DNA from: Agelas oroides
Lineage: Eukaryota; Porifera; Demospongiae; Agelasida; Agelasidae
Direction: 5' to 3'
Length of the DNA stretch: 64,000 bases
NCBI GenBank assembly: GCA_949130485.1
Contig: OX422183.1
Coordinates: 9,514,636 to 9,578,635 of the forward strand
Below, piece by piece: positions 1 through 64,000 of the stretch. The translations under genes were made by a program, and so were the position numbers. Each line of letters starts with the position of its first letter. Positions within the stretch are counted from its first letter, which is position 1. The notes under the pieces were generated by a model. It was not told where the DNA came from and searched no databases. It saw nothing but the letters and a program-made list of their open reading frames with translations.

Positions 1-67
1 AGTATGGGTGTTTGGTATGCCAGCATTAACAGCTTCCACTTACCCACATGTCAGTTGCAACATCAAG

Positions 68-256
68 TAATAGTTATATCCCTCCCTGGGGGGTGGTCGT
101 TTTACACATTGGTGTCGGGCTATGCCCGACACCAATGTGCAAGACCACACCCCAGGGAGGGATATAACTATTATATAACCTGTTACCTAGGCAACATCAC
201 TGTACAAGAGAGATATGGGCAACATTCTTAGATGTTGCCTGGGTAACGGGTTATAT
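68..256 (+). mobile_element. Twin-hairpin fold-back MITE, copy 1
   Basis: A 189-bp non-coding element made of two adjacent hairpins. Bases 68-166 fold through a GTCGGGC...GCCCGAC loop with TAATAGTTATATCCCTCCC arms. Bases about 170-256 fold through ATATAACC(T/C)GTTACC arms. The second hairpin has GTTACCTAGGCAAC at 182-195 and GTTGCCTGGGTAAC at 234-247, both matching the RFX X-box consensus. Copies at 7105-7293 and 11259-11448 are nearly identical, so the family was active fairly recently. No target-site duplication is clear, although three copies begin after AAG. Confidence 0.85.
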
Positions 257-2546
257 CTGTTGTTACTACAGAGGGAATGCCAATTAGTTTAAATGTACTG
301 TGTTTAATTAGTTCAGACATGCTGACAGTGATTAAGTTGCTGCAGGCCTGATGACTGACTGTACAAGCTTTTTAGGTTACTACATACCTGCTCATGAACA
401 TCACCACAAGCTCGTGATTGTTGAACGTAACGTTACAGTGAGTATCAGAGCATCTTGGTAGGTGATAGTGTTTATGAAAAATCAATGAACCACATCTCCC
501 TGAAAAAAGGTAGGCCTAAATTTTATCACCCACTGTGCAGGAGGCATTTTGGCCAATACAGGCCTCATTAGCTACACTGGGATGACGGGGAGATAGGGAC
601 TGCTATCTCAAGCACAAAATGCAGTCAGGTGGCTGGCTTTATCCGTGAGGTAGGTAGAAGTTTCTTGAATGTAGCATCTCACTGTGCAGCTGTTCTTTGA
701 GAATCATTGTTATAATACAATAATATATATTTATACGTAATCTTCATGTGTTGTTGATACGCATGCACCTGTGCAAGAAGCACCGGAAGTACAAAAAAGT
801 CTGAGTTCCATTCATCATCCTGATCACGAACTACAGCTGGCTTTGTACCACAGCTGGCTTTGTACCACGCTGTAAGCACTCTCCATACATTATCTATGGC
901 GATTCGGCGTACCCTGACCCCCAGCTGAATCATGTTAGGTGTTCCTATTATGCCAGTTGGCCATTAACTCAATTATGGAAACCTTGCAAATAGAACTTAT
1001 AGGCTATGAATATTAAATTTTTGCCCATGCCTATAGTAGCAATAATATGGCCAGTGCCCATGGCAGCAATACTATAGCATGCCTTTTTTTTTATAGTTGA
1101 TGATGTCACATGGGGCTTGCAAGCACCCACATTGTGATTATTTCACCTGTATACATGTATGTGTAATCTGTATGCCTAATTTTCGTTTTCATGCATATCG
1201 TCCACTGGCTTGTATTATTCATCTGTACTTGTGTAAAGCTTGCTATGAATAATTAATCTTCTTTTGACTGAAACATTAGTTTTGATAACATTTCCTATAG
1301 AAAGTCTACTGTACTTTGGTACTTTGTGAAAACCACATGTGCACCAGCAGCACATGTAACTGAAACACAATTTAGCCATGAAAAGAAGAGAGCAGTCTGC
1401 AATATTTGGGAAGGATTTCTGAGCAGTCCCTCTGTACAATCCCCGCAAATGGGAAAAGCATCCATATATGGTATTTCCCAGCTAGCCTACCCCTGATTCT
1501 CCATATCATGACTTTCTCGTATTAATCATATGATGACCAGGAGGTGTAGCTGGAGTATGAGCACCTACTGTGAATGGGAGCTAACATACTAGCAGGCTGC
1601 TCACAGAACGGAGAGGGTGACAGAGATTCTTCTAGCTCCATAGTTTGAGTTAGTCCTGGATGTGGCCAGCAGACTTCTAAGTATGAATGGAATAGCTGTA
1701 TAAAGCATGCATGTAACTCACCTCTGAGCTGCAAGATTTGTTTACAAACCCTGCTAGCTACATGGAGGTCTGTGTGCTGTGATCTGGTGAAGCCCTAGCT
1801 AGTCAAAACAACATACACGGGTTCACTATGCCCTACATTTTTCCTATGTATGTGTATTTAGGCCAGAGTAGTGGTTTCATGATGTCACATGGAGACCATG
1901 ACAATGTGATTATACTTTTTGTTTACATGCCTTTCCAGTGTTGGTATTATTCATAGCTAAGTTTATTCTAGCGTAGCTTGCTATGAATAATAATATCTTG
2001 GAACATTGTGATAACACTTGCTGTAAGAAGGTCTACTTAGTTTGGTACTATATTTAGGCTATAAAAACCATAGTGGAAAGGTAACCATGCAACAACACAC
2101 TTAATCAAAGCACAATTTGTTTTAACTCTGACCAGCTCATCTAAGGATAATATACCTGACTCTCCCTATTGTGACTTTCTCATTTTATTTATTCCTTCCA
2201 TCACCTCCATTATTCTGTAGCCTAGTTATTCCTATTTCCTGAAAGTATGCCAACATATTACTCACTATTACACCACAGATGTCGAATATATGAAGTCTTT
2301 CTCACTCTTGTTCTAGCATAGCTCTATTCTTTGGCTTGTGCAGATATATACAGCATGCATCTCATTCAACACTGTCAACATGGTATTGTATGTGCAGCTG
2401 CATGCAGTTTATAAAAAGCCCGTATTTTTTACTACAAGTCACATGAGAATCCATATCAGTACTCCAAGTCGCGCAAAAATCCATAGCAGGTACTACAAGT
2501 CACGTGTGTGCATCTGAACGTGCAATGGTTTCGTATGATAAAATCA

Positions 2547-2695
2547 TTATCACCATAGTACCAAGCTATACCAGAAAAAATATCACTCATTTGTTGCCGT
2601 TGGCATTGTTACTCATGATGTGCACTCGTAACAATACAGATGGCAACAAACTCGTGATATTTTCCAGTACAGCTTTGTACTAATGTGATACTTAT
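2547..2695. mobile_element. Fold-back element
   Basis: The left arm runs from ATCACCATAGTACCAAGCT through TTTGTTGCC; the right arm is its imperfect reverse complement ending near TTTGTACTAATGTGAT. Together they form a stem of about 65 bases around a short loop containing ATGATGTGCAC. A related sequence at about 41495-41600 keeps GTTTGTTGCCGCTTGTATTG and GTATAGCTTGGTACTGTGAT, so this is a dispersed family. No coding capacity. Confidence 0.6.
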
Positions 2696-5327
2696 ATATT
2701 CATAGCTTGCATATATTCATACAGCTATACATATATTCATAGTGTGTATTTATGCTGATTATTGTACTTTGGTAGGCAATGAAAGTAGTAGTCTGTAAAC
2801 ACTGGACTGGACTACTGGGTAAGAGGCTAGACTACTGGCCGACTATATAGTAGCTTACTGAACCATGTTACAATAGACTTGGCCCTTTGTTTGTGACTAT
2901 ATGGAATTTCCTGCACAGAAGAGTCATGATCTCTGGAACAACTAGTAAACATATATATCTATACAGAAGCATGGTGCAATTTCATTGGTCCTTACCATGC
3001 ACATTTAGGTAATAGGCCCAAGAAATTTGACTTGGTTCATCAGACCATTTCTTGCTGGAGGCATGGTCTGGGCACAGCACTAGCCCAAAATCATGTTGAA
3101 GCACATCAATGCTAAGTGTATGCCTCGATCCTTCCCAACCCAAGCTTTTTCATTTTTTAAATATTTTATGGGTGGAGGTTCTGGGAACGAGGCCACATGC
3201 TGGCAATGTGTGAGTTGTCAACTCAGGAGGGAATAAGATTCCAACAAACAACAGCTAGTGTATAATCACCACTTGCAGTATCAAAACAAACCTGTGCATT
3301 CACAGGCACTGAGCCCCGACTACCTGTGGTGAGTAGTGAACAAAAAGCGCCTTCATTTAAAACCACTATTTTCGGATACTGCCAAGGTGAGTTCTAGATG
3401 GACAGCTATAGTTGTCTTCTCTTTAGCAAAGCATGGTCCTAAGAATGACTGCAGAAAGCCTGTGCATCAGAAAGTGCAATTTACAATAGGCTGACAGTCT
3501 GATAATTACTTCATTCATATAGCTACTAATCAAACTACTAGTTGCTAGCTCCAATTTGAGTAGGCTGCTCTTTGATGTGTACAGTTAGCTTTTCACACCC
3601 CCTGATAAACATGTGATACATTTACTCATTTTTTGTGTGTTTGTAGTCTCGTCCCAAGACCAAATTTTTTGCATGTGCTCTGCGGCCTTGTCAAAAAATA
3701 TGGTGTGGATACCTTCACTGTTACATTTATACATCATAGCCGGCTTGCAGATTTTTGGGTGCCAAGACTTACACAACTGCACCTACAACTACTGACCACT
3801 GTATGTCAACTGGTCCTAGTTTTCCTACCTATTTTTTAAGTAGACCACAGGGTGCACAAGAAATTTGGTCTGGGGACAACACTAGTGTACTTGACGTGAT
3901 GTTTTGCATCTGGAGTTTGTGATGACACTTATAGTCAGTACAAATAACGTCATCATGCACTGTTGTTTGCATAGTCAGCAAACTATTGTCTTGGGACACA
4001 AATTTGGGGATTGCTAATGAATGTAGCTATAGGTGTTTTCAAAAACAGGCTGGCATGTACATCACTTTCTAATTACTTCCTTTTTTGTAAAGAAGGAAAC
4101 CAGCACATGATTTTAATGTGCCAATTTAGGAGGAAATGATGTGATAGCAGTTAATGGGGGATATTTAATGGCTTTCAAATAGTGAAATTAAAAAAGGCTT
4201 TTAATGGTTTCATTATCAGCAGTTTGCTAGCCTCTGTCTCAGGCCATGTATTAAAAATAGGGGAGCCCTAGGAACAGGATGGTAATGTAAGTCCCATTAC
4301 TTTCTGATCACTTCCTTTTTAGAAACCAGCACATGATATTAATGTGCCAATTTAGGAGGAAATGATGTGTATTTAATGGCTTTCAAATAGTGAATTTAAA
4401 AAATGGCTTTTAATAGTGCCATTAGCAGCAATTTGCTAGCCTCTGTCTCAGGCCTCCCCATTTTACCTTCATTCGCATTGACAACAATAGCGGAAGTGGC
4501 CGCTCCTTCACTTCCATGTAGAAATAGGGGAGGCCTGGGAATGAGGCGAGAAGTTTGCCTGGTTGTACTAATCACATCATCAGTAACTTAAGTCATTCTG
4601 CCTTCAGTTCGTACAAGGCCATGTTTATGTGCATTGTCAGTGGTGGGAATGTGTATGGCACACCAAAAATGGAAAATGAGATTAAAAAAAAAAATGAAGC
4701 CTGAAAAACCTGTAAAATTTGTTAATAACTTCTACCATAACACTCCAATCACATAATAATAATTTGCATGCAGTTGTGGTCATATTGTGTGCCATCATAG
4801 AGTACTTCACCTCATGATTATGTTATTGCAAGCTGAGAACTCAGCAAGTGTGTGGTAATGGTTAGGTACCACTTAGGGATGCAATTGGGTCATGCTTAGA
4901 AATGCAATTACCATTTTAACGTTAACAATATACCTTTCGGTATGGTCCAAATGCATAGTGCTTGCAATAGTGCACATGGGGAACATAGTGTATTCATAGT
5001 GTTGCCAGAAAACTGTTAGTTTCAGCTGTTATTATGGATAAACCGGGGTACAAATCAGCAATTTGTGTAAAAAGAATGTTCATCAATATTGTTACACACT
5101 GCAGTGTACTTGTGAATTTCTAAACTGCACAAGAAATGCTGACATAAACTACTGTAACAGTGATTTGAATATTATTAGCTATAGTGATTGTGCTCAAAGA
5201 CACATGAATAGTTTCTAGGTAAACAGTAGCTACTGGTTATCTAACAATTTAGACTGTTATGTAAACTGTTAGGTGTACTAACATCATTTAGGGTCTAGCA
5301 GGTTTGTTGTTGAACTAAACAGTTAGC

Positions 5328-5750
5328 TAGCCTCGTTCCCAGGCTTTCCCACCGTCCAGTTTTTGATTGCTTGCAGTATGCAAAAACAGAGGCAGAAGGC
5401 CTGGTCCATTTCATCACGTGAATGACGTCAGTGTCCACCTATGTAGACAGAGGGGGGAGGGGTCCCCGGTCACATTTTGCACAAGCGTTTTTCATTTTTT
5501 TACCAGAAGTGGTACGTTTTTCGCTTCACGAATGTTCGAAACTCCAGCACTTGCAGCAGAAACTACAAGATAAGGTCTCAAGCTCGCCTCAAGCTTGTTC
5601 TTTCCATGGGGGACTCCTCCCCCCCCTCTGTCTACCTAGGTGGACACTGACATCATTCACATGATAAAATGGACCAGGCCTTCTGCCTCCGTTTTTGCAT
5701 AATGCAAGCGATCAAAAACTGGACGGTGAGAGGGCCTGGGAACAAGGCTA
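5328..5750. mobile_element. TAGCCTCG-family MITE (423 bp, 9-bp target duplication)
   Basis: Terminal inverted repeats begin TAGCCTCGTTCCCAGGC and end CCTGGGAACAAGGCTA. They are flanked by ACAGTTAGC (5319-5327) and ACAGTTAGG (5751-5759), a 9-bp target duplication with one mismatch. The arms are long and contain TCACGTGAATGACGTCAG at about 5415 (E-box plus CRE-like) and a decayed partner near 5650. No transposase is encoded. The copy at 42966-43385 is of the same subtype. Confidence 0.85.
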
Positions 5751-7104
5751 ACAGTTAGGTGCAACATGGTTCACATATACAATGCACTGTGATGTAGCAC
5801 AGTCATAAGTAGCATGTGAAAATAATGATTGATTGATACCCTGTTGGGATTACGTAGCTAACATCCTCCTATATAGCCCTTCTAGTAGGTGCAACTTGCA
5901 AAAGACCACAATCTTTTGGCTATGGTATGTATCCAAATGATGACTGAAACCATGCTGTTTTTTTTTACTTCATCAACTTCATTACTTCATGTTTAGCTTC
6001 CTGCTTACTGTTATGACGCTGTTTTCATGGCTCATATTTTTGCATTATGAAAACATTTTTATGCAAGGTAAACTTTCAGGGTCAATAGGTCATTGCTGAT
6101 AATGCCATTGGGGTGAGCCTGAGCGAAGCCCACCTACACTAGTGAGCTGAATGGTGGATATTTCATACATTGTATATATTACTGTTGTACATATTCCGTA
6201 TGTCTGTTTAGACTGTGCTTTAATGCTACCGTGCGCTCCATGTGGACAATAAGTAACATTTTCACTCTGCAAACTACTGTCCATCACAAGCAGTGTGGGC
6301 AAAGACAGCAAGGAGAGATGCTTGGGAGTACACCTGTCTATAAGCCACAAGAGTACATTAGGGATGAACCCAACACTTATATGACTGTCATGTGTCTAAT
6401 TGTATCATAGTGTAGTATTGTTTCACTTGTGATGTCACACATCCTCTAAAATTATATTTAAGGTGTTGTGTGATAGTGCACATGTTCTTTTTTTTTTCTT
6501 CTTCATTTCTCTTTGATTATAGATGTAGATGTTATCACCTGACCAGGCAAATTCAGCTGTAATATACCACTGTCTCCAGCTTTGCACATGCAAGCAAGGG
6601 AGGGGGGACTTCAAGGTTGGGATCCCTAGCCTCGAACCCATTCTGGATTTTGTCTCGCACCTTTTGAACCTAGGCTTTCTGTTCTAGAATTTGTCTCACA
6701 GAAAATCCAAAGCTGCAAGACAGAATCCAGAATGAAAGCCTGGATTTGAGGGTAGAAGATACTGTCATGTGCTGTGCCCATGAACCACTTCAAGTAAAAA
6801 AGGGCCTTTCAGATCTTTTGTCAAAAACTGCCTCCTTTGTTCTACCCTTTGTCAACTTGACATCATTGCATGTGACCCTCTGTATTTGCATACTGCAGGG
6901 AGCAAAGACCTGACCTATTGCTGTCTATTAATTGCTTGAGAAATATTCGTATTGTCTGCTCACTGTTCGAGTCTATTGTGGAACCACATTGTCCTTCACA
7001 ATACATGCACATTACACATTCATCTGTGTCATGATATAGTAGGCATGATCAAGCACCCTTGAAATTTGGCTTTGTACCATTAATTTAAAAGGTTTGTGCT
7101 TAAG

Positions 7105-7293
7105 TAATAGTTAAATCCCTCCCTGGGGGGTGGTCGTTTTACACATTGGTGTCGGGCGTAGCCCGACACCAATATGCAAGACCACACCCCAGGGAGGGAT
7201 TTAACTATTATATAACCTGTTACCTAGGCAACATCACTGTACAAGAGAGATATGAGCAACATTCTTATATGTTGCCTAGGTAACGGGTTATAT
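7105..7293 (+). mobile_element. Twin-hairpin fold-back MITE, copy 2
   Basis: Same 189-bp two-hairpin structure as 68-256, differing at only a few positions (TTAAATCCC for TTATATCCC, and GTAGCCC in the loop). Both X-box-like arms of the second hairpin are kept. Inserted in otherwise featureless sequence. Confidence 0.85.
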
Positions 7294-10200
7294 GTAAACT
7301 TTTGTCAGAATTTGCAGAATTAACCATTTACCTAGGGATTTCTTCAATGACATTTTCCAAATTAGCCCTTTAACTACTAATGCCTTTTTTTGAAGTCAGT
7401 CAGCAAATTTCACATGTAGGTTCTGCACTAAAAACTAACTGTGTTGTACATAATTTAATGATCAATGGGCACACCCATGGTATGTAACCACTGTACTGTC
7501 TTTTTTCCCTCCTGTGCAAATACGGCTATAGGGTACCATTGATTTTACAATTTTTGCAAAATCTACAGAAGATAAGATGATTCTTAGCAACACTCATGAT
7601 CTAAGCATACATTTCTATCACATGCACACTAGCCTAAACACACCCACCTCCCCCTGGAAAGGGTGTCACCCAAAGGGCGACAGCAGATGGCAGTAGTAGC
7701 TGAAAGTACCTGTTGGTGAAGTTTCAAGTGCTAAATCCCAGTAGTCCAAAATACATGCAGTGGCTTCTAGGGTAAGTGGTAAATAGGTTATGTAAATGTG
7801 TGTAAACATTTTTAATGGTCCATTAAGCACTACATGTAAGTCATAAACAAATCTACCAGAAAATATTCTTTGAAGATTGGTGCAAGTGAGCATGCCATGT
7901 GCCATGAAGCCATAATATGAATCCAGATTATGTGGAATATACAAACTTTAACACATGACATAGGCTTGCATAAATGGGTGTGGTACATAAACAGCAATTT
8001 GGGGGTCTTGGGAAGCAATGTACTATCTTTGTCATAAGCATATATAGTTAAGGGTACCTTCTAATGCATATTGGGGGTGTATACTACTAAATGCTTGAAA
8101 GCCTCTGGTTTTGAAGGGGTATCCACCTTCTTTTATTTGGTATACTCTGATTCCATTGTTGGATTAGGTGGGTGTATCTTTCTCTTTACGTAATTGAGGT
8201 ATTGAAAGCTAGTCTACATGAGCATTATCAATCTGTCCTTATATCTCTATAGTTTGTGTATCCATGGCAACCAAGCATGGGGTTACAATACCCGAAGACG
8301 CATGAGATGTGGTCCACTAAACCCTGAAAAGTTCATGATAATTAAAGTGTATGGGTCTTTTTGTTTATGTGCAGTTGAGGCTGGTTGGTGGTGGGCCTGT
8401 GTACACTATTGTTTTGATAGCACTTCTTCCTAAAGAGATAAACTTCTGTCCTTAAGCTTCCTGGCATGTGCTTAAAAGATGTGAGTGTATCCATGGCAAC
8501 CTAGACATGCTGTCACAACACTTAATTGTTCAGAGTACAGAAGGTCATCTGTACCCTCGAACCCAGGCTTTCCGTTCCAGATTTTGTCTCACAGCTTTTC
8601 TCCAAAGCTGCGAGACAAAATCCGGAGCGGAAAGCCTGGGTTAGTGGCTAGGTCATCTATCTGTGCATAGATCTATGGCTGCTGGCCAATAGTTAATTGT
8701 GTGTTATAAAACTTAGCTGACAGTTCATAACAGAGTTCTTACTATACAGACAGTGTGCTGCAATCAGCAGTACTCTGTATAAACACTGTAGTAGCTTGGT
8801 GGCTTCCTTGCCAGCTTCCTTGTTGAGATATATACAATGGCTGTAACCCTACACTGTGATAGAAGTAGGATGTGGTATATATGGGCCAGGGTCCTGCAAC
8901 TGCATGTAAGTGTATCCATGGCAACCTACACATCACAACATTAGCTTACTTGTTCAGTGTACAGAAGGTCATCTGTGCATAAAATCTACAGCAACAAGGT
9001 AGATATTGCTGGCCAGTATGTAGTTAATTGTGTGTTATTAAGACTTGGCTGGTAGTTCATAACAACAAGTGTTCATAAGAGAGTCCTTTACTAGACAACA
9101 ATCAGCAGTGTATGAACACTAGTAGCTTGGTGGCTGTTTTGCACAGCTTCATAGCTGTGATAGCAAGACAGGAAAGGGTGATGTAAGTAAGTGGGACAGC
9201 TTGTTGCCTCCAAACTGTAGAAACTGACTTTGAGGAGAACATAATATTATAGAACCAATGTGTATTGTCTGTGCAGGATGAAGTGCATTGGAATATTGAA
9301 GTGGTCCTATGACTTGCAGTACATGCAGCCGATGAATAGCATTTGTAGAATTCTTTATCATTAATGATTTGCTGTATATCTTAATAAAGGGTTCATGTTC
9401 AAGTAAACAGCTTTTGCATGACATTGTTCAATAGCACTCATGTTTCGTATGCATTTCTAAGGTTTCTTAAGTAAGTGTAAACGAACAGCACATGACGTAG
9501 ATTGATGTAAAGTGCATTGCTAATAATCCATGTGATCAGTGGATTAAGCACTTGTATTAACATTCTGATTACGATACTTAAGAATATGGAGTGTATTGAA
9601 GGGAAAAATGATGAGATGCAGTGCTCTACATTGTCATGTAGCTGCCATTAAACCACACAACTGTGCAAGAAATGCTGAATTCAAAATGGCTCTCTAACCC
9701 ACTCCTCACATCAGTAATGTACACATATGACGTGGGTACATTGACGTAATGTGTAAACAGCAATTTAGGGGGTCCAAGAAAGTATCATTTATCTTGGTCA
9801 TGAAAATAATTTAGAATACACTTGTGGGTGTATGTAGCCTCTATTCCCAGGCCACCCCAGGTGCACCTTTGAACTTGGGCGTGGATAGCAAGTATTCAGA
9901 TTGTGGGGATATTTTGTTCTTATATGTCCCAATGGTGTATTGAAAGTCTGTGCATTATCATGATGTACTTATGTGTTTAGCTGTGTATCCATGGCAACCA
10001 AGATGTGCTGCCATAGTACTGTGTGTATATAGGGAAGACCCATGTGTATGATCTTGAAATCTCATTGGTCCTTATCACATTTTGGGAATATAGAGGCACT
10101 AATTGATACCTGGACACTTAATAAATGTTGTGCTCTTGTTACGCATACAGGGATCCAGCAGACACAAGGAAGTATAGAAATTAGTGGGCTAATGTTTGAT

Positions 10201-11258
10201 GATCAACATAACTAGGTGAATGTAGAACATTGTGGGGCAAGCGTGAGCAAGCAATACACTACTTTACTATTAGTGACTTATATATCAAAGGCTTTTCATT
10301 GAAGTGTCAGAGCTCAGTGACTAATCAAATTACTGATGATGACAATTGACATCATTGAGGGTTGTACTATGCTAACACAGTTATGTTGCTGTGGTAGTTG
10401 TAGTGCTCCGTCAGGCTATAATTAAACTTGTGTACTCATGCTATAATTACATAAGCTTGTGCCCTCAGACTATAATTAAAGTTGTATTACAATGTATAAC
10501 AATAAACTTGTGTATGTACTCAGACTAGAAGGTTGTATTTTATTTTGTGGCTATTTAGACCTTGATCTCTATTTTCATTAATGTTTCATTTTATTTTTCC
10601 AGTTTCCATTTGCTGTTATAATTACATGCTATGCCTCCATGCCTTGCATTGGTAGCATTTTCTTGGATGAGTGCACAACATAATTATTTCCTCTAAAGAT
10701 GATTTCTGATGTAGTGAAAGTGCACAGTTTTGAGTAAACTTTACTTTTGCAAACTTAGTGAGTAGTAGACAAAAAACAAGAGCACATGATGAAAATGACA
10801 TCATTGTGCACTCTTGCAAAAGATTATGCATACTGTTATTGTTGCTATGCATGTATAGAGATATGGACAACACATGTAGATGTAACCAGTTTAGGATGAC
10901 TCCTGTGTGTACCATATGCTTTAAACAGACTATATTTGTCTCGCTGTCATTCAACCATAACTGATATGATGTTTGCTGCTGTTCATGACAGTGCCAAATA
11001 GGAGTGTTAGTTACCATGTAATGTGTACAGAGCTCCATGGGTATACCCGTTGTTGTTATGTATAAGAACATTTGACTTGCTCACAATGCTCAACACCCTA
11101 GTACCTTGCCTTATGGCTGCCTGCTTCACAGCTATATAACTGACCTTAGCTATGTGAATGATGGTCATAGCCATTACACTCTTACAAGTGCCTATCTCAA
11201 AACTACTACACCTGTGAGGCACTACAACATTAGGGACTCAGTGGATATAAGTATTGTG
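7294..11258. other. Gene-free stretch of diverged local repeats
   Basis: No gene is supported. The stretch is built from diverged copies of a unit containing GTATCCATGGCAAC (8258, 8487, 8912, 9985). Bases about 8485-8790 and 8905-9135 are a tandem duplication. The 149-codon open frame on the minus strand at 10622-11071 has no recognisable domain, low-complexity composition and no plausible splice context, so it is not called. Confidence 0.55.
8552..8650. mobile_element. Short TAGCCTCG-family MITE inside a tandem duplication
   Basis: A 99-bp palindromic insertion beginning TACCCTCGAACCCAGGC and ending GCCTGGGTTAGTGGCTA, flanked by GGTCATCTG (8543-8551) and GGTCATCTA (8651-8659). The neighbouring duplicate at about 8905-9135 has an uninterrupted AGAAGGTCATCTGTGCAT at the same place. 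That is an empty site, so this is a real insertion that came after the duplication. Confidence 0.85.
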
Positions 11259-11448
11259 ATATAACCCGTTACCCAGGCAACATCTAAGAATGTTGCCCAT
11301 ATCTCTCTTGTACAGTGATGTTGCCTAGGTAACAGGTTATATAATAGTTATATCCCTCCCTGGGGTGTGGTCTTGCACATTGGTGTCGGGCTACGCCCGA
11401 CACCAATGTGTAAAACGACCACCCCCCAGGGAGGGATATAACTATTAC
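11259..11448 (-). mobile_element. Twin-hairpin fold-back MITE, copy 3
   Basis: Reverse-orientation copy of the 189-bp element at 68-256, nearly identical over its full length. Both hairpins and both X-box-like palindromes are intact. Confidence 0.85.
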
Positions 11449-12386
11449 TTGCAGGTGCATATGACCCAATTGAATATTAGACACATAGCAATTAGCCTTG
11501 TCCAAGAGCACATAAGAACAGGCGGCTTGAGTAAGAGCGTGTAAAATTTGAGACAAGTTGCCAGTACTAAAAATAGTAACACATACTACACACGTAAGTC
11601 ATTGTTGCTACAGCATGTGACCAAATGTTCTATTTTTAGTACACTTTCAACCGGACTACAGCCTTCTGTTGGAGTTACACGTTGTAATGCACTCTTGCCT
11701 TGTCCCATGCAGACGTTCACTGCCTCTATTCCTTGATTGCTTATATCTGTGTACTGGGGAGCACATCTCATAGGCTTGCGTTTTGTGTACTTATGCTACA
11801 TGCAAAAAATTGCATGATAGAAATATAGAGGGGAGAGGCCTGAAAGATTCAGTCACATGCAGTGACATTAGCTAATATTACGAGATAGACACATGGCTGA
11901 CAAAGGATCTCAAGGTCTTTTCTTGTAATGTCTGTCCAATAGCTGGAACAGATACAGCTCTTGTGACATAGTATGTACCACCTTAGTAAAAAAAAAGTTT
12001 AGGGTGCCTCCTAATACAAATTGAGGATGTATACTCCCAGACCACCCCCAAATTCCTCTGACCCTGCACTCCTTGTAATATTTTAGTTCCCTAGTACCTG
12101 CAGAGGAGGTTGAACTTTACTAATTAAAATGGCTGAGGTCATTACTAATTGTTTCTTTATTGAGAGGGATCTCATATTTCAAATCAAGATTGAAAGCTTG
12201 GTCCAGTCATACCAAAAGCTAAAGAAGTTTTATCTGTGCAATATCCAAGATCAATTAGTGATGACCCCAGTTGTTTTAATTACCAAAGGTCAACCATGTC
12301 CTACAGTACTCAGATTGTCTTGGTAGTATGGGTATCTTCTGTGGTTGCTTAATAATTATCAGATGAACTTATATATATATATATAT

Positions 12387-12525
12387 ATATAACCCGTTAC
12401 CCAGGCAACATCTAAGAATGTTGCCCATATCTCTCTTGTACAGTGATGTTGCCTAGGTAACAGGTTATATAATAGTTATATCCCTCCCTGGGGTGTGGTC
12501 TTGCACATTGGTAATATAACTATTA
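12387..12525 (-). mobile_element. Twin-hairpin MITE, copy 4, internally deleted
   Basis: The X-box-bearing hairpin is complete, but the large hairpin has lost its loop and most of the second arm: sequence jumps from GCACATTGGT to AATATAACTATTAC. It abuts a TA dinucleotide run at about 12369-12389, which may have been the target. Confidence 0.8.
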
Positions 12526-13024
12526 CATATGGTGATGTATCCATAGCAACAAGACACTACCTGTAGAGAAGACCCAATATATGGGTAGTAAGTGGGCAGT
12601 GAAGGTACATTTGTGGTGTGCACCTACACAGGAAGGCTTCTTGTTAAGTACCAGACCTCAATTTCATGACTGATGCATGGCCTGTTTGTCCTAGTAAACT
12701 GTCATAGCCAGCAGATGGCACCAGAGCCCTCAGAATTAAGGAACGTTCTAACAGGATGCCACATGACTCATATAGAGATTCAGTGCATACATAAATATTG
12801 TTGCAGAATATATAGTAGGTGCATATGAAACAAATTAGATATTTTAGACACATAGCAGTATTAGATTAGCCTCAATCCCAGGTCTTCACTGCCTCCAGAT
12901 TACTTGCACATACAACTTCAGTGAAGACATACCATGCTGTTTCATAGTATAGTTATGGAACAAAGTGACCCTGAGGGTGAGATGTTATTTAACAGTTTTC
13001 AGTAAAGGGGTATCATGTTTGGTT
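12526..13024. other. No gene recognised
   Basis: AT-rich sequence with a degenerate GTATCCATAGCAAC motif (12537-12550). No coding or repeat structure that can be supported. Confidence 0.4.
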
Positions 13025-13297
13025 TCACGTATCCTGCTTAGGCATGCATGGTTTGCATGGCAGCCTTGGGAGAAGAGTACACACATGTGTCATGTCTGTG
13101 GGTAGCTCACTGTTTGCCACAGGGGGTGCCACCATCTTCATGAAGGGGGTCCACAGAGAGGTGAGCCACTGTTCCAAAGCGTTTACGTCAGACAACTCCA
13201 CTGGTGTATCTTCAAGGTCCAGCTTGTTGGCTTTGGCCTGAGCAGGCACTCTCCCTCGTCTCAGGGCATAATCACATTTTACATATCCATACTTTGT
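13025..13297 (-). CDS. Possible terminal exon of an unrecognised protein
   Basis: A 91-codon open stretch that starts exactly after a TTATAG splice acceptor in phase 0, beginning TKYGYVKCDYALRRGRV, and runs to a stop at 13025-13027. Composition is protein-like (KANKLDLEDTPVELSDV, WLTSLWTPFMKMV), not low-complexity. The family is not recognised and no upstream exon was identified on the minus strand above 13.3 kb. It could equally be a fragment of a decayed retroelement or a retro-pseudogene. Confidence 0.35.
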   Translation of the reverse strand, partial: TKYGYVKCDYALRRGRVPAQAKANKLDLEDTPVELSDVNALEQWLTSLWTPFMKMVAPPVANSELPTDMTHVCTLLPRLPCKPCMPKQDT

Positions 13298-14335
13298 CTA
13301 TAAGGTTTGAACAGGAAGATTACGACCAATGATGTCATGTAAATGCTACTAAACTTTTTACGTTAATAACACACACCTTAAATTATGTTGACTGGGCTTC
13401 TCTTTGTCTCCTCTCTTCTGCTTCCTGGGCTTGTGTGTGCTCTTGAGTTTCCAGCATTTAGAAAATTGCCTTACTGATATAAACAGCTTCTCATCTGTGT
13501 GGAGTCTCCATATGCCCGGACTCCACCATATCTGAAGTATTGCTGAACATGCATCAAGTCTGTGTATACTCAGACTCTACCGTATCAAGGTATTGACCGT
13601 ATTAAAATGGCAGATGATTCCGACATTAAATAGGAAACAGCTGGAAAAGCAGAGGATAGAACCGCTTTATTGCCTATGAAGTACACATGTCACCTTTTTT
13701 TTACAATTTCAATGCTACTGTCAGTTTTAGAAATTGTTTAAACCTGTCTATATTCAGATTTCAAAATTTTTCACTGAACTGACAAACTGACAAACTGACA
13801 AACTGACAGACCTCTGTTTACCTAATTATACATTTACATCATTCACATGACAAGGCCTACATAGTAAACACCACATGACATGATTGAAAACCTCAACAAT
13901 AAACGGCACTTATACTTTAACCTGTGTTGTGTTGCTATAGTAAATGGTGCATGATATATAGGTTGATGAGTGTTTATAAACATCACTAATGGTCAATGTG
14001 ACGTGCACTTGTGAAATGGATTAACATAGGCCGGAAATTGTATTTCAGTAATTGTGAATTCCGGGTTTGTTATGAGCACATTAGAACACATTATATAAAG
14101 TATGCAATAAAAAAGTTTTGTGTATAAATGTGAACAGGTATAAAGCATGAAAGTGTAGACATGGATCTTGATGGTCACAATGTCTTCAGTTCCACGCACC
14201 AATCGCTCCACATGCCAAAGACTAAGAGAAGGTAGGGTATAGGGTCGGACAGGGATTTACTTCCGGTTTATTTCAGAAACAGTGCAGGGGGCTATAGGTC
14301 CCAGTACACTTATTTCTCCAACTTAGTTTCTAGAG

Positions 14336-15189
14336 TGGTAGAACCTCCCTTATCTGGATCCGGCCCCCGGCCTTCGAACTTACGGGCCACCTCCTTCTAC
14401 CAAGCACAATCTTTGGCCACACAAAATTAATTTCCTGTCCGTAGTCAGCTGCGTGGGTGCTTAGTGAGTGGTGAGTGACTTGTGTAAACTCAGTATTCAG
14501 CATGCAACTACAGTGTTTACACAGTCTGCACTCAGTGGTTTCACCCTCCTTTGCATTGAGCATTTGAGTGTTTCCTTGGGAACCCCCCCCCCAGAAAATT
14601 TTGTGCGTCATAAAATGCCATAGCAGTCAATCTAGAGCTCACTTGACAGTATCCACTGAGCGAGTTTTGTTCTAAACAAGCAAGAGCTGTTTGAGTAAAT
14701 CAATTTCACCTTTTACTATGGGCCTCTATGGCAGCCCATATGATTACGTCATCACGTAGCACTAATTGCTACCGCGGCGATTGCACATCGCTAATTACTA
14801 GCTTCCAACCTCCTCTGCTTGTCAGCTGCGTGTGCTGGTTAGGGGCGAGTGACTTGTGTAAACTCAGTATTCAGCATGCAACCACAGTGTTTACACAGTC
14901 TGCACTCAGTGGTTTCACCACCCCCTTCTGGCTTCTCTAAGGATGCGTACTTTTTGCTAGACTGGGTTTGGGACACTATTTTTTTTTTTACACTTGGGTT
15001 GCCAGGTCATTTTTTATCATTTCTAGGACCACACACAGGAAATTAAACTTGAGTGGCCTTACTCTATGACATTTTAATGACATATGTTGGGTACAGCACT
15101 ATATACACAATATACACATTTCTCAGTTACGGGCATTTTAATGGCACCCCCTGGTCCCATGCTGCCCGGATAAGAGAGGTTCTACTGTA
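14336..15189. mobile_element. pogo/Tigger-like non-autonomous DNA transposon
   Basis: The ends GTAGAACCTCCCTTATCTGG (left) and the reverse complement of AGAGAGGTTCTACTGTA (right) form inverted repeats of the CAGTAGAACCTC...TTATCCGG type seen in pogo/Tigger elements, which duplicate TA on insertion. Inside, a direct repeat of about 100 bp occurs at about 14441-14545 and 14821-14925, sharing GTCAGCTGCGTG and TCAGTATTCAGCATGCAAC. No transposase is present. Confidence 0.65.
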
Positions 15190-15437
15190 CTCCTTATATG
15201 GTTGGGTATGGATATGTGTACTGTAACTGTGATTGCTTAGTATTGAAAGTCCAGAGCATATCAAGATGTACTTACATCTGTATCTTTGTATCCATGACAA
15301 CCAAGACACTATGCACAGGAAATAAATGTTAAGTCATCAGTCATTGTGATATTGGGAGATCCTCGATGACTAGGCTGTATCACCAACAATTAACTTGCAT
15401 GTGACCTTTGACACTATATAAGACAGAGTAAAGATAC

Positions 15438-15742
15438 TAGTCTCGTCCCCAGACCCCACCCTCTCACGAGGAGAAACAGTCTGGTGAACCAAGTCGAATT
15501 TCTTGGGCTTGCGCACACTTTTCTGACAGTGTCACCTAACAACGTTTTACGCCAAACCCACTCAAAAAGGTACAGATACTCGAGTAAATTTTTAAAAATT
15601 TAGTGTTGTAAGGGAAGTGCTACATAATAATTACTGATCTTGTTGATCATTACCACTTTTTCGGTAATAAACCCAAGGAATTCGACTTCGTTCACCAGAC
15701 CGTTTCTCGCCGGGAGGCACACATGGGCTGGGCACGAGACTA
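15438..15742. mobile_element. TAGTCTCGT-subfamily MITE with perfect 9-bp target duplication
   Basis: A 305-bp element with ends TAGTCTCGTCCCCAGAC and GGCTGGGCACGAGACTA, flanked on both sides by TAAAGATAC (15429-15437 and 15743-15751). Subterminal inverted repeats include AAGTCGAATTTCTTGGG and CCCAAGGAATTCGACTT. A decayed copy without clear ends lies near 2985-3085. Confidence 0.9.
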
Positions 15743-16289
15743 TAAAGATACCTGAGTGCATGCCTACCATTTTCTACACAAAGCTGTATGTAATCACTTA
15801 GGCCAGTCTTCAATTCCATGCAGTTCGTGTTCCCAGTTTTGATTCCTTGTTTTGTCCCCTTTCATTGGTAGCATTAATTTGTGGATGAGATATATTGAAG
15901 GTGTTGCAATCAGTATTTTCATGGAAGAGAACACTTAATTCCTCTAAAAAATGATGCATCAAAAAAATTTTTTGCTGATGAGTATGAGGAAATTTCTATC
16001 GAAAGTCTACTGTAAACTGCAAATCAGATGTACTTGCTGATAGCTATGGCATGCTATATCATGGCGTACGGTAGTACGCCATATGTAGGGATGACCCCGA
16101 AAAAAAATGGCACCCACATTAAAAGTGCACAGATGACACGCTTGAAATATCTGCGTTAGATCAGTCAAAGGCCTCCATGAGCCATATCAGGCATTATCGA
16201 GTGCTTTCATGAGCAACGGGACCGTTAACTTTGCTGGAGAGCATCGCTTAAGTACCAGACCAGCTGGTCGCTAAAACAGGCAAATCGTC

Positions 16290-16795
<506 letters not shown>

Positions 16796-16976
16796 ACAAA
16801 CAAACTCCTTCATTGTATTGCATGAGACATACATTACAAGAGAAGGGGGTGGTATACTCCAGTTACATGCCAAAATGCTGAGCAATCGCATTGTACATAA
16901 ATAATTGGTCCACCACAGTAATCGTATGGCTATAACTTATAGTTTACAAAACAGTATGGATTTACACAAACAATTT

Positions 16977-17899
16977 TTACATGACATTCCTGTTTCTGCA
17001 ACACCAAATGCTATAGGAGCCTTGGATGGTCCGTTTGCAAAGTTCAAACATCAATTTTGTCATCTCACTAGTGGTGATGTTCAAGGTGGTCTTTAGGCGC
17101 TGGAAGCCAGCAGAGTTTATTACTCCTCTGGAGCCAACTTCCAGGGTGATGAGTTCAGTTTCATAACCTGCATTACAGGCTCCAGTGACCAGTTCTTCGT
17201 ACTTTTCCTCCTTTCTCTCAGCTGCTACTTCAAAGTTTGTCTCATAGCTGATCGTCAGTTCAGCAAGCATGAGTGACTTCTGCTGGTCGTCCCACCAAAC
17301 AATGTCCGGGCGAAGATCTGTAGGAACAATGTGCATGGGAAATTCATATCCATCACCGAGGTCGGCAGTTAGTCGGGTGGTTGGGGAAAGCTTGGGTTGG
17401 ATGACTTTTACAATCTCTTGGAGAACTGCATCGTGGCGCTGATTGTACCGCCTAAGGTTTCTAGCCACTTTGCAGTTGTTGAGTACATGTAAGAGGCTCT
17501 GTCTCTCACCACACAGTGGGCAGGCAGCGTTGTCCTTCTTCTTCCACAGCTGCAGGTTGGCATTATGTGGAAGGGTGTCATGTGCAGCATTTAGGGCGAA
17601 CTTCATGGTGTTGGATGGTAGAGCCTGGACCGCCTTTGCCCACACGGTTGCTGTGTCGGAGGTGGTGGTACGGAGCATCTCTCCTTGTTTCTGGAGGTCT
17701 TGCACCTGCAGTAGCCTATCAGCGTCTTCCTGACTTTTGACCTTCCTTTTTGCAGCTGCAGCTAAGGCTTTCCTGCTACGACTGGGATCTTCAGCCAGTG
17801 CATCTCGAACCACCACTGCAGGCTTGAAAATCTTTCTGGTCAGCTGGTCTTCCTTCTGTAGGTGCTTCTCTGCTAGATGGCGTACACATGGATCAATTG

Positions 17900-17905
<6 letters not shown>
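16977..17905 (-). pseudogene. 5'-truncated R2-type non-LTR retrotransposon ORF (C-terminal part)
   Basis: The frame is open from the edge of the upstream GAAA array (17905) to a stop at 16977-16979, giving about 308 codons. Counting from the GTG at 17816, residues 99-115 form a CCHC knuckle (C-X2-C-X7-H-X4-C). Residues 169-186 give RPD-X14-E (RPDIVWW...AELT), the catalytic signature of the PD-(D/E)XK restriction-like endonuclease of R2/NeSL/CRE-type elements. This part nicks the genomic target to prime reverse transcription. The reverse transcriptase domain expected upstream is missing, so the copy cannot move by itself. A 3' untranslated region of about 180 bp follows and ends in GTTTGTTTGAGAGGAAGG, merging into the GAAA array. 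No frameshift is present, so the insertion looks young. Confidence 0.85.
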
Positions 17906-17947
<42 letters not shown>

Positions 17948-18012
17948 TTCTCTCTTTCTTTCTCTCTTTCTCTCTTTCTCTCTTTCTTTCTTTCTCTCTT
18001 TCTCTCTTTCTC

Positions 18013-18089
<77 letters not shown>

Positions 18090-18111
18090 TTCTTTCTTTC
18101 TTTCTTTCTTC
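17906..18111. repeat. TC/TTTC microsatellite
   Basis: About 205 bp: a TC run, then TCTCTTTC units, then a pure TTTC run. On the minus strand it lies immediately 5' of the retrotransposon fragment, with another GAAA-type array immediately 3' of it (16290-16795). Confidence 0.97.
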
Positions 18112-18373
18112 TGTCAGTGTAACTGTCAGCCAGGCTAGCACGATAACAGCTGTAGCTATTACAACGATTCAAACGCGAAAAAAAAACAGCATAAATCACC
18201 GGGTATTGCACTCACTACTTATCGTTATCGTAGAACTCGAACTATTCTTCAGTGATTCTCAAGCACTCCGATGTTAATGCTCAGTGCTATACGCCATTTT
18301 ACTAGAATATCATTATTCATAGCAAGTACGCCCCCCGGAAGTTCGACTGAGCACGTGTTTAGATCTAGCTTAC

Positions 18374-18434
18374 CGTGAAGGATAAAGACAGCAACAGCCA
18401 AAGTCAGGTAAACAGACATAGAGGGGTTGCGCAT
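18374..18434 (-). CDS. Orphan first exon encoding a signal peptide
   Basis: ATG at 18434-18432 opens a 20-codon frame, MRNPSMSVYLTLAVAVFILH, a basic N-terminus plus a hydrophobic core typical of a secretory signal. It ends at a strong donor (CACG|GTAAGC) in phase 1. Gene A below has the same layout: a 55-nt signal exon ending in phase 1. Following exons should lie at lower coordinates on the minus strand, but that stretch is occupied by the microsatellites and the retrotransposon fragment. No Ig or FN3 exon was recognised there. Either this is a relic or its partner exons lie below 16 kb and were missed. Confidence 0.5.
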
Positions 18435-18597
18435 GTTTCCAGGAGAAGTATTATAAGGTATGTATTGCTAGAGCTGCTGTAAATAAAAGTGTATGTGAGG
18501 ACTCCCACAATGAGCACATGTAGTTTGCAAGTGCAGCAGTTTCTACTTACATTTAGACCGTAGCTGAAGTCAATTTGTAATCTAGTCAGTTGCTAGT

Positions 18598-18728
18598 CAT
18601 ATAACCCACCTAGATATGAGGTATACTTGATGGTTAAAACACTAGCTGGTACTTGCCAGCTAGTGTTCTAAATTTGCCAGCTGATGTTTTAACCATCAAG
18701 TTATTTGTATCTAGGTGGGCTATATGAC
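18598..18728. mobile_element. Fold-back MITE
   Basis: ATATAACCCACCTAGATA at the left end pairs with TATCTAGGTGGGCTATAT at the right. The inner arms ACTTGATGGTTAAAACA and TGTTTTAACCATCAAGT also pair, with an inner palindrome around GCCAGCTAGTGTTC. No coding capacity. Confidence 0.75.
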
Positions 18729-18779
18729 TCAGAACACTAGCCACTGATATTCAATTTTTATTGTCAACTTTCACATTTA

Positions 18780-20121
18780 CAACAATTTACACATACAATG
18801 TTTACTGCAAGTTGATGGTAGCATTTTGGCTGGTGTCTTCTTAACATCCTCCTTTTGTGTTGTGCCTCTGAGTTTTCTCCAACGCAGCAAGTAGGATCCT
18901 GTTTGTACCTTGGTATATTCGAACTGCTCTAGTGCAGCTAGTAGCACTGAGTCAACAGTGCATGGCTTCATTCGATGGAATTGATGATGGCGACCATTAC
19001 TTTGATGGTGATTGCGATGGGATGTTCAAGTTTTTCAGAATCCAGAGCAGATGAGAGTAAGATGGTCAGCTACTACTACACAACTGGACATTAAAAATGT
19101 TCTGCAAGGTGGTCTCGGTATCGCAGATGTTAATACTGTTGGAATATAATAAGGTCCAGAACATGCCTGTAACTAGTGTGTAGCCTTACTCAATCAGGCT
19201 GTGTGGGTGGAGCCTGATACATACAAAGGTATACAACAAAAGCAAAAAATGAGAGAGACAACAGGAACAATATTCAGGGAGTGCCCAGATCTCTACTGGG
19301 AGATGGTCTTCTGTCTTAGGAGCATCTGCAAACTATTTTCCCAAAATAATGTCATTGTGATGTTAACTTGTGACCCCTCCCCCCTCTTCATAACATCTTG
19401 CAATTGTATAACCATCATTTTCAACTGTTCTAGTAATTTTGGCATGTGCATGCTCACTACACAAGACATTGAAATTTATGTCCCAAATTTCTATAAACCC
19501 AGTAATATCATGATAGGTAGCATGCGGCAACATCTATACTGGCTTTTGCCAATAGTTCTAGCTCAAGGTGATTATTTAAGTTGCACAATGATCTTTGACC
19601 TGTTGTAAACCTGTTGTGGACCTGTTCACAGCCCAACATTTTGTGTATGTAGTTAGATTGGGTTAGTGTAAAAGCAGAAAATGAGAATGAGGAAATGAAG
19701 AAATCATGCTGGAACAGCATTATGACAGTGTGCATAGGCACAGACTGGAGGGCTGGTTACTCCAACACGATATCTTTCTGCTCAATCTGTTGGCCACACA
19801 GTACTCTGTGATAGCTAGCTCTCTGTCGGTGCATGCAGGAACAAATGATGCCATGGACCATGCAAAGGCTAATTTTGGCAAGTGGCATTCAGACTCTAGA
19901 AAAAAGTGCACTATCATTTGCACATCATATACTTTAAAACTGCAGATGTTGCTATTCAGTGGATTGTGGCAAACTTCAAACTTGCCAACCAGCATTCAGA
20001 CACTAGAGCAAGGTGCATTGCCTTTTGTGCATTATCTATCCATCAATCATGCTGGAATTATGCTATGCCAGCATATTGGGCCCAGGTCTAATCAGAACTG
20101 GTATACTCTCTTCCCTTACAG
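18780..20121. other. No recognised exon; expected upstream region of the plus-strand receptor gene
   Basis: The extracellular exons of the receptor gene that resumes at 20122 should lie here or further left. No FN3 or Ig pattern was found. The open frames at 19201-19608 and 19706-20137 (plus) have no recognisable domain and a weak protein-like pattern, so they are not called. Confidence 0.4.
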
Positions 20122-21823
20122 AAACCAATGGTGTTAATAATGATACGGACACACCAAACCCTACAGGTACAAATGGTAGTATGTCACCAGAAGCACTTCA
20201 AATGCTCACTTACACCTTACCTGCAAGCCATGATATTGTTTTTTCTCATGTCTCTTGTTCGTAGATGATGCCATCATCGATAACACTACGGTTATTGTGT
20301 CAGCATGTGCAGCAGGTGCTTTCCTCTGTACATGCGTACTCTTTATGGCTTTTGTCATCAAGTGGAACAGTTCAAGAGGTTTATTATTGTGGTTAGACAT
20401 CTCAATAGGTTTCGATATATATATATATTTTTTTGATTATTTATTTATTTATTTTTTGCTTGCATTCATGAATGACAGGTCAGGATGTTGACATGTTGCA
20501 TGAGTGCATTGAAACTGATGTAGAATGAGAAAGCTGCTTTCCCACATTCCAACCTTAGTTTACCACATCTTATAACAGTTTTCAATCTAATATTGGTTGT
20601 GTATCTTGGTTGCCATGACTACATCTGGGCAGTGCTCAGGCTATGAATTTGCCCTTTGCAGTAAACTTTCAATACATCAGAAACTGCCTGTTTTTGAGGA
20701 AGTGGGCCAAAAACAAGGGGGATACCAGCTTATTTTCATTATCAAGGTACATAGTACATGACAATTTTCTTTAATTCAAGTATTTTGGGGATGGCCTGGC
20801 ATGTATGAAAATTCATGGCCTTATAATTACTGCGTTAGCTGCCAGCAGACTAGGCAAAGACAGGAAAGCTGTGAGCAACATGCAGTATCATCACCATCAC
20901 TTTATGCAATCTGCTAGAGTACAATCTACTCTTCTACATTTGTATGCCTTCATTCACTGTGAAACCAAACAACAGTACCTCTAAATCTATCTCAATGTGC
21001 AGCTCAATTGCTTTCAGTACCTCTAAATCTATCTCAATGTGGGGATGTGGAAAATTGATTAGTTTTCTGGAGAAACAGTGATTTTCTGTGTTATGTTTCC
21101 TCTTCAGATAATGTTTCAGTGAAGAAGAGAAGTAGACAGAAGAGGCGGAGACAAGAAAGGAGGACCAAGAAAAAATCAAAAGACAAAAAATCCCAGGAGG
21201 AAGATCTGGAAAATGGTGAACTCCCACCTCCAATCCCTCCTCACACCTCCGACGTGTATATCTCAGCAACAGTCAGTAGCACCTCTACTGCTAGCACTCA
21301 GAGTACAACACTCGACGATGACACTGCTGTCACTGATAGTGTGTTTGGAGACGATAGTATGACTGGCACACCAATCCAAGCACACCTACGTACCATCACA
21401 TTCACAGCCACAATAGAGAATGTTTCTGGTGTGGATCTTGTCTCAGCTCCGCCCATTCCTCCATGTACCAATGAGATGCATTTCCTGGTTAACAACACAT
21501 CTGCCGGCTGTATCAAACCTGCTTCACCTTCAGATAATCTAAGAAGAGGCTATTTTATTACAGATGAACTAGTTGTGGGGAGAAATAGTGACACAGAGTC
21601 CAGATTAGCACAAGATGAATATGAAGCAGACGGATATTGTGAGCCTGCTGATGACACTAGTTCTCAGTCAAGTATTGATATTGGTTTCCCTCCTCCCATC
21701 CCTCCAAAAACTCGTGACATGTTTCTCGTACAAAGCTTTAACCCTAATGACTGCACCACAGTTCAGATTCCTATGAAGCTCAATGGCTCCTACATCCCAG
21801 TAACCAAAACTGCAGTGTCATAG
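20122..21823 (+). CDS. 3' exons of a single-pass receptor with a proline-rich tail
   Basis: Three exons joined by phase-1 introns: 20122-20166 (Thr/Asn/Pro stalk, ETNGVNNDTDTPNPT), 20265-20378 (transmembrane helix VIVSACAAGAFLCTCVLFMA, ending KWNSSR) and 21108-21823 (238 codons with stop). Together they give about 291 residues. The tail opens with a very basic juxtamembrane stretch (KKRSRQKRRRQERRTKKK). It then carries three copies of a PPIPPxTxxM-like motif at 21224-21241, 21446-21463 and 21689-21706, suggesting SH3 or WW ligands. Tyrosines (DEYEADGYCEP) could be phosphorylated. The exon plan (phase-1 stalk, then transmembrane exon, then tail) matches genes A and B, but the tail sequence does not. 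The ectodomain and signal exons were not found, so the gene is partial here. Confidence 0.72.
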
Positions 21824-25932
<4,109 letters not shown>

Positions 25933-25995
25933 CATTTAAAGCAGGAACACTCAGTGCTTCATCATCAGGTGGAGTAGTATCACTGGGTACAGTGC
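25933..25995 (-). CDS. Isolated Ser/Thr/Pro-rich stalk exon of a receptor-type gene
   Basis: A 63-nt exon with a strong acceptor (TTTTTTCTATCAGCAG) and donor (AATG|GTAAGT), phase 1 at both ends, encoding TVPSDTTPPDDEALSVPALN. Size, phase and composition resemble the stalk exons of genes A (120 nt) and B (114 nt). No matching transmembrane or FN3 exon was recognised nearby. A decayed relative, LPPDDETLHLQP, lies on the minus strand at about 26675-26720. It may be an exon of an unrecognised gene or a relic. Confidence 0.45.
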
Positions 25996-26129
25996 CTGCT
26001 GATAGAAAAAAAAGGTTAGCCAATTTTGGTGGTTTGATAGTGCGTGAGCCAGTGTGGTTCGGTTGTGTCCTTACGAAATTTGGAAGACTACATACGTACA
26101 GTACCAAACTCACGTCAATCTACAGGATA

Positions 26130-26537
26130 TACTGTAATTTCCGAAAATAGGCCCATCCTCAAAAATAAGCCCACCCCCTTTTTTGAATGAGGGTATTGCA
26201 AAGGGTGCTTTTCTCTTGAAAGTACGCCCAGCTATTTATGCCACAGTACATGCAGTTATGTTATGTTAAGCAAGAAGCACCAAAGAAGCAGCACTGTGCA
26301 AGGGAAGGGACTAACAAATGAAGGCAGACACCATTTGCTGTTATTGCATAAGCAAGTGCATGACAAAAGAGGCATTGCAGAATCACTGCGTGGGTACATA
26401 AACAAGGGCTAAACTCTCACTGTGTGTGAGGTGGGCTTATTTTCGATAGATATATCAACTCTCAAAAATACTCCCACTCCCCTCTTTGAGGAACCACTTA
26501 AGTTCATGCTCATGGGCATATTTTCGAGATTACAGTA
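26130..26537. mobile_element. MITE with TACTGTAAT ends
   Basis: Left end TACTGTAATTTCCGAAAATA and right end TATTTTCGAGATTACAGTA form inverted repeats of about 28 bp. Internal AAAATAAGCCCACC and GGTGGGCTTATTTT also pair. 408 bp, no coding capacity. Confidence 0.75.
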
Positions 26538-28050
26538 TGCACACACGTGTACATATGTGTGGATATGCCAGTGTGATTGCATCCATATGTGTGCATGTGT
26601 GAGCAGTGTGTGTGCACGTGTGCATGCTTGTTTGTGTACAGTGTGTGACAATGTGCATTTATTTGCATGTGAAACTTTCCGGCTGTAAATGCAGTGTTTC
26701 ATCATCTGGTGGTAGATGCTCAACCTTAACATGAGATTGAGGCAGATTCTTGAGAAGCAAGTGGTGATGCAGAAACACTAATGGAATGGAATGGTGGAAT
26801 TGCATGCAGCTAACTCATGTAACTGGCGCTGCATGCTTAATCTGTTGAACTACCTAGAGTATCTCTAGGGTTGCTATATCACTGCAGAGGCTTTATGAGC
26901 AAGTCGGCTATATCCAAGCATGATACTGTAGCTAGCTCATCATCAGGTGCTTAGTTGTGGTAGTCTTGCAAAGCCAGACTGTGACACGAAAAGCAAGAGT
27001 CTGGGTTTGTGAGACTATAGACTAGTATAGTCATTGTGAACAAAAATGTGATGGCAGAAATTACTGCTTGATCATTAGTACAAACTCTTTGCTTCAATCC
27101 CGTCATCTGTGTGCCTTACTGAATCCCCGATCACTCCTAGCTCTCACAACGTTAGTTGCAGCTTTCTTTGACAGTAGTAAGCGTGGCTCCCATGCATGGT
27201 ACTGTAGCTAGCTGCTTAGTAGCAGTGGATGGGACCTGACCGATTTTAGGGAAGCCCATGCATGCATGCCACATTTTCTGACCATGACATTATGGTATCA
27301 GACAAGGAAGTATGCTGACAACACTAGACATGCTCGTTCAGCCTCTATGGTGAGATAAGAGCCCTAGACACATAGCAGGTAGCTCAAGCTAGATTGAACA
27401 ATGCCAGCTACATGAGCTGCAACTATGTACATCCATTCCATTTTCCATTCCACTGTTCCATTCCATATTCCAGTCCAGCAACCAAAAACAACATCTGATA
27501 AAGAGCTGATTAACTGATACTAATTATTGCAATTGTCATGATCCTGATCTCATCAGCTTCATTGCTGAGTCATCACACAACATTGTGACATCTTAACTAC
27601 AGAGTTCTATTCTCTAGACTAGGGACACTTTCATCAATCAGTATTGTGACCTTTGGTGGGAGCTATGTACCACTAGAAACGTGAGCCAAAGGTACTTGCC
27701 ATTCTAAGTCTTCGCAACCCCAGCCACACCCAATTGTTAGTGAGATTATGATAGTCAGGCTCTCCAACCAGCAAACGCTCATCCAGACTGAAAACTAAAA
27801 TTGAAATCCCTACCAGGTTAGAGGAGCACTTTTAGACATATTTACGCAAAAAAGGAGAGGAGAGAAATGGCCCACCCAGCACCAACAAAGTCCATATTAT
27901 AGCTAGCCATAGCCACCCACTTTCCCTATTTCACCCTCTCTGCAAGCAACAAACCTATGTATCTCTTCAAAACAGATTACGACAACTTGTAACTGTATTT
28001 TTTATGCAGTCCATTTTATGCAGGTTTGCCACAATAGCCACACTTACATA

Positions 28051-28401
28051 TAGCCTCGTTCCCAGGCCTCTCCCATTTCTACCTTCCGTTTGTGTTCACA
28101 ATAATACACGGGAGCGGAAGACCAGCGAAAAACGGGGAAGGCCTGGGACCATTCATCACGTGAATGACGTCAGGTGGACGCGAGGTGGACGTTGGGGGGT
28201 GGGGCCGATATTCAAATATATGCATGCACTAAACTTGAAAGCAAGCTTCTTACCGGTCGCTAAGGTCTGGAGTCCAAAACTGCGGTAGAGCGCTGGAACG
28301 GATGATGCAGTGCGCTGTTTTAGCCGTTGGCCCCCCCCCCTCCTACATCCACCTCACGTCCACCTGACGTCATTCACGTGATGAACAGGACCTACTACTA
28401 G
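28051..28401. mobile_element. TAGCCTCG-family MITE, right end decayed
   Basis: Begins TAGCCTCGTTCCCAGGCC. It contains ATCACGTGAATGACGTCAGG at about 28156 and the facing CCTGACGTCATTCACGTGAT at about 28363, both well preserved. The right terminus has decayed and no target duplication can be assigned. Confidence 0.7.
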
Positions 28402-28570
28402 GCTTTTATAGCACAGTTTTGCAAAAGGAAAGAAATAGCCAACCCAGTGTCAATCAAGGCTTTTCTACAGCCAGTCAAGACAGCCACCATGTGTACAGTA
28501 CTACCACCCACCTCCTCCTACGTATCCCACCATTTCTGCTAGTTAACAAGTACTTTGGCACCCTTAAGTC

Positions 28571-29008
28571 TTTAACCACCGTAGGCTGAATTACTAGAAG
28601 TCTTTCTTAGGCTATGGATACCTTCTTTGGTCCGTATTTCCACTTCTGCTTTGAGCTAGCACTGAGCCAAAGCTTCTTTGACACATTCTCTGTGGGTTCA
28701 TGACCCTAACCACACCCACTCATTAGCAAGCTTTCAATGGTCAGGGCTCTCCGACCAGCAAACACTCCTCCTGACTGAAAACTGCCTACAGATCTGGAAA
28801 TGGTACCCCTACAAGGGGAGAGGAATGGTTTCTGTACCTATTTGTGCTAACAAGGTGAGAAATGGTCCAGCCAGTGCCAACCAAGGTTGTTCTACAGACA
28901 GCCAAGGCAGCCGCCATGTGCAAGGCATGTCAAGAATGCGCCAACTGATAACATGCGGCCAAAGTCAGACGACACCAAAATGTGTCATCAGTGGTTAAAG
29001 GGTTAAAC
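28571..29008. mobile_element. TTAA-ended repeat, copy 1
   Basis: Starts TTTAACCACCGTAGGC and ends GTGGTTAAAGGGTTAAAC, short inverted termini built around TTAA, as in piggyBac-type non-autonomous elements (inference). The interior is alignable with 29897-30397 (shared GCTAGCACTG, GGTTCATGACC, CTCCTGACTGAAAACTGCC). Confidence 0.6.
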
Positions 29009-29896
29009 ACATGTTCAAAATTTGGTTGCTGTGCAGACTGCAGCTGGGCTTTCCAAAAACTCCATGTACTTGTGCCAACCCATTGTATGTGCTGAAGACT
29101 TTGCATGACATGTGCCAAGAATCTTTTCTCCTGCTCAAAGACTCTACCAGGAGTTTGACTACCTGTGCTATATACTTTTTGCCATCTTGTCTTCACATTG
29201 AGAGATTCCAACTCAGGATTTCACTCTAATTTGACAATGTCCATGTATTTAATCGTGTAGTTCTAGCCACGATGTTGAAGTTGAACAAAAACACAGCTAA
29301 GTCAGTCACTTTAGCCTCTATAATTGCCGACTGAGCACATTAGCGGGAGGCTCTGAATCAGGGATCTATTCCTGGGATGTGCGTATGTACGTGCGTATGT
29401 ACATGTTGGTCATGCATGCTTAGGAATGTCAATTTGCGGTTTTGCTTAGGAATGTCAATTTGAGGTCACGCTCGGAATGTCAATTTGTGCTCACGCCCAG
29501 GCCAGGAACTCAGGTGTTGCTTGATATGTGGATTAATTGCGACGTCAGGACGACGTTTCTTGGCGACGGAGGACAGGGAGGACAGCACAGCTGGCCCTTT
29601 GCAATGTACGTATTTTGCGGAGTCAAGTGCATAAACGAGTGCTGAACACAGCCGACGGCTGCCGACTCTGAGAAAAAAAAAAGTAAAGAAGTCAGTCCAC
29701 CGTAGGCACCAAGAGAGTGACAGAAGAACAAGAGCTCAAAAGTAGAAAGCACGTATTGGAGATTCTTCACAAGCCAGGTATTTAGGCTCACTCTTCACGT
29801 TACCGTTGTTTTGTACTGTTCTTTGGACTCCCACTAAACAAGCAACGCCTGATTTAGAAGTCATTATAAATCATATCAAAATGGCCGAAAAAATGC

Positions 29897-30397
29897 TTTA
29901 ACCACCGTAGGCCATTCACTAAAAGTCCTTTTTATGTTATAGATAAAATATAGATCTATGCCTTATTCGGTCTGTATTTCCAGTTCTGCTTAGAGCTAGC
30001 ACTGGAAACGTGATCCAAATCTTCTTTGAGACATTATCTTGGGAGGTTCATGACCTTTACCACATTAGTGAGCTCTCAATGGTCAGGGCTCTCGACTAGC
30101 AAATGCTCCTCCTGACTGAAAACTGCCTACAGCACTAGAAATGGTGTCCCTACAAGTGAGTGGTTTCTACGTCTGTTTGTGCTAACAAGGTGAGAAATGG
30201 TCCAGCCAGTGCTGACCAAGGCTGTTCTACAGACAGCCAAGTCAGCTACCACATGCACAACACCCTGTGCTAAAACCTGACCACCTCCCCCTACCCCACC
30301 ATTCTTGCTAGCACAAACCTATCTTCAAAACGGATTGCGCCAACTGATAACATGTGGCCAAAGTTGCATGATGCCAAATGGTGGTTAAAGGGTTAAA
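29897..30397. mobile_element. TTAA-ended repeat, copy 2
   Basis: Same termini and order of blocks as 28571-29008, with scattered substitutions and small indels. No coding capacity. Confidence 0.6.
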
Positions 30398-31871
30398 CAA
30401 GATACTGACACTGAGATACAGAAAGACATATAGTTCAGATGTTATATGAAAGTAGCATGAGAGAGTTTGTATGCTTAACTTCCTACCACTTCCAGGAAAA
30501 TCTGTACAAAAAAAGGTTTTTTGAGTGAGTGTTTAGATAATTATAGCTACAAATTTGAACTTCCATTTACTGTTTGGGGGAATATAGGAGGTTAATGTTC
30601 CTTTTGTGATGTCATCAACTACAGTGAGTGGTTACACATATGAATGTTGAGTGGTCATGCCCTTTAAACCCTATAGTGCACTTTTGATAACATCATACTG
30701 CACACTGAGCAGAAAACAGTCTCTGTGCACTTGTGCACAGGTTCTACTGTCAGCAGAAAGGGTGGGACAGAGGGAGGTGGGTGGGGTCACCCACAGGGTG
30801 CTGTGCACATGGCAGCTACTAGGCTCTGCTGTAAAAGGGCCATGGTTGGCACTAGGTGGGCCATTTCTTGCCCTCGCACTGCATGAGCAGGTTTAGAAAA
30901 CGCTACTCTCACTTTTTAGGGAGTTCATTTCTGGCAGGGAAGACTTCTTGGGCTCCAACTGGATGTTTGCCAACCAAGAATGCTGACTATTGCATGCTTG
31001 TTAATGAGTGGGCATGGTTAGGGTCACGAGTCTGCTTATTAAGCCTGAAAGTGCACTTGGGTTCAGTTTTGGAGTCAGAGCTCAGACAGAATTGAAGATA
31101 TGGTGCGTTACAGGCATGTGTATGCTAAAGGTGGTCTCAAGTGGAAAAAAAATCAGGTGTTAAAGGGATATTATCTAACATTAAGCAACATAATCCAGGT
31201 CATGCAGCTTGCATGTAGGCAGAAACTTCATTATAGCTACAAACTTCCATTTACTGTTTGGAGGAGGTCAATGAAACTACATGAGTACTTTGCATGCTTC
31301 TCTCATGTGCTGAACAAAGAATATGCAGTGCAATATATGCTCAAGCAGAACTAAAACGACTATATGGCTGCAGCTTTTCTTGACCCATGTTTTCTAGCTG
31401 TATATGTATAGGTACAGAGTGTGAAGTCTCTCTTGGTGGGATACAAGTCAGTGACACCTCACAGTGCTAGTTGCAGGAGGGATCGATCCTCATTAGCCAT
31501 GCTTCTGTCTGCACAAGTATCCTTCGCACGGTTTGAAAGACTTTTTAACATGCACTATTCTAAACTTGTGGAGCCAGAACACCCAAGTGTGTATGCAATG
31601 CACTAGCAATATTACTAGGCAGTGAATGAGGTAAAAAGTTGGCCTGATATCCACTGGCCACATTCTTAAAGCATGCTCCTCACTTCTGCACTAGCTGAAT
31701 TTATGAAAGGTGATGGTCCTATTGTGGACAGAGAGCTATATAAAAGGATCTGCTAACTTGGTTAGCTTGTCCTCACTACTAAGACAGTGTCACTGAATGA
31801 TGCTTGGTACATTTTTGTCTGAGATGAGAAAAAATTTCTCACCATACAGTAAGCTAAGTTATAGCATGTAG

Positions 31872-34800
31872 CTACATTGTAAGGCGTACACACTCACACT
31901 GCGTACTTTTGTGTGGTAGTGCTGGAGGGGTTAGATCTGGGATCACTGGCTGAGGGAGGACAGTCTGGTACTGTACAATGTCATCCTCTGGAGGTGGCTT
32001 GATTTTCCTCTGGAGCGCTTCCACGTCAGTATAAACAACACCAGATGACTGCATAATGTAGATTATACAGTAAACCACTTAGATAAAGAACACCTACATC
32101 TCTTTTGTATGAAAGATTGTGATGTACAATGTCATGTCATGAAAATGCCATGCATGTGCTGTCAATTCCAGTGGATCAAAATATTACCGTTTTTTCTTTT
32201 CAAATAAAACGCATGATCCAATCTAGCACAAGAAATTCAATTCTGGGAATTTATGGGTGGATCCAACTTGCCACTAATTAATTTTGGGTTGATCCAATTT
32301 AGTGCTATACCAGGAATGAAGCCTCTTGGTTGTCCCAGTCAGTTTCTTTTGTGGCAACCAAGGGAGGTCAAGAACAATTTCCAGGAAAAAGAGCTATCCC
32401 ATAAATGTTCTACTTTGGGGAGGTTGTCGGACTTTGTTGCTACAGCTGCTACTGTCTTCCAACTACCTCATTTCTGGAGAACTGAAGGCCGGAAACTCTT
32501 GCATCTCTGTGTGACCAAAAATTTTGAATCCATTGCAAGGCATGATCTAATCTAACACAAGAAATTCAATTCCTGGAATTTATGGGTGGATCTAACTTAA
32601 TGCATGCCCACTAATTTAATTTGCATGCATTTTATTCGAATAAATACGGTAATACCGTATTCAATTTCCACATTAAGTAGTTCAAGTACGTATATATAGA
32701 GCAAGTTATAGATCATTAGATTCCTTCCCATTAAACCTAAATGCTGAATCACTACAATAAATTGCAGCTAAGACGTACTTAGGAAACCAGAGTAGGATGG
32801 TCAGATACCATTTCCTACCTGTGCTGGAAGCAGCAAACGTTTAGCATTTGCATACACAGTGATATTTGGTAGTCTCATTCCTAGGCAATCTCATGATACT
32901 GCAAGTGATGATAAACTGGAAGGTCCAGGAAGAAAGCTAATGTCTGGACTTTACTTTATTTACAAGCAGGAAAATGGTGTCTGAGTTCAAATGCTCTGGA
33001 TAGCCTTGCCATTTCTTCAGCTAAGTCATTCACCGTATTTCAGCACTCAGCGCTAAGAGCTTATCATTTGATATTAAAAAGTAAATTAAGTGCTGGCTTT
33101 GTAGCGAACAAAACCTTCACTCAGGTGGTATGTGCACTAACAAATATTTAACATGTTGATTGGATGTTTTGATTTACTTTACCTAGCTTCCTACTAGCAA
33201 AACCATATGGACGAGCATATAACTCTATTTATAGTACAGGTAGAATCACTACAGTAACTATTGAGATACACCCCTTGTCCCCCTTCCATCTTTCTCATGT
33301 ACGTGACTCAGACTCAGCTTGAATGTTGCCCAATTTTTTTTTACCTGTGCCACACCATGGGTGAATTCTTACATGTAGATAATGACAAAACAAAACAAAA
33401 CAAAACAAAACAAAACATAACAAAAACAACAACCATTTGGACGTGCACTGACCACACTTGGAGCTGCTGCAGGTGAGCTTGTGCAAACGCTATATGATCT
33501 ATTCCCTGAAAAAGAGAGAGAAATAGCATTGTATATGTATGTAAAGTATAGTAATACACTGAAGGAGACATCAGAGATACCATTTCTGCTGCCTCTCCAC
33601 AAGGTGAAGCCTACACATGCCACACCTACTGCTGCCATTAGCACCAGTGCTGCAACGGTGACCCCAACAGATAGAGGAACTAGAAATTAAATAGTTAAAC
33701 ATCATTAGCTTGTAAAACAATCAGTTGCTGTACTTGACACTATGCACCTATTTTGATATCTTCTTCTCGTCGAGCTCCATCAGTGACAACAGAATCTGAA
33801 ATGTTCGTGTCAGTTCCAGTGCTGGTAGTAGGAGCGCTATCTGAGCTGTCACTTGTAGTAGGACATTCTGCATGTATATAAAGGAAACAGCATTACATTA
33901 CTTTGATTTAGTCACGATTCAACATGTGATGTGACCTACCAACTTTGATTTCAGTGGGTGAGGACATTCCTGCGCTGTTCCCTGCTCTGATACTGACAAG
34001 AAGACTGCACATGTCCACATTTTGGGGCAGTTTAATTGTAATAACAACATGGGGCCCTGAGTGATGATCATGTTGTACAGTTGTTGTGTTGACTGTCCTA
34101 TCAGAGGTCATCACAGTGATGTGGAAGGAGTTTGGTCTTCTCGTTTTACATGGCTCATTCACCTGTAGAAGTGAATCACTTTTAGCATGACCAAAATGTG
34201 CCACTGCTGAACAGCCAACAAATCATGCATTATAACTGGTGTAAATTGTGGGGCAAGCCTGAGCGAGCATTGCAGAGCAGCATTGTTTGGCTAACTAAGG
34301 CTTCACACCAGTTTTATTACCAGGTTATGCGTGTCTGCAGCTAGAAGAGGTTAAGTCTAGGTTCCTGCTGACCACTATTCACTCTTGCCTGACCTTGTCA
34401 TGCATAGTTCTTACACAAACAGGAGAGGAGTCAAAAAGTCACTATGCATGGTAAATACGTCGTCAGCTATTTGACTTGGAGAATCAAAGAATCTCTGCCG
34501 CTTTCTGCGTTCTGTAAGTAGCCAGGTTTGCTTCCATCCCTCGTACAGCAAATGTTCACGCTCCAGCTAACTCCTCCCAAGTGTCTCTCCTCGCCACCTT
34601 CGCCCACACTCATGACACTGCTCGACAGTGTTGTAGTAATGGTAGTCGTTAATTGTAATTATGCTGTAATGGATTACTTATTGTATTTAATTTTGGTTAA
34701 CTCCACAACAGTAAATATGTAATCATTATACTTGCTTTCCCAGGAATCAATTTGTGCTGTAAACAATATTAGCATGATTACCAAAAATTACAAGACAAAG

Positions 34801-37800
34801 GTCATGCAACATGTGTCATGTTTCAGTTTATAATTACGTTAGTTAAGATGTGGCTTGGCGGAACCCTTCATGTGGTGGTCGAACTTTGAAGATAAGCTTA
34901 GATCGACTTTAAAAAAAAAACAGAGGAGTTTTAGTAGAGTGCTGTAGTGTCAGTAGCTGTGAGTAGTGCGTAATGCCTGCTTGTGAAAGCTAGCTTGTGT
35001 CTAGAAGCAGCAGAAAGGCTACAGTGGCCAAGACTGAACTCAATGGGTAGGCCCAGGTCTTGCGATCGTATACCAAGCCTAGTAGGTAACCGTGGCCTGG
35101 TGCTCCGAGTGCTGGGTTGGGCTTTAACTAGAATGCGCAACATATATCGTTGGTACTATGCTGCTGTAGACAAGAAAGCTCCAGAGGAGTTGTGTGTGGA
35201 ACAGAACCGTGAGTTGTTTAGCGACATAAGGGGGAGAGGTGGGGCTAGTAATGCTTGCTTCCACTCGTGAATGAGCCCCTCCAGTAGACAAGCTGTGAAT
35301 TTTTTGAAATGTGCATTCATTTTGGTGCAGTCAAAGTTGTGACAAACATGCTAACTTTGAGAGTAGCTCTGAACAAAAGCTGGCACAGATTGATTTGAGA
35401 TACATTGGTGGATAGGACGCTACCTAGAGTGAGTGTGTAGATGCGTCCATCGAGTGGCAATTTTGGGTTTATGAATTATATTAATGAGCCACTAAAACCC
35501 TTTTTAAAATTAGGCAGAGCAAGATTGCCCTAAAGCAAACCCTAGCCCTGAAACTAGGAGTAACCCTGGTCCTAACTGTAACCCAAGTTTATGCTTTCGT
35601 TAACCTCTGCCGAAAGACTTCCCCGCCACCTTAATTGCAATTATACCATTTGGCTAGTAAGTAATAATTACAGTTGAAATTTTACATATTAATTTACCAA
35701 GCAGCTTGCTTTGTTTGCAATTACTTCTAAATACAGTAAAACATCCGAACAAAGGACACATTGGGGACAGGCCAGTTGTCCCTTGTAGAGAGGTTGTCCT
35801 CTTCTCGGAGGTTTACCTTTAAACCTATTGGAAATTTCTTAAAGACGAAAAATAACACTTAAATGTATGTATTCTGCTTCATTTCAATGGGTTTTTTTTT
35901 TCAATAGCAATACGGCAAGAGCAACAATACTATATATCATGCTTATACGGAGGTATCCTCTTCGGAATACTTCCGGTAGGCGTGATAATCTGTGATCGGC
36001 TGGCCAGGCTGTTGAATGCGATGAGGTCGCGTTTTCGGACCTCTCCGTTGCTTTATGCTGACAAGAAAGGCTAGAACGATGAGCAATAGTACTAATATAG
36101 TGCTCGGTCTTTGAATCCAGCGACGGTGGCGTTACGAAAGTGGTCGACAAGCCGGTCCGCATTATGTGGGTGTAACTTCACTGTTCGTTTTCGGAGGTAA
36201 TTCTGTATTGGCTAAGGTACGTCGGGGACTGATCAGTGTCCGTTGTTCGGAGTTGAGAGGTGTCCGCTTCTCGGAGGTTCGAAATGTATTAGTTCTATGG
36301 TAAAGTCAATCGGGGGCAAGTGAGCCGTCCGCTGTACAGAGGTTGTCCGCTTTTCGGAGGGTCCGTTATTAGAGGTTTTACTGTAAGTAATGATTGCAAA
36401 ACATCTTCCTTGTAATTAATTGTTGTAATGTATTGTTTTGAAGACTTTTACCGGTTATAATGATTACATTAGGAAATTAATTGACAACAATAGGCCCTAC
36501 TGCTGCTCGTACTGGAAAGTAGCTGCAGAGTACCTTACTGTCTGCATGCGCGCGCGGTTTGCATTAAATTACAGTCTAAGCGTTCAGACATACGGAATAC
36601 GTAATAATTGGGGCGTGAGCGAGCCCACCCAAATTACTTATGTATACGTAAAAGTTATTCAAACTGGGAACTCACATGTAAATCAATAAGTAAATCGTGA
36701 GCTGCTGCTTTACTTATCACAACACTTCCAGCTGCTATGTTGCGAGGAACTATATAGGAAGATATTAGAAAAACAACAAAAACAAACAAACTGAAAACAG
36801 CTAGCCAGATGGTATGTAAAAGCATATTCATGTAACAGTTTTAAGTAGCTTACTTTGTGGACTGCATCCCTGCAATGTCTCACTCCTGTTACTCTCACCA
36901 CCAGCATTCCAAGCTGAGACTTGGTACATGGGGCATAGATCATCATCTTGAATGTTGAAGGTGTATTGTGTCTCTGTTACATTCTTTTGTACAATAATGT
37001 TCCCAGTATATATGTCAGTAATGTACACAGAGTACTGGGTGATGTGAGGGTCCACGTGAACAGTGTCATTGTTCAATGAAGTGTAAGGAGGGTTCCATTC
37101 AATGGTTGAGGAGTTAACCGATTCATTGATGTGAATATGCTCAGGTGGAGAAAGATGACCTGTGCATGGTAAACCAGATTGTAAACAGTTTTGTACTTTT
37201 GAGCTCATGCTTTACCCTCCACTGCTACGTATGTACACACTTGAATGCTCATTCATGCGGAAACCAGTGCAAATACTAGTGGGAATATGTGAAGTATGGT
37301 ACGTCTTCCTAGATAGACTGTAACTAACCTTGAACTAATAGTGTAGTGTTGTGCAGGTACAGGTGTACCTCTCTAGAAACTGTGCAGTAGATAATAAAAA
37401 TACTGCAAGTATGGTTGCCAGTGATTATTAATGTGGCAACGTAATTTAGTTCTTCAGCTCTGATGTCCGATCTGTAACAATCTCCCAGTGTTTCTGCCCT
37501 TCTTCCATTCACAAACCAATTTATACTGTCTGGTCCAGTGCATGTGAACTCTACTGTCACACCAGGGGCTACAGTCATGGCATCGCCACTGATACCTGTA
37601 AAATAAGAACTTCTTACTGCACAAATATAGCGTTACTAACGCCACACTTCTTCATTCAATTTCGGTTTCTAGCTATTTAGCTACTTCTTATTTGTCTCCA
37701 ATTGCATGCACAAATCGTATTTTGTAGCTATAAAATCAAATCAAATTGGCCTAACCTTTGGGAGGCAACAGCATAGGCAACAGGATAGGCAACAGACAGC

Positions 37801-37926
37801 CATTGCATGGTATGTAAATCAATGTTACTGGCTACACAGCAAAGTACATACACAACATGCAGAAAACTAACATCCCGACAGCAAAGCTATTGTGACGATA
37901 AGCCCGAGGCCAGTCGATGTGGGCAT
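31872..37926 (-). CDS. Gene A: Ig-FN3-FN3 single-pass receptor with two ITIM-like motifs
   Basis: Ten exons, in order: 37872-37926, 37329-37595, 36854-37159, 36676-36749, 33940-34162, 33748-33867, 33581-33679, 33434-33505, 32819-32880, 31872-32048. All phases agree and the sum is 485 codons with stop. Residues 1-18 are a signal peptide (MPTSTGLGLIVTIALLSG). Residues 19-107 are an Ig-like domain with FTC, NWFV and NHTC. Residues 108-209 are an FN3 domain (WNPPYTSL, YQVSAWNAGGES), and 210-308 a second FN3 split by a phase-0 intron. A Ser/Thr stalk (309-348) is followed by a transmembrane helix (about 350-374). The tail has YAN (Y415), VVYTDV (Y432) and VQYQTV (Y453), the last two fitting the ITIM consensus. 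It probably binds an extracellular ligand and signals through SH2 proteins. The donor after exon 8 (GTTGTT) is weak. Most similar to gene B. Confidence 0.85.
32182..32656. mobile_element. MITE within the last intron of gene A
   Basis: The ends TATTACCGTTTTTTCTTTTC and the reverse complement of AAATACGGTAATACC give inverted repeats of the form TATTACCG...AATAAAACGCATG. Inside, about 78 bp is repeated directly at 32213-32290 and 32542-32617 (ACAAGAAATTCAATT...ATTTATGGGTGGAT). No coding capacity. Confidence 0.7.
32870..32939. mobile_element. Short MITE overlapping the splice acceptor of gene A exon 9
   Basis: TAGTCTCATTCCTAGGC at the left and CCAGGAAGAAAGCTA at the right match decayed ends of the TAGCCTC family. 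Its 70-bp length matches the 71-bp copy at 40378-40448. Flanks ATATTTGG and ATGTCTGG could be a decayed target duplication. On the minus strand the left end supplies TTGCCTAG|GAATGAGACTA, the acceptor and first 11 bases of gene A exon 9. Confidence 0.6.
35732..36385. mobile_element. pogo/Tigger-like MITE in gene A intron 4
   Basis: TACAGTAAAACATCCGAAC at the left and GTTATTAGAGGTTTTACTGTA at the right are inverted repeats of the CAGTAAAACCTC class, with TA at both outer edges. The subterminal region repeats phrases such as CTTCTCGGAGGTT and TTTTCGGAGGGTCCG. A reverse-oriented relative lies at about 52555-52730. The minus-strand open frame at 35884-36162 lies within the element and has no transposase motif. 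Confidence 0.7.
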
Positions 37927-38149
37927 TCTGACGTCTTGACAGCAGAAATTTTTCTTCGCTAGGCAGAGTACCGTAGAGCTTCGCGGGAGTGACGTTCTAA
38001 TTAACCGCCGAAGTTGGCGCGAAGCGCGAAATATGATGATGCGTAGTTGCGTACAGGCGTACAGCGTGTTGAAATGCGTTTCACTGCGTGATCTGATACT
38101 CAGGATCAATGGAAATAGGTACAGTCCAAGATTAGTTAGCTAGATATAT

Positions 38150-38278
38150 TGCCTGAGATTCAGGCCATTCCTTCCAAACTGCAATGGGGCATAGAAATTC
38201 TATGCCACCTCAGTTTGGAAGAGATACGGGTAGCTACATTCACAGCTAGGCATGATTTGTACTACATCTCAGGCAAAT
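38150..38278. repeat. Nested inverted repeat upstream of gene A
   Basis: TTGCCTGAGAT (about 38150) pairs with ATCTCAGGCAA (about 38265), and an inner palindrome CTTCCAAACTG...GGCATAGAAATTCTATGCC...CAGTTTGGAAG lies at about 38172-38221. It is 225 bp above the gene A start codon, so it could lie in the promoter region or simply be a fold-back element. Confidence 0.6.
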
Positions 38279-38347
38279 ACCGCTGCCATGGTAGGATAAC
38301 GTAGGATATCCGTCTCCCTCGCGTGGTAGGAAGGTGCATGGTCTAAT

Positions 38348-39557
38348 TAGCCTCGTCCCGAGGCCCCGCCCGAAAATCCGGAAAAGGGCCTGGTTTAGGC
38401 CTCAGCACATTATTCTTTTTTTTCCTCCCATTATTCTATTCTCTAATTCCCCAAATAATCCCCTACTAATCTTCTTTTCTTTCTGAAACTTTCTCATACA
38501 AGAACACAATAGTACCATCAGTGTGGTAGCAATTAATACGTACACGCAGTATGCAAATATTGGAGTCCACGTTTATTATATTGAACCATCAGTGTGGTAG
38601 CAATTAATACGTACACGTAGTATTCAACTATTGAAGTCCACATTTGTTATATTGAACCATCAGTGTGGCAGCAATTAATACGTACACGTAGTATTCAACT
38701 ATTGAAGTCCACATTTGTTATATTGAACCATCAGTGTGGCAGCAATTAATACGTACACGTAGTATCCAACTATTGAAGTCCACGTTTGTTATATTGAACC
38801 ATCAGTGTGGCAGCAATTAATACGTACACGTAGTATTCAACTATTGAAGTCCACATTTGTTATATTGAACCATCAGTGTGGCAGCAATTAATACGTACAC
38901 GTAGTATTCAACTATTGAAGTCCACGTTTGTTATATTGAACCATCAGTGTGGCAGCAATTAATACGTACACGTAGTATTCAACTATTGAAGTCCACATTT
39001 GTTATATTGAACCATCAGTGTGGCAGCAATTAATACGTACACGTAGTATTCAACTATTGAAGTCCACGTTTGTTATATTGAACCATCAGTGTGGCAGCAA
39101 TTAATACGTACACGTAGTATTCAACTATTGCTGTCCCCTACATCGTCCAAGGTGTCCATGCCATCGTGCGATTCGTGCCCTTCCATTGCTCACTATGCTC
39201 AGCTCAGCCAGGTTCGTCTGCACATGGCCGTTAGTTCGAACTTTGAACCGTGATTGGGCAAATTTAACCCCGAATTACTCTTTTTTTTTAAAGCACACCT
39301 ATTATTTCCAAAGAAATTCCCGAATAATGTGCGGAGGCCTAGCCTGGTTACACTTGCAAAAATTCCCGTATGTGGTGTGTCAGCCGTCTTCGTTTGGAGT
39401 GGACGAATCACATAATTATTCGTCCATTACTAACTAGTGTAGTGCATGGCATCACATAATTGTTGTATATTATGTTGACTCAGCACATACGAGAAAGTTT
39501 GCAAGTGTGACCAGGCCCCTTTCCTGATTTTTTGGATGGGGCCTGGGGACGAGGCTA
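38348..39557. mobile_element. 1.2-kb composite MITE carrying a minisatellite
   Basis: The ends TAGCCTCGTCCCGAGGCC and GGCCTGGGGACGAGGCTA type inverted repeats (with subterminal GAAAATCCGGAAAAGGG and CCTTTCCTGATTTTTTGG pairing) are flanked by a perfect 9-bp duplication TGGTCTAAT at 38339-38347 and 39558-39566. The interior is largely the 71-bp tandem repeat at 38514-39133. No transposase. Confidence 0.88.
38514..39133 (+). repeat. 71-bp tandem minisatellite, about nine copies
   Basis: Units start ACCATCAGTGTGGCAGCAAT at 38514, 38585, 38656, 38727, 38798, 38869, 38940, 39011 and 39082; the last is truncated. Each contains TACGTACACGTAG. Units 5-8 alternate CCACATTTG and CCACGTTTG, so a 142-bp dimer seems to have been the last amplification unit. 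The outermost first unit is the most divergent. Confidence 0.97.
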
Positions 39558-40320
39558 TGGTCTAATGACAATTGATGACACGCCCACCTCATGGCGAGTC
39601 ACTTGGTGCCACGCCCACCTACCAAATGTGCACAATAGAATGAACCACACCCACTCATGCTCACTGACTGCTCTCTCCTCTGCTTTGCAGCTGGAACCTT
39701 GATGGTGACTTCTGATAGCTCCAAATATTCCAGTTGTGTGGTGAAATGAGCAGCTTGAGTGGTCTTTACCAGAGACAGTTCATTTACTACATATCACACA
39801 ATGTGGCTAGCCATGGCACTAGGCTGAAGGGCTCTAAGAGCTTCACACTCACCATGACAAACTATAAAGCATAACAAGAGGACTCTGCTGTGAAATAATG
39901 AGCAGTAAACCACTTCTATGACAGCTTACCGTCAGTGAGCAGCCTATATTTCTGTCACGCATTTACATGGTACAACATGCATGCCAACTTGCTTTGACGT
40001 GTGCAATGCAGTCCCGCTAGTGTGGGACTCAATCCAATGACAATAACTTGAGTAACTGTTACTATGAACTTTGCACTTCAAGTTGTAAACAACAACCTAT
40101 CCTTCATTTAGCATCACATTGGCAGTGTCAGAGGTTGGATACTTGCTACGGTATCGGCCTAAACCTAGTGATTGTGAGTGGCAGGTTCATTCTGTAGTAA
40201 ATGGTACCCTGTAGTAAGTGTAATGAGTGTGGTAGGTGGGTGTGGCACCAAGTGACCTGCCGGTGTATCATCACATGTCATTAGACCATGCCCCCTTTCT
40301 CTTACATGAGGGAGTCGATG
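39558..40320. repeat. Long inverted repeat arms around 580 bp
   Basis: ATGGTCTAATGACA...CACTTGGTGCCACGCCCACCTACC at 39556-39632 is repeated in reverse at about 40222-40293 (GGTAGGTGGGTGTGGCACC...TGTCATTAGACCATG). The composite MITE at 38348-39557 inserted into the outer edge of the left arm. Confidence 0.65.
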
Positions 40321-40377
40321 GTAGTGGTACCCATGATACAGTAGAGCGATTGGCAGGTGCCATTTCAGGCTGAATAT

Positions 40378-40448
40378 TAGCCTCATTCCCAGGCTTTCCC
40401 TCTGCACAGATTTTTCATCAGCGCAGAGAGAGCCTGGGAACAAAGCTA
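40378..40448. mobile_element. 71-bp TAGCCTC-family MITE
   Basis: TAGCCTCATTCCCAGGC...GCCTGGGAACAAAGCTA, flanked by GCTGAATAT (40369-40377) and GCTGAATGT (40449-40457): a 9-bp target duplication with one mismatch. Essentially only the two arms and a short loop. Confidence 0.85.
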
Positions 40449-42965
40449 GCTGAATGTGCTCTGCTGTTGCATTTTGCACTTTTAACTTGAATGACGGACT
40501 GGTATATAAAGACATGGCTAGCTACTCAGATGAAGTTGTACCAATTTGTAGATTTTTTATATACCTGTATACAATTTGATGCATTGACACACACTCTGAT
40601 GTGCTATATAGCATCCCCAGTGAACAGTGGATAGTGAAACTAATTAATTGGATTACAGCTTACGTGTAACTGTACATCTGTGGTTATCCACCCACCCATA
40701 GTTCTTTAAGGATTTCCTGTCAACTCAGCAGCTGTGGTATCAAACACTATTGTCTAGGTAGGCAGGCTAAAACAATCAGGTCAACTTCACACACCTGAAT
40801 TTGTTTGGTAGTGGCTGGTTTAACCACATGCACTGTGAATAACGTTAGAGAACTGCACTAGGCAACATAAATTGAACGTCAGCTTCACATAGACATAGAC
40901 AGTTATTACCTGTTCCTTCGTACTGTAAATCTAAAAAATTTTATGGTCTTCTTCATTCGCAAAATTTTCAATAGGCAAAAGGTTACGAGCATAATGTGTG
41001 TGTGTTGTGTTTGCAGCTCTGCCTATCATACCACCATGTTTAGTCCACAAGTTATTTCTGTGAAGGAGAGCCAGGTTGGTTGCTGCTGCAGCTGTCATAA
41101 AGAAAATGAGTGATCAAGGTGTGGTAATTTTGTAAGGAGGTTATTTGCAACCACACAAGGACTTGAGGTTATGTGGCCTCAATGTGTTGTTTGTTCATAA
41201 CACTTATTATAAACTGTTATATCTGAAGTAAATGGGGCCATTAGCGTTGTTTGCCCCTAGGATATTTATTTGCAACCACACAAGGTTCTGTGGCCTCAAT
41301 GTGTTGTTTACTTAGAATGTTCATAGTTTGTTCATAACACTTTAAACTGTTATATCTGAAGTAAATGGCGTTGTTTGCTGTCTATGTCACTACTTTCCTC
41401 ATGCTTGGTCCTGTGAGTATAGGTGCATATGGCATTGCACTCAAATTTGCATTGCTTCCTCTGGCCTGGCAATTCCTATACAAGTACATGTGTGAGTTTG
41501 TTGCCGCTTGTATTGTTATGAGTGTGCAGCCCGGGTAATAATTAATACCAACAGCAACATACGAGTGATACTTCTTCCAGTATAGCTTGGTACTGTGATG
41601 AAAATTATTTTATCATGTAAACCTTCGATTTTGTTGCATGCTTAGACATAGCATGTGTAACTGATACAAATTCTCATGTGACTTATATAATTCAAGCGCT
41701 CCACCACTAGTGAGGACTCTAGATGTTCTTGTGGTTGAGATTTGACGAGTAAGAACTTACTTTCAAGCTAAGCACACACAGGCCTTCCTATTTTTCATTG
41801 CTCTTCCATTTTATTGTAACTGAAGAGTAACAAATGAGGGAGGCTAGAATTTTACTACCTGCTGGCTAGATAGGCTAGTTTGTTTACTCACAGCTTCATA
41901 GGCAAAATTAGTGGTGGCTTGTTTGTAGTGTCTTGATAGATGTCTGGATCCTCCCACCACAAATGCAAAGCAACCTGAAACCACTGAAAAGAGCCAGCAG
42001 TCAAAGCATTGACCTTTGATTGAGTTACAACCGCAGACTCTTATGGGAGTGGACCACCCCTTGAGCACTAGGGTATTCATGAAATGATCAATGAAACTCA
42101 TTGCCCTGTAAAAATGGCTGGCCTATAGTGTTCACACAGAACATGTTTCAGCCAATACCAGGCTTCATCAGCTCTGCTGGGGTGAACGGGTGATGAACAT
42201 CTTTGTTAGTACAGAGTTGAAAGTCCCTTATCCAAACTTTACTTCCAGTTATAGATATTTGCTTTGTGAAAAGTGATGTCCTTTGCATTAAGCAGTTACT
42301 TCACTTTTGTCTGATCAGATACTAAAAGTGGAAAGTATAGTTTGTGTGCACAAGTGATACACATTTGCTGTTGGTGTTGCAGTCTGTTTGTTTACAGTAG
42401 AGGGCCAGCTGTAGAGATGGTAGAGAGACCAAGGAATAGCGACTCTTTCTGCAAGTAAGCTAAGTCAATCAAGGTGTAAGGTTGCTGCCACCATCAAACA
42501 GTTTTCATTATCTCACTTCTCAATAGTGATTCAATTATGTATAACCACTAACATGTGCACCATAATCCCCTAGCAACCCTAGCTGCCCCCTAGCCCACCT
42601 GACCTTGAGTGGAAAAGGTCATTCTGTTACAAGTACAAAACTAAAGCACATTTTACTGATAATCATGTACTGGCTATAGCAAATCACTTTGCCAATTCTT
42701 ATTATGTATGGTATTATGTACCATGAAGGTAGGTTGGGCATTCCACATTTAATCTGAGAAGTTTTTTTAGTTCACACTAGTAGAACTGTAATGCTGTAGC
42801 TTGCTGTGTCAGTTTATAGATGAAGGTAACTTCTTAGGTTGGGTATTACCATGTTTTACTTGGTTGTAATCCATTCAGTGTAGTTAGTTGTTGGAGCATA
42901 TTGTCAATCCTCATTCATGGTCTCTTGTATGTTCCGAGATGAACTTTTGGAATAACTGTACAGTG

Positions 42966-43385
42966 TACCCTCGTTCCCAGGTCTTCCTGCCATCAAGTTT
43001 TTGACAGCTTACAGTATGCAAAAACAGAGGAGAAAGGCTTGGTCCATTTTATGACATGAATTACATCAATATCTACCTAGGCAGACAGAGGGGGGAGGGT
43101 CCCCGATCGAAAGAATGCATTTTACACATGCATTCTTTGTTCCGAACAATAAGTGGTACGTTTTCTGCTTTGTGAACATTTGGAACTCCAGCACTAGGAC
43201 AGATGCTACAAGGATAGGCTCCTAGCTTGTTCTTTCGGTCTAGGACCCCTCTCTCCATCTGTCCACCTAGGTAGACATTGACGTAATTCACATGATAAAA
43301 AGGGACCAGACCATCTCCCTCTGTTTTTGCATACACTGTATAAGCTATCAAAACTGCACAGAGGGAAGGCTTGGAAACGAGGCTA
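42966..43385. mobile_element. TAGCCTCG-family MITE, same subtype as 5328-5750
   Basis: TACCCTCGTTCCCAGG at the left and TTGGAAACGAGGCTA at the right. The interior aligns throughout with 5328-5750, including the TATGCAAAAACAGAGG and CTACCTAGG...GACAGAGGGGGGAGGG blocks. The flanking 9-mers (TGTACAGTG and GTATAGGTG) no longer match clearly, so it is an older insertion. Confidence 0.8.
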
Positions 43386-44979
43386 GTATAGGTGCCTACA
43401 CACTGTTGAGGCTATTATCTTGTCCACATGACCAAGACGGTTCAGTGTGTCACTGTGATATGTTGTGCTCAAACCACACTGGTTTATTGAGGGTTTAGCT
43501 ATACAGTAGTTCATGAAGATAAGGGTTGAGACTACACGTGGAATAGCATTGACAATCAGTGAACCACATCTCCCATGGAAAAAGTTACTGACAGCGCAGG
43601 ATGCAGTTTTAAATTAGCTAATACCAGCTGTGGTGGGGAGACCATGAATGGTACTGGTATCTCATTCAAGAAAGGCAATCAGGTGGCTGACCTTATTCAC
43701 ATGGTAAGTACATAAGAACACCTTTCTTCTGTGCTACAGGGAAAGTGTGAGTGACTCATGTTCAGGCAATGACAAAAATTAGCTATAAATCTTATGGTTG
43801 TACAAGTATAAACTCTTGGCTTGTATCTGGCCTCCTTCAATGGCTCTCCCTACACAGACAAAAGAAAAATCCAAAAGGAAATGGGTTCGTACTGCAAGTG
43901 ACAGAAAGTTGGGCGGGGCCTAGAAATGAGGCTAGTTGTGTGTGATGTTGGTTGCACAACTGCGTAGGTGGGCACACCAACAACCTACCTACGTTCAATT
44001 AAGTCCTCTCTAATATCTTCTCTCTACACTGTACGTCACTTGCATGATAATTTATTCCAGGCCCTCTCTTGCTTTTCTGTATGGCAAGTGACAGACAGCA
44101 GGCCTGGGAACAAGGCTAGGTTGTATATATGCAATGTGCTGAGACTGTTGGCATAGAAACAGCCTAATCAGTAGTGACTTTGTGGTTTCTTAGAAGGTGT
44201 TTGTATATACACAGATGGTGAACAGCTGGCTTCCTGCTTAGCTAGCAAACCTTCAGGGTCAGTTATGATATTGCATGCCAAACTGATTGCATTCTAAGGT
44301 TCCGCATTGTTTACATAAATACAACTGGCTTCCTGTTTATGGTGTGATAACGCCTGCTCCCGGAGTAATTTAGGCAGGGCGTGCGAAATAGCTGGACCCA
44401 GTTCGTAATGCATGCACCTGAGAGTGCTACAAAGATCTGGGAATGAGGCCAGCACATACGGAATTTCGCGGTGGCCATGCATATTTGGACGGTATTGTTT
44501 GGAGTAGAATTTATGTCAGTTAAAACATTGGTCCAGCAGTCGCAGGGTCAGCCGGACCTGCTCCACTGCCCATGTGTGACTTAGTGAGATTTCTGACTTC
44601 AGAGCAGACAATTACACAGTTGCACAGAAATTTTCACACTAGCCTGCTTTCTAGGCTTTCCATACAGCTATAGATTGAAAAGTGGAATAGGAAAATGAGA
44701 AGATTGATGTCACAGTGTCGAGATAGCTTCCCATTAATTGTGTATGGACACAAGACTATTAGACTGAATACTAGATATTATGCATGTATAAATGATGCCT
44801 TGTGCAAGAACCCAGAGACTGGGTTTCAATTTTCAGCCTATCAACCTGTAACATCTGGAACAGTGCTGGTTAGGTAACACACAGTTTGTACACAGAGTGC
44901 AAGTCCCATCAAATTGTTTGTCATCTTGTGACTGGACTGGCTAAATTAGGTACACCATACATGGAAGTACGCTTTTGAT

Positions 44980-45053
44980 TAACCTCGTACCCAGGCCACG
45001 TGGGAGGAGGGAAAAGCTTTTCCCTCCTCCCACGTGGCCTGGGTATGAGGCTA
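44980..45053. mobile_element. 74-bp near-perfect palindromic MITE
   Basis: TAACCTCGTACCCAGGCC, then CACGTGGGAGGAGGGAAAAG, centred on AAGCTT, then the exact complement. It is flanked by GCTTTTGAT (44971-44979) and GCTTTTTGAT, a 9-bp duplication with one extra T. Each arm has a CACGTG E-box. Transcribed, it would form an almost uninterrupted hairpin of about 35 bp. Confidence 0.88.
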
Positions 45054-46074
45054 GCTTTTTGATCCACTAAGTCCAACAGTCCAATGTCACATTTTCCAGT
45101 GATAATTAAGTCAGCCTCATTTTCTCTCCATGTAATATAGACCTGGATGACTGCTGTTTGAGTTACTCAATTTTCTATAAAATTTAACGCATTCGCAAAC
45201 ATGGGTCTGGACAATGTGGATGTGCAGATAGCACATGTACATATCTACATTCCACAAACTAGCTGAGAGCCTAATCTGCTTCACGAGCCTTGCACTAAGT
45301 GTTCTGTAATCTGGCACATGGCCAGTTGGGTAGTGCAATTCTCAGCTGACTCAAGTGTTTATTCTTTCACTGTCTTTCAATCTTCTACCATTGTGACAAG
45401 CATTCCCTACTGTTCATACTGACAAAGCTGTTTGCACTAAGTGCTCTGTTTCATCAGCATTCCATCAGACAACCATGTTGATGTATGCCTACTTATCGTA
45501 AATGACATTGAATAATGTTCTAATACACTCCTGCCATTACAACCTGTGTAGGCTTGCACTATCAGCTCAGTAGGGATACACCCAGCATGTTGCATCATAA
45601 TATTTTTCATGCCATCTTGAGTACAGTATAGCCTCATTCCTGGACTCTCACACACCCAGCTTTCATCACTTGCAGTATGAATGCTCAGGGTATGAGAGCC
45701 TGGGAACAGGGGTAGGTACATGTAGAGTCCACAAGCCGCTGCTTAAGTTATTGCATGAGCAATATAGTGAGTCTATAATTTGTGCCTGTTGTAGTACTGT
45801 AACGAATGCATATTTTGCACATTTGTATTTTACCCTCGCAACACACGCTTCTACTATTTGGATACATTGGATTGTGACTGTGATTCACATCTGATTGGAT
45901 GAATAAGTGCAATTAGTGACTGTACACCTTGGGAAATAGGTTTAGTGATAACTGTTGATGTAATTTGTAATGCTGAGTCATACTGTTTGTTTTCCCTGGC
46001 TTGTTTGTTGCTACTGTTATCAAAAACAGGATGGTTGTTGTGTCATTTGTGCTAGCCTCTTCCCAGGCTTTCTC
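45054..46074. other. No gene recognised
   Basis: AT-rich sequence with one decayed TAGCCTC inverted repeat at about 45631-45715. Nothing else that can be supported. Confidence 0.4.
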
Positions 46075-46471
46075 TAGCCTCGTTCCCAGGCCCCGCCCAG
46101 CTTTCCGTCGCTTATTAGTACGGTAAAGCGGGAGAGGGCCTGGTATCTTTTCTCACGTGAGTGACGTCAGGATAGAAAGGATGGTAGAAAGGGTTTAATT
46201 GTGCGTGGGCGCACCGGGCCCAGAACAGCGAAAAGAGCCAAGGTACCAGGTAACTTACCACACGTATCTAGCTAGCGGGAGGCGACTGTCTTACACACCG
46301 AGCGTTGAGCGTGTAGTCGGTTTAAAATACGTGAAATGCAGCCTGTTAGTTCTGCAAAATTTCGCCATTTTCCGATTACGTCATGCTCACGTGAGAAAAG
46401 ATACCAGGCTCTCCACGGCTTTTCCGTACTGCAAGCGACGGAAAGCTGGGCGGGGCCTGGGAACGAGGCTA
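46075..46471. mobile_element. TAGCCTCG-family MITE with perfect 9-bp target duplication
   Basis: Ends TAGCCTCGTTCCCAGGCCCC and GGGGCCTGGGAACGAGGCTA with perfect pairing over about 30 bp. Flanks are GGCTTTCTC at 46066-46074 and 46472-46480. TCACGTGAGTGACGTCAGG lies at about 46153. The high symmetry suggests a young copy. Confidence 0.92.
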
Positions 46472-46481
46472 GGCTTTCTCC

Positions 46482-48270
46482 TCAAAAAGTTGGGGGGTGG
46501 GGGGGTGGGGGGGTGGGAGAAGAACTGTCAACGTCTAGTGTTGGGTCATCATTCAATGTATGACAAACCCACTTTAGTAATAAAAGTCATGTAATGTTGC
46601 CATGTGATGTGGGTACTATACCTAGTAGCAACACAAGCTAATAACAACCTCACTCTTAGGTACCCATGTACAGCCTCACTCTTTGTTCTCAAGGTATGCA
46701 CAGCTCTGTTGAGTTTCAATACACACTTCTTACAAGCAAATTGAGAGCTGTGAAGTACGTTGAGCAAGCTGGTCTGGCAAACCAACCACAGTGAAGTTTG
46801 ATCTCAGATTCTTTGGGCCTGCACATTCAAAAACTGCTTTTCACCAACCTTGACAATTTTATGCAGAGTATGCTAAATTGTCACATGTGACCACCAGTTT
46901 CAGGCGCCAGAAGTTGATAAATATTTACCATGGATGTTACCAGGCTCACTCCTCCCCCCATTTTCTGAGAAGAGTGCATGGGAACGAGCCTAACTATGTG
47001 CTCCACACATGGTATATACATAATCTTTACAGTCAATTTCAGTTCCTTCATACTTCGTGATGACCCTTGTGACTATTATTGAAACAGTTTCTGTTTGTCA
47101 ACCTTCATGGAAACTTCACAACCTGGACTATGCACTTTGTGTAATCCTTGACAAACATAGTTTTGTGAAAACTTACATGTATACATGAATACGTAAAGTA
47201 GAACTGAAATTAATCAGGTCCAGAGATTTGTTCTCATAGAAAAGTACCTGTGTTTATCATTAAGTTGTACTCGAATTTGCACTGTCTGCTTTCTGTTCAA
47301 GTCTTGCACGGAACCACTTTGACATTCAAAGTAAACTCTAACAGCGAGTATCTTGATGTTGTGAATACAGAAAAACTTCAATGACAAACAAATGGTACCT
47401 AAATAAAGCAAGCATCAATTAGGTTCTCTCTCCTGTGCATCTCTCTGGTTTCATTTTGATACTTGTAACCCTGGTTTATGAAAGAGTACCCATGGGCAGT
47501 GTTATACGTTTTCAAAAGAGAGGAGTGGGTGCATGTTGTTTACGTAGTAAGCATAATCTCATTCCCAGGCCCCACCCAGCTTTCTGTCACATGTAGTATG
47601 AAGAAACAGAAGAGGGCTTAGAATGATTTATCATGTGAGTAGCATAGAGGATGGAGAGAAAGTAGAGAGGATGTAATTGAACCTATGCAGATTTCAATTG
47701 TGCCTATGCACACAGTTATGTGATGATGGTGAACATAACTGTTTTAGCTGGGGCCTGTTCTCACAGTTTGTCATATGCTAAGTATAAACAAGGCTCCAGG
47801 GAAAAAAAGCCAGTTTGGTATTTATTATCGCTTTAGAAGCCATTCTCAAAGGTGAACAGTGATCAGTTTGCTAGGTAAGTGAGCAAGTCACTCCAATTTA
47901 CAGGTTTGTGTACTTTCACCCTTGACTTGCTGTGTTTCTAGGCAATTCAAGAGTATATAGTGCCATTCGGTCTCCCATAAAGTTTTCACAATTAACGGGT
48001 ACAATTCAAATGAAACTGGCAGCAAAGTGTGGGCAAGTTTGTGTCCACCTGTTTGCAATAAGTTCTCTCTGCCCGTGATGTTTCTCACAGTGTATATTTT
48101 TTGTCCATTTTGGGAGGTTAGTAATAAACACCTGAACATTTTGGTGTGGTCTATGACTCCTCAGCTATTCTGTATGAGATTGTAGGGATTCAATGGCACA
48201 AGGTTAATATTGTCATCCTGTTGCTATGGTAATGATGACGTGTGCTTTGTTTCATTTCAGAGTGACAGAA
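46482..48270. other. Intergenic, no gene recognised
   Basis: A GGGGGTG-rich run (46489-46521) and a decayed TAGCCTC element starting near 47548. The minus-strand open frame at 47888-48139 has no recognisable domain or splice context. Confidence 0.4.
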
Positions 48271-48279
48271 TTTCAGTGA

Positions 48280-48665
48280 TCATGAAGTAAACAGAATTAC
48301 CTAGAGGTGAAGACAAGGCAAGATCAACAAGATCAGCAAGAACTGAAAAGACGTTACCAACTTCCCAAAGAAGAAAATCTACCTTCACATCCAAACTGTC
48401 CCTGCACTTGTCTATGAACTTATATCTTCCTTGTCCAAAGCTTTTGCATGATCCAGGTTCAAATATATTACTTCACTGCATTGTGATGATAATGATGGCA
48501 TAGCTGTGTTGGTGTCTCTGACATAATAATCTCTCTTCCACTTCCCCTCACACTTTTGACATGTTTATCAACAGTCATTCATGCAATAGTACCTCTACTG
48601 CAAGCTCTGAGAATACACTGAATGTAACTGCTGCATGTTGTTATCTTGGATATGTAGCTACATGT
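48280..48665 (+). pseudogene. Decayed copy of the proline-rich receptor tail
   Basis: Bases about 48538-48640 translate in one frame to SPHTFDMFINSHSCNSTSTASSENTLNVTAAC. This aligns with PPHTSDVYISATVSSTSTAS...TLDDDTAVT of the plus-strand receptor tail at 21230-21330. Upstream (about 48262-48340), the purine-rich AGGTGAAGACAAGGC stretch corresponds to its basic region but contains in-frame stops. The copy is in the opposite orientation to gene B, which ends 230 bp downstream. It is broken and probably not expressed as protein. Confidence 0.5.
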
Positions 48666-48896
48666 TGATAGTGCTAAATGCTAGTTACTTAAAAATGTGC
48701 AGAAAAGTACAAAGAATAACCACTACATTTTGCTGTACAATTATACACAATAGTGACTCATTTACTGTCTAATAAGTGTCCTTTCTACAATGGTATCTTC
48801 TACATATCTCGTACACAGGCCTCCACCCAAATTATCACCATGGCTGAAATCTGAGTGGAGGAACAGGAACGAGACTAGTGGTGTATTATCGCATCA

Positions 48897-51800
48897 CTAG
48901 TCTTGATGCTCTATCTGAGCATACTGCACAGGGTCATCACTGGCTGGTGGCAGGACTTGAGTCTGTTTCACTGCCTCAAGCTGCGCATACACCAGGTGTG
49001 AACTTGCCACTGGAGCCAGAGGGCTGGGCTGCAGTAAGTGGTCATTTGACCCTTCACTGTCTGTTGAAGGGGGAGTTGTGGTAGAGTCTGATGACTGGGT
49101 CCTGGGTACAGTGTTTTCAGGATCGCTAGCAACTGGTGCGCTTGTGGTCAGTTCACTATTAACATAAACTAACTCAGCTGCAGTAGTTGGAGGTTTGTAA
49201 AGTGGTATTGGTCCACCAAGTGAAGGGCTATGTGTGTAACAAAAATTGTTAAGAGTTAGTAACACTGTAAATGATCACTATTTGGCGTACCTTTCTGAGT
49301 AGTCATTATCCACATAGCCTGTTACATAAGAAGGGGAAGAAATTGAGCTCTTATGATCGTATTAAACTTCATTTTCTCATTCAATTTTACCTTTGTTGTG
49401 TCTGTTCTTATATTTTCTGTAACATATAATCCCAATTACTACTCCAATCAGTGCTCCACCAATGGCTACAATCACTCCGGTGGTAATGGCTATACGAATT
49501 GTATCAATGATCACACAGTTATTAATAAGGTAATGTAATTGATTTGGTTAAGTGAAACTATATACTTCACCTATTAGGGTGGTGCTGCCTTCTTGCTGCT
49601 TGTTGTCACTTTCAGTACCCAGAGTACTGGTGGTAGTGCTGGCAGTAGTGCTGACAGCAGTGGTCTGGAACTCTGTGTTGCCACCTGAACAAACTAAATA
49701 GTAAAGAGAACACACTGGTTTGATTACTTCAGTGTAAATAGAATAAGACCCCCTAAGACACCTGGCTTGAGCTTTCAGTGCTCTGCCACTGAGCTACGTA
49801 CGACAGTCAGACAACCACCACCCCTCACAATCCTCTATATGTATTGCTGTGTTTGATTCCCAGCAGCTGCCAACCTTTTCACTTTCCTCCGTTTTCGTCC
49901 CATAACATCTAAATCTTTATTTCCAAAATGAGGTAAGATGTAAGCAAGGTCCCTACTTACCAACTTCAACTGCTTCACTAGGTGCAGACATTCCGGCACT
50001 GTTTCCTGCACTGATCCTCACAACAGTGGTGCATATATCCACATTTTGGGGTAGACTCACTAGACTGATGGTAAAATCTGCATTTTCTTGTCCTAGTTCA
50101 TGTGTCACGTTTAACTCTCTCAAAATTCTTCCAGTAGAGCTCATTAGTGTGATGAGAAAAAACTCTGGCATTCTACTAACACATGTAGCATCCACCTATG
50201 GGTTAGGAGGAATATTCAAACATTAACTGCATGCTGCCATAAAGTGAATCGTCATGAACTCACATCGATATGAATGTGTACAACATCAGCTTCTAATGTG
50301 AGTGAAATACTCTCAGCCACTATACTGTGAGGAACTGTAATAGATGACAGGAGAGCAACAGTTAAATCTGTTGGAGAGACCTAAAGGCCTACAGTAACAG
50401 TAAGAAAAAATGTCCTTCAGTAACTTGTTTACCTTGAGGTGTGCTGTCCTGTACTGGTTCACTCAATTTACCCTCACCACCAGCATTCCAAGCCGAGACT
50501 TGGTACATGGGACACAGATCATCATCTTTGCTGCTGAGGGTGAAGCTCTCTGTCTTGTTCACACTCCCAATCATCCTCCTGGTATACTGGACATCAATAG
50601 TGTACAGTGTGTAGTGTGTTATGTGGGGGTCCACCTGGATGACATCTGATTCTCTGTTCATTGTGTAGTAGGGAGGTTTCCACTGCAGTTGAGTGGAAGA
50701 GTTCTGAGAACTGATTGTCACACTCTCAGGAGGTGGTAGGGGACCTGTGAGAGTGTGTATGGACATGATCCCATATAACTTATAGCCTATAGAAGGACCT
50801 AAGATTTGTGTCTGGAGCAACTATTCTTGCATGTGCAGTGTTCATGCATGGTTACCTCCATGCAAAGAATGAAAAACTACATTTTGTTGAGTGGTATTCA
50901 GGAATTACGCACTGTTGCTCTCTTCAGAAGACTCATGCTCATCAAAGTATTGTGAGCTACTTGACATGATGGTTTTGGTGAACTGATTATTCAAGCAACT
51001 AATATAGCCAACAGCATTCGCAAGCTGCAGCTCTATGCAACTGTATACAGTGGCCTATAAAACAAAAGATGGATAAGGTAGCTGACAGCAGTTTATTCGC
51101 AGACTTCTACAAACAGCTGCCCTCCTAATGTGCAACTGATGTACTGGACATCATTGCACAGTGTCAGTGATTCTGTATGTACTCATGCACATATGCTACT
51201 GTTTCAAGTGGGCACAAGATCTGCATAAGAACACTGTAGACCCTCGCTCCTCCTGGTTAAGAATCTAAAATGTCTGTAGCAGTTCATGAGCATCCTGAAA
51301 ATTGAATTTCTAGTCCCCATAGTTACCATGGAGAATGATAATGGTTCTACATATCATGCAAGAATCAGTACTTTTGTCTGACTTTGTGCAGCTGTATTGG
51401 GGCTACAAGAACTACGGAAATTGATTCCAAGACTCTGTAATGTGTCTAGCAGACAGAACCTCTTTTCTGTTAGCTATGTGACCCATTTATCAATAGATTC
51501 AGATACCGTTATGCACATAGGTGCATAGTTGTACTAAATTCAGTGTTGTAGTTTTGAGCCCGATACTGGGCCGGGCTTACCATACTTGCTCTTCATCTCA
51601 CCTGGGCTAATCTTGTTCATGTTTGTTCCATCAATGCATTGTATTCTTTCAAACGTACCTCGCTAATCCCACCTCCCTTGTGCATTCACTTCTGACTCAA
51701 TACAGGGGAAGGAAGGCTTTCAAGATGCTGTGGTACGATGATCCCTATCACAGTTTACACGTAAGGTTTTTTGCCATTGTCTCTTGTTGTTTCCACATGT

Positions 51801-52255
51801 ATTGCTACAACCTGTATTGTACCAATACATGTAGAAATATTTGAAATGCATTTTATATGGAATATGCATATCCCATCCATATACACACATATAGTACAAT
51901 TTCCCGTTTTCACCACAAGTGTGGGGCCTTGTGTGAATATTACTTAGCCATCCTTATATGTTTTTACACTAACCTTGAACTGTCAGTGTATTGTTGTGCA
52001 GGTACAGGAATTGTGACTCTCTGTAAATTCTGCAGCAGATATTGAACATACTGCAAGTATGGTTGCCATTGACTGTCAGTGTGTCAGTGGCATTTAGCCC
52101 CCCGGGTCTTCTGAGTCTTGATCTGTAACAATCTCTCTCTGTTTCTGCCCTTCTTCCATTCAACAACCAAGTAGGTGGAAACTCACCATCTGGTCCAGTG
52201 CATGTAAAGTCAACTGACACAGCAGGGGCTACAATCACAACATCACAACTCATAC
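48897..52255 (-). CDS. Gene B: Ig-FN3-FN3 receptor with two ITIM-like motifs (first exon not found)
   Basis: Eight exons, in order: 51974-52255, 50433-50744, 50264-50334, 49961-50195, 49571-49684, 49391-49489, 49291-49318, 48897-49227. Phases agree throughout. The first exon is an Ig-like domain (FTC, TWLLNGRRAE, NHTCSMF). Next are an FN3 (WKPPYYTM, CPMYQVSAWNAGGEG), a second FN3 split at a phase-0 intron (ISAGNSAGMSAPSE), and a 38-codon Thr/Ser stalk. The transmembrane exon has 33 codons, the same as gene A. The tail carries GYVDNDYSE, LVYVNSE (a YxN Grb2-type site), LVYAQL (Y codon 48987-48989) and VQYAQI (Y codon 48921-48923), the last two fitting the ITIM consensus. The acceptor of the transmembrane exon (GTATAG) is weak. 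No signal-peptide exon ending in phase 1 was found above 52.3 kb. Confidence 0.83.
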
Positions 52256-52315
52256 CTGCAAAAATATATTTTTGTATATCATGAGGGTTGCATGTGTTTC
52301 GCATTACAGTAAATT

Positions 52316-54660
52316 GGCAGAGTTTAGTGATCCATGCTAAGAGTTAATAGTCTAGATGTCTTCATCCGAGTGGGAAGAACCAGACAATTAACACCGTTAG
52401 GAAGTCTTTACACATTCATGTGCACATAATTAAGCAGGAGAGTAGCAATGAGTATGTGAGTGGTCTGGCGAGATCGGATTCGTAAATTTCTGGGAGAGTC
52501 TGCGTGTGAAGTGTGCATGTATGTGTATGCGTAACCACATATCTCTAAGGGGATCTGATCCACTGGATTCAAAGACGGGACATTATATTAGTAGCACTGT
52601 TGCTTATCGTGCTAGCTTTTCTCGCCATGGTACAGCAACCGAGTGATTACGGAGAGGTCCAAAAATGCGACTTCATCATGTTGAACAGCCGAGGAATCCT
52701 CTTCTGGATGGTTGTGTATACAAGTGACACAAAAATAAAAATTTGATTGATTGATTGATAGTACTATATATTAAGTCCAAGTAAATTTGTGTTAGATGCA
52801 AGATAGAGTCGTTTTTAGTACTACAGATGATGCAACAAAAACTAAAACTATAACTGAAAACTAAAAGTAGTTTCTTGCATCCACAATAACTAAAACTAAC
52901 ACTTGTTTCTAAGATGAAAAATAACGAAACTAAAATAGAAAACCTGTAACTAAAACAACACTCCTACGAATCAAATAACGTTAGCTTAATAAACCGTGCT
53001 ACTGTAGTTCTCCCCATTATTTGAGCAGTGGCTGTGGTTTTGTTAACAAAATATCTATTGGTCGGGCGATTGCCAGCCTGTTGGACCTTGCACCACACCG
53101 GCTCAAAACAATGTGGCAAGGAAGCGCATTCAAATTATACAAGATTACGGAACCGGCGAAGTCATGTAAGGTCACTGTGGGGGATATGTCATAGGATATT
53201 TCCAAGGGTGGATCCCGGGGGAGGGGGGGGGGGGGGGGGTCATAACGGGCCCAGCGCAAATCACAGCAACTTGCGGCGCGGTTAGCGCATGTCGACGCAA
53301 TGAAGAGGTTTATGCAGACATAAGCGCTCAAAACCGCATCCTTCCAAGTAGGGATGCGGCTAATATGCGGGCATAGTTTCAGGAATAATTGGTAGCTCTG
53401 ACTTCGGAAGGCAACATTAGAGGTGTGCCTTTCTATGTTTTCAATGTTAGAGGTGTGCCTTTCTATTCATAAGGGATGTGACTCCTCCTTTGTGGTGAAG
53501 CTTGTTTTGACAAAGATCATGATAAAAGCAGCTAAGTAGCACTACACTCTAAAGGATGGATCAACAGTGCTAATTTTGTTGGTGTGAGCATCTTGGGGGC
53601 GCAGTTTTAACTAAATTCTAATAATTGATTAATTTGCTGCATAAGCATAATAGGGACACACCAAGAGCATAATCGGACATAGTTTGAAGCATAGGATGAA
53701 TTTTTGAGCATAATAGCATCATCCCTACTTCCAAGAGACTGTAGCTGCCAAGAGATAGTGCTATGGCAGTGCCTCAGAAGCTGCCTACAGGAACTGATTC
53801 GAAAGGAAGGAGGGGAGCTTCGTGAACACGCCCTCTCACGCATGCCGAATACCTCGTAGCTAGCTTGACAGACATGAAAAGCGAGGCGCGGCATAATATT
53901 GTCCACGGTGAGAGACGACAATCTTGGTTTATTGTTTATGGATGAAGCTTAGGGTGGCAGAGCCTGAATAAGTGTACTGAGGGCTATCACTTGTGCTCTT
54001 GGCCGGCACCGCCGTCCAGCTTCGTTCCTTTCTCTCAACGCTTACGATTTCCTGTCAATGATAAGCTTACACTTTATGACAGGACAGACTTCTACTTTAG
54101 TTAAGACAGTTTGAAGTAGCACTACACTAAAACGTGCCAATGGCTGTGCTTACATGTGAAACATGTGAAGAAAGTGAATACTAAGCATGTAGTGAGATTA
54201 GTTTATCGCCGAGCGTAACAATGTATCATCGCAGCCAGGAAATTTGATCGCTCACAGTATTATAGAAATGAGCGACTTCTCTTGTCTGTGACTTAGTCAC
54301 CTATTCCAGTCAGCAGTGGGAGCCTTGGCCACCAGTAAGCCAGAGATTTCTGCTTTGTGCCAGTTTATTGGAATACACTTCGAATATCTGTTTTATATCT
54401 GAACTTCAAGCAAAGTGCAGCGCAATATTTTCCCAATTCAAAATCCCCGACGCCCTACCAATTGCTTTCAAACCAGGGCCAACAGTTTCTCAATATACAC
54501 TCAACACTATAACAAAGTCATGGAAAGTACAGAAGCACTGAGCTAGGTGAGCGATTAAGGTGGCGGTGAAGTCTTTCGGTGGAGGTTGACGAAAACATAA
54601 ACATGAGTTACAGTCAGGACCAGGGTTACTCCTAGTTTCAGGGTTAGGGTTTGCTTTACA
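52316..54660. other. Intergenic; reversed relatives of repeats in gene A intron 4
   Basis: Bases about 52555-52730 are a reverse-oriented relative of the pogo-like MITE at 35940-36125 (GTCTTTGAATCCAG, GGACCTCTCCGT shared on the minus strand). Bases 54550-54655 are a reverse copy of 35525-35640 (AGGGTTACTCCTAGTTTCAGGG). A G-run lies at 53219-53240 in a SINE-like context (CAAGGGTGGATCC). ACTAAAACTA-rich sequence fills 52840-52960. No gene recognised. Confidence 0.5.
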
Positions 54661-54840
54661 CAGTTAAAAATTGGGTGTTTAAGTACACCCTATATGGGGT
54701 GTTTCAATAAACCCACACCCTAAAAGGTGTTAGCAAGCACCCTAGAGTGCTTTATTAACACTTGATGTACCCAAGACTGAGTGTAAGTGTTGACAAACAC
54801 CAATGTGAGGTGTTTCTCTACACCTCACATTGCTAGCATA
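54661..54840. repeat. GGTGTTT/ACACC-rich inverted repeats
   Basis: Short palindromic phrases such as GGTGTTTAAGTACACC and AGGTGTTTCTCTACACCT follow one another. The style resembles the GGGGTGTAT-rich segment at 63548-63795. Confidence 0.4.
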
Positions 54841-55056
54841 CTATAATGAGGTTAAGTCATGAGGGATGGTTAAGAGAATTTGGCTGTATAACGTGTTGTT
54901 ATGGTATTGGAGTGGAGCTTACTAATAGCCAGGTTTGTACCATCTGAGCTAATTAGGTACAGTTCAATAATTAAGGTAAACGATTACCATGCACATTCGA
55001 TATAACTTGCAGCTGAAATCTTAGCTGAATGTTCTTCCATTCAAATTTACCGACCA

Positions 55057-56800
55057 ACTTGATATTCTGAATGCACAGGTAGAGTGGAGTTGATTGATAC
55101 CCAGTTTGTCCCATCTGAGGTTGGTTAGGTCCCATAGGTTTGAAAAACGTTAGGCGATTTAATATTCGATATGGTGTAAAACCATATTTTCCCATTCCAG
55201 CCCACCTCAAACTTGACTTCAGTCAAAAAACAACTTGATATTCTGAATGCACAGGTAGAGTGGAGTTGATTGATACCCAGTTTGTCCTATCTGAGGTTGG
55301 TTAGGTCCCATAGGTTTGAAAAACGTTAGGTGATTTAATATTCGATATGGTGTAAAACCATATTTTCCCATTCCAGCCCACCTCAAACTTGACTTCAGTC
55401 AAAAAACAACTTGATATTCTGAATGCACAGGTAGAGTGGAGTTGATTGATACCCAGTTTGTCCCATCTGAGGTTGGTTAGGTCCCATAGGTTTGAAAAAC
55501 GTTAGGCGATTTAATATTCGATATGGTGTAAAACCATATTTTCCCATTCCAGCCCACCTCAAACTTGACTTCAGTCAAAAAACAACTTGATATTCTGAAT
55601 GCACAGGTAGAGTGGAGTTGATTGATACCCAGTTTGTCCCATCTGAGGTTGGTTAGGTCCCATAGGTTTGAAAAACGTTAGGCGATTTAATATTCGATAT
55701 GGTGTAAAACCATATTTTCCCATTCCAGCCCACCTCAAACTTGACTTCAGTCAAAAAACAACTTGATATTCTGAATGCACAGGTAGAGTGGAGTTGATTG
55801 ATACCCAGTTTGTCCCATCTGAGGTTGGTTAGGTCCCATAGGTTTGAAAAACGTTAGGCGATTTAATATTCGATATGGTGTAAAACCATATTTTCCCATT
55901 CCAGCCCACCTCAAACTTGACTTCAGTCAAAAAACAACTTGATATTCTGAATGCACAGGTAGAGTGGAGTTGATTGATACCCAGTTTGTCCCATCTGAGG
56001 TTGGTTAGGTCCCATAGGTTTGAAAAACGTTAGGCGATTTAATATTCGATATGGTGTAAAACCATATTTTCCCATTCCAGCCCACCTCAAACTTGACTTC
56101 AGTCAAAAAACAACTTGATATTCTGAATGCACAGGTAGAGTGGAGTTGATTGATACCCAGTTTGTCCCATCTGAGGTTGGTTAGGTCCCATAGGTTTGAA
56201 AAACGTTAGGCGATTTAATATTCGATATGGTGTAAAACCATATTTTCCCATTCCAGCCCACCTCAAACTTGACTTCAGTCAAAAAACAACTTGATATTCT
56301 GAATGCACAGGTAGAGTGGAGTTGATTGATACCCAGTTTGTCCCATCTGAGGTTGGTTAGGTCCCATAGGTTTGAAAAACGTTAGGTGATTTAATATTCG
56401 ATATGGTGTAAAACCATATTTTCCCATTCCAGCCCACCTCAAACTTGACTTCAGTCAAAAAACAACTTGATATTCTGAATGCACAGGTAGAGTGGAGTTG
56501 ATTGATACCCAGTTTGTCCCATCTGAGGTTGGTTAGGTCCCATAGGTTTGAAAAACGTTAGGCGATTTAATATTCGATATGGTGTAAAACCATATTTTCC
56601 TATTCCAGCCCACCTCAAACTTGACTTCAGTCAAAAAACAACTTGATATTCTGAATGCACAGGTAGAGTGGAGTTGATTGATACCCAGTTTGTCCCATCT
56701 GAGGTTGGTTAGGTCCCATAGGTTTGAAAAACGTTACGCGATTTAATATTCGATATGGTGTAAAACCATATTTTCCCATTCCAGCCCACCTCAAACTTGA
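55057..56800 (-). repeat. 176-bp satellite array, about ten monomers
   Basis: Monomers begin ACTTGATATTCTGAATGCAC at 55057, 55233, 55409, 55585, 55761, 55937, 56113, 56289, 56465 and 56641, an exact 176-bp period with only a few substitutions. Each contains TATGGTTTTACACCATA and TTGACTGAAGTCAA palindromes. A strongly diverged eleventh unit lies at about 54910-55056. The minus-strand open frames at each end are repeat translations; 176 is not a multiple of three, so no long frame persists. Confidence 0.97.
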
Positions 56801-56839
56801 CTTATTCTGATTCTCAGATTCAGCTTCAGCCACAATGAT

Positions 56840-58686
56840 TTACATTATAATATGATTGATATGATATGACAGAATGATACATTGATGATGTGATACTGCA
56901 CTTGTAGTACGTATGTGGATGGGGTATGGACTAAGTAAGTCATCAGTGGAAATCAATGCCTCAGAGTCTAGTGGTTGTAAAGTGTAAACTCTAAAGTGTT
57001 CAATGTACACTGAAGAAAATAGTTTTACTCGAAAATAAAGTTTGTCACCATTTATGATGAGCAAGGAAGATATCTTTCCACAGTAGGAAGGTCATGGTCC
57101 ATGCCACAGACAACTCCAGCATTTCTCTTGTATTGAACGCCATCCATTTTCACCCATCTTGCACTGTAGAAGCAGTAACAGCACATTACATGGCAATTAT
57201 ACAGAGTTAAAGGATTTTATAAGTATGTGTTTTAAAATGATTACCCCTCCAACTACACATTACACTTGACGCAAAAAGGCACTTACTTGTAGGCACAGGA
57301 AATTGGAAAATCCAATTCCTCCTGGAGCCCATCAGGAATGGCCACACTCCCTATGACCAAAAAAAATTTCATAATACTGTATGTTATGATACTGCATCAT
57401 ACTGCATATATAGCATACACAAGTGCGTAACTTCAACCTAAGTAGTGTACATGTACTTTAAGTTTTGATAATTGCAAAATCATACCTGGTCCAACAATCA
57501 GTCCATCCCCGGGTATTCCTGTTACATTGTTAGCCTGATAGCAGCGTAGATGCTGGTGCCTCATGGCCAGTGAGTAGGGCAGGTTGATAAAATTGCCCAT
57601 TGCCTGTGCTAGCTGCTTAAAGTAGGAGTGTTTAGCCTCGAACCTCATGGTCCAATGCCGGACAAGAGGGCCAAACCTGGAAGATAAGAATGGTTCGATA
57701 CAACATGTGAAAGGAAACAAAGCACTAGTCCAACTTACTGAACCATGAGGCGAGGCATATGTAGCATGAAATGCATCTTCGGGATAACACTCATAGTTGG
57801 GTAGAGCCGGCAGAACTCCTGGTGGTGGTCACTAATCAACCACTTGATGTACGTAGCATCATCTTCGGAGATCTTGGGAGAGAACAACCGGTCCACAATG
57901 TCCATCATTCGCAGGTAGTTCTCCCATCGCTCATCATCGTCTGGGATGTAGTCTCCCACGAGAAGGGGCAGAATACGAGCAAGGAGCCATGCTTGGGCAG
58001 CTATAAGCAACAAATGTGGAGGATTAAAAGGAGAAAAAAAAGAGAAAGGTATATATAAAAAAAACACGCACCTGCTTGTTTGAGAGAAACACCACTGGAG
58101 AACAAAGTGGTGTCACTGATAGGAGTTGGACGATCTTTGCTCTCCATGTACCCAAGCTCCAGGTTTTCCATTCGGGTGTTCAAGGTGTCCAGTGCAAAAT
58201 ATCTCTCCTCAGCAATCATCACCCTTAGCATAAGCTTAATCTCATACTGAAGAGCACCCTCCAAGATATCGTGCATGACATCTGGAAGGAGGGCACCACT
58301 ACACACGTGAAAGTAAGCTAGCTTGTTCAAAATAGAGTCACGGTTGATGCCATAAAGTTTCGATGCCTCACGGCCAGACTCTCCCTCAAGTTCAGAACAG
58401 TGACGTTGATGAGACTCTTCATCTCGGAGGGTGAAGTCACTTTCCAAAAACTGTAAGAGTGATATGAGTGTAAATTACATCTGCATAGTGTGCTCTAAAT
58501 GGAGTTACTTACTTTCAATTTAGCAGTCTCACGAGTTGCTAGGCAGTGTCTGCAACAGCGGTTGGCAGTGCAACTCTCCTTGAAGCCACCTAGTGCAAGA
58601 CTACCCAAGTTGTCTGCTGAAACCACAGCAATTGTGCCATGGTAGAGTTGTAGCTTGCCATGCACTTCAAAGTGAACACCATTCTC
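56840..58686 (-). pseudogene. Six-exon transposon-associated gene of an unnamed animal family, frameshifted
   Basis: Exons, in order: 58513-58686, 58072-58450, 57739-58000, 57486-57676, 57287-57350, 56840-57163. Phases agree at every junction. Conserved blocks are GGFKESC...CCRHCLAT, FTLRDEESHQRHC, LLPDVMHDILEGALQYE, IPKMHFMLHMPRLM and FGPLVRHWTMRFEAKHSYFK. I know this pattern from multi-copy, transposon-like genes in animals. The MHDILEG and HWTMRFE blocks resemble, distantly, the tnp2/DUF4218 parts of CACTA transposases (inference). In the last exon the frame stops at 57052-57054, yet coding continues one frame over (INGDKLYFRVKLF...YPIHIR) to 56840. This implies an indel near 57085, in the genome or the assembly. 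No start exon was found, so the gene is also 5'-partial. Confidence 0.75.
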
Positions 58687-59087
58687 CTATGATTAGGTAG
58701 GCATGATGTGTTAAAGAAACATCAAAGCATTCATTTTTCAGGTTTGCAGGGATAATTGTGTAAATTGCCTACCAACTAAATGATTTCCCACGTGGATAAT
58801 TTACAACACCATTGCATACGTAATCTAGCGTTTTAGTATCTGCGTACGACATCCCCACCCCCAGCTTACCGGTGTTGATTGGTAGTTCTTTTGCAGGAGA
58901 TCTCAATCGCACAAAGCAGTACTCAATACGGTATTAAAGCCTCCACCGGGATTAGCGCGCATTATTTAGAAATACAACTCTAGCGCCAGCTCCAGATCGT
59001 CCCTGGAACTGGAACTGGACCGAGGTGTGAGTACTGTCATCACGTCTGGACGAGCGATTTCACTATCTGTGACTATCAAGAGTGAGT
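58687..59087. promoter_or_regulatory. Divergent intergenic region, probable bidirectional promoter
   Basis: 400 bp separate the first recognised minus-strand exon from the SAM-gene start codon. The right half is comparatively CpG-rich (GATTAGCGCGCATTATT, CATCACGTCTGGACGAGCG), unlike the AT-rich surroundings. No TATA box is obvious. Confidence 0.4.
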
Positions 59088-63403
<4,316 letters not shown>

Positions 63404-63547
63404 TTGTTGTTGTTCTATAGAACTAGCTAATGTATCTTTAGGATTGTACATTATTTGCTTGTAAATCTAAACTGTTCTTATATAACTATACGATCAATTT
63501 TAGAAGCACTACAAAATTGCTATTGCATGATCACCATGGCAAATTTA

Positions 63548-63795
63548 CAGTAAAATACAGCATAGTGGGTGTTCATTATATCCCTGGGGGGCATTGATAT
63601 AAGCTGCATCTGGTGTACAGTATATTCCTTTGGGGTGTATCTTATATCACCTTGGGGTGTAGTTTTAAACCCCTAGGGGTGTATCCTTTCACCTCATGGG
63701 GTGTGTCCTAGAACCCTGTGGGGCACTATGTCTTCCTGGCTGGTAGAGCACCCTTAAGGGTGTATTGTTCGCACCCCACTTTTTACAGTGTATGT
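63548..63795. mobile_element. Short element with GGGGTGTAT-rich interior
   Basis: The left end TACAGTAAAATACAGCATAGTGGGTG and the right end CACCCCACTTTTTACAGTGTA are imperfect inverted repeats. Between them the phrase (T)GGGGTGTATC or TAGGGGTGTATC recurs every 25-30 bp. Lies 145 bp past the SAM-gene stop. Confidence 0.5.
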
Positions 63796-64000
63796 GCCGT
63801 CAGAACTCCGTTAGGGGTCTACCGGAAAACTCTCTCCATCAGGAAAGAACCCATGCTGAGTGGTTTTCTCACTCTAAATGCTCTAGAGTGTTTTTTTTTT
63901 GTAACAAAATATCAACAAGCAAGCAGCATATACATATATAAATCAAGGGCATAGGCAAGGGGGGGGGGGGGGGGGTAGGTATAGGGGAGCTGAAGCCCCC
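63796..64000. other. No gene; terminal G-run in a SINE-like context
   Basis: GGGCATAGGCAAGGGGGGG at 63947-63975 resembles the G-run contexts at about 22860-22920 (reverse strand) and 53205-53240. These are possibly ends of one dispersed repeat family. Confidence 0.35.

Follow-up and report, generated by a model that had tools for sequence, protein, structure and literature searches.

Clustered Ig-FN3 receptor genes with tandem ITIM tails and sister genes with a second tail class form a putative paired receptor system in the sponge Agelas oroides

We analyzed a stretch of 64,000 nucleotides of Agelas oroides DNA (the window, C1:9514636-9578635), together with the 259.3-Mb genome of 141 contigs in which the searches were made. 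The window carries genes for Ig-type receptors with tandem ITIMs in their tails (class I), and sister genes in the same cluster bear a second type of tail (class II). Judging from the sequences, we consider it somewhat better than an even bet that this cluster is a paired receptor system in which the class I members recruit SHP-type phosphatases to inhibit.

Gene A lies on the minus strand of the window and runs from an ATG at 37926 to a stop at 31872, exactly where the first-pass annotation had placed it. Its first exon (37872..37926), whose phase matches that of the second, encodes a signal peptide, MPTSTGLGLIVTIALLSG. The Ig domain is encoded by exon 2 (37329..37595), supported by its in-phase join and by the profile of paralogous Ig exons, and the first FN3 domain (FN3-1) by exon 3 (36854..37159), supported by its in-phase join and by the fn3 matches of the paralogues. 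An FN3-like second domain starts in exon 4 (36676..36749) and continues in exon 5 (33940..34162); both joins are in phase, neither exon matched Pfam, and exon 5 also has counterparts in the paralogues. A stalk rich in Ser and Thr (exon 6, 33748..33867, joined in phase) leads to the transmembrane helix (exon 7, 33581..33679), whose 99 nt equal the length of the corresponding exon in the paralogous gene B. The membrane-proximal tail is encoded by exon 8 (33453..33505), and the last exon (31872..32048), supported by its in-phase join and by the paralogues, holds VVYTDV and VQYQTV followed by the stop; the same sub-type of last exon was found at C1:10481085 and C1:9701535. The product is a type I membrane protein with an Ig-type ectodomain, its signal peptide and transmembrane helix having been recognized by eye.

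The gene had been described as ten phase-consistent exons with a YAN site in the tail. The ten-exon join indeed gave a single open frame of 484 residues, with all introns of the GT-AG type and all junctions in phase, but splice scoring favored nine exons. The exon 8 donor required for the ten-exon model, which ends exon 8 at 33434, scored -4.2, the worst in gene A, whereas an alternative phase-0 donor at 33453, 19 bases earlier, scored 1.56 and joins exon 8 to the ITIM exon in frame (approximate donor weights were used for the scoring). The doubtful exon 9 (32819..32880), which contains the YAN site, is in frame only via the weak donor, and in the genome search with protein A its sole match was gene A itself. 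Because of the weak donor and the better one at 33453, the nine-exon model is the likelier one, and the YAN site is probably absent from the gene A transcript.

Gene B is located 11 kb upstream of gene A on the same strand and has a similar exon plan, with every join between its Ig exon and its stop codon in phase. It comprises the Ig exon (51974..52255), the first FN3 exon (50433..50744), the start (50264..50334) and remainder (49961..50195) of the FN3-like domain 2, a stalk exon (49571..49684), the transmembrane exon (49391..49489), a small tail exon encoding YVDNDYSE (49291..49318), and a tail exon (48897..49227) with LVYVNS, the tandem motifs LVYAQL and VQYAQI and the stop, the latter exon being supported by the paralogues as well. 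Exon 1 of gene B was looked for and was not found.

When the whole proteins A and B were compared with Pfam, no Ig match was returned, and fn3 appeared only in B, at 0.86. The Ig domain proposed earlier was nevertheless borne out by the family. Across 15 paralogous Ig exons, the invariant columns were C, W, L, N, and C. A profile made from these exons matched 492 PDB sequences at E values up to 1, and nearly all of the best 60 of these were Ig-superfamily chains, with SYG-2 giving the best match (5e-6). Searched singly, 6 of the 15 exons matched Ig_3 (best, 0.0023), and the Ig exon of gene B gave zero Pfam matches. The structure predicted for this gene B exon from a two-sequence alignment had a pLDDT of 74; its structural matches were weak (best E value, 0.058), and nearly all of the 50 listed were Ig-superfamily or MHC/TCR chains. 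As for the two FN3 domains that had been claimed, the first stood, since all 12 FN3-1 exons matched Pfam fn3 at E values up to 0.1 (best, 1.1e-5), with the gene B match falling below the curated cut-off and the predicted structure being of low confidence (pLDDT, 64). The second had no match in Pfam, and it is called FN3-like solely from its position and its AGNSAGxSxP end. An ectodomain of the Botryllus FcoR type (V-Ig, sushi, C2, C2) was excluded for the gene A family, which has one Ig exon and FN3-type exons.

ITIMs follow the pattern [ILVS]xYxx[ILV] and usually occur as two copies, 20 to 30 residues apart. The two motifs of the gene A tail, with 21 residues from tyrosine to tyrosine, are canonical ITIMs at the spacing first reported for them, and those of gene B lie 22 residues apart. 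The first-pass annotation had judged a chance origin less likely, in agreement with composition shuffles, which produced an ITIM pair 15 to 35 residues apart in 0.4% of cases for the A tail (nine-exon form) and 1.6% for the B tail. With the spacing left free, at least two motifs were reached in 1.1% of the A shuffles and in 5.1% of the B shuffles, so that the B tail alone would not rule out chance.

When the genome was searched with the B tail, 12 matches were returned; they fell in 10 exons, exclusively on C1. Together with the tail exons of gene A, 10481085, 9701535, 9325 (three motifs), and 9409 (broken), the class I set comprised 15 tail exons. Both tyrosines were kept in 13 of them, and both sites fit the ITIM pattern in 12. 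Thus, the earlier remark that the motifs were kept in a paralogue was true of gene B and understated. The proposal to look for relatives lacking both tyrosines, applied here to paralogues and not to orthologues, had a mixed outcome, since 13 of the 15 tails kept both but 2 failed: 9245, with F and H at the tyrosine sites, and the broken 9409. In 9437, the first motif has a G at position -2. A hand alignment of 13 tails (9325 and 9409 left out) showed V at -2 of the second motif in 13/13, each tyrosine in 12/13, and PP in 11/13 and 13/13. With MAFFT (12 tails), only V80 and V101 were invariant, and Y81, P94, P95, and Y103 were nearly so. The tandem ITIM, with a spacing of about 22 residues, was conserved in most class I tails.

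The class II tails of the sister genes typically read AYETV...AYEVV, for example, DKLKKREIEMKPNQAYETVTLP...PCPAYEVVVQAHH. A genome search gave 24 matches, some of them weak and partial, of which 22 were on C1 (17 at 9.09 to 9.51 Mb) and 2 on C12. Both tyrosines were in one frame in 11 of the 14 stretches read, yielding 22 sites. The tyrosines were 18 to 23 residues apart, and the residue at +3 was V at 20 sites, I at one, and A at one; the second site of 9144 reads YERA. The ITIM pattern did not fit 21 of the 22 sites, the residue at -2 being wrong in 21. The lone fitting site was LAYGVV, the second site of 9504; the contrast within the pair 9504/9509 is therefore between a tandem ITIM and a single one. 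Nor do the class II sites fit the canonical ITAM pattern. Among the transmembrane helices read, no charged residue was seen by eye.

ITIMs overlap YxxPhi sorting signals, and the tyrosines could accordingly serve ordinary adhesion molecules as signals for endocytosis, the resemblance to ITIMs being incidental. YxxPhi is also matched by the class I motifs and, among the 22 class II sites, by all but one, the residue at +3 being V, I, or L. However, sorting requires neither a near-fixed spacing of two sites nor the V that every aligned tail has at -2 in its second class I site. Moreover, of the 22 class II sites, 21 lack the -2 residue, so that most of the difference between the two classes falls at the position that separates ITIM from YxxPhi. 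We regard this explanation as improbable.

The layout of the cluster was then examined by reading 14 downstream stretches, together with those loci that the searches had found. At least 77 exon matches to protein A were found in the genome, all on C1, and 25 copies of FN3-1 lay at 9.08 to 9.57 Mb. Tails were assigned to ectodomains by strand and nearness, an assignment that left the tails of 9100, 9144, and 9155 unsettled. In this region, 28 tail exons were ordered by position, leaving out the unsettled tails 9100 and 9155. In all seven pairs of convergent tail neighbors, a class I tail faced a class II tail, an outcome reached in 0.6% of label shuffles, or 1.2% without five weak class II matches. 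The strand also followed the class: 16 of 17 class II tails were on the plus strand and 9 of 11 class I tails on the minus strand (Fisher, 7e-5; 6e-4 without the weak matches). Paired units are copies of copies, and these statistics therefore overstate independence. One of the seven pairs includes the broken 9409 tail, and the ectodomain for the class II tail 9268135 of another convergent pair was not found.

Within the pair 9504/9509, the identity was 98% for Ig, 95% for FN3-1, and 89% for FN3-2, and the tails differ; both tail types are read in phase from a phase-1 donor of the transmembrane exon. The pairs 9401/9409, 9369/9375, and 9430/9437 are also close in their ectodomains. Linked genes thus share similar ectodomains yet differ in their signaling tails, as paired receptors do. 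Matching ectodomains in every convergent pair were rejected on comparison of six pairs: for 9314/9325 (in all three domains) and 9233/9245 (in both FN3 domains), many non-partners were at least as close. An FN3-1 tree with 24 rows (12 class I, 9 class II, and 3 unlabeled) showed 8 changes of the tail label (bootstrap, 7 to 9), at least 4 of them forced by well-supported branches. Shuffled labels gave a mean of 7.1 changes, the real labels being no more clustered, which indicates that ectodomain and tail have been unlinked in their history.

The domains also differed in their rates of change. For all pairs with dS of 0.05 to 1, the median dN/dS was 0.70 for Ig, 0.62 for the class I tail, which overall is not strongly constrained, 0.52 for FN3-2, and 0.39 for FN3-1. 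In a five-gene subcluster, pN/pS was above 1 for Ig in 10/10 pairs (lowest, 1.03) and below 1 for FN3-1 in 10/10. Summed over two contrasts chosen as independent, Ig differed from FN3-1 at P = 0.017 and from neutrality at P = 0.06. We therefore limit the claim to faster protein change in Ig and do not claim positive selection on this exon. These values bear on whether the array consists largely of pseudogenes, with chance motifs in a decaying cluster of duplicates. The many stops in the FN3-1 copy of 9380, the broken 9409 tail, and the weak and partial class II matches could be taken as signs of decay. On the other hand, FN3-1 stayed below 1 in every pair of the subcluster, and the exons were open and phased in A, B, and those read in 9504/9509, making such a decayed array very unlikely in our estimate.

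Phosphatases that could read the class I tails were found in the same genome. According to the order of exon matches, with exon pieces read unspliced, the order SH2-SH2-PTP was present at five loci, four on C3 (1.39 to 1.48 Mb) and one on C28, and by this order the five encode SHP-type tandem-SH2 phosphatases. In the C28 copy, both SH2 arginines are present (FLCR and FLVR), as is HCSAGIGR; these are the features expected of an SHP. Its C-SH2 was closest to SHP-2, closer than to SHP-1, and shares the VGGG and EHYKKNPMVET stretches; for its PTP piece, the single-domain SHP-2 ranked below two-domain receptor phosphatases. The copies on C3 were altered to various degrees: 1477k has FLVQ in the N-SH2 and an R-to-H change in the P-loop; in 1446k, the WPD loop is altered; 1424k combines an intact P-loop with FLVY in the C-SH2; and 1397k has the catalytic C replaced by S, WPH, and FLVH in the C-SH2. 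Therefore, P-loop residues were changed in two of the five loci. The C28 contig is 72 kb long, and its SHP locus may be another haplotype's version of the C3 cluster.

SHP-2 often acts as a positive regulator and promotes Ras/MAPK signaling, so that binding of an SHP need not mean inhibition. The tails might thus recruit SHP as a positive adaptor in adhesion or growth receptors that are not inhibitory. The greater similarity of the C-SH2 of the best-kept copy to SHP-2 than to SHP-1 points in this direction, as does the YVN site, a Grb2-type motif, in the gene B tail. Different tails on near-identical ectodomains, however, are more easily reconciled with opposed signals than with a single growth signal, and we give the positive-adaptor explanation a minor but real chance. 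The inhibitory reading of the first-pass annotation was upheld in part, by the tandem ITIMs in most of the family, the SHP-2-type loci, and the tails of the sister genes.

If the class I receptors are inhibitory, engagement of the Ig domain would lead a Src-family kinase to phosphorylate both ITIM tyrosines. The two SH2 domains of a sponge SHP would bind the phosphorylated ITIMs, and the SHP would open. It would then dephosphorylate signaling begun by the class II sisters or by other kinase-linked receptors, and how the cell responds to self, non-self, or microbe would depend on the relative strength of the class I and class II signals. In this scheme, phosphorylation, SHP binding, inhibition, the opposed function of class II, and the ligand are all predicted. 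By analogy with Botryllus and Hydractinia, a role of the cluster in allorecognition would be a natural guess, and control of symbionts or microbes is just as compatible with the data.

Similar systems have been described in other invertebrates. FcoR of the fuhc locus of Botryllus schlosseri also represents clustered, multigene type I Ig receptors in gene pairs, with an ITIM, a hemITAM, or a core YxxI/L/V motif in the tails, and Botryllus is stated to express homologues of SHP-1 and of the Src and Syk families (PMC12065747). Unlike the Ig-FN3-FN3 plan of the gene A family, the FcoR ectodomain is given there as V-Ig, sushi, and two C2 Ig domains (PMC12065747). Furthermore, each FcoR is paired with a member of the fester family, in which fester and uncle fester have no known signaling domain (PMC12065747), whereas the partners found here have a common Ig-FN3-FN3 plan and are distinguished by their tails. 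The Alr genes of Hydractinia likewise form a cluster of single-pass IgSF receptors in a basal animal, with at least 41 loci reported (PMC12065747, PMC11067881, PMC11999971). Their ectodomains, in contrast to those of the gene A family, are described as V-set plus I-set Ig (PMC11999971), and candidate genes of Hydractinia are noted to bear ITAM and ITIM motifs (PMC12065747). ITIM- or ITAM-type tails are thus reported both in a tunicate, Botryllus, and in a cnidarian, Hydractinia, on receptors that act in allorecognition or are candidates for it (PMC12065747). For Alr, polymorphism and genetics are known; the gene A family was read from a single assembly.

Vertebrate paired receptors include KIR, LILR, SIRP, PILR, and FcRL. 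They share with the gene A family near-identical ectodomains with opposed tails, tandem ITIMs, fast turnover, and recruitment of SHP, the last (like the opposition of the tails) being predicted here. The vertebrate activating partner has a charged transmembrane residue and an ITAM adaptor, or an ITAM, whereas the class II tail itself carries two tyrosines, in a non-ITAM arrangement. A known candidate for sponge self-recognition is the aggregation factor, which work by Grice in 2017 (cited in PMC12065747) reportedly treats as a candidate self/non-self system. The aggregation factor is an extracellular proteoglycan (PMC11999971), in contrast to the ITIM receptors of the gene A family. A literature search that covered few subscription papers found no report of ITIM receptors or of an SHP expansion in sponges, which is weak evidence of absence.

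Clustered Ig receptors with ITIM tails are therefore known already. What appears to be new, from the genes as read, is the Ig-FN3-FN3 ectodomain, the tail-to-tail arrangement with a partner whose own tail for the most part fits neither the ITIM nor the ITAM pattern, and the presence in the same genome of several SHP copies, some with changes in the active site. A more specific reading, to which we give somewhat less than an even chance, is an NK-like complex in which tail-to-tail ITIM and non-ITIM units swap tails via the phase-1 boundary, Ig is the fastest-changing domain, and a co-expanded SHP readout includes catalytically altered members, possibly decoys. If this were true, a recognition logic of opposed tails would have existed at or near the animal root or have evolved again in the sponge; in either case, it would reach the sponge branch. 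The tail pairs and the SHP copies offer direct tests of the intracellular part of sponge self-recognition.

Related pieces were also found elsewhere in the assembly. Further receptor pieces lie on C1 at 9.70 Mb and from 10.13 to 11.41 Mb, and SH2 pieces found in addition at C3:1.383 Mb point to a further SHP copy. SH2 and kinase matches also occur within one open frame, for example, at three successive sites on C17.

Loci for SHP-type phosphatases (SH2-SH2-PTP) lie in tandem at C3:1.378-1.477 Mb and at C28:37-41 kb (C1, C3 and the like are contigs of the same assembly). When the exon pieces of five such loci were read, the P-loop residues were found to be altered in two and the SH2 arginine in three. 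The altered loci could be pseudophosphatases or decoys, or else copies in decay.

Phosphatase-domain exons were also found in great number at C1:6.4-7.0 Mb, C12:4.8-6.7 Mb and C18:0.50-0.60 Mb, the search giving at least 180 matches, with 150 of 330 candidates scored. FN3 matches accompany them at 6.6-6.9 Mb on C1, 5.1-5.5 Mb on C12 and 0.48-0.59 Mb on C18, and the regions look like a large expansion of receptor phosphatases. Kinase domains were clustered at C8:4.86-5.93 Mb and C15:1.23-1.49 Mb, many within long open frames, possibly representing an expanded receptor kinase family.

Within the receptor family, the first Ig cysteine was missing in four of the five close paralogues at C1:9393-9438 kb. 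Therefore, the Ig domains of these four may lack the usual disulphide. Beyond the receptor cluster, a genome search revealed tails resembling class II, the type with two tyrosines that mostly do not fit the ITIM pattern, at C12:8972722, C12:8975894 and C1:16790849 (two of the three were read); these perhaps belong to other receptors.

In the window, a 71-bp tandem array (8.7 copies, 97%; 38514-39130) lies directly upstream of gene A, the tandem-ITIM receptor gene, and a 176-bp array (9.9 copies, 99%) occupies 55055-56803. A long plus-strand open frame at 21059-21823 carries three PPPIPP/PPIPP motifs, in the manner of a cytoplasmic tail bearing SH3 ligands, and has copies at C1:9489923 (89% identical) and C1:10662009 (45%). 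A minus-strand open frame with a CPLCG...HVLNNC pattern (16977-18113) is reminiscent of a retroelement polyprotein end.
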